DNA from: an uncultured Bacillota bacterium
Lineage (GTDB): Bacteria > Bacillota_I > Bacilli_A > Erysipelotrichales > Coprobacillaceae
Length of the DNA: 64,000 bases
Direction of reading: 5' to 3'
Assembly: GCA_949290865.1 (NCBI GenBank)
Contig: CASETM010000090.1
Coordinates: 1 to 64,000, forward strand
Shown: positions 1 through 64,000 of the stretch, piece after piece
Position numbering within the stretch: the stretch's first letter is position 1
Layout: every line of letters begins with the position of its first letter
The notes under the pieces: generated by a model
What the model was told of the DNA's origin: nothing
Databases searched by the model: none
Seen by the model: the letters and a program-made list of their open reading frames with translations, nothing else
Made by a program: the position numbers and the translations under genes

Positions 1-341
1 GATGTTTTATTATAATAAGGTGTAACGACCAGGATTGCATCTGCACCTTTTTCATTGGCGTATTTTGCTTTTTTCAAAGCCGTTGCCGTATCATTAGATC
101 CTGCTCCACAGATAACCTTGATACCTGTTCCTTTTGCCATTTCCATGACAATATCAAACAGTCTGAATTCTTCTTCAATCGTGATTGTTGCTGTTTCACC
201 AGTTGTTCCATTGACAAGCAGTGCCTGAACACCACCATCGATCATTCTTTGTACCTGTCTTTTAAAACCATCGTAATCTATATCCCCATTGTCATGCATG
301 GGCAATACGAGTGCTACCGCACTTCCTTCAAAAATCGTCAT
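1..341 (-). CDS. dapA: 4-hydroxy-tetrahydrodipicolinate synthase DapA (3' part beyond window edge)
   Basis: DapA condenses pyruvate with aspartate semialdehyde, the first committed step of lysine/diaminopimelate synthesis in the cytoplasm. Only the first 113 residues are in the window; the rest lies left of base 1. Seen: the pyruvate-site motif GTTGE at residues 45-49 and VTPYYNK at 106-112, whose second Tyr corresponds to the conserved catalytic-triad tyrosine of the family. The start ATG at 341 has GGAGG seven bases upstream. It begins 11 bases after the stop of the ACT-domain gene, so the two form one operon behind a lysine riboswitch. N-acetylneuraminate lyase is the related alternative, but the lysine riboswitch and the sequence favour DapA. 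Confidence 0.93.
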   Translation of the reverse strand, partial: MTIFEGSAVALVLPMHDNGDIDYDGFKRQVQRMIDGGVQALLVNGTTGETATITIEEEFRLFDIVMEMAKGTGIKVICGAGSNDTATALKKAKYANEKGADAILVVTPYYNKT

Positions 342-352
342 ACCATATCCTC

Positions 353-817
353 CTATAATTTGAATTTATTTTTTAAAACCTGTATCGCTAAATCCAGATT
401 TTCTTTATCTATAACAATCGATATCGTTCTTTTACTTGTTGTAATCTGATAAAAATGTATATTTTCCTGACCAAACGTTTCGAAAACTTCAGCTGCCAAC
501 CCTGGTGTACTTTCAATCAGTTTTCCTCCAACTGCGACTTTCGCATATTTTCTGATCTGATAAATCTGCAGCTGTTTAAATTCTTCTTTTAAATTCAAAA
601 TTGCATCATTCAGTTTTAGCTGATTCTCCTGATCCAAAGTAATTTCAATCTGAACAAAATCATCAACCGTTACCTGAGATATCATATCAATATTAATTTC
701 TTCATTTTTTAATATTGTAAATAATTTTGCAATCATCTTTGGATGTTTAGGAACATTAAGCAATTTAAGCTGAATAATATCTCTTTCATAACTTAATGCT
801 TCAACAATATTTTCCAT
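353..817 (-). CDS. stand-alone aspartokinase-type ACT domain protein
   Basis: A 154-residue protein made only of two ACT modules. The first contains INIDMISQ (residues 41-48), the aspartokinase regulatory signature; the second has the STPGLAAEVF stretch and a TSKRTISIVID segment like the TSE-I-I-S-VID of aspartokinase C-termini. It therefore resembles the beta subunit (regulatory half) of lysine-sensitive aspartokinase, but no kinase domain is encoded upstream: 845-1170 holds a riboswitch only. Start chosen at 817, with GGAG upstream; the longer ORF to 844 lacks a better ribosome site. It lies in an operon with dapA under a lysine riboswitch, so a role as a lysine sensor, perhaps for a separately encoded kinase, is inferred. 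Confidence 0.85.
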   Translation of the reverse strand: MENIVEALSYERDIIQLKLLNVPKHPKMIAKLFTILKNEEINIDMISQVTVDDFVQIEITLDQENQLKLNDAILNLKEEFKQLQIYQIRKYAKVAVGGKLIESTPGLAAEVFETFGQENIHFYQITTSKRTISIVIDKENLDLAIQVLKNKFKL

Positions 818-870
818 TGTTCTTCTCCTTTTTAATATATTCATCTTTTCTCAAAAATGTCTCTTTATCA

Positions 871-898
871 TAAAAAAAATGCAATGACTATCATTGCA
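871..898 (-). terminator. expression-platform terminator of the lysine riboswitch
   Basis: Perfect 7-bp inverted repeat GCAATGA/TCATTGC (881-897, 3-nt loop), followed on the minus strand by an eight-T run. It lies between the aptamer and the ACT gene, so lysine binding is expected to end transcription here. Confidence 0.85.
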
Positions 899-929
899 AC
901 ATAACCTGTTATCCAATGATAGCACACCA

Positions 930-1085
930 TTATCAATGATAATGACAGTTGCATAGGTATTCCCTAGACACCCAGAAATATATTTCATGCAATAAACATA
1001 TTTCTTCGGCAAGTGCTCCTCCCTTATCATCTTGTTGCATCAAATAACAATAACTTCATAACATCTTGCGCCTCTATCTTACTTT
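930..1085 (-). promoter_or_regulatory. lysine riboswitch (L box)
   Basis: Reading the minus strand, conserved L-box elements occur in order: AGAGGCGCAAG near 1078-1068, GGGAGGAGCACTTGCCGAAG near 1022-1003, CTGGGTGTC near 980-970 and ACTGTCA near 949-943. Their order and spacing match the five-helix lysine aptamer. It sits directly upstream of the ACT protein-dapA operon and is followed by an intrinsic terminator, which fits lysine-triggered transcription termination. The 845-1170 gap contains this element and the start-proximal regions of the divergent operons, and no gene. Confidence 0.88.
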
Positions 1086-1087
1086 TA

Positions 1088-1116
1088 ATCATATTACCAT
1101 ATCTCGTTATATTAAA
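1088..1116 (-). promoter_or_regulatory. probable promoter of the lysine-riboswitch operon
   Basis: On the minus strand, TTGTTT and TAATAT are separated by 17 bases just upstream of the aptamer. The -10 is good and the -35 moderate. Confidence 0.5.
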
Positions 1117-1170
1117 CAATATCAATTTTTATGAAAACTATGGTAAAATACAGGTATAAGGAGGTGTTTT

Positions 1171-1518
1171 ATGTTATTTATCTATTATCCTAAATGTTCA
1201 ACCAGCCAAAAGGCCAGAAAGTTTTTATTAGCTCATCATATTGAGTTTGAAGAGCGCCATATCGTTGACAATAAATTAAATAGACAGGAACTGGAACATT
1301 TATACAGGAAAAGTGGTTTGCCACTAAAAAAATTCTTTAATACATCTGGTAAAATATATAAAGAAAATCATCTTAAAGATAAACTGCCAATAATGAGCGA
1401 AGAACAACAGCTAGAATTACTGGCAAGCAATGGCATGCTTGTTAAAAGACCTATCCTGGAAACTGAAGATAAAGTTTTTGTTGGATTTAAAGAATCAGAT
1501 TATCTGACATTACTGTAA
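1171..1518 (+). CDS. Spx/ArsC-family thioredoxin-fold protein
   Basis: A 115-residue ArsC/Spx/YffB-family protein. The N-terminal redox motif reads CSTS (Cys9) instead of CxxC or the arsenate reductase CX5R site, and a conserved Arg follows in VKRPI (residues 91-95). Members are either thiol-based transcription factors (Spx, MgsR) or small reductases of unknown substrate. The single Cys leaves a thiol-disulfide switch of the CxxC type unlikely. An AAGGAGG ribosome site precedes the ATG. The next gene starts one base after the stop, so the two are probably co-transcribed. Confidence 0.8.
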   Translation: MLFIYYPKCSTSQKARKFLLAHHIEFEERHIVDNKLNRQELEHLYRKSGLPLKKFFNTSGKIYKENHLKDKLPIMSEEQQLELLASNGMLVKRPILETEDKVFVGFKESDYLTLL

Positions 1519-1519
1519 T

Positions 1520-2305
1520 ATGCCTGCTGGATATACACACTATCAGTTCAGTGAAGATATTATTCAGCTGATCGATGATCATCAGATCAAACAGATCATT
1601 ACTGCCAACAAAACTTTATTTCAGATCGGTACGCATGGTCCTGATATCTTCTTCTTTCATCGTGTTTATAATTTTCATGATGATGTCAATCTTTTAGGAA
1701 AACAGATGCATAGAGAAAAAGCTCGTGATTTTTTTGAAAATGCATTGGAGATTGCTGATAACAATGACCAGAAAGCCTATATCCTGGGATTTTTATGTCA
1801 CTACATACTTGACAGTCAGATGCATCGCTATGTAAAACAGATCATGAGTGAAACACAGATGTCTCATTTTGAAGTCGAAAGTGAATATGACAGATACATA
1901 CTCAAAAGAAAAAGAATTGATCCTGTTAATTCCTATATCTATTCTCATATTCAATGTAATGAACATATTGTCTGTACAATTCATTCATTTTTTCCGCAGC
2001 TGTCTTATCTGCAGATACAGGAAAGCTTACATAGTGTTAAAGCTGCTGACAAACTGTTAAGAGCCCCTTCCTATTTAAAAAGAGGCATCTTATATAGTGC
2101 CTTTCATTTGTCTTTCCATTTTGATCAGTTACAGGGACTGATCATCAATTATCATCATAATACAAAAATGGAAAATTATTATTCTTTATTAAATCAAATC
2201 TATAAAGATGCTTTATCAGAAGCAATGACGTATATTTCTTTATACTTTGATAATTTTGAAAAAAAAGAAGTTCTACCAGTCCGTTTTGATAGAACTTACC
2301 AGTAA
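1520..2305 (+). CDS. zinc-dependent phospholipase C family protein
   Basis: A 261-residue protein of the S1/P1 nuclease-phospholipase C fold. The N-terminal MPAGYTH supplies the first His region. GTHGPDIFFF (about 38-47) and GFLCHYILDSQMHRY (about 92-106) carry the usual Asp/His zinc ligands. There is no signal peptide, so unlike secreted clostridial phospholipases it should be cytoplasmic; this short soluble type is widespread in Firmicutes and its substrate is unknown. It is translationally close to the Spx-like gene (1-base gap) and ends inside a bidirectional terminator. Confidence 0.8.
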   Translation: MPAGYTHYQFSEDIIQLIDDHQIKQIITANKTLFQIGTHGPDIFFFHRVYNFHDDVNLLGKQMHREKARDFFENALEIADNNDQKAYILGFLCHYILDSQMHRYVKQIMSETQMSHFEVESEYDRYILKRKRIDPVNSYIYSHIQCNEHIVCTIHSFFPQLSYLQIQESLHSVKAADKLLRAPSYLKRGILYSAFHLSFHFDQLQGLIINYHHNTKMENYYSLLNQIYKDALSEAMTYISLYFDNFEKKEVLPVRFDRTYQ

Positions 2306-2332
2306 ACCAGGTATCACCCTGGTTTACTTTTT
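2302..2332. terminator. bidirectional terminator shared by convergent genes
   Basis: Perfect 10-bp inverted repeat GTAAACCAGG/CCTGGTTTAC (2302-2311 and 2318-2327), with T-runs on both sides. The stop codons of both convergent genes (TAA at 2303-2305; minus-strand TAA at 2324-2326) lie inside the stem. Confidence 0.85.
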
Positions 2333-3316
2333 ATATGTCAATGTCATTTCTGTTAAGCAGGTATCTTCGTATTTTGTACCCTTATATACTTCATCAATTC
2401 TGACTTTGACAGTTTTCGTCTGCTTTTCAGTAAATGAAATTGACTGACTGATATTAAAACTGTCTTTTAACTCTACTGTTTCCTCACTGCCATCATCAAA
2501 AATCAATGTCACTTTTTTAACACGATTATTTTTCTGATAAAGATCAGATGTTTTATTATAGCCATTAACGATATTGAGCGTATTGATCTTAACCCGACTT
2601 TCAAAATTCACAGTAACAGTCTGTCCAATACCATCTCCTTCCACACCTTCTGTCCAGCAGGTTGAATAATTCTGATCATAAAGCTGATTGACAGAATAAT
2701 CATAACCTTCAGCAGTCAATGTTGAACTGGCTTCATATGATGAAATAACGATATTCTGTGTATTTTCACTTACAACAACCTGACATTTCTGTTTCTCACC
2801 ATTTTCACCTTTGACCGTTACTGTGGCTGTTCCTGGAGCAAGACCAGTAATTGTTCCAAACTGGTCAACTTTAACAATATCTTCATTATCAACTTCATAT
2901 GTACAATTCATATTAGCTTCAATATAATCCTGTTGCTCAACTTCTATTTCAAATTTATTTTCATCCAACTTTAATTCTGTTTGTTTTTCATTTGATATAG
3001 ATTTATTTTCTGCTTTTTCTTCTTTAAATAACAGAAAATAACCAGTCAATCCAATACATAAACATATAATAATTGAAATGATAATCATCATCATTTTTTT
3101 ATTCTTATTTTTATTCTGATTTTTTTTACTTCTCGTTAATTCCTTATCTTCTTTAGTTTGCTGAAAATGATAGCCGCAGTAACTGCAGAAAACCGCATCA
3201 ATATTTTGTGAATGATAACATTGTGGACATTTTTTTTGAACCTTGATTTCTTCGCCACAATAACTGCAGAACTGTGAATGTTCTGATAATTCATGTTGAC
3301 AGTATGGACATTTCAC
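2324..3316 (-). CDS. double zinc-ribbon membrane protein with Ig-like and discoidin-like domains
   Basis: A 330-residue protein. Residues 1-55 hold two zinc ribbons (CPYC...CSYC and CPQC...CSYC). A Lys/Asn-rich stretch and one transmembrane helix (about 75-97) follow. Outside, residues about 115-185 resemble a bacterial Ig-like (Big2) domain (TITGLAPGTATVTV), and 190-330 a discoidin/NADase-type glycan-binding domain (STCWTEGVEGDGIGQTVTVNF). Predicted topology: ribbons in the cytoplasm, sugar- or wall-binding part outside. Function is unknown; a sensory or scaffold role is inference only. Confidence 0.75.
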   Translation of the reverse strand: MKCPYCQHELSEHSQFCSYCGEEIKVQKKCPQCYHSQNIDAVFCSYCGYHFQQTKEDKELTRSKKNQNKNKNKKMMMIIISIIICLCIGLTGYFLLFKEEKAENKSISNEKQTELKLDENKFEIEVEQQDYIEANMNCTYEVDNEDIVKVDQFGTITGLAPGTATVTVKGENGEKQKCQVVVSENTQNIVISSYEASSTLTAEGYDYSVNQLYDQNYSTCWTEGVEGDGIGQTVTVNFESRVKINTLNIVNGYNKTSDLYQKNNRVKKVTLIFDDGSEETVELKDSFNISQSISFTEKQTKTVKVRIDEVYKGTKYEDTCLTEMTLTYKK

Positions 3317-3394
3317 TTTTTATCACTCCTTATATAATATACTTTGTAAAAATAACTTTTTATTATTCATAACATTAAATACCCTTTAAAGCAA

Positions 3395-3418
3395 GAAAAA
3401 AGAGATAGTTAACTATCC
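3395..3418 (-). terminator. probable terminator of the mechanosensitive channel gene
   Basis: Short stem GATAG/CTATC with loop TTAA, followed on the minus strand by TCTTTTTT. It overlaps the stop codon of the MscS-like gene. Confidence 0.6.
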
Positions 3419-4254
3419 TTTTGAATAACCTGAACATGTGGATAAGGAATATCAATACCATTATTCTTAAATTCATTGAGCAGTTCTTTTCTTAAATCGG
3501 ACAACATTTGAAATCCCTCAGCATGATTTTCGCTCGTTACAGTTGCTCTTAAAGCAATTCCGCTATCTTTCAACTCATAAACAATAACAGGAACAGCATC
3601 CTTGCTGAAATCGGTTCTACCATCGACAAATAGAGGATGATTAATAGCTAATTTCTGAATAATCTCAATAGCTTTATCTACATCGCTTTCATAAGAAATA
3701 TCAACATATAAATAATTTGCTTTGACATTTTCTATCTGCGTAATATTTTCAATAATTTCCTTATTCATAATTTGATTAGGAACAATCATCTGTGTTTTTT
3801 CAATTGTTTCAATGACACTATGTCTTAATGATATATCAATAACTGTTCCTGTCACATTATTGCTTTTTAAAACAATATAATCTCCAATCTTATATGGTTT
3901 ATAAGCTAAAATCATGGCTCCATTGATCAGATTGCTCGCAGCTTCCTGACTGGCCAACCCAATAACAACAGCAACAATTCCTCCTGATGCCAGTAAGGCC
4001 CCAACAAAACTTTTTAAAAAGGTAACTTCATTAAAAACAACTGCCGCAAATAAACTGATCAATATAACTTTTTTGATTTTCTTTTGAATAATATTATTAT
4101 CAGGCCATTTTTTCTTAATAAACTTATTGATAAATTTATTAAGAATAAGAATAATAATGGCCATGATAATAATCGAAATCATACCTTCAATAACACCATT
4201 GACAAATAACTTATCAATCTGTTTATATACACTTTCTACATTCTCTATATTCAT
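3409..4254 (-). CDS. MscS-family small-conductance mechanosensitive channel
   Basis: A 281-residue channel that releases solutes on hypo-osmotic shock. Three membrane helices are visible (about 22-43, 64-80, 83-105). The third is Gly/Ala-rich (ALLASGGIVAVVIGLASQEAASNLINGAMIL), as in the MscS pore, and is followed by the beta domain (YKIGDYIVL) and an alpha/beta C-terminal domain. Length matches E. coli MscS (286). It lies 11 bases after a two-helix membrane protein gene and downstream of mnmE in the same direction, probably as one transcription unit. Confidence 0.9.
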   Translation of the reverse strand: MNIENVESVYKQIDKLFVNGVIEGMISIIIMAIIILILNKFINKFIKKKWPDNNIIQKKIKKVILISLFAAVVFNEVTFLKSFVGALLASGGIVAVVIGLASQEAASNLINGAMILAYKPYKIGDYIVLKSNNVTGTVIDISLRHSVIETIEKTQMIVPNQIMNKEIIENITQIENVKANYLYVDISYESDVDKAIEIIQKLAINHPLFVDGRTDFSKDAVPVIVYELKDSGIALRATVTSENHAEGFQMLSDLRKELLNEFKNNGIDIPYPHVQVIQKDS

Positions 4255-4265
4255 AATATCTCCTG

Positions 4266-4490
4266 TTAATTTTTAGAATTATAATATTTTGATAAAAAAT
4301 ATAAGACAATACATTGCATTATTCCAGCAATCGTTACCATCAAACAGCCGTAAATAATCCAATATAGAATATCATTTCCCGTATTGATTGCATTTAATAT
4401 AATAAATAATAAAAATGCGATAATTGTAACAACTCTGATATATTTAAAAAATTTATAAAATCTCTGCGCTAATATTTTATTGACATTCAT
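4266..4490 (-). CDS. small two-helix membrane protein
   Basis: A 74-residue protein with two hydrophobic segments (about 18-36 and 42-66) and no recognised domain. The ATG is one base beyond the mnmE stop (TAA-A-ATG), with a GGAAAA ribosome site inside the end of mnmE, which supports translational coupling. It sits between mnmE and the MscS-like channel. Function unknown. Confidence 0.7.
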   Translation of the reverse strand: MNVNKILAQRFYKFFKYIRVVTIIAFLLFIILNAINTGNDILYWIIYGCLMVTIAGIMQCIVLYFLSKYYNSKN

Positions 4491-4491
4491 T

Positions 4492-5826
4492 TTATTTTCC
4501 TATGCAAAAGCGTTTGAATAATTCATCCAGTAAATCTTCTTTTGCCTGTTCTCCTAATATTTCTTTTAATGCATACCAGCTGTCATAAAGATCTTCAACG
4601 ATTAGATCTGGTGGCACTGACTGCTTCATGGCTTCTATAGCCTGTTTTAAATATTTTGATGCTTTTTCCAGTAACAGTGTCTGTCTGGCATTCGTTAATA
4701 AATAGTTATTCTGATCAGTAATCTGTCCTAAATTAAACTTTCTTTTGATTTCCTGAGTAAGAGGCAGGACATCCTGATTTTTTGCTGAAATTTCAATACC
4801 TTCAATTTCTGCAATTTTTTTCATATCCATTTTATTAATAATAATAATTCTATTTTGTTCCTGTGTCAGTTTCAACAGACGATGATCTTCTTCATCCAAT
4901 GGTTTTGAACCATCAATGACCAGTAAAACCAGATCAGCCTGATGAATCAGTTCTTTGGCTTTTTCTACACCTAAACTTTCAATAATATTATCAGTTTCAC
5001 GGATTCCTGCCGTATCGATCATATTTAACAGGATTCCATCAATAGATACCTGTCCTTCAACGATATCTCTGGTTGTTCCAGCAATATTAGTCACAATTGC
5101 TTTATCTTCTTTTAAAATAGCATTTAACAGACTCGATTTTCCAACATTAGGTTTACCAATGATAACAGTTTGAATTCCTTCTTTCATCAGTTTGATATTT
5201 TTTGAATCCTCCAGTATCTTTTCCATCTTTTCACTTAAAGATTTTGACATTGGCAACAGTTTATCAGCTGTCAGTTCTTCAACATCTTCATATTCAGGAT
5301 AATCGATATTAACTTCTATCTGCGTAATGATCTGAATCAGTTCTTCTTTAAGATCTTTAATAAAATTTGAGATGCTGCCCTGAATTCCTTTCAAAGCCAG
5401 ATCACTAGCATAACTGTTTTTAGCGGTTATAATATCACTAATGGCTTCCGCCTGAGAAAGATCGATTCTGCCATTTAAAAAGGCACGCTTGCTGAATTCA
5501 CCTCTTTCTGCCATTCTGGCACCATTGCGAAGACACAGATTTAAAATTTGTCCAGTAATGTAAACACCACCATGACAATTGATTTCAACCATTTCTTCAC
5601 CAGTGAATGTTCTTTTTCCTCTATATATATTGACTAGAACTTCATCAATTTTTTTATCATGATCCTTAATAAAACCATAGGTAATAGTATGACTTTCTTT
5701 ATTTAATATTTTTCCTGTAAAAAACTGCTGAACAAAAGCGATAACACCTTTTCCAGATAAACGAATAATTGAAATAGCAGCTTCCAGTCGTGAAGTCGCT
5801 ATCGCAACAATAATGTCATCTTCCAC
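4492..5826 (-). CDS. mnmE: tRNA uridine-34 modification GTPase MnmE
   Basis: MnmE (444 residues, normal about 450-460) works with MnmG to install the 5-carboxymethylaminomethyl group on U34 of several tRNAs. Seen: an N-terminal folate-binding region, G1 GKPNVGKS (224-231), G2 TTRD (251-254), G3 DTAG (271-274), G4 NKMD (about 331) and the C-terminal FCIGK with the essential Cys. Its partner mnmG is at the other end of the window (61.5 kb). The ATG at 5826 has an AGGTG-type site. The leftward direction follows replication from oriC. Confidence 0.97.
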   Translation of the reverse strand: MEDDIIVAIATSRLEAAISIIRLSGKGVIAFVQQFFTGKILNKESHTITYGFIKDHDKKIDEVLVNIYRGKRTFTGEEMVEINCHGGVYITGQILNLCLRNGARMAERGEFSKRAFLNGRIDLSQAEAISDIITAKNSYASDLALKGIQGSISNFIKDLKEELIQIITQIEVNIDYPEYEDVEELTADKLLPMSKSLSEKMEKILEDSKNIKLMKEGIQTVIIGKPNVGKSSLLNAILKEDKAIVTNIAGTTRDIVEGQVSIDGILLNMIDTAGIRETDNIIESLGVEKAKELIHQADLVLLVIDGSKPLDEEDHRLLKLTQEQNRIIIINKMDMKKIAEIEGIEISAKNQDVLPLTQEIKRKFNLGQITDQNNYLLTNARQTLLLEKASKYLKQAIEAMKQSVPPDLIVEDLYDSWYALKEILGEQAKEDLLDELFKRFCIGK

Positions 5827-5920
5827 TCTATATCACCTCTTTCTTACTTTATTGATAGTAACCTAAAATACGCTTAAAATCAACAAAAGTTATGATTATA
5901 TGAATAATTCAAAGAGCTTA

Positions 5921-5949
5921 TTGCTTTTCTTGTTTTAATCATATATGAT
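5921..5949 (+). promoter_or_regulatory. promoter of the VanW/G5 protein gene
   Basis: TTGCTT and TATGAT separated by 17 bases, ending 22 bases before the ATG at 5972. Confidence 0.6.
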
Positions 5950-5971
5950 ATGAAAAATAGAAGGTGATAAA

Positions 5972-7591
5972 ATGAAATTAAAATTAAAAAAGAAAAGAGT
6001 TATACTGGTCAGTTCTTTAATTTTTGTCATATTTATATGTATCTATCTGTTTTTATGTATCATCGGCAGTGGAAAAGAATTTATTTCTAATACGACGATC
6101 AATGGTATTGATGTTGGAAACCTTTCCCAAAGTGAAGCTATTGATAAACTAAAAAAACAATATGAAAAGGATAAAGAACATTTACTTTTAAATCTAAATG
6201 TTGAATATAAAAAATATCAGATTGATGTCACAGATTGTGTATCTTTGGATTTTGATAAAGAGATAAAAAATATCAGCAGAAAAAATGATCATTTTCTTAT
6301 GGCAGGATATTATTATTTTTTTGATCATCAGGAATATACACCATTAATTATTTCTGATAAAAAAATTTTTGAAACTAATATAAAACATTCAAAAATATTA
6401 GAATACTCAACTTTAATTCCTACATCTTATGAAATCGGCAAAGATAAACTTATTTTTACAAAAGGAACATCGGGCAAAACAGTAAATAAAGAAGAGGTTT
6501 ATCAATCTATTGAAGAAGCATTATCCAATTATCAGTTTACTGATCCTATTGAGATAACAACAAATGATATCAGTGAAGATGAAAAGATTATGGATCATAT
6601 TTATAAAAGTATTCCTAAAGAAGCTAAAAATGCAACATTAGATAAAAACAATAATTATGCTGTTGTCGATGCACAATCTGGAATTGAATACGACAAGGCA
6701 GAAGCTTTAGAAAAGTTCAATGATACTCAAGAAGGAAAAACATTTACAGTCAAAGCAAAAATATCACAGCCAGAAATTACCAAAGAAATGCTGGAAACTA
6801 ATCTGTTTAAAGATGTTTTAGGTGAATATTCGACTTATGTCAGTGGTTCATCGGTAAGAAAAAATAATGTCAAACTGTCAGGAGAAAAATGTAATAATGT
6901 TATATTACTCCCTGGCGAAGAATTTTCTTACAATTCAACTGTAGGAAAACGAACCAAAGCAGCCGGTTTTGGTGAAGCAAGTGCTTATCTCAATGGTGAA
7001 ACCGTTCAAGAAGTTGGTGGTGGTATCTGTCAAACATCATCAACATTATATAATGCTGTTGTCTATGCTAATCTGGAAGTAACAGAACGTCATAATCATA
7101 CTTATATTTCCAGCTATGTACCAATCGGTCGTGATGCGACTGTCTCATGGAATGGTCCAGATTTTAAATTTAAGAATAATCAGAAATATCCTGTGAAAAT
7201 TGTTGTTTCCTATGCCAACAGTAGAATCAATACCAAAATATATGGAACTAATGTTGATGGAATTAAAGTAGAATTTACCAGTTCCAGAACAGCAACAATT
7301 CCTTTTAATACTAAATATGAAAATGATGCAACTCTTCCAGAGGGAACTGAACAGGTGAAACAGGCTGGATCTAATGGAGCCAAAGCTGTATCTTATCGTA
7401 AGGTTTATGATCGTAATGGAAAACTTATTTCTAATAAAAAAGAATCAAACAGTGTTTATAAAAGTCATGATGCAATTATTTCAAAAGGAACAATGAAAGT
7501 AGAAACTCCTGTTGTTCCACCTCAGCCTGAGCAGCCGGTGAATCCTGCTCCATCAGTTGAGCAGCCTGATACAACTGTACCTGCTTCTTAA
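5972..7591 (+). CDS. VanW-family cell-wall protein with G5 domain
   Basis: A 539-residue protein with an N-terminal membrane anchor (about 9-31), two peptidoglycan-binding-type (PG_binding_4) repeats up to about 280, a VanW domain (about 284-425; GEEFSYNSTVGKRT and EVGGGICQTSSTLYNA are typical), a G5 domain (about 430-505) and a Pro-rich tail. It faces outside the membrane and probably binds wall glycan. VanW itself has no settled function. It has a single-gene unit with its own promoter and terminator. Confidence 0.88.
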   Translation: MKLKLKKKRVILVSSLIFVIFICIYLFLCIIGSGKEFISNTTINGIDVGNLSQSEAIDKLKKQYEKDKEHLLLNLNVEYKKYQIDVTDCVSLDFDKEIKNISRKNDHFLMAGYYYFFDHQEYTPLIISDKKIFETNIKHSKILEYSTLIPTSYEIGKDKLIFTKGTSGKTVNKEEVYQSIEEALSNYQFTDPIEITTNDISEDEKIMDHIYKSIPKEAKNATLDKNNNYAVVDAQSGIEYDKAEALEKFNDTQEGKTFTVKAKISQPEITKEMLETNLFKDVLGEYSTYVSGSSVRKNNVKLSGEKCNNVILLPGEEFSYNSTVGKRTKAAGFGEASAYLNGETVQEVGGGICQTSSTLYNAVVYANLEVTERHNHTYISSYVPIGRDATVSWNGPDFKFKNNQKYPVKIVVSYANSRINTKIYGTNVDGIKVEFTSSRTATIPFNTKYENDATLPEGTEQVKQAGSNGAKAVSYRKVYDRNGKLISNKKESNSVYKSHDAIISKGTMKVETPVVPPQPEQPVNPAPSVEQPDTTVPAS

Positions 7592-7625
7592 ACAGAAGTC
7601 TAATTCATAGATTTCTGTTTTTTTG
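7591..7625 (+). terminator. terminator of the VanW/G5 gene
   Basis: Stem AACAGAA...TTCTGTT (7591-7597/7612-7618), with additional inner pairing TCTA/TAGA, followed by a run of seven T. Confidence 0.8.
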
Positions 7626-7631
7626 TATAAA

Positions 7632-7660
7632 TAAATATCCACCAGCTATGGCTGGCGGAT
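7632..7660 (-). terminator. terminator of the AEC transporter gene
   Basis: Inverted repeat ATCCGCCAGC/GCTGGTGGAT (minus strand, 7637-7660, short loop), followed by an A/T-rich ATTTATTTAT tail. Confidence 0.7.
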
Positions 7661-7666
7661 GATTAT

Positions 7667-8611
7667 TTAAATAAGCTGACAGATTCTTAAAATATATAAC
7701 CAAAAAGTAATAGAAAAACCACTCAATAATGTCGTCATCATGACGACTGTACTCGTTAATGTTCCCTGATGACCCATATTTTTAGCCATAACATAACATG
7801 AAACGGTTGTTGCTGAACCTAGCATCACCAGTATGGCAATCAGTTCTTCACCACCAAATTCCAGTATAATTGCCAAAGGCAAGAAAATCAGACAGAAACC
7901 AAATAATTTCAAAAATGAAGCCAGTAATGCTGTTTTTATTTCTCCCATAGCTTGCTGAAAGTCAAAAGATGCCCCCATTGCCATCAGTCCCATAGGTGTA
8001 GCTGTTCCAGCAATATTGGATATGGTTTTTTCTAACATTGTTGGCATTGGTACCTTCCATAATGACCAAAGCAATCCTATGCCTATTGCTATTAAAATTG
8101 GATTAGTTATGATTCCTTTTAATGTTGTTATCCACATTTTTTTATCTAATTTTCTTCTTTCCGGCGCAAATAATGATAAAACTACCACAGCCATAATATT
8201 ATATAAAGGTACACTGCCAATGATCATTAAAGGAGCAATCGTTGCTTTACCATAAATATTTTGAATCAGTGCTATTCCTAATAAAGCTGCCGAACTACGA
8301 TAACTAGCCTGGATAAATTCTCCCTGATTCTCTTTATTTTTGATTAACATAGAAATAATGACTGCAAGACTTATACTGATTAGCGTTACAAAAAAACAGA
8401 ATAAAACAAACTTTGTATCCCATACTTGATCAAAATCGATAGTTGACAAATCCTCAAATACCAAAACTGGTAGAGGCAATAAAAAAACAAATTTATTCAT
8501 TTTATCTGCAAATATTTCATCAATCCAGTTTATTTTTCTTAAAAACATTCCTAATATAATCATCACAAAAACTGGAACAGTCGCATTTAAACTAAATATT
8601 AGATTTTCCAT
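7667..8611 (-). CDS. AEC-family (auxin efflux carrier-like) transporter
   Basis: A 314-residue integral membrane protein with about ten hydrophobic helices, in two sets with a central hydrophilic loop (APERRKLDKK). The AEC fold is indicated by VPVFVMIILGMFLRK at the N-terminus, PLPVLVFEDL, and MGLMAMGASF in the second half. Bacterial members export malonate, malate or other organic acids; the substrate here cannot be told. Start chosen at 8611 (GAGGA upstream) rather than the ORF limit at 8632. Confidence 0.85.
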   Translation of the reverse strand: MENLIFSLNATVPVFVMIILGMFLRKINWIDEIFADKMNKFVFLLPLPVLVFEDLSTIDFDQVWDTKFVLFCFFVTLISISLAVIISMLIKNKENQGEFIQASYRSSAALLGIALIQNIYGKATIAPLMIIGSVPLYNIMAVVVLSLFAPERRKLDKKMWITTLKGIITNPILIAIGIGLLWSLWKVPMPTMLEKTISNIAGTATPMGLMAMGASFDFQQAMGEIKTALLASFLKLFGFCLIFLPLAIILEFGGEELIAILVMLGSATTVSCYVMAKNMGHQGTLTSTVVMMTTLLSGFSITFWLYILRICQLI

Positions 8612-8664
8612 AATATATCCTCTTTTTAACAAAATGTAATTTATATACTCACATCTTTCTATGA

Positions 8665-8691
8665 AAAAGGTAACTGATGATCAGTTACCTT
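8665..8691 (-). terminator. terminator of the rpmH-jag operon
   Basis: Stem AAGGTAACTGA/TCAGTTACCTT (8667-8691), with T-runs on the minus strand. It directly follows the jag stop at 8692. Confidence 0.85.
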
Positions 8692-9291
8692 TTAATCTAC
8701 ATATGAAATTGTCATGTATCTATTTTTGCCTTCACCTTTTGATTCAGTTTTCAAATGTTTCATCTTGGCGATTTCCTGATGCATTACTTTTCTTTCATCA
8801 GCAGGCATTGGATCTAATTTTAAATCTGCTTTGGTTCTTAAAACAGTTTTACCAAAACGTCTTGCCATGCTGGCAACTTTTTTATATCTTTCTTCTTTAT
8901 ATCCATTAATGTCCAGACTTAATTCAATACGTTCTTTAAATGTATTGCTGACAGCATTTTTAATAATAAAATTGATTGCACGCAGGATAACACCTGCTTT
9001 ACCAATTAGAATGGAATTATTGCTGGTATTGATATTGCAGAAAATTCTGCCATCTTGAACATAAGAAACCGTTTCAACTTCGAAATTCATATCAGTCAGT
9101 ATTCTTCTGACTAGATTTTCAACATATTCCTGAACCATTGGTATGGTCCAGCAACTGATTTCTGCTTTTTTACTGAACAATGTCTTGGTTTCTAAAGTGA
9201 CTTCATAATTCAGTTCATCTAGAGTTACACCTAGATCCTGACAGGCATTTTGAAGGGCATCTTCTACTGTTTTTCCTTTATAAGTTTTCAT
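8692..9291 (-). CDS. khpB: RNA-binding protein Jag/KhpB
   Basis: A 199-residue protein: Jag-N domain (1-50, MKTYKGKTVEDALQNA), KH-type domain (about 60-130, with IGKAGVILRAINFIIKN) and R3H domain (about 135-199; ends PMPADERKVMHQEIAKMK). KhpB pairs with KhpA to bind RNA and influences cell division and elongation in Gram-positives; in Bacillus it is cotranscribed with spoIIIJ (yidC). Here it lies 12 bases after yidC, preserving that arrangement. Confidence 0.95.
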   Translation of the reverse strand: MKTYKGKTVEDALQNACQDLGVTLDELNYEVTLETKTLFSKKAEISCWTIPMVQEYVENLVRRILTDMNFEVETVSYVQDGRIFCNINTSNNSILIGKAGVILRAINFIIKNAVSNTFKERIELSLDINGYKEERYKKVASMARRFGKTVLRTKADLKLDPMPADERKVMHQEIAKMKHLKTESKGEGKNRYMTISYVD

Positions 9292-9303
9292 TGTTTCACC
9301 TTC

Positions 9304-10218
9304 TTATTTATTTTTATTCTGTCTTTTTGTTAAATAAGATGTATTTGCCTGATCAACTTCTTTTGTTGCTTTTTCAATATGATATATGTAAATATACCAT
9401 GTTCTGATAATAGTAATAACATTTGTTGTCATCCAGTACAATGACATCGCTGCTGGCATGATTGCGGCAAAATAGATGATAAATAAAGTCATGAAATTGT
9501 TCATCATATTCATTGATTTCATCTGTTTTGACTGTTTATATCTTGGATTTCTTCTTGACATGATTTCTGTCATTTTCATCGCAAAATACTGTGTTATCGC
9601 AACAGCTACCAATAATAGAATATAAGAAATATCAAAATTAAATATGCGATCAATTGGTTTAATTCCTAAGTTAAATCCAAAGAAAGTGGTATCATACAGA
9701 ATTTTGATACGCTGTACGCCTTGCCACATAGCAAACATAATTGGCAGTGTCAGGAAGGTAGAGAACGAAGAAAACATGCTGATATTGTTTTTCTTGTAAA
9801 GGTTCTGAATTTCCTGTGACATACGCATTTGTGATGTCTGATCTTTACGACCTTTATATTTATTCTGAATTTTCTCCATTTCTGGCTGAATCAGCTGCAT
9901 CTTCTGAGTTGAAACAGTTGATTTGATCATGATTGGCAATATCAGGATATTGATCAGGATCGTCACCAGAATGACACCAAAAGCTACGTTATTTAATAAT
10001 ACATCACCAATATAGATGATACATTTAGAAATAGGAATAACCAAAAAGAAATCAAAGATCCCTGCATCTAATGTCCAAGGTGTATCTAATGTGATTGCTC
10101 TCGATTCAATAAGCTTTCCACTGGCATCAGTATTGGCTGTACATCCGGTTAAAAGTACTACAAATAAAGCTAAACAAATAATTTTCAGATACTTTTTAGT
10201 TTTGTTGTCCAAAACCAT
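9304..10218 (-). CDS. yidC: membrane protein insertase YidC/Oxa1
   Basis: A 304-residue lipoprotein insertase. The signal peptide ends in LLTGC (lipid-modified Cys26), followed by five membrane helices typical of Gram-positive YidC. The cytoplasmic loop holds QPEMEKIQNKYKGRKDQ; the hydrophilic-groove Arg of other family members appears as Lys in LPIMIKS. The ATG at 10218 lies inside rnpA (23-base overlap), with AGGAGG eight bases upstream inside rnpA, so the start is well supported. Order rpmH-rnpA-yidC-jag is conserved next to oriC. Confidence 0.95.
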   Translation of the reverse strand: MVLDNKTKKYLKIICLALFVVLLTGCTANTDASGKLIESRAITLDTPWTLDAGIFDFFLVIPISKCIIYIGDVLLNNVAFGVILVTILINILILPIMIKSTVSTQKMQLIQPEMEKIQNKYKGRKDQTSQMRMSQEIQNLYKKNNISMFSSFSTFLTLPIMFAMWQGVQRIKILYDTTFFGFNLGIKPIDRIFNFDISYILLLVAVAITQYFAMKMTEIMSRRNPRYKQSKQMKSMNMMNNFMTLFIIYFAAIMPAAMSLYWMTTNVITIIRTWYIYIYHIEKATKEVDQANTSYLTKRQNKNK

Positions 10219-10558
10219 GAGTATTGATCCTCCTTTTTCTGATCTTGTTATATAAAGATTTTAATTCATTTTTATTTTCTATATATTCATGATTAAGATA
10301 ATTCTTTCTGACAATGACAACATAATCATAACTTTCTTCCAAATCAAAACAGTTCATTATCATCATTCGCAATTGTCTTTTAATTTTATTTCTGATAACG
10401 GCAATCCCTAGTTTCTTGCTGACAGAAATACCAACACGCCCATGACCTACATCATTTTTATCTTTATAAATAATAAAAGATGAATTGACAAGGCTATTCT
10501 TTTTGGAAATCACCTTGCTGAAATCTTCATTTTTCTTTAATCTGTATTTTTTTTTCAT
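10196..10558 (-). CDS. rnpA: ribonuclease P protein component
   Basis: A 120-residue basic protein that assists the RNase P RNA in cutting 5' leaders from pre-tRNAs. The RNR motif is seen as RNKIKRQLR (56-64) and the FxxxF-type N-terminal cleft at 13-30. It overlaps yidC by 23 bases. It follows rpmH after a hairpin that could reduce read-through, giving more L34 than RnpA. Confidence 0.95.
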   Translation of the reverse strand: MKKKYRLKKNEDFSKVISKKNSLVNSSFIIYKDKNDVGHGRVGISVSKKLGIAVIRNKIKRQLRMMIMNCFDLEESYDYVVIVRKNYLNHEYIENKNELKSLYNKIRKRRINTHGFGQQN

Positions 10559-10566
10559 AAAATTTT

Positions 10567-10592
10567 AGAAAAAAAGTCCACCGAAAAGTGGA
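10567..10592 (-). terminator. attenuator/terminator between rpmH and rnpA
   Basis: Minus-strand stem TCCAC/GTGGA (10577-10592, 6-nt loop), followed by CTTTTTTT. It lies in the 41-base gap between rpmH and rnpA, so it probably acts as a partial terminator. Confidence 0.7.
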
Positions 10593-10599
10593 TTTTTTA

Positions 10600-10734
10600 T
10601 TAAGCAGTTAATACTTTTCTTCCTCTTTTACGGCGACGTGCGATGACTTTTCTTCCTCCAACAGTTGCCATTCTTGATCTGAACCCATGAGTTTTTGATC
10701 TTTTTCTTTTATTAGGTTGATATGTTCTTTTCAT
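10600..10734 (-). CDS. rpmH: ribosomal protein L34
   Basis: A 44-residue ribosomal protein, beginning [18 protein letters not shown] and ending with [12 protein letters not shown]; length and sequence are typical for bL34. It is read on the minus strand with a GGAGGTG ribosome site upstream of the ATG at 10734. It is the first gene of the leftward origin-proximal operon, with a strong promoter at 10791-10819. Confidence 0.98.
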
Positions 10735-10790
10735 ATTTTTACACCTCCATAAATTTTAATTCTTTTTATACAAATAACATATGCCCTAAC

Positions 10791-10819
10791 ATTTTATATT
10801 AAATCAATAGACAAGTCAA
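10791..10819 (-). promoter_or_regulatory. promoter of the rpmH operon
   Basis: Minus-strand TTGACT and TAAAAT separated by 17 bases, 57 bases upstream of the rpmH start. Confidence 0.75.
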
Positions 10820-10859
10820 TTATAATTGTAAATTTTTATTTTTTCGAAATTAAATTTTA

Positions 10860-11160
10860 TATTTTATTAAATCATAGCTCTGTTCACATTGTGAAAAGTT
10901 ATTCATATTCTATTCACTTGTTCCCATCAGTTATTCATATCTGTGAATAACTGTTAATTTTGCTGATATATTCACATATTTTTTGTGAATAACAGTGTGC
11001 ACAAAGCAAAAAAGGAACAAAGTTATTCACATTGTTCACAAAAAGTTGTGCACAAAGCAGTCACTGTAAATTGTGAATAATGTGAATAACTATGCAAAAA
11101 CACTGTTTTTCCTTAAAAAAAATGTGAATAACTTTGTTCATAACTTGTGCACATATCTTT
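10860..11160. other. oriC, upstream DnaA-box cluster
   Basis: The 485-base gap between rpmH and dnaA contains six exact TTATTCACA boxes: 10942-10950(-), 10984-10992(-), 11023-11031(+), 11072-11080(-), 11081-11089(-) and 11123-11131(-). TTGTGCACA-type variants occur at 10996-11004, 11046-11054 and 11145-11153, and one-mismatch copies such as 10931-10939. A 13-base TGTGCACAAAGCA is repeated at 10996 and 11047. With dnaA, dnaN and rpmH adjacent, this is the upstream part of the chromosomal origin. Confidence 0.9.
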
Positions 11161-11188
11161 TTTTCTTTAAAATTTGTTGTTTCTTCTA

Positions 11189-11194
11189 TATAAT
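11189..11194 (+). promoter_or_regulatory. probable -10 element of dnaA
   Basis: TATAAT, 25 bases before the dnaA start, with only a poor -35 (TTTAAA-like) 17 bases upstream. It lies next to the DnaA-box cluster, which fits autorepression by DnaA. Confidence 0.45.
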
Positions 11195-11219
11195 TGACGT
11201 ATGAAGGGGTTGAATTGAC

Positions 11220-12557
11220 ATGCAAGATTTAAAGAAGATATGGTCTTCTTGTATAGAAACACTAGAAAAAAACAATATTGTCGAAGATAAGATCCTGTTA
11301 CAGACAATCTTCGAGAATGCTACTCTTGAAGCAGTTAATGATAATCAGGTCATTATTACAACCGAACTGAAATGGTATATTGACACTATTTTAGAAAAGA
11401 AAACAGAAATTGAATCGATCTTATCCAATTCTTTCTCTAAACAGGTCAATATCAGAGTCATGACGAAAGAAGATTATCTTAAATCTTTTCAAAATAAAAA
11501 AGTTACGATTGAAAGTCATCTTCATCCTGATATGACTTTTGATAATTTTGTTGTTGGTAATTCAAACAGAATGGCTCAAAATGCAGCCTTGCTTGTTTCT
11601 ACCAATCCAGGAAATAACTTTAATCCTTTATTTATATACAGTAATCCTGGATTAGGAAAAACCCATCTGTTAAATGCGATTGGTAATCATGCCAAGGAAA
11701 GAAATCCAGATATTGTTCCTTATTATATTACTTCTAAGGATTTCGTTGATGAAATCATCAACGCCATGAAAACCAATAAAACAGAGGAAATATACAATTA
11801 CTATAAAAATATTGATATTCTGCTGATTGATGATATTCAGTTTTTATTTGGAAAAGAAAAAAGCAGTGAAATGTTTTTCCATATTTTTAATGAAATTATC
11901 AACAATAATCGTCAAATCGTTATTACTAGTGATAAAATGCCAGAAGAACTGCAAGGCATTGAAGACCGTCTGATCAGTCGTTTTAAATCAGGTCTGTCTT
12001 TTGGCATCGATCCACCTGAATTTGAAACTGCAAAAGCAATTTTAGAAAAGAAAATAGAAAATTTAGGAAATTCATCGCTGATTATTACTGATGAAGTTTT
12101 AGATTTTATTGTCATGAACTACTGTAATGATATCCGTTCATTAGAAGGTCAACTGAAAAGACTGTTCTTCTGCAGTATCATGGAAAATACCAATTATATC
12201 GACATGGATTTTGTTTCTGAAATGTTTAAAGATCAAAAAATTCCAAGTCAGGGCAAAGAACCACTGACAAAAGAAAAAATTCTCAAAACAACTGCAGATT
12301 TCTACTATTTGTCTGTTGCTCAGATTATTTCTAAAAATAGAACACAAAAACTGACAACACCTCGTGAAATCTGTATGTATCTGATGCGAGAACTGTTAGA
12401 AGACATTACATTCAGTGAAATTGGTATTATTTTTTCCAATCGCGATCATTCAACAGTCATGAAAGCCTGTAAGAGAGTTGAAAAAAAAGTGAAAAATGAC
12501 AATGACTATAAAATGGCCATTGAAAAAATAAAACAGAAGTTAGGCACAATTTCATAG
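11220..12557 (+). CDS. dnaA: chromosomal replication initiator DnaA
   Basis: A 445-residue initiator that binds DnaA boxes and opens oriC. Seen: domain I (1-80), a short linker, an AAA+ domain with Walker A GLGKT (144-148) and Walker B LLIDDIQF (201-208), a sensor region, and domain IV with SNRDHSTVMKACKRV, the DnaA signature that contacts the box. The start has AGGGG upstream. It is flanked on both sides by DnaA boxes. Confidence 0.98.
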   Translation: MQDLKKIWSSCIETLEKNNIVEDKILLQTIFENATLEAVNDNQVIITTELKWYIDTILEKKTEIESILSNSFSKQVNIRVMTKEDYLKSFQNKKVTIESHLHPDMTFDNFVVGNSNRMAQNAALLVSTNPGNNFNPLFIYSNPGLGKTHLLNAIGNHAKERNPDIVPYYITSKDFVDEIINAMKTNKTEEIYNYYKNIDILLIDDIQFLFGKEKSSEMFFHIFNEIINNNRQIVITSDKMPEELQGIEDRLISRFKSGLSFGIDPPEFETAKAILEKKIENLGNSSLIITDEVLDFIVMNYCNDIRSLEGQLKRLFFCSIMENTNYIDMDFVSEMFKDQKIPSQGKEPLTKEKILKTTADFYYLSVAQIISKNRTQKLTTPREICMYLMRELLEDITFSEIGIIFSNRDHSTVMKACKRVEKKVKNDNDYKMAIEKIKQKLGTIS

Positions 12558-12619
12558 AGTTACGCTCTTTCTTATTCATATTTTATTCAGTATAAAAACA
12601 CTGATAAAATCAAGGTATT

Positions 12620-12690
12620 TTTAAATTATTCACATTATTCACATGCTAATAATATTAATAAATTAGTTATAAAATTATAAATATACAGGG
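12620..12690. other. oriC, downstream DnaA boxes and AT-rich unwinding region
   Basis: Two exact TTATTCACA boxes in direct tandem (12626-12634, 12635-12643) are followed by an almost pure A/T tract with TAA/TAT triplets (12646-12688). In Bacillus the same dnaA-dnaN gap holds the unwinding element and DnaA-trios. The triplet string here is trio-like, but its register is not certain. Confidence 0.8.
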
Positions 12691-12699
12691 AGAAATAAA

Positions 12700-13809
12700 A
12701 TGCATTTTAAAATCAAAAGACTAAAACTATTAAATGCTCTAGCTAAAGCAGCCAGAGCTGTATCAATTCGCAGTCCATTACCAGTATTGACAGGAGTCAA
12801 ATTTGATCTGCATCATGATCAGCTGATCCTAACAGGAAGTGACAGCGATATTACTATTCAGACAGTTATCCCGATGGATGATGACCTGATTATTTATGAA
12901 GAAGGTGCAGTCGTCTTAAACAGCCGTTATATTTTAGATATCGTTCGTAAAATCAACAGTGAAGATATCGAAATTGAAATTATTGACGGTTTACTAACCA
13001 GAATCAAAGGAAATCAAATTGAATTCAATTTGAATGGAACAGATGCTATTGAATATCCAAGAATTGATTTAAGTAAAACAGGAACGCATTTTCTAATCAA
13101 TTCAATGATCTTAAAAGATATTATCGGTGAAACTAAATTTGCTGCCAGTGATAAAGAAACCCGTCCAATCCTGACTGGAATCAATTTCAAGGCTCATGAT
13201 CATCAATTAGAATGTATCGCCACAGACAGTTATCGTCTGGCCAAAAAAATCATCACTATTGATGAAAATATAACTTTTAATATTACAATACCAAAATTAA
13301 GCTTAGATGAAATCAGCAAAATCATTGAAAAAGATGAAACAATTGAACTGTATGTTTCTGATCGTAAAGTTTTATTTGTATTCGATAATAATGTCGTACA
13401 GACAAGACTGATTGACGGAACATATCCTGATACATCACGTCTGATTCCTTCACAGTTTGATTATATTCTCGAAATCAGTAAAAATGACTTGATCAATGCG
13501 ATTGATCGTGTTTCTTTGCTGTTAAGTGAACAGAATAATATCATTAAACTGGATATGTCAGAAGATGAAGTGCTGTTATCTTCTTATCAGCAGGAAATTG
13601 GATCCGTTGAAGAAAATCTGGCAACATCTTCATATCAGGGTGATCATTTAAGTATTTCTTTCTCCAGCAAATATGCTAACGATGCAATCAAAGCATTTAG
13701 TGGTGAAAAAATCAGAATCTTATTTACTGGCGAAATGAAACCTTTTATTATCAAAGATCAGGAAAAAGAAGATCTTTTACAGCTGGTCTTACCAGTAAGA
13801 ACATATTAA
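12700..13809 (+). CDS. dnaN: DNA polymerase III beta sliding clamp
   Basis: A 369-residue ring-forming clamp that tethers polymerase III to DNA. It has three repeated clamp domains and ends in LVLPVRTY, the usual C-terminal stretch (LPVR-Y) near the peptide-binding cleft. GGGAGA precedes the ATG. It follows the DnaA-box tandem and ends in a strong terminator. Confidence 0.97.
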   Translation: MHFKIKRLKLLNALAKAARAVSIRSPLPVLTGVKFDLHHDQLILTGSDSDITIQTVIPMDDDLIIYEEGAVVLNSRYILDIVRKINSEDIEIEIIDGLLTRIKGNQIEFNLNGTDAIEYPRIDLSKTGTHFLINSMILKDIIGETKFAASDKETRPILTGINFKAHDHQLECIATDSYRLAKKIITIDENITFNITIPKLSLDEISKIIEKDETIELYVSDRKVLFVFDNNVVQTRLIDGTYPDTSRLIPSQFDYILEISKNDLINAIDRVSLLLSEQNNIIKLDMSEDEVLLSSYQQEIGSVEENLATSSYQGDHLSISFSSKYANDAIKAFSGEKIRILFTGEMKPFIIKDQEKEDLLQLVLPVRTY

Positions 13810-13810
13810 T

Positions 13811-13855
13811 AAAAGACTGTAATGAAACATTGGTTTTGTTACAGTCTTTTTCTGT
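13811..13855 (+). terminator. terminator of dnaA-dnaN
   Basis: Stem AAAAGACTGTAA/TTACAGTCTTTT (13811-13822 and 13839-13850), followed by T-rich sequence. The rest of the gap to 14098 shows the yaaA promoter and nothing else recognised. Confidence 0.85.
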
Positions 13856-14032
13856 CAGAAATAAAAAATGATCAGGGGAAAATTCTAGACAGTAAGCTGA
13901 CTACTTTTTTTATGTCATAAGATCATTTGAAATAGAGGTTTTCTATTTTGCGTTTTTTTTTGCTTTTGAGAAGAATTTCTATAAACATGATTTTTTTATA
14001 TTTTTTTATTGAGATGAATATAGGGCAATTTT

Positions 14033-14061
14033 TTGAAATTCTTATGAATTTGTGTTATAAT
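14033..14061 (+). promoter_or_regulatory. promoter of yaaA-recF-gyrB-gyrA
   Basis: TTGAAA and TATAAT with an exact 17-base spacer, 37 bases upstream of the yaaA start. Confidence 0.8.
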
Positions 14062-14098
14062 AATAAAGTATTATTTTATATGGAAAAGAAGGGTTATC

Positions 14099-14314
14099 AT
14101 GAAAAATATAACAATTAGAGATGAATATATAACATTAGGTCAATTTCTGAAATTTGCAGGAATTGTTTCTAGTGGTATTGATGCAAAAATGATTATTCAG
14201 GATGGACTTGTCAAAGTGAATGGTGAAGTGGAAGTCAGAAGAGGAAAGAAACTTCGTCATGGCGATCAGGTTCAATATGAAAAGGATATTTATGTGATCA
14301 ATGCAGATCAATAA
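14099..14314 (+). CDS. yaaA: S4-domain RNA-binding protein YaaA
   Basis: A 71-residue S4-type RNA-binding protein (LGQFLKFAGIVSSGIDAKMIIQDG, VKVNGEVEVRRGKKL). It is found between dnaN and recF in most Firmicutes and is implicated in ribosome large-subunit assembly. Its last 14 bases overlap recF, indicating coupling. Confidence 0.95.
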   Translation: MKNITIRDEYITLGQFLKFAGIVSSGIDAKMIIQDGLVKVNGEVEVRRGKKLRHGDQVQYEKDIYVINADQ

Positions 14315-15392
14315 TATTGATGTTTTTCATTTCAGAAACTATGATCATTTTTTTATTGAATTTGATAAAGGGATTAATATTCTCATCGGAGACAATGCTC
14401 AGGGGAAAACTAATCTGATCGAAGCAATTTATCTTTTGTCGGTATGTCGTTCTTTCCGTACGCGTATTAATGATCAGATGATTGGTTTTGATCATGAATT
14501 TGCCAGAGTCAAAGGGGATATCTTTTCAAATCAGCGAAAACATAGTTTAGAAGTGTTTTTGTCAAAAAACGTAAAAAGAGCGAAAGCTGACGGCCGTGAC
14601 ATTGGAAAAATTTCGGATTATGTTGGTTATCTCAATACGGTTGTTTTTGTTCCTGATGATCTTTCGCTGGTAAAAGGTTCACCAGGAACCAGAAGAAGAT
14701 TTCTGGATCTGGAATTATCTAAAATTTCACCGATATATGTTTTCTATTTGACCAAATATAATCATTTATTAAAAGAAAGAAATGAATATCTGAAACAATT
14801 ATATAAAACCAATGGTCAGTATGATGCATATCTGGAAACGCTTGATGAACAGTTAGCACCAGTTCAAATTAAATTAATGGAAAAAAGAGCTTTTTTTATT
14901 AAGAAACTGGATAAGAAAGTCAAAAAAGTTTATCTGCAGATTGCATCGAGCGAAGAATATGTCGATATTCAGTATGACTGTTTTGTAAAAACAGCCGATG
15001 AAAATACGATTCTGGATATGTACAAAAAGAATTTTGAAAGAGATAAAAAGTATCAAAGTACCAGTCATGGTATTCATAAAGAAGATATGAAAATCATGAT
15101 CAATGGCAAACCTGCCAGTCAGTATGCTTCTCAGGGACAGCAAAGAACGATCGTATTAAGTATTAAAATTGCTTTGATTGAACTGATTAGAGAAGAGATC
15201 GGTGAATATCCGGTTTTGCTTCTGGATGACGTTTTAAGTGAACTGGATGATAACCGAAAAACAAAGCTTTTAGATATACTGAATCATCGTATTCAGACAT
15301 TTATTACGACAACATCGATTGATGGTATCGAACACGATATCATCAGACATGCGAAAAAAATATATATTAAAGAAGGTAAGGAGGATGTTTAA
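14301..15392 (+). CDS. recF: DNA repair/recombination ATPase RecF
   Basis: A 363-residue SMC-like ATPase that helps load RecA at gaps with RecO and RecR. Walker A is GDNAQGKTN (30-38), the signature is in ASQGQQRT, and Walker B is [12 protein letters not shown]. The stop overlaps the gyrB start (TAATG). Confidence 0.97.
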
Positions 15393-17317
15393 TGGCAGAA
15401 GAAAAAGTAGCACACAGTTATGATGAATCTGATATCCAGGTCTTAGAAGGCTTAGAAGCAGTCAGAAAAAGACCCGGTATGTATATTGGAACAACGTCTT
15501 CTCGAGGATTGCACCATCTGGTATGGGAAATCGTAGACAATTCGATTGATGAAGCTTTGGCAGGATATGCATCGCACATACAGGTTATTTTAAAAGATGA
15601 TGATGTGATAGAAGTCATTGATGATGGTCGTGGAATGCCAACAGGAACTCATGCCAAAACTGGAAAATCGACAGTTGAAACGATTTTTACAGTTTTACAT
15701 GCCGGAGGTAAATTTGGCGGTGGCGGATACAAAGTATCTGGAGGACTTCATGGTGTTGGGGCTTCTGTCGTTAATGCCCTTTCATCGTGGCTGGAAGTTA
15801 GTGTCTATCGTGATGGGAAAGAATACTTCCAGCGATTTGAAAATGGTGGAGAACCAGTCGCACCTTTAAAAGAAATTGGTCCAACCGATAAACAGGGAAC
15901 CAAGGTTTCATTTAAAGCAGATGGAACGATTTTTGAAGAAACAACTACCTATGACTATGAAATTTTAAGACAGCGAATTCGTGAACTGGCTTTTTTGAAT
16001 AAAGGTTTACGTATCAGTTTGATTGATCTGCGTCTTGGTCAGAATCGTAAACATGTTTACATGTATGAAGGCGGGATCAAGGAATATGTTGCCTATATCA
16101 ATAAGAATAAAACGCCAATTCATGATAAAATCATTTATGTTGAAGATATGCAAAATGATATCAAGATAGAAGTTGGTATGCAGTATAATGATGGCTATCA
16201 GGCTAATATTTATTCATTCTGCAACAATATTAATACTCATGAAGGAGGAACTCATGAAGAAGGGTTCCGTCTGGCTTTAACCAGAGTTATCAATAATTAT
16301 GCGCGCAGTCATAATTTCTTAAAAGAAAAAGATGAAGCTTTGAGTGGGGAAGACTGTCGTGAAGGATTGACAGCTATTATTTCTGTCAATCATCCTGATC
16401 CACAGTATGAAGGACAGACCAAAACGAAACTGGGAAATGCTGAAGTTAGAAAAATTGCTTCAAATATTATTTCTAAATCATTAGAAAAATTTCTGCTGGA
16501 AAATCCTGATACAGCTAAGGTCATTATGGAAAAAGCTATCGTTGCTTCTCATGCTCGTTTAGCGGCTAAAAAAGCACGAGAAATGACGAGAAGAAAAACG
16601 GGCATGGAAATTACTTCATTGCCTGGGAAATTGGCTGACTGTTCATCACGTGATGCCAGTGAATGTGAAATTTTTATTGTCGAAGGGGATTCCGCTGGTG
16701 GTAGTGCCAAAATGGGACGAGACAGACGTATTCAGGCTATTTTACCACTAAGAGGAAAAATTTTGAATGTTGAAAAAGCAAGGTTAGATAGAATTCTTTC
16801 TTCTGATACGATCAGAAGTATGATTACTGCCTTTGGAACAGGAATCGGTGAAGATTTTGATATCAGCAAGCTGCGTTATCATAAAATCGTTATCATGACC
16901 GATGCGGATGTCGATGGGGGACATATCCGTATCCTGATGCTGACTTTCCTGTATCGTTATTTAAGACCGCTGATCGAACAAGGATATGTCTATGCAGCGC
17001 AGCCACCACTTTATCTGTTAAAACACGGAAAAGACGAATATTATCTGTACAGTGATGAGGAACTGGCAGATCTTCGAACCAAACTTGGTGAAAACGCCAA
17101 ATATAATATTCAGCGTTATAAAGGGTTAGGAGAAATGAACGCTGATCAGCTTTGGGAAACAACAATGGACCCTGAACATCGTATCCTGAATCAGATTGAA
17201 CTGGATGAAGCGATGGAAGCAGATATGATTTTTGATATTCTCATGGGTGAAAAAGTTGAACCAAGAAGAGAATTTATTCAGGAAAATGCGAAATATGTTA
17301 CTGACTTAGATATCTAG
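15392..17317 (+). CDS. gyrB: DNA gyrase subunit B
   Basis: A 641-residue ATPase/TOPRIM subunit of gyrase, which introduces negative supercoils. Seen: the GHKL ATP site ([35 protein letters not shown]), the TOPRIM motif EGDSAGGSA and the metal site DADVDG. GGAGG precedes the ATG that overlaps the recF stop by one base. gyrA follows after 13 bases. Confidence 0.98.
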
Positions 17318-17330
17318 AAAGGAGTATATA

Positions 17331-19796
17331 ATGGATAATAATCAAGAACGTGGAATAAGAAAAATCAGATTAACAACCGAAATGAAAACTTCTTTCATGA
17401 ATTATGCCATGTCAGTTATTGTGGCCAGAGCTTTGCCAGATGTCAGAGATGGTTTAAAGCCGGTCCAAAGAAGAATTGTTTATGGAATGAACGAGTTGGG
17501 ATGCTATAGTGATAAGGCCTATAAAAAATCTGCCCGTATCGTCGGAGAAGTTATGGGGAAATATCATCCTCATGGAGATTCATCAATCTATGAGGCACTG
17601 GTTAGAATGGCTCAGGATTTCTCTTATCGTTATATGCTTGTTGATGGTCATGGAAACTTTGGTTCGATCGATGGTGATGGGGCAGCAGCAATGCGTTATA
17701 CCGAAGCTAGAATGTCAAAGATTTCGATGGAACTGATGAAAGATATTAATAAAGAAACTATTGATTTTGTACCGAATTATGATGGAGAAGAAAAAGAACC
17801 TTCGGTCTTACCTTGTCGTGTTCCTAATCTGCTGATCAATGGAACAACTGGAATTGCCGTGGGGATGGCAACCAACATGCCACCTCATAATATTGGTGAA
17901 GTCATTGATGCCGTCATTGCGGTCAGTAAAGATCCTGATATTTCTGTTTTAGAATTAATGGAAAATTATATTCAGGGTCCTGATTTTCCAACTGGTGGCT
18001 ATATTTTAGGAAAAAGTGCAATCAAGAAAGCCTATGAAACTGGTAATGGTCTGATTGTTATGCGTGCCAAAACCGAAATTGAAGAACATAAAGGAAAACC
18101 AAGAATTATCGTTTACGAAATTCCTTATCAGGTTAATAAGGCCAGACTGGTAGAAAAGATTGCTCAGTTAGCCAGAGATAAAGTCGTTGAAGGTATCAGT
18201 GATGTTCGTGATGAATCTAACCGTGAAGGAATTCGTATCGTTATTGAATTAAAACGTGATGTTCAGGCAGAGGTTATCTTAAACCAGCTGTATAAACTGA
18301 CATCACTGCAGACAACTTTTGGTGTCAATAATATTGCTCTGGTCAACAATGAACCAAAGACGCTGACATTAAAAGAACTGATTCAGTACTATCTGCAGCA
18401 TCAGGAAGATGTGATTCGTCGTCGTACGCAGTTTGAACTGAACAAGGCTGAAGCCAGAGCGCATATTTTGGAAGGTTTAAAGAAGGCTTTAGATCATATT
18501 GATGAAATTATTCAGCTGATTAGAACCAGCCGTACGACGGAAATCATTCAGCAACGATTGATGGATGAATTCAAAATGTCTGATAAACAGGCCAAAGCTG
18601 TCAGAGAAATGCAGCTGCAGCGTCTGGCTGGTCTGGAAAGAGAAAAAATTGAAGAAGAACTGAATAATATTTTATTGATGATTGCTGATTTAAAAGATAT
18701 TTTAGCAAATGAAGAAAGAATTCTGGAAATTATCAGATCAGAACTGCTGGAAATGAAAGAAAAATACGGTGATCCACGCCGTACAGAAATCATTCAGGGA
18801 ACATTTGATATCGAAGATGAAGATCTGATACCAGTAGAAGATATTATCATTTCTTTAACCAATAATGGTTATGTTAAACGTATGCCAGTCGATACCTATA
18901 AATCACAGAATCGTGGAGGTCGTGGAGTCAAAGGTATGGCTACTAATCAGGATGATGTCATCAGTTCTTTGATTCATATGTCAACACATGATGATTTACT
19001 GATTTTTACGAATAAAGGTAAGGTTTATCGTTTAAAAGGATACAATATTCCGGAATTCGGCAGAACCGCCAAAGGGCTGCCAATTGTCAATCTGTTGAAT
19101 CTTGATAAAAATGAAAGTGTGAAATCACTGATCAATATTGATAAAAAGATGATCGAAGAAGATGATCACTGGTATCTATTCTTTGTAACGGAACAGGGTC
19201 TGGTCAAACGTGTAAAGATCAATGAATTCCAAAGTATCAGACAGACCGGTAAGATTGCTATCAAATTAAGAGATGATGACAGTCTGGTCAATGTTAAACT
19301 GACTAAGGGTGATGATGATATTCTGATTGCTGCCAGCAATGGTAAGCTAGTCAGATTCTGTGAAGATAAAGTCAGACCAATGGGTAGAACAGCCAGTGGA
19401 GTGCGCGGTATTAATGTTGATGGTTCACATGTTATCGGTATGACAACCAACAGAGAAGGTCAGCTAATCATGGTCGTTACGGAAAAAGGTTATGGAAAAA
19501 TGTCACCAATCGATGAATATCGTGTATCGAACCGTGGTGGTAAAGGTGTCAAGACCATTAATGTGACAGAAAGAAATGGTCAGATTGTTGCCATTCGTGC
19601 CGTTGAAGGGCATGAGGATCTGCTGATTATTACTGATGATGGTATTGTTATCCGTCTACCAGTTGAACAGGTCAAAACTGCCGGTAGAGCAACTCAGGGT
19701 GTCAGACTGATCAAAGTTCATGACAGCAAGGTGTCTTCAGTAGAAGTTGTTGATAAAAATGACGAAGACAGTGAGGAAGAAGAAAGTGCATCCTAG
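17331..19796 (+). CDS. gyrA: DNA gyrase subunit A
   Basis: An 821-residue cleavage subunit. The catalytic Tyr is in [10 protein letters not shown]. The quinolone-resistance region reads [15 protein letters not shown], with the sensitive-type Ser at the E. coli Ser83 position and an acidic Glu at the Asp87 position. The GyrA box QNRGGRG is present in the C-terminal pinwheel, so it is a gyrase rather than a ParC. The end is acidic ([11 protein letters not shown]). AGGAG precedes the ATG. Confidence 0.98.
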
Positions 19797-19819
19797 TGAA
19801 AAGCTAGGATGTTTCTTTG
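19789..19819 (+). terminator. probable terminator after gyrA
   Basis: Stem CATCCTAG/CTAGGATG (19789-19796, 19804-19811) containing the gyrA stop, then TTTCTTTG. The T-tract is weak, so read-through into the next gene is likely. Confidence 0.6.
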
Positions 19820-19820
19820 T

Positions 19821-20189
19821 ATGAGACAAAGCGATTATTTGTTGAAAAGATTGGAAAAGTCACGTTTTCGCAGTTCTTTTCATCTGTCACAGAAAGATAA
19901 AGCTTACTGTTATGATAAAGGCAGGGCTACGATTGAAAGACATGCCCGTGACTTTATTGCTCAAAGAATTGCTCCTGCCATTATAAAAAACGATGGCAAG
20001 CAGACACCGATGAAAAATCATCCTGTTTTTATTGCTCAGCATGCAACAGCAACCTGCTGTCGACAATGTCTGCATAAATGGCATCATATTGTTCCTGGAG
20101 TTGAACTTAGTGTCAGTCAGCAGGAATATATTGTTGAAATCATCATGAAATGGATTGAAAAGGAACTAAATGCTCAAGATTCGTGGTAA
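19821..20189 (+). CDS. DUF4186 family protein
   Basis: A 122-residue protein recognised as DUF4186 by the almost invariant core: LEKSRFRSSFHLS, HARDFIAQRIAP, NDGKQTPMKNHPVFIAQHA and ATCCRQCLHKWHHI. The Cys/His content (ATCCRQC...WHH) suggests metal binding. Function is unknown. Start is uncertain: ATG 19821 or 19809; the latter lies in the gyrA terminator stem. Confidence 0.8.
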   Translation: MRQSDYLLKRLEKSRFRSSFHLSQKDKAYCYDKGRATIERHARDFIAQRIAPAIIKNDGKQTPMKNHPVFIAQHATATCCRQCLHKWHHIVPGVELSVSQQEYIVEIIMKWIEKELNAQDSW

Positions 20190-20215
20190 AAAAAGCGATG
20201 TTTATGGCGCTGTTA

Positions 20216-20244
20216 TTGAATATAAAATTATGTTGATGTATAAT
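20216..20244 (+). promoter_or_regulatory. promoter of serS
   Basis: TTGAAT and TATAAT separated by 17 bases, 32 bases before the serS start. The leader is too short for a T-box. Confidence 0.75.
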
Positions 20245-20276
20245 TGAAAAAAAGTTGATATTAGAGGGAGATTATT

Positions 20277-21563
20277 ATGATTGATATAGCATTGATTAGA
20301 GAAAATCCAACTTTAGTCAAAGAAAATATGATGAAAAAGTTTCAGGAAGAAAAGGTCGGACTTGTTGATGAAGCTTACAGATTAGATAAAGATTATCGTG
20401 AAGTCTTGACTCGTGCCAGTGAAATCCGTAGTCTTAGAAATAAATATTCAAAAGAAATTGGTTCTTTAATGAGAGAAGGAAAAAGGGACGAAGCTAATGA
20501 AATGAAAGCAAAAGTAGTTTCAATGGCAGATGAATTAAAAGATCTGGAAACCAAAGAAGAACAGTATGGTCAGGAATTAAAAGAAATCATGATGAAAATT
20601 CCTAATATAATTGATGATTCTGTACCTATTGGTAAAGATGACAGTCAAAATGTAGAAATTGAAAAATTTGGTGATCCTGTTGTTCCAGATTATGAAATTC
20701 CATATCATGCTGATATTATTGCGACTTTCAATGGTCTTGATAAAGAAGCAAGTGGTAGAACATCAGGAAATGGTTTTTATTATCTGATGGGAGATATTGC
20801 CAGATTATCATCAGCAATGCTTTCTTATGCCAGAGATTTTATGATCGATAAAGGTTTCATTTACTGTATTCCGCCATTTATGATTCGTTCTGATGTTGTT
20901 ACCGGTGTTATGTCTTTTGCTGAAATGGATGCAATGATGTACAAGATTGAAGGAGAAGATCTGTATCTGATTGGTACCAGTGAACACAGTATGATCGGTA
21001 AATTTAAAGATCAGATTGTTAAAGAAGATGAACTGCCTATTGCGATGACTTCTTATTCACCATGTTTTAGAAAAGAAGTTGGTGCGCATGGTATTGAAGA
21101 ACGTGGAATCTATCGTGTTCATCAGTTTGAAAAACAGGAAATGGTCGTTTTATGCAAACCAGAAGATGCTATGTCTTGGTATGACAAAATGTGGTCATAT
21201 ACTGTTGAACTGTTCAGAAGTCTGGATATTCCAGTAAGAACACTGGAATGCTGTTCCGGAGATCTGGCTGATCTGAAAGTGAAATCATGCGATGTTGAAG
21301 CATGGTCACCACGTCAGAAAAAATATTTTGAAGTTGGTTCATGTTCAACTTTAGGAGATGCCCAGGCTCGTCGTTTAGGAATCAGAGCAAAAGGGGAAAA
21401 AGGCAATTATTATGTTTCAACATTAAATAATACAGTTTTGGCTTCAACCAGAGCAGTCATTGCCTTTATTGAAAATAATTATAATGAAGATGGCTCAATT
21501 AATATTCCAAAAGTCTTACAGCCTTATATGGGTGGTAAAGAAAAACTGATCCCTAAGAAATAA
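20277..21563 (+). CDS. serS: seryl-tRNA synthetase
   Basis: A 428-residue class II synthetase that charges tRNA-Ser. It has an N-terminal coiled-coil arm (about 25-110), motif 2 (SPCFRKEVGAHGIEERGIYRVHQFEKQE) and motif 3 near the end. The stretch CDVEAWSPRQKKYFEVGSCS replaces the commoner DLEVW-P-Q--Y-EISSCS, a variant I recall from a second SerRS type in Firmicutes. AGAGGGAG ribosome site. Located after gyrA, as in many Bacillota. Confidence 0.95.
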   Translation: MIDIALIRENPTLVKENMMKKFQEEKVGLVDEAYRLDKDYREVLTRASEIRSLRNKYSKEIGSLMREGKRDEANEMKAKVVSMADELKDLETKEEQYGQELKEIMMKIPNIIDDSVPIGKDDSQNVEIEKFGDPVVPDYEIPYHADIIATFNGLDKEASGRTSGNGFYYLMGDIARLSSAMLSYARDFMIDKGFIYCIPPFMIRSDVVTGVMSFAEMDAMMYKIEGEDLYLIGTSEHSMIGKFKDQIVKEDELPIAMTSYSPCFRKEVGAHGIEERGIYRVHQFEKQEMVVLCKPEDAMSWYDKMWSYTVELFRSLDIPVRTLECCSGDLADLKVKSCDVEAWSPRQKKYFEVGSCSTLGDAQARRLGIRAKGEKGNYYVSTLNNTVLASTRAVIAFIENNYNEDGSINIPKVLQPYMGGKEKLIPKK

Positions 21564-21570
21564 TATTGAT

Positions 21571-21604
21571 AAAACTTGATGAACTGTTCATTAAGTTTTT
21601 TTTA
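21571..21604 (+). terminator. terminator of serS
   Basis: Stem AAAACTTGATGAA/TTCATTAAGTTTT (one G-U), 3-base loop, then a T-run. Confidence 0.85.
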
Positions 21605-21615
21605 AGGAGAAAAAT

Positions 21616-22125
21616 ATGGAACTGTTTATAAGCGAAGCAGAAATTGAAGATGCGAAGATGATCATTGATTATTTAAATCAGGTTGGTGGCGAAAGTGATT
21701 TTCTGCAGTTTGGAAAAGAGGAATGTTTTTTAAACGAATTTGAAGAAATGGAAGTCATTCAGGATTTTATCGAATAGGATAACAGTCTGCTGCTGTTAGG
21801 TTTTATTGATGATGAACTGGTATCAATGCTATCAATTCAGGGTGAACAGCAGCCACGTTTAAAACATATTGGTCATTTTGCAATTACAGTAAAAAAAGCT
21901 TACTGGCAAATGTCAATTGCAACAGCAATGATGGAAGAGATGATGGAGATGATTCACAGATCACCATTGCAGATCCTTGATCTGGAAGTGAGAAGAGATA
22001 ATTTTCCGGCAATTGCCTTATATAAAAAATTTCATTTTCAGGAAATTGGCACTTATCCTCAGATGTTTTATGTCAATGGAACATATTATGATGCTTTGTT
22101 GATGAATTTATATATAAATCAATGA
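21616..22125 (+). pseudogene. GNAT acetyltransferase interrupted by an in-frame TAG
   Basis: From the ATG at 21616 (AAGGAG upstream) one frame runs to 22125, broken only by TAG at 21775-21777 (codon 54). Before it: N-terminal GNAT strand and acidic helix (MELFISEAEIEDAKMIIDYL). After it: LLLLGFIDDELVSMLSIQG, the acetyl-CoA-site helix region (GHFAITVKKAYWQMSIATAMM) and LDLEVRRDNFPAIALYKKFHFQEIGT, all typical of the RimJ/RimL-like GNAT fold. About 169 residues if the stop is ignored, the normal length. A single substitution from CAG, GAG or AAG explains it. The downstream ATG at 21826 would yield only the C-terminal half. Confidence 0.85.
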
Positions 22126-22131
22126 TTTTTC

Positions 22132-22162
22132 TTGACCCGATTCCTGCTATATACTTTAGAAT
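22132..22162 (+). promoter_or_regulatory. MerR-type promoter with long spacer
   Basis: TTGACC and TAGAAT are separated by 19 bases, the over-long spacing characteristic of promoters activated by MerR-family proteins. It lies 21 bases before the MerR gene, consistent with autoregulation. Confidence 0.6.
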
Positions 22163-22183
22163 AAGGGTGAAAGGAAGATCATT

Positions 22184-23050
22184 ATGAAAATATTAGAAGT
22201 TGAGGAACGCTTAGGAATCAGTCGTCAGACATTGATTTACTAAGAAAAGGAAGGATTTATTCACCCGCAAAGAGAACAGAATAATTATCGCAACTATAGT
22301 GAAAAGGATATTGAAAAATTGCAGACAGTACTGGAATTAAGAAATATGGGCATATCAGTAGAAAATATCAAACGTATTTTCCATGGTGATGTATCAATTA
22401 AAGATATTCTTGATCAGCAACAAATCAGTTTACAGAAAGAAAAAGAAAAAATAGAACAGTTAAATGAGTCTATTTCTCATTATCTGCAAAAGCAGAAAGT
22501 TTATATTGCCAAAGATGATGATCTTTCATCAGAATATGCTAATCTTTTTATCAAAGACGATCATCTGCTTATTGATCGGCTGAAAATTAAAGATGATGAT
22601 ATCTGTCAGATTGATATCAGTCTTTGTTTATCGAAAGGTGAACAGATGTATTTTCAGATTCTCAATATGTATTATGTCATTATTTTTATCAATACCAGAG
22701 AAAAATGCTATAAGCTGGAACTGATGAACAATAGTAAAGTTTCTTATCTGTTTACAGAATTAAAGAAAAAGCATCTGTTGATTGATGATCCAATTGGTTT
22801 GATTGATATTTATGAAAAGTGTCAGGATGCTCATGATCTTAATCACTATATTAATCAGCATTATCCAAAATGGCAGAAAGAATATCATCTTGATGAACAT
22901 ATTGATAATTATTATGATGTGATGAAAAGAAATTTTATTGATCCTTTACAAGAAGCAAAAACGACAAAACCGACTGTACGAGGAGAATTTAAATTATTAG
23001 GTCAGCTTTATCTGCAGTTTTTTAAAAAGTTATTCAGAATAAAGTCATAA
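22184..23050 (+). pseudogene. MerR-family regulator interrupted by an in-frame TAA
   Basis: From the ATG at 22184 (AAGGAAG upstream) the frame encodes a MerR helix-turn-helix (VEERLGISRQTLIY), then TAA at 22241-22243 (codon 20), then EKEGFIHPQREQNNYRNYSEKDIEKL, where the family has Y-Y-E-K-x-G-L. So the stop replaces the second Tyr codon (TAT/TAC to TAA). The remainder (288 codons in all) is intact: a coiled-coil linker (about 85-110) and a C-terminal effector-like domain of unknown ligand. Re-start at TTG 22319 would lose the DNA-binding domain. Confidence 0.85.
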
Positions 23051-23056
23051 AGAATA

Positions 23057-23085
23057 TTGCGTTAAAAATAAAAATAAGCTATAAT
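23057..23085 (+). promoter_or_regulatory. promoter of the SRP RNA
   Basis: TTGCGT and TATAAT with a 17-base spacer, ending six bases before the RNA. Confidence 0.75.
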
Positions 23086-23090
23086 CATAT

Positions 23091-23173
23091 TTGCCATTAC
23101 AATAGACGACTTCGAACCATGTCAGGACCGGAAGGTAGCAGCATTAAGAATCATCGTTTATGTGTGATGGCAT
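23091..23173 (+). ncRNA. ffs: signal recognition particle RNA, small bacterial type
   Basis: It contains the conserved SRP helix 8 core, CATGTCAGGACCGGAAGGTAGCAGC (23118-23142 region), with the GGAAGGTAGCAGC asymmetric loop that binds Ffh. Flanks pair into a closing stem (TGCCATTACA/TGTGATGGCA, 23092-23101 and 23163-23172). About 82 nt, the short form that lacks an Alu domain. The tadA start is 21 bases downstream. Confidence 0.9.
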
Positions 23174-23193
23174 TTGTTTTAGAGGAAAATGTT

Positions 23194-23646
23194 ATGAATG
23201 ATGAAAAATATATGGAAATGGCTTATCAGGAAGCTCTAAAGGCTCTTGCAGAAGATGAAGTCCCAATCGGTGCTGTCCTGGTTCATGATGGCAAGATCAT
23301 CGCAAAAAGCTATAATCAAAGACAACATCATAATCAGGTAACTGCTCATGCTGAAATTTTATGTATTTCACTGGCTTGTGAAAAACTGCAGTCATGGCAT
23401 TTAGATGAATGTACTCTTTATTCAACTTTAGAGCCATGCATCATGTGTTCGGGAGCAATCATTCAAAGTCATATTAAGCGGGTTGTTTATGCTGTTTCGG
23501 CTGATCGCTGGCTGTCTTTAAGTAAACTGCTGTCCATGCATCATCAGGAAGTTAATCATCTGCCTGTTATTGAAAAAGGGGTTTTATATGAAAAATGCAG
23601 TCTGCTGCTCAAAAATTATTTTAAAAATAAACGCGAAAGATATTAG
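23194..23646 (+). CDS. tadA: tRNA adenosine-34 deaminase TadA
   Basis: A 150-residue zinc deaminase that converts A34 to inosine in tRNA-Arg(ACG). Zinc/catalytic motifs are HAE (in TAHAEILC) and PCIMCSGA. Start placed at 23194 (AGAGG eight bases upstream); the longer frame from 23119 would run through the SRP RNA and is rejected. SRP RNA-tadA-dnaX-recR is a familiar Firmicute order. Confidence 0.93.
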   Translation: MNDEKYMEMAYQEALKALAEDEVPIGAVLVHDGKIIAKSYNQRQHHNQVTAHAEILCISLACEKLQSWHLDECTLYSTLEPCIMCSGAIIQSHIKRVVYAVSADRWLSLSKLLSMHHQEVNHLPVIEKGVLYEKCSLLLKNYFKNKRERY

Positions 23647-23647
23647 C

Positions 23648-23675
23648 TTACTAATGTCTTTTTTTAGTGTATAAT
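23648..23675 (+). promoter_or_regulatory. possible promoter of dnaX-recR
   Basis: TATAAT at 23670, with TTACTA 16 bases upstream, 20 bases before the dnaX start. The -35 is weak. Confidence 0.45.
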
Positions 23676-23694
23676 AGTAAAGGGAGTTGATATC

Positions 23695-25497
23695 ATGTCA
23701 TATAAAGCACTATATCGTACATATCGTCCACAGACTTTTGAGGACGTTGCCGGACAGGAACATGTCACACATACATTAAAAAATGCGATCAAAGAAAAAA
23801 GAATTGCGCATGCGTATTTATTTGCTGGTCCTCGTGGTACTGGAAAAACGACGATTGCCAAGATTTTTGCGAAAGCCATTAACTGTGAAAATGATCAGGG
23901 ACCATGCAATCAGTGTGAGAACTGTCAGGCAATTACTGCTGGTGATCATCCTGATGTCATTGAAATTGATGCTGCCAGCAATAATGGTGTTGATGAAGTC
24001 AGAGATTTGATCGACAAAGTCAAATATGCACCAATCAAGGCCAAATATAAAGTTTACATTATTGATGAAGTGCACATGATGTCATCAGGCGCTTTTAATG
24101 CTTTATTAAAAACGCTTGAAGAACCACCTGCACATGTTGTTTTTATATTAGCGACGACAGAACCACATAAGATCCTGCCAACAATTATTTCACGCTGTCA
24201 ACGTTTTGATTTTAAGAGGGTCGATCATCAGGATATCGTGACGCGTTTAAAATATGTTCTGGACAGTGAAGAAAAACAATATGAAGAAGAAGCCTTGACC
24301 AAAATTGCCAAACTGGCTGATGGGGGAATGCGAGATGCCTTAAGTATTCTGGAACAGTGTCTGGCTTTTGATCCTCATTTGACGCTTGACAGTATCAATC
24401 AGGTTTATGGTTTATTATCGAATGAAAGAAAGCTCAGCCTGATCAGACTTTTATTGGCGAAAGACATGAAAAGTGTTTTGATAACATTGGATGAAATGTT
24501 AAACAACAGTATCGATATTAAACGACTGACTCAAGATTTGATTGATGTTTTAAAAGACATCATTATTTATAAAAATACTCAGGATTTAGATATTCTTTTT
24601 GTTTTAAATAAAAGTGATATTGATATGATCGTACCTTATATCCTGACAGATGAAGCTTTTTCAATGATCGATATTCTCATTGATGCGAGTCAGCATTACA
24701 GTCAGACGATCGATCCGACAACTTATTTTGAACTGGCATTGTTAAAAATATGCAATCATGTCAGTGATGAAAAAACAGTTGCTGTTGAACAGCCAGCTGT
24801 CAAAACTATCACTGAATCAGTCAGTGAAAATGATTATCAAAAAAACGATGAAACAGTAGAAATTAATGAAGCAAAAGAAAGCAAAGAAGATATCAAAGAT
24901 CACAGCGAAGAAGAAATATCAGCTGATACGATTGCTGCAATGCTTGAGGATTATGATGAAGAAATATCACAGCCAGAAACAGAAAAAGAACAGGAAGTTT
25001 TTGTTCCTCAGGAAAAGATCAATATTGACTTTAATGATATATTAAATATCCTTGTTCAGGCCAAGAGAACGGTTTTAAATGATATTCAGGATAAATGGCA
25101 GGTTATCAGACGATACTGCTATAATCTCAACACGGCAAAATGTGCAACTATGCTTTGTGAAGGAAAGCCAGTAGCTGCTGGTGAACATGCTTTTATCTTA
25201 ACTTTTAAATATGAACCAGATGTCAACAATGTCAATTATTCAAAAAATTATCATCTTCTTAAACGTTTTTTAAAGGAAGTTTTAGGAAATGAATATGATT
25301 TTATTGCGGTATTAGAAGATCAGTGGCCGCATATTAGAAATCAGTATGTTCAGCTTTTTAAAAGCGGTCAGCTGCCAGCACCTCAACCTGTTGTCCTTCA
25401 TCATATTGATAAAGAAGATAATGTTGAAGAACAGCTTTCTGATGCTAAAAAAATGGCTCTTGATCTGTTTGGTGATATTGTAACATTTGAGGAATAG
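23695..25497 (+). CDS. dnaX: DNA polymerase III subunits gamma/tau
   Basis: A 600-residue clamp-loader ATPase. Walker A GPRGTGKTT (43-51), the zinc module CNQCENCQ, Walker B IIDEVHMMS and the SRC motif (ISRCQRF) are all present. A low-complexity acidic linker (about 365-440) precedes the C-terminal tau-like domain. No frameshift signal that would give a short gamma form was recognised. GGGAG ribosome site; recR begins nine bases after the stop. Confidence 0.96.
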   Translation: MSYKALYRTYRPQTFEDVAGQEHVTHTLKNAIKEKRIAHAYLFAGPRGTGKTTIAKIFAKAINCENDQGPCNQCENCQAITAGDHPDVIEIDAASNNGVDEVRDLIDKVKYAPIKAKYKVYIIDEVHMMSSGAFNALLKTLEEPPAHVVFILATTEPHKILPTIISRCQRFDFKRVDHQDIVTRLKYVLDSEEKQYEEEALTKIAKLADGGMRDALSILEQCLAFDPHLTLDSINQVYGLLSNERKLSLIRLLLAKDMKSVLITLDEMLNNSIDIKRLTQDLIDVLKDIIIYKNTQDLDILFVLNKSDIDMIVPYILTDEAFSMIDILIDASQHYSQTIDPTTYFELALLKICNHVSDEKTVAVEQPAVKTITESVSENDYQKNDETVEINEAKESKEDIKDHSEEEISADTIAAMLEDYDEEISQPETEKEQEVFVPQEKINIDFNDILNILVQAKRTVLNDIQDKWQVIRRYCYNLNTAKCATMLCEGKPVAAGEHAFILTFKYEPDVNNVNYSKNYHLLKRFLKEVLGNEYDFIAVLEDQWPHIRNQYVQLFKSGQLPAPQPVVLHHIDKEDNVEEQLSDAKKMALDLFGDIVTFEE

Positions 25498-25506
25498 GAG
25501 GACCTT

Positions 25507-26100
25507 ATGAAATATCCACAACCATTTATGGATTTAGTTGAATGTTTAAAGCGTTTGCCGGGAATAGGCAGTAAATCGGCAGAAAGAATGGCATATCATC
25601 TGCTGGATATGGATCAGGCCTATGTTCAAGAATTTGCAGATGTTTTAAGTACATTTCAGAAAAAAATTCATTACTGCAAGAAATGCGGTCATATCTGCGA
25701 AAATGAAATCTGTGATATCTGCAGTGATCCATCAAGGGATCAGTCAACGATATGTATCGTTGAATATCCTAAAGATGTCTTTGCGATGGAAAAAATCAGA
25801 GAATATCATGGTTTATATCATGTTTTGCATGGAACGATATCTATGATTGATGGTAAAACACTGGAAGATCTGAATGTTCATTCTCTTTTTGAACGTATTG
25901 ATGATCAGGTTAAAGAAGTTATTATTGCGACTAATCCTACTAGAGAAGGTGAAACAACAGCATTATTTTTGGCTAAACTGCTTTCTAAAAATCATGTTGA
26001 AGTCAGTAGAATTGCTAATGGTCTGCCGATTGGCAGTGTTATCGATTATGCAGATGAATTAACGTTACTAAAATCTCTAGAAGGGCGAAAAAAAATGTGA
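25507..26100 (+). CDS. recR: recombination mediator RecR
   Basis: A 197-residue protein of the RecFOR pathway. It has a helix-hairpin-helix (LPGIGSKSAERMAYHLL), a zinc finger (CKKCGHICENEICDIC), a TOPRIM domain (STICIVEYPKDVFAME...) and a C-terminal Walker-B-like segment. Ring-forming partner of RecF/RecO. AGGAGG precedes the ATG. Confidence 0.96.
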   Translation: MKYPQPFMDLVECLKRLPGIGSKSAERMAYHLLDMDQAYVQEFADVLSTFQKKIHYCKKCGHICENEICDICSDPSRDQSTICIVEYPKDVFAMEKIREYHGLYHVLHGTISMIDGKTLEDLNVHSLFERIDDQVKEVIIATNPTREGETTALFLAKLLSKNHVEVSRIANGLPIGSVIDYADELTLLKSLEGRKKM

Positions 26101-26111
26101 TTTTGTATGAA

Positions 26112-26163
26112 AAAGAAGAAAAAAATAAGACCGTTAGAAGGTTATTTTACTTCTTTTTTTTTA
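26112..26163 (+). terminator. terminator of dnaX-recR
   Basis: Imperfect stem AGAAG...CTTCT with inner AAATAA..CC/GGTTATTT pairing, followed by a long T-run. Confidence 0.65.
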
Positions 26164-26167
26164 TGTC

Positions 26168-26196
26168 TTTACAATTTAAGATTCGTATATTAAAAT
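26168..26196 (+). promoter_or_regulatory. promoter of the MarR/ABC exporter operon
   Basis: TTTACA and TAAAAT separated by 17 bases. A short dyad follows three bases later. Confidence 0.7.
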
Positions 26197-26199
26197 AAT

Positions 26200-26213
26200 G
26201 TTCGTACCCGAAC
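26200..26213. promoter_or_regulatory. candidate MarR operator
   Basis: Perfect dyad GTTCG-TACC-CGAAC directly downstream of the -10 box and 16 bases before the MarR start. Position suits repression by the first gene of the operon. Confidence 0.55.
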
Positions 26214-26228
26214 TATGGAGGTGATAAA

Positions 26229-26696
26229 GTGTTCAGGGATCCTGTGGGATATCGATTAAAGACATTAAGCAATCTAATGAAAAAGAATATGGATAAACAC
26301 TTTGGTCCTCAACACAAACGTACAACGATGATGCAGTCATGGATCATTGGATTTGTACTTTTAAGAAAAAAGGAAGGATTGGATACTTTTCAAAAAGATA
26401 TTGAAGAAGAGTTTTCTATTAATCGTTCTACTGCATCAGAAATGCTGCAGCTGATGGATAAAAGAAAGCTGATTGTCCGTGAACCAGTAGATTATGATGG
26501 GCGTTTAAAGAAAATTGTATTAACAGAAAAAAGTCAGGAATATCATGAATGGATCAATGAGACAATGAAACAGCTTCATCAGGAATTGACTGAAGGTTTG
26601 TCAACTCAAGAAATTAATGAATTTATGAGAATAACAGATAAAATGATTGCTAATTTATCTAAAAATGATGAAAAAAATGAATGTTTAGAAAAATGA
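26229..26696 (+). CDS. MarR-family transcriptional regulator
   Basis: A 155-residue winged-helix regulator. The recognition helix region is INRSTASEMLQLMDKRKLIVREP and the wing is DYDGRLKKIVLT. Start is GTG at 26229 with a full GGAGGTGAT site. It is the first gene of an operon with a two-part ABC exporter (18-base gap), so it probably represses that exporter and responds to its substrate. Confidence 0.9.
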   Translation: MFRDPVGYRLKTLSNLMKKNMDKHFGPQHKRTTMMQSWIIGFVLLRKKEGLDTFQKDIEEEFSINRSTASEMLQLMDKRKLIVREPVDYDGRLKKIVLTEKSQEYHEWINETMKQLHQELTEGLSTQEINEFMRITDKMIANLSKNDEKNECLEK

Positions 26697-26714
26697 TAGA
26701 AAAGGAGTGGTTAA

Positions 26715-28448
26715 ATGGTTATCAAAACATTAATGAAACAAATTAAACAGTATAAAAAAGATTCATTATTAACAATGTTTTTTGTTATTATTGAAGTTAT
26801 ACTGGAAATACTGATTCCATTATTAATGGCTCGTATTATTGATTTGGGAATTGAAAAAGGAGATATTAATGCTGTTTACAAATATGGTTTTATCATGTTT
26901 GTTATTGCTCTTGGAACTTTATCGACAGGATTTCTTGCTGGTAAATACGCTGCAAAAGCTTCAACTGGATTTGCAGCAAATTTAAGAGACGGAATGTATA
27001 CAAACATTCAGTCATTCTCTTTCTCTAACATTGATAAATATAGTACAGCAGGGTTAGTAACACGTTTAACAACAGATGTTACCAATGTTCAAAATGCTTA
27101 TCAGATGATCATTCGTATGTGTATTCGTGCACCAATGAATCTCATCTGTGCTTTGACAATGGCTTTTATGATCAATCATGAATTAAGTATGATTTTTGTG
27201 GAAGCTATTGGTTTTCTTGTTATTGTTTTAGGATTTATCATGGTGACGGCAACACGTTATTTTAATAACGTTTTTCCAAAATATGATGATCTGAATGAAA
27301 GTGTTCAGGAAAACGTTGTTGCGATTAGAGTTGTCAAATCTTTTGTCAGAGAAAAATATGAAGATGAAAAATTCAAGAAAGCAGCTCAAAATATTTATCG
27401 TTTATTTGTTAAAGCGGAATCAATTCTAGCATTTAACAGTCCAGCGATGATGACGGCTGTTTATGGATGTATTCTGCTGCTGTCATGGTTTGGTGCCAAA
27501 TCTATTGTTGGTGGCAGTCTGACAACAGGAGAACTGACAACATTATTCAGTTATATCATGAATATTCTGATGTCTTTGATGATGTTATCAATGGCATTTG
27601 TTATGATTACGATGTCATTTGCTTCAGGACGTCGTATTGCGGAAGTTTTAAATGAAAAATCTGATCTGGTTTCTCCAGAAAATGCTTTAAAAACCGTAAA
27701 AAGTGGATCAGTAACATTTGATCATGTAACATTTTCATATAAACATGGTAGTGGTGAACCGGTTTTAAGAGATATTGATATACATATTCATTCGGGAGAA
27801 ACAATTGGGATCATCGGAGGTACCGGAAGTGCCAAAAGTACACTTGTCAGTCTGATTAGTCGTCTTTATGATGTTGATCGAGGAAGTGTCATCGTAGGCG
27901 GTGTTGATGTTCGAAATTATGATTTGGAAGTTTTAAGAAATGAAGTTGCGGTTGTTTTACAGAACAATGTCCTGTTCAGTGGAACAATTTTGCAGAACTT
28001 AAGATGGGGTAATGAAAATGCTACTTTAGAGGAATGTCAGGAAGCCTGTCGTTTGGCTTGTGCTGATGATTTTATTCAGGATTTCCCTGATAAATATGAT
28101 ACTTATATTGAACAGGGAGGAAGTAACGTTTCTGGAGGACAGAAACAGCGTTTGTGTATTGCCAGAGCTTTGCTGAAAAAACCTAAAATTTTGATTCTGG
28201 ATGACTCAACTAGTGCTGTCGACACAGCAACAGATGCTAGCATTCAAAAATCTTTTGAAGAACGTATTCCTGATACTACTAAAATTATTATTTCACAACG
28301 TGTTTCTAGCGTACAAAATGCAGATCGTATCATCGTTTTAAATGATGGGGTTATTGATGATTTTGATTCACATGAAAATCTGTTAAAGACCAGTGAAATT
28401 TATCGTACGATTTATGAAACACAGACAAAAGGAAAGGAGGAAGCTTAA
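26715..28448 (+). CDS. ABC exporter half-transporter with degenerate ATP site (A subunit)
   Basis: A 577-residue half-transporter: six membrane helices (1-310) then a nucleotide-binding domain. Walker A reads GGTGSAKST (about 367-375; Ala in place of the third Gly), the signature is SGGQKQR and Walker B is LILDDST, with Asp where the catalytic Glu belongs. This is the pattern of the inactive-site partner in heterodimeric exporters of the LmrCD/BmrCD/TM287-288 type. Its stop overlaps the next start (TAATG). Probably multidrug or lipid export; substrate unknown. Confidence 0.92.
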   Translation: MVIKTLMKQIKQYKKDSLLTMFFVIIEVILEILIPLLMARIIDLGIEKGDINAVYKYGFIMFVIALGTLSTGFLAGKYAAKASTGFAANLRDGMYTNIQSFSFSNIDKYSTAGLVTRLTTDVTNVQNAYQMIIRMCIRAPMNLICALTMAFMINHELSMIFVEAIGFLVIVLGFIMVTATRYFNNVFPKYDDLNESVQENVVAIRVVKSFVREKYEDEKFKKAAQNIYRLFVKAESILAFNSPAMMTAVYGCILLLSWFGAKSIVGGSLTTGELTTLFSYIMNILMSLMMLSMAFVMITMSFASGRRIAEVLNEKSDLVSPENALKTVKSGSVTFDHVTFSYKHGSGEPVLRDIDIHIHSGETIGIIGGTGSAKSTLVSLISRLYDVDRGSVIVGGVDVRNYDLEVLRNEVAVVLQNNVLFSGTILQNLRWGNENATLEECQEACRLACADDFIQDFPDKYDTYIEQGGSNVSGGQKQRLCIARALLKKPKILILDDSTSAVDTATDASIQKSFEERIPDTTKIIISQRVSSVQNADRIIVLNDGVIDDFDSHENLLKTSEIYRTIYETQTKGKEEA

Positions 28449-30307
28449 TGAAAAAACAGAATGTTATGCTTCGCCTTTTGAAAAAGGTATTTAAGCGTTA
28501 TGGTATAGCAATTATTATCGTTTTATTCTGTATTATTGGTCAGGCAGTCTGTACAGTTCAGGGGACAATGTTCCAGCAAAGACTGATTGATGACTATATT
28601 CTGCCATTGATGGGACAGTCATCACCTGATTTTTCAGGATTATTTTCAGCACTTTCCGTAATGGCCTGCTTCTTTCTGGCAGGGGTCATCTTTGCATATA
28701 CGTACAATCGTATCATGGTTTCAGTTACTCAGGGATTTTTACGCGATTTACGTGTAGAAATGTTTGAACATATGGAATCATTACCAATTCGTTATTTTGA
28801 CAGAACAACACATGGTGATATCATGTCTGTCTATACCAATGATATTGATACATTAAGACAGCTGATCAGTCAGTCTATTCCACAGTTTACTTCAAGTGCA
28901 ATTACGATCATTACTGTCTTTATTTCAATGCTCATCTTAAATAAAACGTTAACTGTTGTCAGTCTGGTTATGGTTTGTGTGATTCTCTTTATTTCTCGTT
29001 CAGTAGGAAGTCTGTCAGCAAAATACTTTATCAGACAGCAGACCATGTTAGGTAAAGTTAATGGTTATATTGAAGAAATGATTTCTGGACAAAAAGTTGT
29101 TAAGGTTTTCAATCATGAAGAAAAAGCAATCGAAGGATTCAGAACAATCAATGAAGAATTACGTGAAAGTTCATTCCAGGCCAATAAATTTGCCAATGTT
29201 TTAATGCCAGTAACGATTCAGACAGGAAATATTTCATATATTCTATGTGCAATTATTGGAGCAGTTTTGGCATTAAGCGGGTTTGATAAATCATTCACTC
29301 TTGGTACACTGGTTGCATTCATGACCTTAAATAAAAGCTTTAATCAGCCAATAGGACAGATATCTATGCAGATTAATCATATTGCAATGGCGATGGCCGG
29401 TGCAACACGTATCTTTGATTTACTGGATCAGGAAAAAGAAGTGGATCAGGGGTTTGTAACATTATGTCGTGTTGATTTTTATGAAAATGGAAATATGTTT
29501 GAAACTGAAAAACGTACTGGTCATTGGGCATGGCGTCATCCTCGTTCTAACGGTGAAATTGAACTAGTTGAAATGAAAGGTGATATTAAATTAGAAAATG
29601 TTGATTTTGGTTATGTTGATGATCATATGGTTTTACATGATATTTCAGTTTTTGCTAATCCTGGTGAAAAGATTGCTTTTGTTGGAGCAACTGGTGCTGG
29701 AAAGACAACGATTACGAATCTGATTAATCGTTTTTATGATATTCAAAGTGGAACGATTACTTATGATGGTATTGATATTAAATTAATTAAAAAAGATGAT
29801 TTGCGTCGTTCTTTAGGTGTTGTTTTACAGGATACACACTTATTTACAGGAACTGTTATGGATAATATTCGTTATGGTCGTTTGGATGCAACTGATGAAG
29901 AATGTATTAATGCTGCCAAATTAGCAAACGCTGACAGTTTTATCAAACATTTGCCTGATGGCTATAATACGATGTTAACTGGTGATGGAGCAAACCTGTC
30001 ACAGGGACAAAGACAGTTGATTGCGATTGCCCGTGCTGCTGTTGCTAATCCTCCAGCATTGATCTTAGATGAAGCAACATCATCTATCGATACCAGAACA
30101 GAAACACTGGTTCAAAAAGGTATGGATGGACTGATGGAAGGTAGAACGACTTTGGTTATTGCCCATCGTTTATCAACAATTAAAAACAGTGACTGTATCA
30201 TGGTTCTGGAACATGGTCATATTATTGAACGTGGAAATCATGAAACTTTGATGAAACAGAAAGGAAAATACTATCAGTTATATACTGGTGCTATTGAAAT
30301 GGATTAA
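28448..30307 (+). CDS. ABC exporter half-transporter with canonical catalytic Glu (B subunit)
   Basis: A 619-residue partner of the preceding gene. Walker A GATGAGKTT (about 412-420), signature LSQGQRQ (about 516) and Walker B LILDEATSS with catalytic Glu. About 40 extra residues (around 340-385, Trp/Arg-rich) lie between the membrane and ATPase parts, as in other B subunits of this group. AGGAGG sits in the end of the upstream gene. Confidence 0.93.
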   Translation: MKKQNVMLRLLKKVFKRYGIAIIIVLFCIIGQAVCTVQGTMFQQRLIDDYILPLMGQSSPDFSGLFSALSVMACFFLAGVIFAYTYNRIMVSVTQGFLRDLRVEMFEHMESLPIRYFDRTTHGDIMSVYTNDIDTLRQLISQSIPQFTSSAITIITVFISMLILNKTLTVVSLVMVCVILFISRSVGSLSAKYFIRQQTMLGKVNGYIEEMISGQKVVKVFNHEEKAIEGFRTINEELRESSFQANKFANVLMPVTIQTGNISYILCAIIGAVLALSGFDKSFTLGTLVAFMTLNKSFNQPIGQISMQINHIAMAMAGATRIFDLLDQEKEVDQGFVTLCRVDFYENGNMFETEKRTGHWAWRHPRSNGEIELVEMKGDIKLENVDFGYVDDHMVLHDISVFANPGEKIAFVGATGAGKTTITNLINRFYDIQSGTITYDGIDIKLIKKDDLRRSLGVVLQDTHLFTGTVMDNIRYGRLDATDEECINAAKLANADSFIKHLPDGYNTMLTGDGANLSQGQRQLIAIARAAVANPPALILDEATSSIDTRTETLVQKGMDGLMEGRTTLVIAHRLSTIKNSDCIMVLEHGHIIERGNHETLMKQKGKYYQLYTGAIEMD

Positions 30308-30327
30308 GGTCGAAAGACCTTTTTCTT
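30306..30327 (+). terminator. terminator of the exporter operon
   Basis: Stem AAGGTC-GAAA-GACCTT with a stable GNRA loop, followed by TTTCTTTT. Confidence 0.8.
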
Positions 30328-30382
30328 TTGCTTTATAATCTCAACAAAATTCGTTATAATATAAAACTAGAGGAGTGGTTTG

Positions 30383-31006
30383 ATGAAAGGAAAATTTATT
30401 ACATTGGAAGGTCCAGATGGCAGTGGAAAAACAACCGTATCGCTGAAAATTGTGCAGCTGCTACAGCAGCAGGGTTATAAAGTCATGCTGACCAGAGAAC
30501 CAGGCGGTGTTGATATTGCTGAACAGATCAGAAATGTGATTCTTGATAAAAAAAATACGGCGATGGATGCCAAAACAGAAGCACTGCTTTATGCAGCAGC
30601 GAGAAGACAGCATCTTGTTGAAAAAGTGCTGCCAGCTTTACAGCAGGGTTATATTGTTATTTGTGACCGTTTTGTTGACAGTTCACTGGCTTATCAGGGA
30701 GTAGGTAGACAGCTGGGTATTGATAAGGTTTATGCCATCAATCTGTTTGCTATTGAAGATATCATGCCTGATAAAACCATATTCTTTGATATTGACTATC
30801 AGCTGGGGCTGCAGCGTATCAGAAAGAATGAGCGGGTATCTGATCGAATGGATGAAGCTTCCCAGGATTTTCACAAAATGGTTTATGATGGCTATCTGCA
30901 GATCTGTCAGAAATATGCAGATCGTATTGTTAAAATTGATGCCAGTCAGGATGTAGATCATGTTGTTGAAGCGGCCATGAAAGAAATAAAAAAGGTATTA
31001 TGTTAA
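30383..31006 (+). CDS. tmk: thymidylate kinase
   Basis: A 207-residue kinase that makes dTDP from dTMP. P-loop GPDGSGKTT (10-18), DR(F/Y) motif in CDRFVDSSLAYQG and the LID region RIRKNERVSDRMD. ATG at 30383 with AGAGGAG upstream, preferred over the TTG one codon earlier. Overlaps holB by seven bases. Confidence 0.95.
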   Translation: MKGKFITLEGPDGSGKTTVSLKIVQLLQQQGYKVMLTREPGGVDIAEQIRNVILDKKNTAMDAKTEALLYAAARRQHLVEKVLPALQQGYIVICDRFVDSSLAYQGVGRQLGIDKVYAINLFAIEDIMPDKTIFFDIDYQLGLQRIRKNERVSDRMDEASQDFHKMVYDGYLQICQKYADRIVKIDASQDVDHVVEAAMKEIKKVLC

Positions 31007-31944
31007 AAGACGAATTAAAAGAAAGTCAACCATTATTTTATCATATTATTTTTAATGAATTTCAACAACATAAGATTCCTCATGCTTTTCTGTTAAATGG
31101 GAAAAACACAGAAAAACCATTAGAATTTTTAACAATGTCCTTGTTATGTGATCAGACCATTGCCTGTGAAACATGCATCAGCTGTCAGAAAGTTCAGCAT
31201 CATCAGTTTGCTGATATTATTGAAATTGACGGACTTGATGAATCAATCAAAAAAAATCATATTGAATATATTCAGTCTACATTTAAAAAATCAGCGATAG
31301 AAGGTAAGAATAAAATATATATTATTAGACATATAGAAAATGCCACGAAAGAAGCAATGAATTCTCTGTTAAAAATTTTAGAAGAACCAATTGATGGCAT
31401 TTATGCCATATTTACGACTCAGAACATGAACAAAGTCTTGCCAACTATTATTTCTCGCTGTCAGGTTATTGATATTAGACCTAATAGAGCTGCTGATCTT
31501 AAACAAAGGCTTATGCAGCAGGATATTGATGAAGAAAACAGCAATATCCTTACAGCTTTGTGGAATGATATAGATACAATCTTAGAAGTAGATATGGATA
31601 ATTTCACTGATATTAAAGTAGAAGTACTTAACTTTATTGATGATTTATTTTCAAACAGAGAAAATCTTATCATTAACACACAGATTCATTTAATGAAAAA
31701 TCATAATAATAAAGAAGATATAAAACTGTTTCTAAATATGCTGATCATTGCTTTAAAAGATTTGTTTCACGTGAAACATAATCAGAAAGCTTTATTTGTT
31801 AATCATGTTGAAAAATTCCAGTCATTTCAGTATGATAATGATGATATTATAAGAAAAACAGAATTAATCTTAGATACGTTAAATTTAATAGATTATAACG
31901 CTAATATACCATTACTGATGGATAGTATGATGTATAGATTATAG
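31000..31944 (+). CDS. holB: DNA polymerase III subunit delta prime
   Basis: A 314-residue clamp-loader subunit. It resembles the dnaX AAA+ fold but lacks a P-loop (GKNTEKP in its place); it keeps a zinc module (CETCISCQ) and the SRC motif (IISRCQV) used to stimulate gamma ATPase. tmk-holB-ricT-trmN6-rsmI is the standard Firmicute cluster. An exact parS sequence lies within the coding region at 31763-31778. Confidence 0.93.
   Translation: MLKDELKESQPLFYHIIFNEFQQHKIPHAFLLNGKNTEKPLEFLTMSLLCDQTIACETCISCQKVQHHQFADIIEIDGLDESIKKNHIEYIQSTFKKSAIEGKNKIYIIRHIENATKEAMNSLLKILEEPIDGIYAIFTTQNMNKVLPTIISRCQVIDIRPNRAADLKQRLMQQDIDEENSNILTALWNDIDTILEVDMDNFTDIKVEVLNFIDDLFSNRENLIINTQIHLMKNHNNKEDIKLFLNMLIIALKDLFHVKHNQKALFVNHVEKFQSFQYDNDDIIRKTELILDTLNLIDYNANIPLLMDSMMYRL
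31763..31778. promoter_or_regulatory. parS site 1 (ParB/Spo0J binding)
   Basis: TGTTTCACGTGAAACA, a full 16-base palindrome identical to the Bacillus parS consensus. It lies inside holB about 20 kb from oriC. Confidence 0.93.
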
Positions 31945-31957
31945 AAAGGGTGTATTT

Positions 31958-32803
31958 ATGGAAGAAATGAAACTTGCAAGCGTTAAATTTAAAAGTGCTG
32001 GAAAAGTTTATTATTTTTCTACTGATCTTTATTTAGAAAAAGGAGATCAGGTCGTAATAGAAACTGCCAGGGGTTTAGAATTAGGTGAGATATCACAGTC
32101 TTTGAAAAATATAGAAGAATTTAATTTAGACACTGAGCTTAAGCCTATCTTGAGAAAAGCAACAAAAAAAGATATTGAAAATTATGAAAAAAATCTGATT
32201 GATGCTCAAAAAGCACTGGTTACATGTAAAGAAATCGTATCTCGCTATGATGTGAAAATGAAACTGACAAGCTGTGAATATACATTAGATAAAATGAAAA
32301 TCATTTTTATGTACACTGCTGATGATCGTGTTGATTTCAGAGAACTTTTGAAAGAACTGGCAACTGTTTTTAAATGCCGAATCGAATTAAGACAGATCGG
32401 GCCAAGAGATAAGGCCAAGGTTGTTGGCGGAATTGGAACATGTGGTTTGCCACTATGCTGTTCAACGATGTTTGGTGAATTCAATGGGGTATCGATCAAT
32501 ATGGCTAAAAATCAGATGCTGGCCATCAACATTGAAAAGATTTCCGGAGCCTGTGGCAGACTGATGTGCTGCCTTAAATATGAAGATGATATATATTCTC
32601 AAGAAAAAATGAGATTTCCTAAAATTGGTTCAAAAGTTAAATATGAAGGTAAAGAAGTTAAGGTCTTAGGTTTAAATATCACAAGTGATCTTGTTAAAAT
32701 AGAATACAATAATGGACTGATATTTGTTAATTTAAATGAAATTGAATTTGATAAATCAAATTCAGCTGGTAAAAAAAATGGAAAGCAGCAAAGAAGTCAT
32801 TAA
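31958..32803 (+). CDS. ricT: PSP1-domain protein RicT (YaaT)
   Basis: A 281-residue PSP1 protein. In Bacillus, RicT forms the Fe-S-containing Y-complex (RicA-RicF-RicT) that directs RNase Y cleavage and affects sporulation, competence and biofilm. The conserved Cys motifs CGLPLCC and CGRLMCC are present. AAAGGGTG ribosome site. The end overlaps trmN6 by 26 bases in another frame. Confidence 0.93.
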   Translation: MEEMKLASVKFKSAGKVYYFSTDLYLEKGDQVVIETARGLELGEISQSLKNIEEFNLDTELKPILRKATKKDIENYEKNLIDAQKALVTCKEIVSRYDVKMKLTSCEYTLDKMKIIFMYTADDRVDFRELLKELATVFKCRIELRQIGPRDKAKVVGGIGTCGLPLCCSTMFGEFNGVSINMAKNQMLAINIEKISGACGRLMCCLKYEDDIYSQEKMRFPKIGSKVKYEGKEVKVLGLNITSDLVKIEYNNGLIFVNLNEIEFDKSNSAGKKNGKQQRSH

Positions 32804-33518
32804 TTATTTGTTAGCTTACAATAATCTGAAAATTATCCAAAGAAAAGATATGTTTAACTTTTCTTTGGATACTGTTTTATTAGCCCATTTTTGTACAATT
32901 AATAAAGATGTGAAAACAATTGTTGATTTTGGTACCAATAATGCTGCTATACCTTTATTGCTGTCAAGACGGACTGATAAAAAAATTATTGGTATTGAAA
33001 TTCAGGAAGAAGCTGTTGAACTGGCACAGAAAAATGTAAAGTTAAATCATCTGGAACAGCAGATTGAAATTATTCATGGTGATATCAACGACTGTGTTAA
33101 GACTATGGATAAGGTCCAGCTGGTTGTCTGTAATCCTCCTTTCTTTAAAGTAGGCGAAAAAAGCAATCTTAATGATAATGAGTATCTGACAATTGCCAGA
33201 CATGAAATCAAGATTGATCTGGAAAGAATTATCTCTTCAGCAGCAAAAATTCTTGATAATAAAGGAAGGCTGGCTATAGTTCATCGTCCTGACCGCATGC
33301 TGGATATCTTAAATTACATGCAGAAATATGATATTGAACCAAAACGTATCAGATTTGTTTATCCAAAAATGCATAAAGATTCTCATGTTCTGCTGGTGGA
33401 AGGTTTATATAAAGGAAAAAAGGGTATAAAAATAGAACCACCGTTATATGCTCATAATGATGATGGGAGTTACAGTAACGAAGTAAAAAAAATGTTTGGA
33501 GAAAAGATCGATGAATAG
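32778..33518 (+). CDS. trmN6: tRNA1(Val) adenine-37 N6-methyltransferase-like
   Basis: A 246-residue class I SAM methyltransferase. The SAM loop is in IVDFGTNNAAIPLLLS and the N6-amine methyltransferase motif NPPF is in VVCNPPFF. It belongs to the YabB/TrmN6 group found between yaaT and rsmI. ATG 32778 chosen since it aligns with the family start; the longer frame from 32736 is less likely. Overlaps rsmI by eight bases. Confidence 0.88.
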   Translation: MESSKEVINYLLAYNNLKIIQRKDMFNFSLDTVLLAHFCTINKDVKTIVDFGTNNAAIPLLLSRRTDKKIIGIEIQEEAVELAQKNVKLNHLEQQIEIIHGDINDCVKTMDKVQLVVCNPPFFKVGEKSNLNDNEYLTIARHEIKIDLERIISSAAKILDNKGRLAIVHRPDRMLDILNYMQKYDIEPKRIRFVYPKMHKDSHVLLVEGLYKGKKGIKIEPPLYAHNDDGSYSNEVKKMFGEKIDE

Positions 33519-34362
33519 ACAAAAAAGTTTTGAAAATAGTCAGCCAACTTTGTATCTCGTCGCAACACCAATAGGAAATCTAGAAGAAATAACATATCGT
33601 GCCATTAATATTTTAAATAAAGTTCAGTATATTGCTGCGGAAGATACGAGAAACACAATTAAACTGTTAAATCATTTTCATATTTCAACGAAACTCATTT
33701 CGCATCATGAACACAATATTCATCAGTCAATTCCTAAAATTACTGATATGCTTAATAGTGGAAATGATATTGCACTGGTGAGTGATGCAGGATATCCAGC
33801 TATTTCTGATCCAGGATATGAACTGGTTGTTCAAGCTATTGAAAATCATATTAATGTTGTCCCAATATCTGGGTGTAATGCCTGCCTGGATGCTTTGGTC
33901 GTTTCTGGTATTGCGCCTCAGCCTTTCCTTTTTTATGGTTTTTTAGATCATAGTGATAAAAAGAAAAAGAAGGAACTTGAAAATCTAAAGAATTATAAAG
34001 AAACTATTGTTTTCTATGAATCACCTCATCGTATAAAAAAGACATTAACTTTAATGTATGATATTTTAGGAAACCGACATATTGCTTTATGTCGAGAATT
34101 AACTAAGAAACATGAAGAAATTATCAGAGGAACTGTTGCTGAAATTATTGGAATCACTGATGAACTAAAAGGCGAAATGGTTATTGTTGTTGAGGGTAAT
34201 GACAAAAGTGAGAATGAAGAAGTGATATTTACAAATACAATCAAAGAAGATGTTGATTATTTTATTGAAAAGGGAATGTCAGCAAAAGATGCTATCAAAG
34301 AAGTTGCAAAAGAACGACATATGAATAAAAATGCTGTTTATAAAGAATATCATTCTGAATAA
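33511..34362 (+). CDS. rsmI: 16S rRNA cytidine-1402 2'-O-methyltransferase RsmI
   Basis: A 283-residue tetrapyrrole-methylase-fold enzyme that modifies C1402 in the ribosomal P site. Seen: LYLVATPIGNLEEITYRA, AAEDTRNTIKLLNHF and VSDAGYPAISDPGYELV, all highly conserved. ATG 33511 with GGAG upstream, inside the end of trmN6. A near-perfect parS follows the stop. Confidence 0.95.
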   Translation: MNRQKSFENSQPTLYLVATPIGNLEEITYRAINILNKVQYIAAEDTRNTIKLLNHFHISTKLISHHEHNIHQSIPKITDMLNSGNDIALVSDAGYPAISDPGYELVVQAIENHINVVPISGCNACLDALVVSGIAPQPFLFYGFLDHSDKKKKKELENLKNYKETIVFYESPHRIKKTLTLMYDILGNRHIALCRELTKKHEEIIRGTVAEIIGITDELKGEMVIVVEGNDKSENEEVIFTNTIKEDVDYFIEKGMSAKDAIKEVAKERHMNKNAVYKEYHSE

Positions 34363-34373
34363 TGATATTCTTT

Positions 34374-34389
34374 TGTTTCACGTGAAACC
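34374..34389. promoter_or_regulatory. parS site 2 (ParB/Spo0J binding)
   Basis: TGTTTCACGTGAAACC matches the parS palindrome in 15 of 16 positions (last base differs). It lies in the rsmI-deacetylase gap. Confidence 0.85.
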
Positions 34390-34460
34390 TTTATATAAAT
34401 TAAGGTAAATAAAATAGGAAACGCAGTCGAATTGTGTTATATTATGGGTGAGGTGAAAAT

Positions 34461-35783
34461 ATGTATATTTATAAACATAAAAAAAGATACAAAATAAAAA
34501 TCATACCAGTAATTTGCGCAGTATTATCAGTTGTAATTGTCATCGCTGGACTCTATTTTCTATTTTTTAAAAAGGATCCATATGAAGCCTACAAAACCTA
34601 TCAGGAAACAAATAAAAAATATGGTGAAGTAGAAAATTATAGTGAAGACAATGATAATTTTTATATATCAGTATTTTATCCTAAATTTAAAGATAAAACA
34701 TTGAATACAATTGTTAAAGAAACTTATAATGATCTGATCAAGCAAGAGAAAAAGAAAAAAGATCAGAAAGATATTTTATATATGGATTATGCGTGTGATT
34801 ATATCTTTAAACAGTATGTAGTTATTGAATATGATTTTAAACGTGTTGATGAAAAAACTGAAAAAGAAACTAATTTCAAAAAAGTCATGACATATAATCA
34901 GGAAACAAAAACATTGATTTCTTTAAAAGACTGTTTACATGGCAAATACAGTGACATGTTTAAAAATCTGGGGATTGAACAGTATGATAAAAATTCAGTT
35001 AATATCAAAGTTGGTGAAAAAAGCTTTACATATTATCCAGAAGATAATATGAAAAATGGTATAACGATTGAATATGAGGCAAATAAAGATTATATAAAAC
35101 TTGCAAACAAAAACATTCCATCAAATGTTCCATTAGATGTTAAAGCACCTAAATATATGAAGGTTGATAATAATAAGAAAATGGTTGCTATCACATTAGA
35201 TGATGGACCACATAAAACTTTAACTGATCAGGCGATGACAGCTTTTGAAAAATATGGAGGAAGAGGAACCTTTTTTGAACTGGGTGAAAAAATGGCAAAA
35301 AATCCTGATGTTGTTAAAGATGTTTATGAAAGAGGTCATGAAATTGGTAGTCATACCTATTCACATGCCCAGCTAACAAAACTGGATGCTGATAAACTTG
35401 ATGAAGAAATCAGAAATACTCAGAATACATGTTTTAATATCACAGGTAGTGAACCAACACTGGTTAGACCACCATATGGCTTAAGAAATGATAATGTTAA
35501 AAATGCTTTTCAGTCGTACGATTTGACTATGATTTTATGGGACGGAGATACTGAAGACTGGCGTTACAGTAAAAAAGACGATGGAGCACAAACGATATGT
35601 GACAATATTATTCGCGATACAAAAGCTGGGACTGGTGATGGAAATATCGTATTGATCCATGACATTCACGCTAATTCAGTCAAAGGTTTGGAAATGGCGT
35701 TAGAAAAGCTGGATGCAGATGGCTATCAGTTTGTTACAGTTTCAGATTTGCTCAAATATAGAGGTCATAGAGATTATAAATAA
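34461..35783 (+). CDS. membrane-anchored polysaccharide deacetylase
   Basis: A 440-residue protein: N-terminal membrane anchor (about 12-34), a DUF3298/PdaC-like domain (about 55-225) and a NodB deacetylase domain (about 240-435). Catalytic motifs: TLDDGP (MT1), SHTYSH (MT2), RPPYG (MT3), WDGDTEDW (MT4) and LIHDIH (MT5), so zinc site and catalytic base are intact. It acts outside the membrane, probably removing acetyl groups from peptidoglycan (lysozyme resistance) as PdaC does; chitin-type substrates are possible. Confidence 0.9.
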   Translation: MYIYKHKKRYKIKIIPVICAVLSVVIVIAGLYFLFFKKDPYEAYKTYQETNKKYGEVENYSEDNDNFYISVFYPKFKDKTLNTIVKETYNDLIKQEKKKKDQKDILYMDYACDYIFKQYVVIEYDFKRVDEKTEKETNFKKVMTYNQETKTLISLKDCLHGKYSDMFKNLGIEQYDKNSVNIKVGEKSFTYYPEDNMKNGITIEYEANKDYIKLANKNIPSNVPLDVKAPKYMKVDNNKKMVAITLDDGPHKTLTDQAMTAFEKYGGRGTFFELGEKMAKNPDVVKDVYERGHEIGSHTYSHAQLTKLDADKLDEEIRNTQNTCFNITGSEPTLVRPPYGLRNDNVKNAFQSYDLTMILWDGDTEDWRYSKKDDGAQTICDNIIRDTKAGTGDGNIVLIHDIHANSVKGLEMALEKLDADGYQFVTVSDLLKYRGHRDYK

Positions 35784-35817
35784 ATGGTACAGATTTTGAT
35801 CTGTATCATTTTTTTTA
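35784..35817 (+). terminator. terminator of the deacetylase gene
   Basis: Stem ATGGTACAGAT/ATCTGTATCAT (one G-U), 3-base loop, then eight T. Confidence 0.85.
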
Positions 35818-35825
35818 ACAGATAA

Positions 35826-35841
35826 TGTTTCACATGAAACA
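35826..35841. promoter_or_regulatory. parS-like site 3
   Basis: TGTTTCACATGAAACA matches the parS palindrome in 15 of 16 positions, with CACATG instead of CACGTG at the centre. It abuts the metG -35 box. Confidence 0.75.
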
Positions 35842-35870
35842 TTGACAAGACAAAACAGGTTTGATAAAGT
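35842..35870 (+). promoter_or_regulatory. promoter of the T-box/metG unit
   Basis: TTGACA and TAAAGT separated by 17 bases, directly after parS-like site 3. Confidence 0.7.
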
Positions 35871-35874
35871 AAAA

Positions 35875-36069
35875 AAGAATAAAAAAAGCAAAGATTGGAA
35901 AATGTCAGAGGAAAGTATTTAGAGAGCTGATGGATGGTGAAAATCAGTATACGGAACTTTGAGTGATGGGCCATGAGCTGCTATTTTGAATAGTTAGAAA
36001 TAGACGTTAACTGCGTTAAAGTTTTGAGTGACACAAACATGTGTAAAAAAGGTGGTACCGCGATCATTC
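35875..36069 (+). promoter_or_regulatory. T-box leader (Met) of metG
   Basis: Stem I carries AGAGAGCTGATGGATGGTGAAAATCAG-type sequence (35918-35945), and a specifier region GAGTGATGGGCCATGAG with ATG (Met) codons. The T-box AAGGTGGTACCGCG (36049-36062) is followed by a terminator. Uncharged tRNA-Met is expected to favour read-through into metG. With parS 3 and the promoter this accounts for the whole 327-base gap. Confidence 0.9.
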
Positions 36070-36093
36070 GTCCTTTTATAAGGACTTTTTTTA
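36070..36093 (+). terminator. T-box terminator
   Basis: Stem GTCCTT/AAGGAC, followed by seven T, downstream of the T-box sequence. Confidence 0.85.
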
Positions 36094-36110
36094 TTTTAAG
36101 GAGGGTAAAT

Positions 36111-38057
36111 ATGAAAAACGAAAAAGATTATTATTTAACTACAGCGATTACCTATACATCTGGTAAGCCTCATATTGGAAACACATATGAAATCATTCTG
36201 GCTGACGCTATTGCCAGATTTAAAAGACAGGAAGGATACAACGTTTACTTTCAGACTGGTACAGATGAACATGGGCAGAAAATAGAAATTAAGGCTAAAG
36301 AAGCTGGAGTAGAACCAAAAGAATATGTTGATCATGTGGCAGGTATTGTAAAAAACATCTGGGATATGATGGATACCTCATATGATAAATTCATAAGAAC
36401 AACAGAACCGTATCATGAAAAACAGGTTCAGAAAATCTTTAAAAAACTATATGATAAAGGTGATATTTATTTAGGACATTATGAAGGAAAATACTGTACT
36501 GCCTGCGAATCATTCTTTACTGAATCGCAATTGGTCGATGGAAAATGTCCAGACTGTGGTGGTGAAGTTCATGATGCCAAAGAAGAAGCTTATTTCTTTA
36601 AACTGTCAAAATATCAGGATAGGCTAATTAAGCATATTGAAGAACATCCTGAATTTATTCAACCAGTATCGCGTAAAAATGAAATGATGAATAATTTCCT
36701 GAAACCAGGATTACAGGATTTATGTGTATCACGTACATCATTTAAATGGTCTATACCTGTTGATTTTGATCCAAAACACGTTGTATATGTGTGGATTGAT
36801 GCCTTAACTAACTATATTACTGGTTTAGGTTACGATGCAGATGGAAATCATGGTGAACTTTATAAAAAATTCTGGCCTGCTGATTTACATTTGATTGGTA
36901 AAGATATTGTCAGATTCCATACGATTTACTGGCCAATTATGTTGATGGCGTTAGATATTCCTTTACCAAAACAAGTATTTGGTCATCCTTGGCTGCTTCA
37001 GGGAGAAGGTAAGATGTCTAAATCAAAAGGGAATGTCATTTATGCTGATGATCTTGTTGATATATTTGGTGTAGATGCAGTTAGATATTTTGTTTTACAT
37101 GAAATTCCATATGATAATGATGGAAGCATCACATGGGATCTGCTGGTAGAAAGAATCAACAGTGATCTTGCCAATATTCTTGGTAATCTTGTTAACAGAA
37201 CGATTGCTATGTCTAATAAATATTTTAATGGGATTGTAGAAAATAAAAATGTCAATGAAGACGTTGATGATGAATTAAAAACTGTTGCTTTGGCAATGCC
37301 TGGAAAAGCCATTGCCAAAATGGATGAGTTCAAAGCAGCTAATGCATTAGATGAAATCTTTACTCTGTTAAGAAGAACAAATAAATATATTGATGAAACG
37401 ATGCCATGGGTACTGGCAAAAGATGAAAGCAAAAAAGATCGTTTAGCAACAGTATTATATAATCTGATTGAAGCTATTCGTTTTTCAGCAGTTATGCTGT
37501 ATCCATATATTCCATCAACATCAACAAAAATACTGGATCAGATCAATACAGATAAAAGAGATCTGGACAGCTTGAAAGAATTTGGACAGTATACTTCTGG
37601 AACTAAAGTAACTGAAAAACCTGAAATGCTGTTTGCCAGATTAGATCCAAAAGAGATTGCCAAGAAAGTTGCGGTTATTGAAGAAAAACAGAAAGCTTCT
37701 GTAAAAGCAGCTAAGAAAGTCGTAGAAGAAAAGAAAGAAGAAATCACGATCGATGATTTTGCAAAAGTAGAACTGACAGTTGGGACAGTTATTAAATGTG
37801 AAAAACATCCAAATGCCAATAAACTTTTAGTCAGTCAGATTGATTTGGGAAATGAAACAAGACAGATCGTCAGTGGTATCGCTGATGCTTACAAACCTGA
37901 AGAATTCGTTGGCAAAAAAGTTATTGTTGTTTCAAATTTGAAACCAGCAAAATTAAGAGGTGTTGAATCACAAGGTATGATCTTAGCTGGAGGAGACAAA
38001 AAAGATATTGAAGTTGTTTCAATTCAAAATCTGCCAAATGGAACAAAAATAAGATAA
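36111..38057 (+). CDS. metG: methionyl-tRNA synthetase
   Basis: A 648-residue class I synthetase. HIGH-type motif HIGN (about 20), zinc-knuckle CTAC...CPDC, KMSKSKGN and a C-terminal tRNA-binding (EMAPII-like) domain (about 540-648). ATG 36111 with AAGGAGG; the longer frame runs through the T-box and is rejected. Regulated by the T-box upstream. Confidence 0.97.
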   Translation: MKNEKDYYLTTAITYTSGKPHIGNTYEIILADAIARFKRQEGYNVYFQTGTDEHGQKIEIKAKEAGVEPKEYVDHVAGIVKNIWDMMDTSYDKFIRTTEPYHEKQVQKIFKKLYDKGDIYLGHYEGKYCTACESFFTESQLVDGKCPDCGGEVHDAKEEAYFFKLSKYQDRLIKHIEEHPEFIQPVSRKNEMMNNFLKPGLQDLCVSRTSFKWSIPVDFDPKHVVYVWIDALTNYITGLGYDADGNHGELYKKFWPADLHLIGKDIVRFHTIYWPIMLMALDIPLPKQVFGHPWLLQGEGKMSKSKGNVIYADDLVDIFGVDAVRYFVLHEIPYDNDGSITWDLLVERINSDLANILGNLVNRTIAMSNKYFNGIVENKNVNEDVDDELKTVALAMPGKAIAKMDEFKAANALDEIFTLLRRTNKYIDETMPWVLAKDESKKDRLATVLYNLIEAIRFSAVMLYPYIPSTSTKILDQINTDKRDLDSLKEFGQYTSGTKVTEKPEMLFARLDPKEIAKKVAVIEEKQKASVKAAKKVVEEKKEEITIDDFAKVELTVGTVIKCEKHPNANKLLVSQIDLGNETRQIVSGIADAYKPEEFVGKKVIVVSNLKPAKLRGVESQGMILAGGDKKDIEVVSIQNLPNGTKIR

Positions 38058-38082
38058 GGAGTCCATCCTTATCTTTTTTTTG
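38053..38082 (+). terminator. terminator of metG
   Basis: Stem GATAAGG/CCTTATC overlapping the stop codon, then nine T. Confidence 0.9.
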
Positions 38083-38132
38083 TTTGTAAACTGTATTATA
38101 ATACCGTTGTACAAAGTAAAATTGAATAATAT

Positions 38133-38290
38133 TTACAGGTTTTATATATATCATATATAAATGAAAAAGGAATCAGGTGAAAAACCTGAGCTGTCCCGCA
38201 GCCGTAATGTGGAGAATAAGCGACAATGTCACTGGGAAACTGGGAAGACGCTTAAACGAGGAAGCAGAGCCGGAATACTTGCCTGTATCT
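38133..38290 (+). promoter_or_regulatory. cobalamin (vitamin B12) riboswitch
   Basis: All conserved parts appear in order: GGAATCAGGTGAAAAACCTG, GCTGTCCCGCAGCCGTAAT, CACTGGGAAACTGGGAAG, ACGAGGAAGCAGAGCCGG and the B12-box-like AGCCGGAATACTTGCC. It is followed by a terminator hairpin and then the helical-toroid/DUF4430/ECF operon, so that operon should be expressed when cobalamin is scarce. No gene lies in the 38058-38396 gap. Confidence 0.95.
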
Positions 38291-38334
38291 AAGAATAGAC
38301 TTTACGGAGTATAAAGTAGTTCTTCTAGATATAT

Positions 38335-38363
38335 AACTGGGATAACTGCGCCCAGTTTTTATT
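38335..38363 (+). terminator. terminator of the cobalamin riboswitch
   Basis: Stem AACTGGG/CCCAGTT (38335-38341, 38351-38357), then TTTATTT. A competing small hairpin (ACTTTA/TAAAGT near 38299-38318) lies between aptamer and terminator. Confidence 0.75.
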
Positions 38364-38396
38364 TGGGAGTTATTTGATTTGAAAGGGGAAAGGAAT

Positions 38397-39671
38397 ATGA
38401 AAAAATTAGTTAGCAGTTTGCTTGTATGTACAATTGCTGTGATGATGAGTTTTTCATCAATAGGTATTGTTCAAGCTAAACAACAGACACATGAAGAATT
38501 TTTACAGGAAGTAGAAAGAAAGTTAAAAAATGCTGGAGAATATGTTTATGGAGGACAATCATTTACTGTTAGTTCATCATCTGATTTTTTAAATTACATA
38601 AGATCTGGAGCAGACATCAATGATCAATTAAAAAAAGATTATTTAAATGATTTAAAGGATCATTTAAATAAATACAATGGAAAAATTGTAGCAACATTCT
38701 ATGGTAATGAAAATGAAAACGATTTAGGACTTTACGGAGCAGTAATTTTGGTTTTAAAAGAATTAGAAGTCAATCCAGAAAATTTTGAAGGATATAATAT
38801 TGTCAACACCTTTGAAAATGTTGATTTTTCTATAGCTAGTGCAAATCCATATTATTATCGTTTAGCTATTGAAGCTGCAAATCCTGAATATAAAATTAAA
38901 ATTACTGATCAATTTATTGAGGGGTATTATACATTTGGAAAAGGAATGGATAATTTTGGTTATTCTTGTGATAATACAAGTATGTTTTTAACTTCACTTT
39001 TAACAGTAAAAGATAATTATGCTCAATATGTAACTGATGCCAAAAAAATAATTTTAAACTATGAAAAAGAAAATGGTTTTATTGGTGAGGAAATGTATAC
39101 AAATTATGTCAATTCTGATTCAACTGCCTATGCAATGATGGCATTTTCAGCCATAGGAGATGTAAATCAGTCATACAGAATATATTCATTACTAATTCAA
39201 AATTTTGAAACAGAAAATTCTGGATTATTTGGTTATAAAGATAATCAAAATGTAAGTGAATATTCTACAAAAGATGCAGCTATATCATTATATTATTTTA
39301 AAGAATTTATTAAAAATGGTGATCATGTTTATACAGTTGTAAGTCGTGACGATGCAACATGTTATCAAGATGGAAAAGAAATTAGGGAATGTATGATTTG
39401 TGGTCATCAGGAAACAACTGTATTAAAACAGCTTGACCATCAATATGTTACAACTGTTGTCAATCCAACTGTAAATAATCAAGGTTATACATTACATAAA
39501 TGCAGTTTATGTGGTGATGAATATAAAGATCAATTTGTTACAGCCATGCAAAATAGTGCTATTCAATCTGTTGATACATCAGATCAAACTAATATTTTAT
39601 TATATGTAAGTGCTGTTATAATTTCAGGAATGAGTATTATTTATTTATTACGAAAAAAATCAGTATTATAA
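38397..39671 (+). CDS. secreted helical-toroid protein, probable alpha domain of a B12-capture complex
   Basis: A 424-residue surface protein: signal peptide (cleavage near Ala27), a helical region (about 30-300) whose repeats resemble the prenyltransferase/terpenoid-cyclase alpha-alpha toroid (NSDSTAYAMMAFSAIGD, YSTKDAAISLYYFKEF), two extracellular Cys-pair modules (Cys322, ECMIC 332-335, CSLC 369-372), and a C-terminal membrane helix (about 401-420) with RKKS tail. The same toroid fold forms the N-terminal domain of intrinsic factor and transcobalamin. Behind a B12 riboswitch and before a DUF4430 protein, it is inferred to bind cobalamin outside the membrane. Start 38397 has AAAGG upstream. 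Confidence 0.75.
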   Translation: MKKLVSSLLVCTIAVMMSFSSIGIVQAKQQTHEEFLQEVERKLKNAGEYVYGGQSFTVSSSSDFLNYIRSGADINDQLKKDYLNDLKDHLNKYNGKIVATFYGNENENDLGLYGAVILVLKELEVNPENFEGYNIVNTFENVDFSIASANPYYYRLAIEAANPEYKIKITDQFIEGYYTFGKGMDNFGYSCDNTSMFLTSLLTVKDNYAQYVTDAKKIILNYEKENGFIGEEMYTNYVNSDSTAYAMMAFSAIGDVNQSYRIYSLLIQNFETENSGLFGYKDNQNVSEYSTKDAAISLYYFKEFIKNGDHVYTVVSRDDATCYQDGKEIRECMICGHQETTVLKQLDHQYVTTVVNPTVNNQGYTLHKCSLCGDEYKDQFVTAMQNSAIQSVDTSDQTNILLYVSAVIISGMSIIYLLRKKSVL

Positions 39672-39716
39672 GAAATACATAATTTTTTATGTGCTTTTTC
39701 TATAGGAGTTAGGATA

Positions 39717-40397
39717 ATGAATAAAACAAGAAAGTATTTAATTGTATTTTTGAGTATTTGTTTTGTATTTATCGTAACGGTTGGAATTAAACAGACTATT
39801 TTTTCTGATCAGATTAATAGTTCAAGTACAATAAATAAAGAAGAAAAAACTGCGACGACAAATTCAAAAGAAAAAGATGCAAATACAGAACAACAAAGTA
39901 GTGAGTCTGAAATAAATGAAACAAAAAAAGAAGAAAATAATAATACTTCAATAACTGATACTTCACAAGAAAATACAACAAAACAAAAACAGAAAAACAA
40001 TAATACACAACAGCAAACTGATGATACTAATACAACACAACAGACAGTACAGGAATCACAGAATAATAATCAGCAATCTGAAGAAACAATAATTTATAAT
40101 ATGAATATTAAGGGCAAAGGAAACTATCTTCTTCAAACAAATATATCAATTTATGATGGACAAACAGTTTATGATGTATTAGAAAAGGTAACTCATCAAA
40201 ATAATATAGAATTAGGAGCTGAAAATGGAGAATATGGAATTTACGTTTATAATATTGGTGGATTAAAAGCTGCTAATTATGGAGGAAATTCTAATAATGG
40301 CTGGGTTTATACAATTAATGGAAAACCTGTTGGTTTAGGAGCTGGAGAACAAACATTAAAGTCCACAGATAGAATAGAATGGAAATATCTATATTAG
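39717..40397 (+). CDS. membrane-anchored DUF4430 (transcobalamin C-terminal-like) protein
   Basis: A 226-residue protein with an N-terminal membrane anchor (about 7-27) and no lipobox. A long Asn/Gln/Thr/Glu-rich linker (about 30-120) follows, then a DUF4430 domain (about 125-226) with DGQTVYDVLEKVT, YIYVYNIGGL-like, NNGWVYTINGKPVG and DRIEWKYLY. DUF4430 is homologous to the C-terminal beta domain of intrinsic factor/transcobalamin, which caps cobalamin. It is the second gene of the B12-riboswitch operon (45-base gap). The linker would let the domain reach the toroid partner at the cell surface. Confidence 0.85.
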   Translation: MNKTRKYLIVFLSICFVFIVTVGIKQTIFSDQINSSSTINKEEKTATTNSKEKDANTEQQSSESEINETKKEENNNTSITDTSQENTTKQKQKNNNTQQQTDDTNTTQQTVQESQNNNQQSEETIIYNMNIKGKGNYLLQTNISIYDGQTVYDVLEKVTHQNNIELGAENGEYGIYVYNIGGLKAANYGGNSNNGWVYTINGKPVGLGAGEQTLKSTDRIEWKYLY

Positions 40398-40406
40398 AGG
40401 TAAAAA

Positions 40407-40946
40407 ATGATAGAAATGACAAAAGTAAAAGAAATTGCTTTGATCAGTATCCTGGCAGCAGTTAATATTGCTTCACGTATTTATCTGCAGTTTTTACCAA
40501 ATTTCAAACCAGTCACATCGATCATTATTATTTCTGTAATGTTGTTTGGCTTGGCGTTTGGTGTGAAACTGGCAGTTGTCACAACAATTGTGTCTAATCT
40601 GTTTTTAGGTATGGGAACATGGACTTTCTTTCAAATCCTGGCCTGGGTGACTATCTGCTTATTAACGGATGCTTTTGTTGGTATCATAAGAAAAAGAGGA
40701 AAAGAACCACATATTCTGGTTATGGCTGTATTTGCTTTTTTGATGGGTTATGTGTTTGGTATCATTGTTTCTTTGGAACAGTTGATGATTGGTGGTTTTA
40801 GTTTATATATTGTCTATTATTTGGCGGGATTGCTTTTTGATACTTTTCATGCTGTTGGTAATTTTGTTTTCTATTTATTATGTGCACCAATCTTAATGAA
40901 ACTTTTTAAAAATGAATTAAATAAATCAGTATATACAATAAAATAA
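40407..40946 (+). CDS. ECF transporter S component, probably for cobalamin (CbrT-like)
   Basis: A 179-residue integral membrane protein with six predicted helices, and N-terminal IALISILAAVNIASRIYLQFLPNFKP, a typical ECF S-component opening. It binds the substrate and associates with a shared EcfA-EcfA'-EcfT module encoded elsewhere. Its place, nine bases after the DUF4430 gene in a cobalamin-riboswitch operon, makes cobalamin or a precursor the likely substrate. Confidence 0.85.
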   Translation: MIEMTKVKEIALISILAAVNIASRIYLQFLPNFKPVTSIIIISVMLFGLAFGVKLAVVTTIVSNLFLGMGTWTFFQILAWVTICLLTDAFVGIIRKRGKEPHILVMAVFAFLMGYVFGIIVSLEQLMIGGFSLYIVYYLAGLLFDTFHAVGNFVFYLLCAPILMKLFKNELNKSVYTIK

Positions 40947-40985
40947 AAATAGGATAAAATACTAGAAGAAAGACAGGTGTTGAGT

Positions 40986-41627
40986 ATGATAGTTAATGAA
41001 AAAGCAGTAAAAGAAATTTTAAATGAAGTAGGCAGTGATCATTTGGTTGCAGCAACAAAATATGTTGATGAAAAAGAAATTGAAAAACTGGAACAGTTGG
41101 GTGTTCAGTACTTTGGTGAAAACAGAGTACAGGCCTTTTTAGAAAAATATGAACAATATCATGGAAAAGGTCATTGGCATTTCATTGGTACACTGCAAAG
41201 TAATAAGGTGAAATATATTATTGATAAAGTTGATCTGATCCATTCTGTAAATACATTAAAACTGATTAAAGAAATTGAAAAACAGGCAAATAAAATTGAT
41301 CGAGAAATTGATATTTTAATTGAGGTCAATATTGCTGAAGAAGAATCCAAACAGGGGATTGATGTTAAGGATATCGATGATGCCATGTCATTGATTCAAC
41401 AGTGTCCTCATGTTCAGATGCGAGGCCTAATGATGATGGCACCAAATATTGATCCTGATGAAACGAGAATTTATTTTCAGAAAACAAGAGAACTATTAAA
41501 TGACCTGCAGCAAAAATATTCAGAATATAAAATAGATATTTTATCAATGGGAATGTCACAGGATTATAAGATTGCTTTAGAAGAAGGTTCAACTTTTGTA
41601 AGAATTGGTAGGGCATTATTTGAATAA
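40986..41627 (+). CDS. yggS: PLP-binding protein YggS/YlmE family
   Basis: A 213-residue alanine-racemase-fold PLP carrier that balances B6 vitamers; it is not an enzyme with known substrate. The PLP Lys is in AATKYVD, followed by FGENRVQ, HWHFIGTLQSNKVK, and SMGMSQDYKIALEEGSTFVRIGRALF. Start taken as ATG 40986 with AGGTG upstream; GTG 40977 and TTG 40980 are alternatives. It has its own terminator. Confidence 0.93.
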   Translation: MIVNEKAVKEILNEVGSDHLVAATKYVDEKEIEKLEQLGVQYFGENRVQAFLEKYEQYHGKGHWHFIGTLQSNKVKYIIDKVDLIHSVNTLKLIKEIEKQANKIDREIDILIEVNIAEEESKQGIDVKDIDDAMSLIQQCPHVQMRGLMMMAPNIDPDETRIYFQKTRELLNDLQQKYSEYKIDILSMGMSQDYKIALEEGSTFVRIGRALFE

Positions 41628-41661
41628 AATTATTGAGTAATCAATAATTTTATTTTTTTTT
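41625..41661 (+). terminator. terminator of yggS
   Basis: Stem TAAAATTATTGA/TCAATAATTTTA, then nine T. Confidence 0.85.
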
Positions 41662-41670
41662 GCATAAAAT

Positions 41671-41698
41671 TTGACATAATCCAACAAAGTATTATAAT
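41671..41698 (+). promoter_or_regulatory. promoter of the MarR/activase operon
   Basis: TTGACA and TATAAT with a 16-base spacer. Confidence 0.8.
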
Positions 41699-41712
41699 GT
41701 TAGCATCCTAAC
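41699..41712. promoter_or_regulatory. candidate MarR operator
   Basis: Dyad GTTAG-CATC-CTAAC immediately after the -10 box, with 5-base arms and a 4-base spacer, matching the layout at 26200-26213. Confidence 0.55.
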
Positions 41713-41727
41713 AAAAAGGAGGCTACA

Positions 41728-42162
41728 ATGAATAATAATATTGGATTAGAAGTTAGATTTTTATCAAAATATATTAGTCGTTATTTGCAAAGTCTTAATA
41801 AATCACAGGATAAGTTGACTGGTCCGCAGGGACTGATCCTGATTTATCTTTGTCAGCATCAGAATGTCTGTCAAAGAGATATTGAAAAGTATCTGAATAT
41901 TCGTCGATCAACCGCTACGGGACTGATTTCGACATTAGAAAAGAAAGGATATTTAAATAAAGAAGCAGTTGAAAGTGATGCCAGATTAAAATTGCTGGTA
42001 CCTACAGAAAAAGCAAGCGATGTTGTTAATGCACTTGAAGAGCATGTCATTCAGCTGGAAAACAGAATGTTAAAAGGTATTAATCAAAAAGAAGTTGAAA
42101 ACTTCAGAAAAACGATGAATAAGATGATCAATAATTTACTGGAGGAAAATAGCAATGGATAA
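41728..42162 (+). CDS. MarR-family transcriptional regulator
   Basis: A 144-residue winged-helix protein. DNA-binding region: QRDIEKYLNIRRSTATGLISTLEKKGYL and wing AVESDARLKLLVPTEKA. AAAGGAGG ribosome site. It overlaps the 1411-residue activase gene by eight bases, so the two are translationally coupled, and it probably represses its own operon through the dyad at 41699. Confidence 0.92.
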   Translation: MNNNIGLEVRFLSKYISRYLQSLNKSQDKLTGPQGLILIYLCQHQNVCQRDIEKYLNIRRSTATGLISTLEKKGYLNKEAVESDARLKLLVPTEKASDVVNALEEHVIQLENRMLKGINQKEVENFRKTMNKMINNLLEENSNG

Positions 42163-45100
42163 ATTATATTATATGGGGATAGATGTTGGCAGTACAACAA
42201 TAAAAATATATGTAGAAGATAATGATCATCATTGTATCTATTCAAAATATACAAGACACTTTTCTGATATCAAACCAGCCATGGAAAAACTCATTACAGA
42301 AGTTAAAGAAAAATTTGGTAATCTGACATTAAAGGTTGTCATGACCGGATCAGGGGGACTGTCATTATCAAAATATCTAAATATAGAATTTGTTCAGGAA
42401 GTTATTGCCTGTACAAAAACAGTAGAAACATATATACCAGAATGTGATGTTGCCATTGAGCTTGGTGGTGAAGATGCCAAAATCACCTATTTTGAATCAT
42501 CACTGGAACAAAGAATGAATGGAACATGTGCTGGTGGAACTGGGGCATTTATTGATCAGATGGCGACGTTGTTACAGACGGATGCAGCAGGACTTAATGA
42601 ATTGGCTAAGACATATGAAACAATTTATCCGATTGCGTCACGTTGTGGGGTATTTGCGAAAACAGATATTCAACCGTTGATTAATGAAGGAGCAGCTCGA
42701 GAAGATATTGCTATGTCTATTTTTCAGGCAGTCGTCAATCAGACTATCAGTGGGCTGGCATGCGGAAAACCAATTCGTGGAAAAGTTGCTTTTTTAGGGG
42801 GACCATTATATTTTCTTGATCAGTTAAGAGCATGTTTTATCAGAACATTGCATTTAACAGATGAAGAAATTATCTTCCCAGAAAATTCTCAGCTGTTTGT
42901 CGCTATGGGAGCCTGTCTGTTATCTCGTGACAATAAAATTAAGGTGACAACGATAGATTATATTTTATCAGTTCTGGCATCATTAAAAGATGGATTAAGT
43001 GATGAAACAGATACATTAAAACCGCTGTTTGAAAGAGAAGAAGATCGCATTGAATTCAGAAACAGACACTACAATACAAAAGTAAAGAAAAGAGATTTAA
43101 GAACATATCAGGGACCAGCTTTTTTAGGAATTGATGTCGGATCAACAACATCAAAAGCTGTCCTGATTGATGATCATGGATCAGTTCTTTATACATACTA
43201 TTCTTCTAATGAAGGAAATCCAGTACATGTTGTGACCAAAATCTTAAATGAAATTTACGATGTCTTACCTGAAGGAGTTAAGATCGTTCATGCCGGATCA
43301 ACAGGCTATGGAGAAGCATTGATCAAATCTGCTTTTAAACTGGATGTCAGTGAAGTAGAAACAATTTCACATTTTACTGCCGCAAAATATTTTAAAGAAG
43401 ATGTTTCATTCATTCTAGATATTGGTGGACAGGATATGAAAGCCATTAAGATAGAAAATGGTATTATCAAAGATATTCTGCTTAATGAAGCATGTTCTTC
43501 AGGATGTGGATCATTTATTGAAACATTTGCGAAATCTTTAGGATATGATGTATCTGAGTTTGCTAATCTGGCATTAAAATCTACCGCTCCAATCGATTTG
43601 GGTTCAAGATGTACGGTCTTTATGAATTCAAAAGTGAAACAGGCACAAAAAGAAGGCGCAAAGATAGAAGATATATCAGCTGGATTGGCTTATTCAGTTA
43701 TTAAAAATGCATTATATAAAGTTATCAAATTAAGATCACCAGAAAGTATTGGAAAAGCAGTTTTGGTACAGGGTGGAACTTTCTATAATGAATCTGTATT
43801 AAGAGCATTTGAACAGGAAACTGGCATCAAAGCTATCAGACCAGATATTGCTGGATTGATGGGAGCATTTGGAATTGCTTTGATTGCTAAAGAAAGATAT
43901 CAGGGACAGGGAACAACGCTACTTACTAAAGAACAGCTGAAAGAATTTACATATGAAAGTACGATTCGCTACTGTCAGAAATGTACTAACCATTGTATGT
44001 TAACAGTTTCTACATTCAATGATGGCAGTGAACATATCAGTGGGAACCGTTGTGAACGTGGAGCCAATCTGCCACCAAAATCAAAACAGTTGCCTAACCT
44101 ATATGACTATAAATACCGTCGTATTTTTAGTTATCGTTCATTACCAGAAAATGAGGCAGAACGTGGAACGGTAGGAATTCCTCGTGTCTTGAATATGTAT
44201 GAAAATTATCCATTCTGGCATACTTTATTTACTGATTTAGGATTTAGAGTGGTGTTATCTCCACGTTCAAGTAAAAAGATATATGAAATGGGAATAGAAA
44301 CAATTCCTTCAGAAAGTGTTTGCTATCCAGCAAAGATCAGTCATGGGCATATTGAAAGTCTGATTGAAAAAGGAATTAAGTATATTTTCTATCCATCTGT
44401 TGCTTATGAAAGAAAAGAAAACCCATATCAGGGAAATCATTATAACTGTCCTGTTGTTACCTCTTATCCAGAAGTTATCAGAAATAATGTTGATAATTTA
44501 AATGATGGACAGATTATTTTCAGAAATCCGTTTTTAGATTTGAATAACAGAAAAACAATGTTTTCTAATTTAAAAGATGAATTTAAATTCTTTAATATAA
44601 GCGATCAGGAATTAAAGAATGCGATGAATCATGCTTATGAAGAATTGGAAAAATGTCGTAAAGATATTCAGACAGAAGGAGAAAAAGTTGTTGCCTATCT
44701 TAAAGAAAAAAATATTATAGGTATCGTTTTATCAGGAAGACCGTATCATATTGATCCAGAAATTAATCATGGCCTTGCTGATCTGATTACTGGTGAAGGT
44801 ATGGCAGTACTGACAGAAGATAGTGTTTGTCATCTTGATAAGGAATTAAAAGAACTGCGTGTTGTTGATCAGTGGACATATCACTCAAGAATGTATCATG
44901 CTGCTTCCTATGTTTCATCACAGCCACATTTACAGTTGATTCAATTAACATCATTTGGCTGTGGACTGGATGCTGTAACAGCCGATCAGGTGGCTGAAAT
45001 ACTTAACGCCAGAAATAAGATTTATACACTGATTAAGATCGATGAAGGAAGTAATCTAGGTGCAATTAGAATTCGTATACGTTCATTGAAATCAACAATT

Positions 45101-46390
45101 GAAAAACAAATAAAAAATGAAATTGATTTATCAAAAAAATATCATCCTGTAAAAGTTCCTTTTACAAAACAGATGAAAGAAGAAGGCTGGACGATATTAT
45201 GTCCACAAATGTCACCTATTCATTTTCAGTTTGTTGAAAAAGCAATGCAGGTCAGTGGCTATAATTTAAAAGTATTACCATCTGTTGATAAAGGTGCAGT
45301 TGAAGCAGGATTAAAATATGTTAATAATGATGCCTGCTATCCAAGTATCCTAGTCGCAGGACAAATGATGGAAGCTTTAACCAGTGGAAAATATGATCTT
45401 AATAAAACTGCATTGATCATCTCGCAAACAGGTGGGGGATGTCGTGCCACCAATTACATCGGTTTTATCAGAAAAGCTTTGAAAGATGCAGGAATGGAAC
45501 AAATTCCTGTAATCAGTGCCAATTTGCAGGGACTGGAATCAAATCCAGGATTTAAGATTACATATTCATTGGCTAAAAAAGTTATCATTGGTGCTATGTA
45601 TGGTGATTTGTTCATGCGTGTGCTGTATCGTGTCAGACCATATGAAGCTGTACCAGAAAGTGCTAATCAGTTGTATAAATCATGGCTTGATCGCTGTATG
45701 CAAAATGTAACGAATGGCAATCTGAAAGAGTTTAAGAAAAATGTTTATCAGATTGTCAAAGAATTTGATGAACTGCCATTACGTGATATCAAGAAACCAA
45801 GAGTTGGACTAGTTGGAGAAATACTTGTTAAATTCCATCCGACAGCCAATAATCAGATTGTTGATATTATCGAAAGAGAAGGTGGCGAAGCTGTAATGCC
45901 AGATCTTATCGATTTCTTCCAGTACTGTTTCTATAATGCTGGTTTTGGCAGAAAACATTTTGAAAAAACAATAATTAATGAAAAAATCTGTAATTTTGCA
46001 ATTAATTTTATTGATTTCTTAAGAAAAGATATGTCAAAAGCGTTAAAGAAATCTAAACGTTTTGACCCTCCTTCATCAATTCATCATTTAGCAGAAAAAG
46101 CAAAAGAAATTGTTTCTTTAGGTAATCAGACTGGAGAAGGATGGTTTTTAACAGGAGAAATGATTGAACTGATTGAAAGTGGTGCACCAAATATCGTTTG
46201 TATGCAGCCGTTTGGATGTTTACCAAATCATGTTACTGGAAAAGGTGCTATTAAAGCATTAAGAAAAAAATATCCACAAAGTAATATTGTGGCAGTAGAC
46301 TATGATCCTGGAGCCAGCGAAGTTAATCAGTTGAATCGTATCAAACTGATGTTATCTACGGCATTTAAAAATCTTAATGAAGAACATTAA
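42155..46390 (+). CDS. fused acyl-CoA dehydratase activase / DUF2229 / HgdB-like protein
   Basis: A 1411-residue protein. Residues 1-265 and 320-585 are two ASKHA activase domains (GIDVGSTT at each start). Cys125 (NGTCAGGTGAF) and Cys164 (SRCGVF) in the first, and Cys447/Cys451 (EACSSGC) with Cys486 (SRCTVF) in the second, match the two Cys per subunit that hold the [4Fe-4S] cluster in HgdC-type dimers. Then CQKCTNHC (607-614), a DUF2229 region, and a C-terminal part with DACYPS, GGGCRAT and CMQPFGC like HgdB/double-cubane reductases. It is likely an ATP-driven low-potential electron donor; substrate unknown. MarR-coupled copies are common in Firmicutes. Confidence 0.88.
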   Translation: MDKLYYMGIDVGSTTIKIYVEDNDHHCIYSKYTRHFSDIKPAMEKLITEVKEKFGNLTLKVVMTGSGGLSLSKYLNIEFVQEVIACTKTVETYIPECDVAIELGGEDAKITYFESSLEQRMNGTCAGGTGAFIDQMATLLQTDAAGLNELAKTYETIYPIASRCGVFAKTDIQPLINEGAAREDIAMSIFQAVVNQTISGLACGKPIRGKVAFLGGPLYFLDQLRACFIRTLHLTDEEIIFPENSQLFVAMGACLLSRDNKIKVTTIDYILSVLASLKDGLSDETDTLKPLFEREEDRIEFRNRHYNTKVKKRDLRTYQGPAFLGIDVGSTTSKAVLIDDHGSVLYTYYSSNEGNPVHVVTKILNEIYDVLPEGVKIVHAGSTGYGEALIKSAFKLDVSEVETISHFTAAKYFKEDVSFILDIGGQDMKAIKIENGIIKDILLNEACSSGCGSFIETFAKSLGYDVSEFANLALKSTAPIDLGSRCTVFMNSKVKQAQKEGAKIEDISAGLAYSVIKNALYKVIKLRSPESIGKAVLVQGGTFYNESVLRAFEQETGIKAIRPDIAGLMGAFGIALIAKERYQGQGTTLLTKEQLKEFTYESTIRYCQKCTNHCMLTVSTFNDGSEHISGNRCERGANLPPKSKQLPNLYDYKYRRIFSYRSLPENEAERGTVGIPRVLNMYENYPFWHTLFTDLGFRVVLSPRSSKKIYEMGIETIPSESVCYPAKISHGHIESLIEKGIKYIFYPSVAYERKENPYQGNHYNCPVVTSYPEVIRNNVDNLNDGQIIFRNPFLDLNNRKTMFSNLKDEFKFFNISDQELKNAMNHAYEELEKCRKDIQTEGEKVVAYLKEKNIIGIVLSGRPYHIDPEINHGLADLITGEGMAVLTEDSVCHLDKELKELRVVDQWTYHSRMYHAASYVSSQPHLQLIQLTSFGCGLDAVTADQVAEILNARNKIYTLIKIDEGSNLGAIRIRIRSLKSTIEKQIKNEIDLSKKYHPVKVPFTKQMKEEGWTILCPQMSPIHFQFVEKAMQVSGYNLKVLPSVDKGAVEAGLKYVNNDACYPSILVAGQMMEALTSGKYDLNKTALIISQTGGGCRATNYIGFIRKALKDAGMEQIPVISANLQGLESNPGFKITYSLAKKVIIGAMYGDLFMRVLYRVRPYEAVPESANQLYKSWLDRCMQNVTNGNLKEFKKNVYQIVKEFDELPLRDIKKPRVGLVGEILVKFHPTANNQIVDIIEREGGEAVMPDLIDFFQYCFYNAGFGRKHFEKTIINEKICNFAINFIDFLRKDMSKALKKSKRFDPPSSIHHLAEKAKEIVSLGNQTGEGWFLTGEMIELIESGAPNIVCMQPFGCLPNHVTGKGAIKALRKKYPQSNIVAVDYDPGASEVNQLNRIKLMLSTAFKNLNEEH

Positions 46391-46421
46391 AAAGGATATA
46401 CTTTAGTGTATATCCTTTTTA
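46388..46421 (+). terminator. terminator of the activase operon
   Basis: Stem AAAAAGGATATAC/GTATATCCTTTTT with a six-base loop and T-tail. Confidence 0.85.
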
Positions 46422-46423
46422 AT

Positions 46424-46447
46424 ATAAAAACCAGAAATGAATTTCTG
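46424..46447 (-). terminator. terminator of the XRE-like gene
   Basis: Minus-strand stem CCAGAAAT/ATTTCTGG with a two-base core, followed by TTTTTAT. Confidence 0.65.
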
Positions 46448-46457
46448 GCAATAAATA

Positions 46458-46862
46458 TTATATATTCTGTAAATGACAGTTTGTCAGGATGAGATTTATC
46501 TGTTGAAGATTGTAGTGATTCTTAATTGAAAAAATAATAAGACTATCACGTGAATCTTTAGGATTAAGAATAGTTTTATCAGCGAGTGTTAAAAGAAAAT
46601 TTGTTTTCTTTAAATCTAGATTAATCGCTTTGGTAATCTGTAATATTTGATTACGAGATGGTTTTATTTTTCCAGCGAAGATATCATCATACTCCTGTTC
46701 ATCCATTTCTAGTTTTTTAATAAGATTAGAAGTCGAGATATTATAATATCCTAATATGGTATATAAATAAGTTAAAAAATCCAGTTCTGGAAACAAATTT
46801 TTGACTTCATCAATATTACTGCAAGTATCTACTAATAAAAATAATCTGTCTGTCGCTATCAT
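46458..46862 (-). CDS. XRE-like helix-turn-helix protein
   Basis: A 134-residue protein. A Cro/C1-like helix-turn-helix lies at about 40-85 (LIKKLEMDEQEYDDIFAGKIKPSRNQILQITKAI). The C-terminal half has NFLLTLADKTILNPKDSRDSLIIFSIKNHYNLQQINLIL, the pattern (RD-III-F---N-N-L) of a small XRE group common in gut Firmicutes. Those relatives often neighbour signalling kinases; none is seen here. AGGGTGG precedes the ATG. Target unknown. It is the only leftward gene between 8.7 kb and the right edge. Confidence 0.6.
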   Translation of the reverse strand: MIATDRLFLLVDTCSNIDEVKNLFPELDFLTYLYTILGYYNISTSNLIKKLEMDEQEYDDIFAGKIKPSRNQILQITKAINLDLKKTNFLLTLADKTILNPKDSRDSLIIFSIKNHYNLQQINLILTNCHLQNI

Positions 46863-46890
46863 AAATCCACCCTAAAATAACCTTTATATA

Positions 46891-46919
46891 ATGATATACC
46901 TATTTTTGATAATAAACAA
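46891..46919 (-). promoter_or_regulatory. promoter of the XRE-like gene
   Basis: Minus-strand TTGTTT and TATCAT separated by 17 bases, 29 bases before the start codon. Confidence 0.55.
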
Positions 46920-46967
46920 GTTAAGAGATCAATAAAATATGAATAAATCATAATAAATTCAAAGTAT

Positions 46968-46996
46968 TTGCAAAAAATATATAAAAAGTATATGAT
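46968..46996 (+). promoter_or_regulatory. promoter of the 29-residue membrane peptide
   Basis: TTGCAA and TATGAT with a 17-base spacer, 27 bases before the ATG at 47024. It lies 48 bases from the divergent XRE promoter. Confidence 0.65.
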
Positions 46997-47023
46997 ATTA
47001 TTAATAAAGGAAGAAGGATCATT

Positions 47024-47113
47024 ATGTGTGTAGGACTTGTATTATTATTTTTATCAGGAAGTATTGTTTACTTTGGTATAAACTACTTCAATTACAAATT
47101 AAAACATCAGTAA
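47024..47113 (+). CDS. 29-residue single-pass membrane peptide
   Basis: The ORF (starts MCVGLVLLFLSG, ends KLKHQ) encodes one hydrophobic helix (about 3-22) and a short basic end. Support is positional: a GGAAGAAGG ribosome site 7-15 bases upstream, a near-consensus promoter at 46968-46996, and an intrinsic terminator starting at the stop codon. That is a complete tiny transcription unit. No family was recognised; small membrane regulators, type I toxins and transporter-modulating peptides are possible. Confidence 0.6.
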   Translation: MCVGLVLLFLSGSIVYFGINYFNYKLKHQ

Positions 47114-47138
47114 TCTAGCTTGGCTAGATTATTTTTTT
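47112..47138 (+). terminator. terminator of the small membrane peptide gene
   Basis: Stem AATCTAGC/GCTAGATT, three-base loop, then ATTTTTTT. Confidence 0.85.
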
Positions 47139-47152
47139 AAAAGGAGATAACA

Positions 47153-48223
47153 ATGAAAAAAATAAAATTTATCTTATTAGTATTATTAGTATTTTGTACA
47201 GGATGCAGTCATAGTTCAATACCAGAAGAAAAAGAAAAACAAGTCAGTGAAGAAACCCAGGCACCATTTGAACAAGATACTTGTTTCAAGTATCATTATG
47301 AACAGTTAAATGAGCGTCAGCAGATATTGTATCAGGAAATGTATAATATTATTTTTAATATTGAAGAAGAAGGAAAAATCAGTAACAAAGATGTCAATGA
47401 TATAAAAGTTGTACATGAAGCATTGATTTATGATCATCCAGAACTTTTTTATGTGGAAATGGAAACAGTTTATGATGATTACCGTTTGAAGCCAACATAT
47501 TATTTTGAAAAAGATGAAATTTTAACATATCGGGAACAATTAGAAGAAGCAAAAGAAGATATTTTGGCAGATTTGCCTAAAAAAGATACATATGAACAAA
47601 TGTATTATATTTATGAATATGTTATTAATAATGTTAGATATGATGAAAATTCACAAAATAATCAGCTGTTGATCAGTTCTATGCTTAATCATGAAACAGT
47701 ATGTACTGGTTACGCTAAGATGATACAGTATTTAATGCAGGAAATAGGTGTTAATACGAGTTTGATCGTTGGTGGTTTCTTTGATGAAAATAACCAATTA
47801 CAAAGACATGCCTGGAATATGATAGAATACGATAATGATTATTATTATATTGATGCTACATGGGGCGATGATGAAGAGAATCAGATGGTACTTAATGAAT
47901 ATTTTATGTTTAGCAGTGAAGATATGCTGAAATTTTATACACCGGAAACAAAGTACAATACAACATCAAATCTTCAAAATACTTACTTTATAAAAAATAA
48001 TCTTTACTTTGAACAATACGATATATCTTTACTTGTAAAAGCGGTTAATAAAGAGGACAGAACAATGCTTCTTCGTTTTTCAGAAGATATTTATCCTAAT
48101 GCTAAGAATCGTCTTACACAGACAAATGATGTTTTTGATATTTTGACAAAAGCAGGTATAGAGGAAGAATATATTAATTATAGTTGTGATGATAGATTTC
48201 AGGTAATAAAGGTAATGTGGTAA
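47153..48223 (+). CDS. transglutaminase-domain lipoprotein
   Basis: A 356-residue lipoprotein (signal ending CTGC, Cys19-region lipobox VFCTGCSHS). A transglutaminase-like cysteine protease domain lies at about 140-260, with Cys182 (ETVCTGYAKM), His218 (QRHAWNMI) and Asp233 (YYIDATWGD) forming the triad. It should act outside the membrane; such proteins are thought to cleave or crosslink wall or surface proteins. Good AAGGAGA site. The rnmV gene begins two bases after its stop. Confidence 0.88.
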   Translation: MKKIKFILLVLLVFCTGCSHSSIPEEKEKQVSEETQAPFEQDTCFKYHYEQLNERQQILYQEMYNIIFNIEEEGKISNKDVNDIKVVHEALIYDHPELFYVEMETVYDDYRLKPTYYFEKDEILTYREQLEEAKEDILADLPKKDTYEQMYYIYEYVINNVRYDENSQNNQLLISSMLNHETVCTGYAKMIQYLMQEIGVNTSLIVGGFFDENNQLQRHAWNMIEYDNDYYYIDATWGDDEENQMVLNEYFMFSSEDMLKFYTPETKYNTTSNLQNTYFIKNNLYFEQYDISLLVKAVNKEDRTMLLRFSEDIYPNAKNRLTQTNDVFDILTKAGIEEEYINYSCDDRFQVIKVMW

Positions 48224-48224
48224 A

Positions 48225-48749
48225 ATGAAAAGAATTAATGAAGTTATTATTGTAGAAGGAAAAACAGATACAGCTTTATTAAAAGAACTGTATGATGTAG
48301 ATACAATTGAAACTCATGGTCTCGCAATTGATGATGAGACAGTTGAGCTGATCAGAAAAGTCAGTCAGACCAGAGGAATTATTATTTTGACAGATCCGGA
48401 TTATCCAGGAATGAAAATCAGAAACAGAATCAATGAAGAAATTAAAGGATGCAAAAATGCTTTTGTAGCTAAAAAGGATGCCACTGGGAAAAAGAAATTA
48501 GGAATAGCTGAAGCAAGAAAGGAATCTATTATTGAAGCTTTAGAAAATGTTGTAACATTTTCTCCTGCTCAGGAAAGCATTACCTGGCAGGAGTTTTTAT
48601 CATTAGATATCGTTGGGAATAAACAGAAAAGATTACAGATTTATGAAATCTTTCATCTTGGGTATGGAAATGTGAAAACATTATTCAAACGATTAAATAT
48701 GACTGGCATAACAAAAAATATGATATTAAAGGAACTGGAGAAACAATGA
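48225..48749 (+). CDS. rnmV: ribonuclease M5
   Basis: A 174-residue TOPRIM nuclease that makes the final cuts in 5S rRNA. TOPRIM motifs EVIIVEGKTDTALL (Glu) and IILTDPDYPG (DxD) are present. It overlaps rsmA by four bases (ATGA), the usual rnmV-rsmA pair. Confidence 0.94.
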   Translation: MKRINEVIIVEGKTDTALLKELYDVDTIETHGLAIDDETVELIRKVSQTRGIIILTDPDYPGMKIRNRINEEIKGCKNAFVAKKDATGKKKLGIAEARKESIIEALENVVTFSPAQESITWQEFLSLDIVGNKQKRLQIYEIFHLGYGNVKTLFKRLNMTGITKNMILKELEKQ

Positions 48750-49552
48750 AAGAAATAGCTTCACCATCAACAACTCAATATATACTGGATAAATATAATT
48801 TGTTTCCACAAAAAAAATATGGTCAGAATTTTTTAATAGATAAAACAATAGTCGAAAAAATAGTAGCTCAGGCCCATATTGACAGACAGTGTGCAGTTAT
48901 TGAAATAGGTCCTGGAATTGGTGCTTTGACACAGATTTTGGCTAAATACGCAGGATATGTTCGCAGTTTTGAAATAGATCAGCGATTTCAGCCGGTGTAT
49001 GATGAATTTTTTAAAACAGAAGATGTGGAAATTGTGTTTGAAGATTTTTTAAAAGCTGATATGAAAGATATGGAAAGCCTGAAAGATCAGTATCAGCGTC
49101 TTGTAGTTGTTGCCAATTTACCTTATTATATTACTTCTCAGATCATTGAGAAAATTGTCACAGAAAGTCATTTAATAGATGAAATAGTTGTTATGATTCA
49201 AAAAGAAGTTGCTTTAAAGTTTACCAGTGATTATAAAAATCCATTGCTATTAAGTATTCAGGATCGTGGAACAATAGAGTATCTTTTTACAGTCAGTAAA
49301 AATGTTTTTATTCCTGCTCCTCATGTTGACAGTGCAATCATTAAAATAGAATTGCATCGTGATTTTGATGAGCATTTGTATAAAGTTCTGAATTTATCAT
49401 TTCAGCAAAGAAGAAAAACGATCTATAACAATTTAAAAAAAGAATACGAAAATATAGAAGATATATTAAAAAAAGCAGAAATTGATCCCCGTTCACGATG
49501 TGAACAGTTAAATTTAGAAAATTATAAAGATATCACCAGGATGTTATACTAA
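48746..49552 (+). CDS. rsmA: 16S rRNA dimethyladenosine transferase RsmA (KsgA)
   Basis: A 268-residue SAM methyltransferase that dimethylates A1518/A1519 of 16S rRNA. SAM motif EIGPGIGALT, catalytic motif NLPYY and start motif KKYGQNFLID are present. GGAG precedes the ATG inside the end of rnmV. Confidence 0.96.
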   Translation: MKEIASPSTTQYILDKYNLFPQKKYGQNFLIDKTIVEKIVAQAHIDRQCAVIEIGPGIGALTQILAKYAGYVRSFEIDQRFQPVYDEFFKTEDVEIVFEDFLKADMKDMESLKDQYQRLVVVANLPYYITSQIIEKIVTESHLIDEIVVMIQKEVALKFTSDYKNPLLLSIQDRGTIEYLFTVSKNVFIPAPHVDSAIIKIELHRDFDEHLYKVLNLSFQQRRKTIYNNLKKEYENIEDILKKAEIDPRSRCEQLNLENYKDITRMLY

Positions 49553-49575
49553 ACATATGATATAATGGTGATAAT

Positions 49576-50313
49576 ATGAAAATAGGAGATATCGTTTGCC
49601 GAAAAAAATATAATAAAGATATTTATTTTGAAATTATTGATATCAAAGATCAGATTTATTATTTAAGAGGTATAGAATACAGACTGATTGCAGACAGTGA
49701 AGAAGATGATCTGGAAGTTGTTCAGCCAGCAGCAAATTCAGCAGATATAGTCATTCGTAAAGAAAAAAGTCTGAAGGGAACAGTTCTGCATATTGATGGT
49801 GATGAAGATTATCTGAAAGTGTGCATGGAAAAATATAAAGATTATGGTATCACAGCTTACGGCTATTCTTTTAAAGAAGAACAGATAAAAGAACATATTA
49901 TTCCTTTACTGGAAAAACATAAACCAAATCTGCTTGTCATCACTGGACATGATGCTCTGAAAAAAAACGGCCAGAAAAAAAACGAGAATGATTATTTGCA
50001 CAGTAAGGATTTTGTTGAGGCAATCAAAAAAGCCAGAGAATATGAAGCTGATAAAGATACATTGATTATTTTTGCTGGGGCATGTCAGTCTTATTATGAA
50101 CTGTTATTGGCCAGTGGTGCGAATTTTGCATCCAGTCCAGCTAGAAAGAATATCCATGCTTTAGATCCGGTTATTGTCACAGCACAGATTGCAAATACCA
50201 ATATTAAAGAATATGTTGATCTGGAAAAGATTATTGATAAAACATCGTTTAAGCAAAATGGTATTGGAGGAATTGACACTCGCGGTGTCGCCAGAAATTT
50301 ATATCCGAGGTAA
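49576..50313 (+). CDS. yabG: YabG-family sporulation peptidase
   Basis: A 245-residue protein like Bacillus YabG (290), the spore-coat-processing protease of peptidase family U57. Seen: GDIVCRKKYNKDIYFEIIDI, YRLIADSEEDDLEVV, GHDA with conserved His and FAGACQSYYELLLASGANFASSPARKNIHALDP with conserved Cys. Position after rsmA and before ispE is the Bacillus order. Its presence suggests the organism makes or once made spores. Confidence 0.9.
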   Translation: MKIGDIVCRKKYNKDIYFEIIDIKDQIYYLRGIEYRLIADSEEDDLEVVQPAANSADIVIRKEKSLKGTVLHIDGDEDYLKVCMEKYKDYGITAYGYSFKEEQIKEHIIPLLEKHKPNLLVITGHDALKKNGQKKNENDYLHSKDFVEAIKKAREYEADKDTLIIFAGACQSYYELLLASGANFASSPARKNIHALDPVIVTAQIANTNIKEYVDLEKIIDKTSFKQNGIGGIDTRGVARNLYPR

Positions 50314-50318
50314 GTAAA

Positions 50319-51176
50319 ATGAAAGTGAGAGCATATGCAAAAGTCAATCTAGCACTAGATGTTATAAGAAAAAGGGAAGATGGCTATCATGATCTGGAAA
50401 TGATCATGGCACCAATTACGCTTCATGATTTGATATATATTCACATTATCGATCAGGGCATCGAAATCAATTCAAACAGCAAAATCGTACCTAATGACGA
50501 AAGAAATATCATGTATAAGGTTGCACAATTATTGATTGACAGATATGACATTCCTAAAGGAGTCAGTATTTTTGTCTATAAACATATCCCTATGCAGGCA
50601 GGATTGGCAGGAGGAAGTGCTGATGGTGCCGCGGTAATCAAAGCAATGAATCAGCTGTTTCATTTGCACTTGTCTCTTAAACAAATGGCAGATATTGGAA
50701 AAGAAGTTGGCGCTGATATACCTTTCTGTATTTATGAGAAAATGGCTTTTGTTGGTGGAATTGGTGAAAAATTAGATTTTATCGATATTCCTTTTGAATC
50801 CAGATTGCTGCTGGTAAAACCAAAAAAAGGAGTGTCGACAAGAAGAGCTTTTGAAAGTCTGAATCTGAATCAAGTCATTCATCAGGACTGTCGTACAATG
50901 AAACAGGCTATTATTGATGATGATTATGACAAAGTCATCGAGCAGCTGCAGAATACATTAGAACTGCCTTCTATTGAAATGGTTCCAGAAATTGCCAAAA
51001 TAAAAGAAGAAATGCTGAATTTAGGTTTTGATGGTGCTTTGATGTCAGGAAGTGGTTCCTGTGTTTTTGGAATGACCAGAGATAAGGAAATTCTGGAAAA
51101 AGGTTATCAGTATTTTAAAGGAAAATATTTCTTTGTTAGAAAAACAAAGATATTGAATAAAGGAAAGTCTGAATAG
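50319..51176 (+). CDS. ispE: 4-diphosphocytidyl-2-C-methyl-D-erythritol kinase
   Basis: A 285-residue GHMP kinase of the non-mevalonate isoprenoid (MEP) pathway. N-terminal AKVNLALDVIRKREDGYHDLEMIM and the GHMP loop PMQAGLAGGSADGAAVI are conserved, as is LMSGSGSCVFG. It begins five bases after yabG. Confidence 0.96.
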   Translation: MKVRAYAKVNLALDVIRKREDGYHDLEMIMAPITLHDLIYIHIIDQGIEINSNSKIVPNDERNIMYKVAQLLIDRYDIPKGVSIFVYKHIPMQAGLAGGSADGAAVIKAMNQLFHLHLSLKQMADIGKEVGADIPFCIYEKMAFVGGIGEKLDFIDIPFESRLLLVKPKKGVSTRRAFESLNLNQVIHQDCRTMKQAIIDDDYDKVIEQLQNTLELPSIEMVPEIAKIKEEMLNLGFDGALMSGSGSCVFGMTRDKEILEKGYQYFKGKYFFVRKTKILNKGKSE

Positions 51177-51191
51177 ATTTCCTTTTTTTTG
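51161..51191 (+). terminator. terminator of the rnmV-ispE unit
   Basis: Stem AGGAAAGTCT/AGATTTCCT (one bulge) spanning the ispE stop, then a T-run. Confidence 0.8.
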
Positions 51192-51322
51192 CATCTAGAA
51201 AGAATTTTTCGGGATGATTTGTTAAAAAAGGAAGGAAATGGGTAAATTATTTAAAATTCATTTATTTTCCTTTAATTTATTGTAATATTTTGTTAGAATG
51301 GGCACTGTAGAGAGGTGCGAAA

Positions 51323-52702
51323 ATGAAAACATATGCGGTTGTAATGGCAGCAGGTAAAGGAACAAGAATGAAATCTGACATGCCAAAAGTAGTCCATGAA
51401 GTATTATATAAACCCATGATCTGTCATATCGTAGATGAGTTAAAAGGAATGGGTGTAGATGGTATTTATGTTATTGTTGGTCATAAAGCAGAGGAAGTTA
51501 AAAAGCTGGTTGATGGTGTAGAATTTGTTTTACAGGCTGAACAGCTGGGAACAGGACATGCATTAATGCAGGCAAGAAATGTTTTGGCTGACAAGGAGGG
51601 AACAACGATTGTTTTAAACGGTGATGCTCCTTTAATTACAAAAGAAACTTTACAGAAATTAATTCAGTATCATGAAGAAAACAATATGCAGGGAACAGTT
51701 ATGACCTGCGACTGTGATCTTGATAAGAAGTTTGGTCGTATCATTAGGGATCATGATCAGGTGACAGGTATTGTTGAATTTAAAGACTGTAATGAAGAAC
51801 AGGTTAAGATTTCTGAAATGAATGTCGGTGAATACTGTTTTGACAACAAAGCGTTATTTAAAGCTTTAGAAAGTGTTACAAATAACAATGCGCAAAATGA
51901 ATATTATATCACTGATGTTATTGAAATCATGAACAGACAGAATTTAAATGTTGGTGGCTATAAAATTGATGATTTATCAGAAGTTGGTGGAATTAATGAT
52001 AAATTTGAATTACAGGAAGCAACAAAACAGTTACAGTATAAAGTGAATAAAAAACATTTGCTTAATGGTGTCAATATCATTGATATGAGCAATACTTATA
52101 TTGGTAAAGATGTTATTATCGGTAATGATACAACTATTGAACCAGGATGTATCATCAAAGGGAAAACAGTAATTGGTAATGGTTGTCATATTGGACCTTA
52201 CTGTGAATTTGATAATGTTGAAATTAAGAATAACGTTGAAATTAAATTCTCAGTTATCGCTGATTCTGTTATTGAAAATGGCGTTGATATTGGTCCATAT
52301 GCAAGACTTAGAAACCATTGTCATATTTTAGAAAATGTGCATATGGGTAACTTTGTTGAAATGAAAAAAGCAACATTTGGTAAAGGCAGCAAAGCCGCTC
52401 ATTTAAGCTATATTGGTGATGCGACAGTTGGTGAAAATGTCAATATTGGATGTGGAACGATTACAAGTAATTATGATGGGAAAAATAAATTCCAGACGAT
52501 TATAGAAGATGATGTATTTGTTGGCTGCAATTCTAACCTGGTTGCACCAGTAACCATTGGTAAAAATGCATTTATCGCAGCAGGATCAACAATTACTGAT
52601 CAGGTCAATGAAGATGCTTTTGCCATTGCTAGAAGCAGACAGATCAATAAAGAAGGATACAGTAAGGTTTTAGAAGAAAAAAGAAACAAGGTAAGGAAAT
52701 AG
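51323..52702 (+). CDS. glmU: bifunctional UDP-GlcNAc pyrophosphorylase / GlcN-1-P acetyltransferase
   Basis: A 459-residue enzyme that makes UDP-GlcNAc for wall synthesis. An N-terminal nucleotidyltransferase (VMAAGKGTRMKSDMPKV, 1-230) is followed by left-handed beta-helix hexapeptide repeats (250-440; IGNDTTIEPGCIIKG and others) with the acetyltransferase site region SYIGDATVGENVNIGCGTI. GAGAGG ribosome site. prs follows after 12 bases, the Bacillus order. Confidence 0.97.
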   Translation: MKTYAVVMAAGKGTRMKSDMPKVVHEVLYKPMICHIVDELKGMGVDGIYVIVGHKAEEVKKLVDGVEFVLQAEQLGTGHALMQARNVLADKEGTTIVLNGDAPLITKETLQKLIQYHEENNMQGTVMTCDCDLDKKFGRIIRDHDQVTGIVEFKDCNEEQVKISEMNVGEYCFDNKALFKALESVTNNNAQNEYYITDVIEIMNRQNLNVGGYKIDDLSEVGGINDKFELQEATKQLQYKVNKKHLLNGVNIIDMSNTYIGKDVIIGNDTTIEPGCIIKGKTVIGNGCHIGPYCEFDNVEIKNNVEIKFSVIADSVIENGVDIGPYARLRNHCHILENVHMGNFVEMKKATFGKGSKAAHLSYIGDATVGENVNIGCGTITSNYDGKNKFQTIIEDDVFVGCNSNLVAPVTIGKNAFIAAGSTITDQVNEDAFAIARSRQINKEGYSKVLEEKRNKVRK

Positions 52703-52714
52703 GGGATTAGAAAA

Positions 52715-53671
52715 ATGAAAAACAAAATTACAGTATTTGCGTTATCATCATCATTAAAGTTAGCACAAGATATTTGTGATAATTTAGGTTGTGAATTAGG
52801 AAAATCTGTTGTTCATCATTTTGCAGATGGAGAAATATTAGTTGAATTAGGAGAATCTGTACGTGGGAAAGACGTTTTTATCGTACAGTCTACATCTAAT
52901 CCAGTAACTGAAAATTTAATGGAAATCCTGGTATTGGCAGATGCCTTAAAAAGAGCATCAGCTAAAGAAATTACAGCAATTATTCCATATTTTGGTTATG
53001 CTAGACAAGACAGAAAAGCAAAACCAAGACAACCAATCACTGCGAAACTGGTTGCCGATCTGCTAACGACAGCAGGTATTAATAGAGTAGTAACTATTGA
53101 TTTACATGCTGCACAGATTCAGGGATTCTTCAATATCCCAGTTGATGAAATGCAGGCATTGCCTTTGATCTGTAATTATTTTAAAAACAAAAATCTAGAA
53201 AACATTTGCGTTGTTTCGCCTGATCATGGTGGGGCAACACGTGCTAGAAAATTGGCAGTAGCCTTAGATTGTCCAGTAGCAATCATTGATAAAAGAAGGC
53301 CAAAACCTAATGTGGCAGAAATTATGGGGGTTTTAGGAGATGTTAAAGGAAAAGAATGTATCATGGTCGATGATATGATCGATACAGGAGGAACGATTAT
53401 TGCTGGAATTGATATGCTGTTAGAAAAAGGAGCAACAAATGTTTATGTAGCCTGTACACATCCGGTTTTCTCTGGACCAGCTGTTGACAGACTGAAAAAC
53501 AGTGCTGCTAAAGAAGTCATTGTTACTGATACAATTATTTTACCTGAAGAAAAGAAATTTGATAAACTGAAAGTAGTAACGACAGCTGCAATGTTAGCGA
53601 AAACAATTGAAAGTATTGAAAATGATTTACCAGTTTCTAATGTGTTTCAGGAATTCGATTTTGCACAATAA
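52715..53671 (+). CDS. prs: ribose-phosphate pyrophosphokinase
   Basis: A 318-residue enzyme that makes PRPP from ribose 5-phosphate and ATP. Conserved DLHAAQIQGFFNIPVD, the flexible loop DKRRPKPN and the PRPP site CIMVDDMIDTGGT are present. Co-transcribed with glmU. Confidence 0.97.
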   Translation: MKNKITVFALSSSLKLAQDICDNLGCELGKSVVHHFADGEILVELGESVRGKDVFIVQSTSNPVTENLMEILVLADALKRASAKEITAIIPYFGYARQDRKAKPRQPITAKLVADLLTTAGINRVVTIDLHAAQIQGFFNIPVDEMQALPLICNYFKNKNLENICVVSPDHGGATRARKLAVALDCPVAIIDKRRPKPNVAEIMGVLGDVKGKECIMVDDMIDTGGTIIAGIDMLLEKGATNVYVACTHPVFSGPAVDRLKNSAAKEVIVTDTIILPEEKKFDKLKVVTTAAMLAKTIESIENDLPVSNVFQEFDFAQ

Positions 53672-53677
53672 AATATC

Positions 53678-53703
53678 GAGGTCTTTATGACCTCTTTTTT
53701 TTA
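53678..53703 (+). terminator. terminator of glmU-prs
   Basis: Stem GAGGTC/GACCTC, five-base loop, eight T. Confidence 0.9.
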
Positions 53704-53812
53704 TGAAAAAATTTTAAATATCTTTTCTAAAGTTTAACAAAAACAACGAAACATTATTTTTATATTACAATTCTTTACATAATATCGCTATTTCTGTAAA
53801 AAAATGAAATGC

Positions 53813-53830
53813 TATACTTGATGCGTCAAG
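53813..53830 (+). promoter_or_regulatory. -10 box with overlapping dyad before the ABC importer operon
   Basis: TATACT (53813-53818) overlaps the dyad CTTGA-TGCG-TCAAG (53817-53830). The -35 is weak. The dyad could be an operator; it ends beside the AGGAGG ribosome site. Confidence 0.4.
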
Positions 53831-53845
53831 GAGGAAATATAAAAA

Positions 53846-54946
53846 ATGAAAAAAAGATTTTTAAAAGCAGGATTATGTGCTCTTATGGTCGGTGGTTTTT
53901 TAACAGGATGTTCTGAAGAAAGTACCAAAACACAAGTTGATTTGAACTCACTGACTATTCAAGAAATTACAGAAAAAGCAAAAGAAGATGGAGAAATTCA
54001 ATCAGTAGGAATGCCTGATACGTGGGCTAATTGGATTGAAACATGGCAAGAAATTGAAGAAACATATGGAATCAAACATTCAGATACGGATATGTCAAGT
54101 GCAGAAGAATTGGCGATTTTCAAAAATGAAGCAAATGATGCAACAAAAGATATTGGTGATGTTGGGCAATCATTTGGACCAGTTGCTGAAGAACAGGGAA
54201 TTACTTTAGCTTATAAAACATCATATTGGGATTCAATTCCTGATTGGGCTAAAGATGATGATGGAGACTGGATTATTGGTTATTATGGAACAATGACCTT
54301 TATTACGAATAAAGATCTGGTTGCTGATGCACCAACAAGCTGGCAGGATATATTAAATGGTGATTATACATTAACAGTAGGTGATGTTTCAGTAGCAACT
54401 CAGGCTCAAAGTGCATTATTAAGTGCTTCTATTGCTTTTGGAGGAGATGAAAGTAATATTCAGCCTGGACTGGATTTCTTTAAAACATTAGCAGAAGAAG
54501 GACGTTTAGATATGGGTGATGCCAGTGTAGCACGTCTTGAAAAAGGAGAAATCGAAGTCGCAGTTCTTTGGGATTATAACGCTTTAGGATATCGTTCACA
54601 AATTATGAAAAATAACAGTAAAGCTAACTTTGAAGTTTCAGTACCAACAGATGGAGCAATTCAAAGTGGATATTGTACGATAATTAATGGATATACTAAA
54701 CGACCTTATGCAGCAGCTTTAGCTAGAGAATATATTTTATCAGACGAAGGTCAGATTAACCTGGCTAAAGGATTTGCTCGTCCAATTCGTGATGATGTTG
54801 AATTACCTGAAGAAGTTAAAGCAAAATTATTACCTGATGAACAGTATAAAAATGCACGTTTTATCGAAGATCAGGAAGCTTGGGACAAGTCAGTTGAAGA
54901 CTTAGCTACTGCCTGGCAGGAAGAAGTTGTTGCTTATGCAAAATAA
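53846..54946 (+). CDS. ABC importer extracellular solute-binding lipoprotein
   Basis: A 366-residue lipoprotein (lipobox LTGC, Cys22) of the type that binds polyamines, iron, thiamine or phosphonates (family 1/PotD-FbpA-like): early MPDTWANWIETWQEIEE, YGTMTFITNKDLV, and C-terminal YAAALAREYILSDEGQ. The ligand cannot be read from sequence, but the hydrolase encoded next suggests a phosphorus-containing compound. AAGGAGG ribosome site. The next gene overlaps its end. Confidence 0.85.
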   Translation: MKKRFLKAGLCALMVGGFLTGCSEESTKTQVDLNSLTIQEITEKAKEDGEIQSVGMPDTWANWIETWQEIEETYGIKHSDTDMSSAEELAIFKNEANDATKDIGDVGQSFGPVAEEQGITLAYKTSYWDSIPDWAKDDDGDWIIGYYGTMTFITNKDLVADAPTSWQDILNGDYTLTVGDVSVATQAQSALLSASIAFGGDESNIQPGLDFFKTLAEEGRLDMGDASVARLEKGEIEVAVLWDYNALGYRSQIMKNNSKANFEVSVPTDGAIQSGYCTIINGYTKRPYAAALAREYILSDEGQINLAKGFARPIRDDVELPEEVKAKLLPDEQYKNARFIEDQEAWDKSVEDLATAWQEEVVAYAK

Positions 54947-55775
54947 AAAAACTGTATTTGTCTTATTGGACGGATTAGCAAGTAATTATGCTAAGGAACA
55001 TCTTGGTTATTTGGAACACTTATGTGAAAACAATAAAGCAGCGAAATATGAGGTGCTGGGAGAACTGCCTAGTGCCTCGCGTCCTATGTATGAAACAATA
55101 TTTACTGGTAAGCCTGTTTATGAACATGGGATAACAAATAATGAAATTTGTCGCTTGTCGAATCAAGAACATTTGTTTCATCTGCTTCATCAGCAAGACA
55201 GAAAAAGCTTGGTACTAGGATATTACTGGTTAAGTGAATTGTATATATCTGCACCATTTGAAAAATCAGTAGATATTTATCACGATGATGGAAATGCTGA
55301 TATTACAAAAGGATTCTTTTATTATGATGATGCCTTTCCTGACAGCCATTTATATTCATTAGCATCTTCATTGATGTGTAATGAATATTATGATTTTGTC
55401 GTTATTCACCCTATGGGCATTGATGATGCTGGACACAAATATGGTGCTGCGTCAAAAGAATATGCTGAAGCTGTTATTGAAAATGATAAGCTGTTATCAT
55501 CATATATTCCTACATGGATGCAACAGGGATATAGTATAGTTGTCGCTTCTGATCATGGAATGAGTGATGCAGGATATCATGGTGGAAAAAGCGATTTACA
55601 ACGTAATACAGCTCTTTATATTATAGATCAGGCAGTTATTGGAGGATATCATACAAAAAAATTATCGACTTTAGATATTGCTCCGTTACTTTGCACTCTG
55701 CTAGGGGTGCAAAAAACACAAAAAATGAAATTGTTGGAGGTGAAGTTCAAAAATGAAAACGAAAATAATGCATAA
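54936..55775 (+). CDS. alkaline-phosphatase-superfamily hydrolase (cytoplasmic)
   Basis: A 279-residue metal hydrolase of the nucleotide pyrophosphatase/phosphodiesterase type. Metal and catalytic residues: Asp in VLLDG, nucleophile region SASRPMYETIFTG, HPMGIDDAGH, SDHGM and GYHGG, so both metal sites look complete. No signal peptide, so it would act on imported substrate. Start ATG 54936 lies inside the end of the binding-protein gene (11-base overlap); upstream TTG codons are alternatives. It could cleave a phosphonate (as phosphonoacetate hydrolase does) or a phosphodiester. Confidence 0.82.
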   Translation: MQNKKTVFVLLDGLASNYAKEHLGYLEHLCENNKAAKYEVLGELPSASRPMYETIFTGKPVYEHGITNNEICRLSNQEHLFHLLHQQDRKSLVLGYYWLSELYISAPFEKSVDIYHDDGNADITKGFFYYDDAFPDSHLYSLASSLMCNEYYDFVVIHPMGIDDAGHKYGAASKEYAEAVIENDKLLSSYIPTWMQQGYSIVVASDHGMSDAGYHGGKSDLQRNTALYIIDQAVIGGYHTKKLSTLDIAPLLCTLLGVQKTQKMKLLEVKFKNENENNA

Positions 55776-56598
55776 ATTCTATTTGATTGCTTTATTGCCT
55801 TTTTTTGTGCTCGTTTTGCTTTTTGAAATATTGCCATTAATTAATATAGTTATAGAAAGTTTTTCGCAAGTCGGTGGAGGTTTTACACTAGATCATTTTA
55901 TTCGTATTTTTTCTACTCGTTTGTATCAGCAGTCTATTTATAATAGTGTTTGGATTTCTATTTTTTCAGCGTTATGTGGGATTTTCATTGCTTTTTTAGG
56001 AGCAAAAGCAGCATATAATGCCAGTACAAAAGTACGAAATATATTTTCTACAGTATTAAATATTACTAGCAATTTTGCTGGTGTGCCATTAGCTTTTGCG
56101 TTTATGATCCTTTTAGGAAATGTAGGAATTTTGACATTAATTGGAAAAAACTATGGTATTGATTTTTTAGCGAACTATGATCTTTACACCATTAATGGTT
56201 TATTACTAACATATATTTACTTTCAAATTCCTTTAGGAACATTGTTGATGTTGCCAGCTTTTGGGGGATTAAGAAAAGAATGGAAAGAAGCAGTCAGTCT
56301 GTTAGGTGGAAATAGTTTTCATTATTGGTTCAAGGTTGCTATTCCTTCTTTACTTCCAAGTATATTGGGAACAATATCTGTTTTATTTGCAAATTCTCTG
56401 GCAGCATATGGAACAGCCTATGCTTTATTAAGCAACAATATCTCGTTGTTACCAATTCGTATTTCACAGCAGTTTGTTGGTGAAGTTGTTCAAAATCAGG
56501 AATTTGGCTGTGCTTTATCACTGGTCATGATTGCATTAATGGTTGTTTCTGTTCTTGTAACAAATAAACTTCAGAAAAAATCAGGAGGAGTAAGATGA
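55753..56598 (+). CDS. ABC importer permease 1
   Basis: A 281-residue permease with six helices and the EAA-loop (EWKEAVSLLGGNSFHYWFKVAIPSLLPS) that contacts the ATPase. GGAGG nine bases upstream lies in the hydrolase gene, which it overlaps by 23 bases. It overlaps permease 2 by four bases. Confidence 0.9.
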   Translation: MKTKIMHKFYLIALLPFFVLVLLFEILPLINIVIESFSQVGGGFTLDHFIRIFSTRLYQQSIYNSVWISIFSALCGIFIAFLGAKAAYNASTKVRNIFSTVLNITSNFAGVPLAFAFMILLGNVGILTLIGKNYGIDFLANYDLYTINGLLLTYIYFQIPLGTLLMLPAFGGLRKEWKEAVSLLGGNSFHYWFKVAIPSLLPSILGTISVLFANSLAAYGTAYALLSNNISLLPIRISQQFVGEVVQNQEFGCALSLVMIALMVVSVLVTNKLQKKSGGVR

Positions 56599-57395
56599 AA
56601 TTAAAAACACATTTTATAGATGGTTTTGTACTTTTGATCATTGCTTCGTTTTTGATTATCCCATTAGCGTTAACTTTTCTTTATTCGGTTTTTACAGAAT
56701 GGATGAATATTTTACCTACTGGTTTTACTTTGAATTTTTATGCTCAGATTTTTTCTGATGGAGCATTCATTAATTCATTGCTGAGATCAATCATCATTTC
56801 TTTTGTACCAGTTTGCATCTGTACGGTAGCTTTACTGCTGGTTTTATATGTAACGACACTTTATATGCCAAAGTTAGAAAAGTATATTGAAATATTATGT
56901 AATATTCCTTATGCAATTCAGGGAGTTATTCTGGCAGTTGGGATTATATCTTTATATTCAGGAAAACCTGGTATTTTATCTCAGCGTTTATTTCTTCTTG
57001 TTGGAGCGTACTGTATCATTATACTACCGTATACATTTAGAGGTTTAAAAAATACGATAGGTGCTCTCAATGTTAAATGTGTTATTGAAGCAGCACAGGT
57101 ACTAGGTTGCTCAAAACTTCATGCATTTTTTATAATTGTTATTCCTCAGATGAAAAGAGGAATTATATCAACAATGTTATTGGCTTTTACAATGCTGTTT
57201 GCTGATTTCGTGGTTGTTAATATGATTGCTGGCAGTGCTTTTAGAACAGCAGGAATATATCTTTATCAGACAATGTCAAAATCTGGACAGTTATCAAGTG
57301 CTATTATTGTGATTTTATTTGTTACAACATTAATCATTTCAACATTGACATTGTTCATGCAAAATAAAACCATTGCCAAAAGGAGGAAAAAATAA
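56595..57395 (+). CDS. ABC importer permease 2
   Basis: A 266-residue partner permease with six helices and the EAA-loop IEAAQVLGCSKLHAFFIIVIPQMKRG. Begins in the last codons of permease 1 and ends one base into the ATPase gene. Confidence 0.9.
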   Translation: MKLKTHFIDGFVLLIIASFLIIPLALTFLYSVFTEWMNILPTGFTLNFYAQIFSDGAFINSLLRSIIISFVPVCICTVALLLVLYVTTLYMPKLEKYIEILCNIPYAIQGVILAVGIISLYSGKPGILSQRLFLLVGAYCIIILPYTFRGLKNTIGALNVKCVIEAAQVLGCSKLHAFFIIVIPQMKRGIISTMLLAFTMLFADFVVVNMIAGSAFRTAGIYLYQTMSKSGQLSSAIIVILFVTTLIISTLTLFMQNKTIAKRRKK

Positions 57396-58414
57396 TGTCT
57401 TATATAGAATTTAAAGATATATGTAAAAGCTATGATGGAGAAAATCAGATTCTAAAAAGTATCAATTTAAATATTGAAAAAGGTGAATTGGTCACTTTAC
57501 TGGGACCAAGTGGCTGTGGGAAATCAACATTATTAAGATCACTAGCTGGATTAGAGCAGATTAGTTCCGGAAAAATTATTCTGGATGGAGAAGATATTAC
57601 GAATGTTCCTGTACAAAAAAGAGGAATTGGTATGGTCTTCCAGCAATATTCCCTATTTCAGAATATGAATGTAGAAGATAACATTGCTTTTGGTTTGAAA
57701 ATTTCGAAAGTTGCAAAAAAAGAAATAGATGAGCGTGTTAAACGTGTTATTGAAATGGTTGATCTGAAAGGGAAAGAAAAAAGATATCCGGATCAGTTAT
57801 CTGGCGGGCAACAGCAGCGAGTAGCTATTGCCAGAGCTATTGTTATGGAACCCAAAGTGCTGTTATTAGATGAACCTCTGAGTGCAATTGATGCGAAACT
57901 TAGACGTGAGTTACAGGAAAAAATCAAACGTGTTCAAAAAGAATTGAAAATTACAACGGTTTTCGTGACTCATGATCAGGATGAAGCGATGATCATGTCT
58001 GATAAGATTCATTTGATGAATCAGGGAATTATTGAGCAAAGCGGTAATCCAGTAGAACTTTATACTCATCCAGTTTCAAAGTTTGCTGCTGAATTTATTG
58101 GACATTATAATATTTTAAGCAAAGAACAGTTAATAAAACTTTTTCCTGACAAAATATTTGAAAATAATTATTATGCAATCAGACCAGAGACTATTCTTAT
58201 TCAAAATGAACAAATTAACGATCCTCAGATGTATGCTTTTAAAGCACATGTAGATTCCTACATATCACGTGGAAATGTTTTAAGATATACATTACGTTGT
58301 AAAGATGTCATTATTAAATCAGAAGCTCTTTTTAGAAGTTTTACATTATTTGAAAAAGGACAGGAAGTTTATGTAGGGATTGAACCACATAATATTCTGG
58401 CAATTAAAGATTAG
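57395..58414 (+). CDS. ABC importer ATPase
   Basis: A 339-residue ATPase. Walker A GPSGCGKST (about 38-46), Q-loop QQYSLFQ, signature LSGGQQQR, Walker B VLLLDEPLS and switch His in VTHDQDEA. The C-terminal 100 residues form a TOBE-type domain (IRPETILI, IEPHNILAI), usual for polyamine/iron/phosphonate importers. AGGAGG precedes the ATG. Confidence 0.93.
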   Translation: MSYIEFKDICKSYDGENQILKSINLNIEKGELVTLLGPSGCGKSTLLRSLAGLEQISSGKIILDGEDITNVPVQKRGIGMVFQQYSLFQNMNVEDNIAFGLKISKVAKKEIDERVKRVIEMVDLKGKEKRYPDQLSGGQQQRVAIARAIVMEPKVLLLDEPLSAIDAKLRRELQEKIKRVQKELKITTVFVTHDQDEAMIMSDKIHLMNQGIIEQSGNPVELYTHPVSKFAAEFIGHYNILSKEQLIKLFPDKIFENNYYAIRPETILIQNEQINDPQMYAFKAHVDSYISRGNVLRYTLRCKDVIIKSEALFRSFTLFEKGQEVYVGIEPHNILAIKD

Positions 58415-58501
58415 ACGATTTGATCAGATAAGATTAAATTGTCTTTTCCTGTTTTTGTATTTGTTAGAATTAGATATAATAGAAATAAAGGAAGTGAGAA
58501 C

Positions 58502-59326
58502 ATGAGCAAGCAGAATTTACATACCCATTCTTTATATTGTGATGGCAGTGATTCTATCGAAGCAATGGTACAGGCAGCTATTGAAAAGGGGTTTGGTGTA
58601 CTGGGTTTTTCAGGTCATGGAAACTGTCGTCATATTGATAATTATTCAATGGATGAAAAAAATACTCAGAAATATATTCATGATGTTTTGACAGTAAAAG
58701 AAAAATACAAAGATAAGATTAATATCTTTTTAGGAATAGAACAGGATGTTTTGGGACAACGTTTTTTTCGAGAAGAAGGATATAAATATGTCATAGGAAG
58801 CGTTCATTTTGTTAAGGCTGGGGAAGATTATCTGGCAATTGATGAAAGCAAGCAGATTACAAAGCAGATTGTTGATTATTATGGCAGTTTTTTGGCATAT
58901 GCCAGAAATTATTTTGAAGAAGTAAAGAAACTCATTTACATGGATGAAGTAGATATTATTGGTCATTTGGATTTATTGACAAAGTTCAATGAAAATGAAG
59001 AATTTATTGCTTTTTCTGATTCTGACTATTTAAAGATAGCTTTTGAATGCATTGATCTGGGAATTTCTAAAAATAAAATTTTTGAAGTAAATACAGGAGC
59101 TATTGCTAGAGGTTATCGTCAAACCCCTTATCCACATCAGCTTTTGTTGCAGTATATTCATGACCGTGGAGGCAAGATCTGTTTAAACAGTGATTGTCAT
59201 CAAAAAGAAATGCTGGATTGTTATTATGGAGAAGCAATCAAACTGATAAAACAATGTGGTTTTACAACTATGATGGCCCTTACTGAGCAAGGATTTATGG
59301 AAAAAGAAATAGCACATTTTTTATAA
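58502..59326 (+). CDS. PHP-domain phosphoesterase
   Basis: A 274-residue PHP-family metal hydrolase (histidinol-phosphatase type). Metal motifs: HTHSLYCDGSD (first His pair), SGHGN, GIEQD, GSVHF, HLDL and NSDCH. ATG 58502 with GGAAGTGAG; the longer frame from 58439 is not needed. It follows the ABC importer in the same direction (87-base gap, no clear terminator), so it may work on the same imported compound. HisK (histidinol-phosphatase) is the standard alternative; no other his genes are nearby. Confidence 0.85.
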   Translation: MSKQNLHTHSLYCDGSDSIEAMVQAAIEKGFGVLGFSGHGNCRHIDNYSMDEKNTQKYIHDVLTVKEKYKDKINIFLGIEQDVLGQRFFREEGYKYVIGSVHFVKAGEDYLAIDESKQITKQIVDYYGSFLAYARNYFEEVKKLIYMDEVDIIGHLDLLTKFNENEEFIAFSDSDYLKIAFECIDLGISKNKIFEVNTGAIARGYRQTPYPHQLLLQYIHDRGGKICLNSDCHQKEMLDCYYGEAIKLIKQCGFTTMMALTEQGFMEKEIAHFL

Positions 59327-59336
59327 AGAATATAGT

Positions 59337-59365
59337 AAAAGGCAGGAATTTCCTGCCTTTTTTTG
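59337..59365 (+). terminator. terminator of the importer/PHP unit
   Basis: Stem AAAAGGCAGGA/TCCTGCCTTTT with three-base loop, then T-run. Beyond it, to 59575, I see only A/T-rich sequence with a short palindrome. Confidence 0.9.
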
Positions 59366-59575
59366 AAAACAATCATGCGATTCAGGTATAAAATATTTTT
59401 TTGAACATATAATATAAAGCCCGGCTTTAAAAAATAAATATGGTATTTATCGTCATTTCATTTAAATTTTCACAAACCAATTTGTTTATTTCCTAAAAAA
59501 TAAAAATATAATGATGAAAAAAAGCTGATAAAATGGCAATAATTATTATACATCTCCTTTTCTGGGTTTAGAAAT

Positions 59576-59604
59576 TTGACAAACATATGATATTTTGTTA
59601 ATAT
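59576..59604 (+). promoter_or_regulatory. promoter of tatD
   Basis: TTGACA and TAATAT with a 17-base spacer, 18 bases before the ATG. Confidence 0.75.
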
Positions 59605-59622
59605 TCACGGCGAGGTGATTTT

Positions 59623-60381
59623 ATGTACTTTGATACCCATTGTCATTTGAACAGTGAACAGCTTTATCCTGAACATGATGCTTTTATTAAAAAAGCACTC
59701 GCCAATCAGGTTGATCATATGATTGTTTTTGGCTATGATCTGGAATCATCAAAAAAAGCAGTGGAACTGGCAAAAGCTTATGATTTTATTTATGCTGCTG
59801 TTGGCATTGGTCCAAATGACTGTCTAGAAACAGGTGATCATGATTTAGCAATCATAGATGAGTATTTAAATGAACCAAAAGTTGTAGCACTTGGCGAAAT
59901 CGGGCTGGATTATTATTGGGATGATGTTCCAAAGGAAAAACAGATGGATATTTTTCAAAAACAGATTCTTTTGGCGAAGAAACATCACAAACCTATCGTT
60001 ATTCATTGTCGCGATGCGTACGAAGATACCTACCAAGTGTTAAAAAATAATGGACATCCAGGAGTCATGCATTGTTACAGTGGGTCTGCACAAATGGCAG
60101 AAAGATTTATTAAGCTAGGATTTTATATCTCTTTGGCCGGACCTGTGACTTTTAAAAATGCTAGGGTACCTAAGGATGTGGCAGAAAAAATAAGTTTAGA
60201 ATATTTATTAATTGAAACTGACTGTCCTTATTTAACTCCTCACCCATATCGAGGAAAGTTAAATGAGCCTGCAAATGTTGTTTATATTGCCCAGGAAATA
60301 GCGAAGCTAAAGAACATGGAGATAGAAGACGTTGCAAGAATGACAACGTTTAATGCTAAAAAAGTTTTTGGCATTAAATAG
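59623..60381 (+). CDS. tatD: TatD-family metal-dependent hydrolase
   Basis: A 252-residue TIM-barrel nuclease/deacylase-like enzyme of the TatD/YcfH group. Ligands: FDTHCHLN, GEIGLDYYWD, IVIHCRDA, MHCYSG and ETDCPYLTPHPYRG. Often placed near rnmV/rsmA in Firmicutes; here with the G5/3D protein gene (11-base gap). Confidence 0.93.
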   Translation: MYFDTHCHLNSEQLYPEHDAFIKKALANQVDHMIVFGYDLESSKKAVELAKAYDFIYAAVGIGPNDCLETGDHDLAIIDEYLNEPKVVALGEIGLDYYWDDVPKEKQMDIFQKQILLAKKHHKPIVIHCRDAYEDTYQVLKNNGHPGVMHCYSGSAQMAERFIKLGFYISLAGPVTFKNARVPKDVAEKISLEYLLIETDCPYLTPHPYRGKLNEPANVVYIAQEIAKLKNMEIEDVARMTTFNAKKVFGIK

Positions 60382-60392
60382 GAGGAAAATTA

Positions 60393-61322
60393 ATGAACAG
60401 AATAACAAAAAGTCTTAAAGAGGCAAACCCCCGTTTGAAGGGGTTAATGATTATGATGGTAGTCTATATGATGGTCATGGTTACAACGATCACATCAGGA
60501 GCAACAAATCAGATTGATAATTATCAGGAAACAGTTGCTATTCACTATAAAGATGGAGACAGTGAAACCAAAGACTATCTGGTTAGACAGGATACGGTAA
60601 AAAATGTTTTAGAAGAATTAGATGTTGAATTAAATGAAAAAGATACAGTTAATAAAGAACTGGAATATATTATACAAAGTGATGATCTGTTACAGGTTAA
60701 TCGTATCAGAGAAGCTGAAATCGAGGAAATTCAGACTATTCAGTCACAAACGATTAATACAACAGGATTACATCTGTTTGCTACTGAGGTTGTTCAGCAG
60801 GGGCAGAATGGAGAAGTTGTTAATAAGCTGAAGGTCACATATGAAAACAATAGAGTTGCTAAAAAAGAGTTATTATCAAGTACTGTTACAAAAGAAAAAA
60901 CGGACACTATTATTGCGACTGGAACAGTTCAGCCAGGAGCATATTTTACAGGTAAACTAACAACTTATGGTGGTGACTGTAAAGGTGGAAACGGGACATC
61001 AGCAAGTGGGATTTCGTTAAGTCCAACAAGTGGTGTACAAGGCAGCCATAGTGCTAAACTTTATTATAATGGAAATAGCTACTACTGTCTGGCAGCTGAT
61101 CCATCTATTCCGTTTGGGACAATCATTAAAATAACAAATCATAATTACTCGATTGAGTCTACTGCATATGGCATAGTTGTAGATCGAGGTGGTGCAATCA
61201 AAAAGAACCATATCGATATTTTCAATGGAACAGAAGCAGGAAAATATTTTAAAGGTTCAACAACCAAAGATGTAAGATTTGAAATTGTTTCTGTTGGTAG
61301 TGGAAAGAATTTCTGGAAATAG
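60393..61322 (+). CDS. G5/3D-domain cell-wall protein (YabE/Rpf2-like)
   Basis: A 309-residue surface protein: N-terminal membrane segment (about 18-36), a DUF348 ubiquitin-like repeat (about 45-105), a G5 domain (about 110-185) and a C-terminal 3D domain (about 215-305) with conserved Asp residues (DPSIPFGTIIKI, VVDRGGAIKKNHIDIF). In Bacillus YabE and actinobacterial Rpf such proteins cleave peptidoglycan in growth or resuscitation. Located next to tatD as in Bacillus. Confidence 0.88.
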   Translation: MNRITKSLKEANPRLKGLMIMMVVYMMVMVTTITSGATNQIDNYQETVAIHYKDGDSETKDYLVRQDTVKNVLEELDVELNEKDTVNKELEYIIQSDDLLQVNRIREAEIEEIQTIQSQTINTTGLHLFATEVVQQGQNGEVVNKLKVTYENNRVAKKELLSSTVTKEKTDTIIATGTVQPGAYFTGKLTTYGGDCKGGNGTSASGISLSPTSGVQGSHSAKLYYNGNSYYCLAADPSIPFGTIIKITNHNYSIESTAYGIVVDRGGAIKKNHIDIFNGTEAGKYFKGSTTKDVRFEIVSVGSGKNFWK

Positions 61323-61327
61323 ATAGG

Positions 61328-61358
61328 GCATATATGAGCAGTCATATATGCTTTTTTT
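61328..61358 (+). terminator. terminator of tatD-G5/3D unit
   Basis: Perfect 10-bp stem GCATATATGA/TCATATATGC, four-base loop, seven T. Confidence 0.9.
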
Positions 61359-61430
61359 ATTTGCAAAAAAGAAATTAACAGAAAATAATGAGAATATTTT
61401 TATAATCACAGAGAGGAAGACTTTTTTCTT

Positions 61431-61459
61431 TTGTAAATGGAGTGGTGATGTAGTACAAT
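61431..61459 (+). promoter_or_regulatory. promoter of mnmG-rsmG
   Basis: TTGTAA and TACAAT with a 17-base spacer, 26 bases before the mnmG start. Confidence 0.65.
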
Positions 61460-61485
61460 AAGAACGAATTGAAAGGGGTGTTTTT

Positions 61486-63378
61486 ATGTATGATGTTATT
61501 GTAGTAGGTGGCGGTCATGCAGGAATCGAAGCCAGTTTAGCGCCAGCTCGTATGAATCTCAAAACGTTACTGATTACTTCTAATATTGACAATATTGGTT
61601 CGATGCCATGTAACACCTCGATAGGTGGTCCAGCTAAAGGAATTATCGTTCGTGAAATAGATGCATTAGGAGGACAAATGTCAAAAACTGCAGATCAGAC
61701 GTATTTGCAGATGAAAATGTTAAATACCGCTAAAGGACCAGGAGTTCAGTCACTAAGAGCTCAGGCTGATAAAAAAGCATATCCCCGTTATATGCAAAAA
61801 GTGATTAAAGAGCAGAAAAATCTGGATCTTATTGAAGGAATGGTGGAAGATCTTGTTGTAGAAAATCAAACAGTTAAAGGCGTGATGCTGGATGACGGTA
61901 GAACTTATCTTTCAAAAACGGTCATTTTAACAACAGGGACTTATTTAAAAGCAGAAATTCTCGTGGGACATTCTAAGCATGCCAGTGGACCAGATCAGCA
62001 GAAAGAATCAAAATTCCTATCAGAAAAGCTGAAAGAATTGGGATTTACGATTCAAAGACTGAAAACCGGAACACCACCACGTGTTGAAATCAATAGCGTT
62101 GATTATTCTAAAACAACATTGCAGCCAGGAACAGATGCGCCATTAGCTTTCAGTTTTACAACTGATTGGTATATTCCAATTGAACAGCAGACACCTTGTT
62201 ATCTGACTTATACGAATGAAAAAACACATCAGATTATTCATGATAACCTTGAAAAATGTGCCATGTACAGTGGGCTTGTCAAAGGCGTTGGACCAAGATA
62301 CTGTCCATCAATTGAAGATAAAGTTGTAAAATTTTCAGATAAACCGCAACATCAGATCTTTCTGGAGCCTGAATCAAAAGAAATGAATACAATTTATGTA
62401 CAGGGCTTTTCAACATCGATGCCACATGATATTCAGGAACAGATGATCAGAACAATTCCAGGACTAGAAAACTGCGAAATTCTCAAATATGCCTATGCAA
62501 TTGAATACGATGCCATTGATCCTTTACAGCTGTGGCCGACTTTAGAAACTAAAATTGTGACTAATCTTTATACAGCAGGACAGATCAATGGAACCAGTGG
62601 CTATGAAGAAGCAGCTGGTCAGGGACTGATAGCTGGAATTAATGCGACCTTAAAGATCAAAGGAAAAAAACCATTGATTTTAAAAAGAGATGAAGCCTAC
62701 ATTGGTGTCATGATTGATGATCTGGTGACCAAAGGAACAAAAGAACCTTATCGTATGCTGACATCACGTGCCGAATATCGTCTGCTGATCAGACATGATA
62801 ATGCTGATGAAAGACTCTATCATTACGGACATGACTGTGGTTTGGTCAATGATGAAGAATATCAGCGCTATCTCGATAAAATGAAAGGGATATATGATGA
62901 AATTGAAAGATTAAGCACGATTCGTTTTACGCCAAAAGATGATATTAACGATTTACTTGATCAGGTTGGTTCATCCCATTTAAAAGAAGGTATTTCAGCT
63001 AAGGAACTGATTACCAGACCAGAAATCACTTATGAGATGATCCGTTCTTATGTCAACGGACCAGAACTGTCCGCTGAACAGATTAGAAGAATTACGATTT
63101 TAATCAAATATGCTGGTTATATTGAAAAAGCCAAGAGACAAGCTGCTAAACAGATTAAAATGGAAGAAAAACAGATACCTGATGATATTAATTATGATGA
63201 GGTTCATAATCTGGCTTTAGAAGCAAAGCAGAAACTGTCACAAATTAGACCCTTAACGATTGGTCAGGCTTCACGTATTTCTGGAATCAATCCAGCCGAT
63301 ATATCCGTATTACTTATATATTTAAAACAGCATTATAATAATGGAGAAGAAGATGACAGAACAAGAATTTCAAAATAG
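61486..63378 (+). CDS. mnmG: tRNA uridine-34 modification enzyme MnmG (GidA)
   Basis: A 630-residue FAD enzyme that acts with MnmE. FAD motif [12 protein letters not shown] (7-18), [13 protein letters not shown] with the conserved first Cys and RYCPSIEDK with the second catalytic Cys, and a helical C-terminal domain. AAGGGGTG ribosome site. rsmG begins 26 bases before its end. Confidence 0.97.
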
Positions 63379-64000
63379 TTTAAAAGATAAAGGGATTATC
63401 CTTGATCAGCAGCAAATGAATATGTTTCAAAAATATTATGAAATACTGATAGAATGGAATCAGAAAATGAATTTGACAGCGATTACTGCTAAGGAAGATG
63501 TTTATCTTAAGCATTTTTATGATTCTTTAACTATTGCTTTTTCATTTGATTTCAATAATCAGATAATTATTGATGTAGGAGCAGGAGCTGGTTTTCCATC
63601 TATACCTTTGAAAATTGTCTATCCTCAGCTGAATATCACGATCGTTGATTCTTTGAATAAACGTATTACCTTTTTAAATCATCTCTTTAAAGAATTAGGA
63701 TTAAAGGATTGTCAGGCAATTGCTGCACGCGCTGAAGAATATGCTAAAGATCATCGTGAACAGGCAGATATTGTCATGGCCAGAGCAGTGGCAAGATTGA
63801 ATGTTCTTGATGAATTATGTTTGCCTCTGGTAAAAAAGGATGGTTATTTTCTTTCGTTAAAGGGAAGAAAAGCCAGGGAAGAACTGGTGGAAGCAAAAAA
63901 AGGAATCACAATACTTGGCGGAAAAATTGAGAAAAATGTAGAATTTACTTTAGCTGATGAGGAAGATCAACGTAGTAATATCATTATCCATAAAATCAAA
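63353..64000 (+). CDS. rsmG: 16S rRNA guanine-527 N7-methyltransferase RsmG (C-terminal end beyond window)
   Basis: A SAM methyltransferase for G527 of 16S rRNA; 216 residues are in the window and about 20 are expected beyond it. SAM motif [26 protein letters not shown] and [14 protein letters not shown] are diagnostic. The start overlaps mnmG. In other Firmicutes noc or parA/parB follow, which fits the parS sites seen here. Confidence 0.94.

Follow-up and report, generated by a model that had tools for sequence, protein, structure and literature searches.

The system considered here lies in a 64,000-nt window (the whole stretch of DNA that was analysed) of contig CASETM010000090.1, assembly GCA_949290865.1, from an uncultured Bacillota bacterium of the Coprobacillaceae, a Faecalibacillus-related gut bacterium. 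The basic layout is given in Table 1: downstream of a cobalamin riboswitch and its terminator, three open reading frames follow one another on the same strand, separated by 45 and 9 nt, and encode a secreted toroid protein, a DUF4430 protein and the S component of an ECF transporter. The riboswitch is the sole cobalamin riboswitch of the whole genome, and the terminator hairpin folds with -12.9 kcal/mol (z -2.45). The trio is flanked by metG and a yggS-like gene, and the order of these flanks is unchanged in genomes of the same genus. Two further RNA elements lie in the window, a lysine riboswitch at 912-1084 (-) and a T-box leader at 35882-36078 (+), the latter upstream of metG.

A preliminary description of this DNA had named the cobalamin riboswitch and terminator and had placed all three genes in one operon. 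The RF00174 score of 103 bits and the folded hairpin bear out the first of these claims, and the shared strand, the short gaps and the recurrence of the trio in the family (below) bear out the second. Its further assignments, of a CbrT-type S component and of a DUF4430 protein with an N-terminal anchor and a long linker, hold as well, through kinship to 6FNP and through the Pfam match and the sequence itself, respectively.

Table 1. Features of the operon and of the proteins that it encodes, with positions in the window.
Feature	Position	Strand	Basis or remark
Cobalamin riboswitch aptamer, RF00174	38120..38300	+	cmscan 103 bits, E 1.2e-24; gathering score 31.5
Riboswitch terminator, AACUGGG-9 nt-CCCAGUU stem and U-rich tract	stem 38335-38357, tract to 38367	+	RNA fold, sequence
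Secreted alpha/alpha-toroid protein, 424 aa	38397..39671	+	ORF, AlphaFold, Foldseek PDB, profile, leave-out HMM
Signal peptide of toroid protein	residues about 1-27	+	within ORF 38397..39671
Toroid domain, residues 30-310, proposed cobalamin-binding half	38484..39326	+	AlphaFold pLDDT mostly 85-98
CxxC zinc-ribbon-like repeat segment, residues about 320-380	39354-39545	+	between toroid and anchor
C-terminal surface signal, VDTSDQTN + hydrophobic segment + RKK, residues about 386-424	39552..39668	+	xTGD variant
DUF4430 protein, 226 aa	39717..40397	+	Pfam PF14478 E 1.6e-14, residues 148-224
DUF4430/SLBB domain (transcobalamin beta-domain-like), proposed second clamp half	40158..40388	+	Pfam search coordinates
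CbrT-type ECF S component, 179 aa	40407..40946	+	family profile vs PDB; PF12822 E 2.3e-6, just below cut-off

The three encoded proteins

The S component gives a link to a transporter of known substrate. A profile of its family, which is highly conserved (72% mean column identity), matches CbrT (6FNP_A, residues 8-166 of 182) with E 9.5e-30, and no S component in the PDB other than CbrT 6FNP was matched. The homologous ECF-CbrT of Lactobacillus delbrueckii has been shown to import cobalamin and cobinamide (PMC5997447), and we take the protein of the window to be a putative cobalamin transporter by this kinship. That study dealt with the transporter alone, and the passages of it that were searched contain no mention of an intrinsic-factor-like extracellular clamp; what the window adds is a candidate for such a clamp. 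As in group II ECF systems, EcfT is encoded elsewhere in the genome: the window operon holds only the S gene, whereas the T and A genes lie within the operon in f9, f10 and f17 and in genera g4 and g8 of the family. MetH and CbiQ/EcfT are both present in the window's genome, and none of the family's 43 genomes has CbiC, by a search that is positive in 7 of 14 controls. Because CbiC is absent while MetH and EcfT are present, the host is probably a B12-using auxotroph with a shared ECF module.

In the DUF4430 protein, a hydrophobic N-terminal anchor is followed by a low-complexity linker of about 90 residues (about 31-120), which leads to the DUF4430 domain. This is the sole DUF4430 found in the window's genome, both by Pfam and by a profile of its own kind. 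The best PDB chain for the profile of its family is Transcobalamin-1 (4KKI), in a weak match (E 0.028). DUF4430 domains also occur in other settings. Lipoproteins with two or three of them in tandem are encoded at L038 (1546-2589), L048 (1490-3391) and L056; cobalamin riboswitches precede the L038 and L048 genes, and no toroid was detected with these. In Christensenella (L156, 21-3938), the gene directly 5' of a CbrT-like S component encodes a surface protein of 1305 aa that has a DUF4430 near its C-terminus.

By itself, the toroid protein matches nothing usable in Pfam, NCBIfam, PHROGs or the PDB, and only profiles of its relatives yield matches: one built from the protein and twelve relatives detects, among PDB structures, the toroid of squalene-hopene cyclase (E 4.9e-11) and others related to it. 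An HMM made without the window toroid and its sister still recovers the window toroid with E 1e-10, and one made from rows of its own family only does so at E 7e-6. Apart from the sister, its same-genus relatives are about 20-26% identical to it, a divergence so great that the ligand residues may differ. AlphaFold (35 rows) predicts a confident all-helical domain over residues 30-310. The matches of this model in the PDB by Foldseek are drimenyl diphosphate synthase and other terpene cyclases, the beta subunit of FTase and the toroids of complement C3/C4 (probability 1.00, E from 3.5e-4). The predicted fold is thus the alpha-alpha toroid that had been proposed. The window toroid's own best structural matches are terpene cyclases and complement, not intrinsic factor, and we count it against a role in B12 capture that terpene cyclases and complement have this fold too.

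How the toroid protein is held at the surface is a separate matter. It had been described as secreted with a C-terminal membrane anchor; the secreted toroid stands, while the anchor may be of another type. Its C-terminal signal has a form common to many surface proteins of the genus, and a sortase is encoded in the genome. An xTGD-type signal together with a sortase means that the protein may be attached to the wall instead of the membrane, and from its sequence wall anchoring may be as likely as membrane anchoring. The VKTGDxTN-type signal, common at the C-terminus of many large surface proteins of the genus (L111-L130), is likely a family-specific sorting motif. The CxxC repeat segment, too, is found in unrelated surface proteins of the family. 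Matches of the toroid protein in close relatives cover mostly this segment and not the toroid, and many further matches in the family cover the C-terminal signal alone; both kinds were left out of the toroid counts that follow.

Recurrence of the trio and fused homologues

Genomes of the class, the family and the phylum place these genes with B12 regulation. In the class (Bacilli, 395 genomes), a cobalamin riboswitch is followed, at a distance of less than 10 kb and on the same strand, by a DUF4430 gene in 79 of 83 genomes, where the 83 are a sample among the matches listed, each holding both elements. Within the family, 28 of 43 genomes have a full toroid, and in 27 of these 28 it shares an operon with a DUF4430 gene and an S gene, each on a separate chain; the order is toroid, DUF4430, S in a row in 22, and DUF4430, S, toroid in five of one genus. 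The remaining toroid genome has no DUF4430 within 1.5 kb, and no toroid-DUF4430 fusion was found in any of the 28. A second collection, of named genomes searched with the S component, gave 19 loci, among them Faecalibacillus, Massilimicrobiota, Longibaculum, Stoquefichus, Kandleria, Sharpea and an uncultured Clostridium, and 17 of them carry toroid, DUF4430 and S in that order.

Homologues under riboswitches for other ligands would speak for a different substrate, and none appeared in the scanned loci. In the 16 scanned loci of this collection, all riboswitches found are of the cobalamin or AdoCbl type, and in Kandleria, Sharpea and their kin, where a riboswitch was not detected, the trio directly follows MetH and its activation domain. 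This bears on the question of whether cobalamin is merely the effector of the riboswitch while the proteins handle another corrinoid (cobinamide or another cobamide) or a tetrapyrrole. CbrT is a transporter of cobinamide as well (PMC5997447), the fast change of the protein pair described below could mirror a shifting corrinoid specificity, and the toroid protein of Sharpea (L032, 4907-6364) matches PF07550, the Shr-like haemoglobin-interacting domain, at residues 356-401, before its anchor. Set against these points are the cobalamin riboswitch and the MetH linkage over many genera, and the operons examined contain no heme genes. We judge such a different ligand to be quite improbable.

The same genomic context answers another concern, namely that the toroid protein could be an enzyme, secreted and of the terpene-cyclase or glycosidase type, that has nothing to do with B12 capture. 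Taken singly, the protein does match terpene cyclases best, both in fold and in sequence. However, the toroid profile finds 24 matches in 295 genomes of the phylum, with a cobalamin riboswitch ahead of 19 and a riboswitch or a DUF4430 adjoining 22, so that the family is nearly restricted to cobalamin loci, and homologues of the toroid are fused to DUF4430. An enzyme of this kind is very hard to credit. A secreted terpene cyclase in particular was rejected on the genomic context and the lack of a DxDD motif in residues 30-310.

The fused homologues, with both domains on one chain, occur in other families of the class. There, a lipoprotein consists of a DUF4430 followed by a toroid, and its gene stands beside a second DUF4430 gene and the S gene. 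A toroid HMM restricted to sequences of the window's family recovers the top-scoring fusions with E 1e-12 to 1e-11. For one fusion, a predicted structure (mean pLDDT 87.6, pTM 0.81) was compared with the PDB, and its best matches are the transcobalamin beta domain, both apo and cyanocobalamin-bound, a DUF4430 structure of Ruminococcus gnavus and whole transcobalamin; intrinsic factor-cobalamin (2PMV) follows at a lower rank over 299 columns. The DUF4430 of the fusion reaches a TMt of 0.76 on the transcobalamin beta domain 5NO0. This comparison, run on a fused homologue, links the toroid and the DUF4430 domain alike to the B12 carriers of mammals. Intrinsic factor, transcobalamin and haptocorrin share with the window system a toroid and a DUF4430-like beta domain, but carry both on one polypeptide, whereas the window has two ORFs for separate, anchored chains. 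The bacterial fusions, with DUF4430 before toroid, have the reverse domain order of the mammalian proteins.

The fusions also raise the main rival to a two-chain clamp. In other families the DUF4430 encoded before S coexists with a complete fusion, and it could therefore be a docking factor and not the partner of the toroid. Uptake would then be sequential: the surface toroid, by itself or aided by further factors, would capture B12, and the DUF4430 protein would serve S as a lid or docking subunit in its own right. The Lactobacillales-type operons, with a DUF4430 beside S plus a fused DUF4430-toroid, fit this scheme, as do operons in which DUF4430 and S occur and no toroid was detected (L036, L053), or which have DUF4430 alone (L052). 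Yet the finding of one DUF4430 in the window's genome would leave the toroid without any other SLBB partner, and the split-type DUF4430s form a clade of their own (SH-aLRT 99), apart from fused DUF4430s and from those beside fusions. On this evidence, and on the co-divergence described next, we regard sequential uptake as unlikely. The separate clade and the presence of split toroids in several families also led us to reject a recent fission of a fused, Lactobacillales-type protein as the origin of the split form.

Co-divergence and fast change of the pair

Over 21 genomes of the family, the identity of the toroid follows that of the DUF4430 when S is held constant (partial Mantel r 0.61, 0 of 5000 permutations), whereas toroid and S given DUF4430 yield 0.09, with shared ancestry ignored in both figures. 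This co-divergence of toroid and DUF4430, in which S takes no part, stands against sequential uptake.

The pair also changes much faster than its surroundings. Between sister species, identity is 94-98% for the S component, about 41-45% for the toroid and 55-69% for the DUF4430 protein. In F. faecis and F. intestinalis (G003 and G004), DNA identity amounts to 90-98% as far as the signal peptide, 48-70% in the mature parts of toroid and DUF4430 (L017 vs L018, 1970-3905), 78-81% in the anchors between these mature domains and 83-95% again once the S gene begins. Signal peptide, anchors and S component are conserved while the mature domains diverge.

Two processes could produce such a pattern, import by recombination or fast evolution in place, and the two kinds of substitution help to tell them apart. 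For G003 vs G004, dN is 0.57 in the toroid, 0.04 in S and 0.02 in metG, and dS is 0.82, 0.67 and 0.30, respectively, giving a dN/dS of about 0.7 in the toroid and 0.06 in S. Because dS of the toroid lies near that of S while its dN is about 14 times as high, the data favour fast protein change in place over import by recombination, as judged from a codon alignment that is rough at 41% identity.

What might drive this change is a more tentative matter. The two halves of the clamp may be a matched and hypervariable surface pair that evolves jointly, an exposed B12 binder under diversifying pressure, and the candidate pressures would be a shifting cobamide specificity or the need to evade phages, bacteriocins or rivals that use the receptor to their advantage. 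We hold this explanation, matched pair and pressures together, as a possibility with the balance somewhat against it.

A candidate two-chain clamp for B12

We consider it probable that the operon encodes an intrinsic-factor-like B12 clamp, split into two chains, that feeds a CbrT-type importer and is repressed by B12. This reading draws on the riboswitch-headed operon and its gene order, the folds, the kinship of the S component to CbrT and its conservation, the recurrence of the trio, the linkage to MetH, the fusions, the marker of auxotrophy and the co-divergence of the pair. In the mechanism that we propose, scarce cobalamin would lead the riboswitch to let transcription through. The surface-anchored toroid and the membrane-tethered DUF4430 would form the two halves of the clamp on their separate chains, and the long linker would allow the DUF4430 domain to reach the toroid and close over the corrinoid, so that both chains would bind one cobalamin molecule between them. 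The DUF4430 arm would then carry the corrinoid down to the S component, which, together with the ECF T/A module shared within the cell, would import it to supply MetH. In this presumed hand-over to a membrane transporter, the system would differ from the mammalian carriers, which go to a receptor for endocytosis.

The general idea that a toroid and an SLBB domain scavenge B12 is not wholly new, since Burroughs et al. 2007 (PMC1796856) predicted it. That paper defines a transcobalamin clade of SLBB domains, notes toroid-SLBB fusions in low-GC Gram-positives without B12 synthesis, reports operons with CbiO/CbiQ and at times a second SLBB protein, and derives the animal transcobalamins from bacterial toroid-SLBB proteins. 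The likeness to our system is in the same two domains, secreted, in low-GC Gram-positive hosts lacking B12 synthesis; their genes lie near cobalt/ECF-type ABC genes, and the window operon has the CbrT-type S gene of an ECF transporter. The difference is that their toroid and SLBB domain are on one chain, whereas here there are two and the toroid escapes Pfam; the riboswitch, the CbrT-type S component and the link to MetH also go beyond what they described. The words riboswitch and ECF are absent from the text of the paper, and the available portion of its section on the clade makes no mention of a split toroid. We found no experimental or later description in the open literature. Against that literature, the split form, the riboswitch, the linkage to a CbrT-type S component and to MetH, and the hypervariable pair were not found described.

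If the two-chain clamp is real, it would reveal the initial half of the B12 uptake route used by many Gram-positive bacteria of the gut and would explain how importers of the CbrT type obtain so rare a ligand; no extracellular capture protein for them was found described in the literature searched. It would provide a two-part bacterial relative of intrinsic factor, the protein whose loss leads to pernicious anaemia, and with it a route to trace how animals acquired intrinsic factor. It would also point to surface proteins with which gut bacteria may compete, with each other and with their host, over cobamides.
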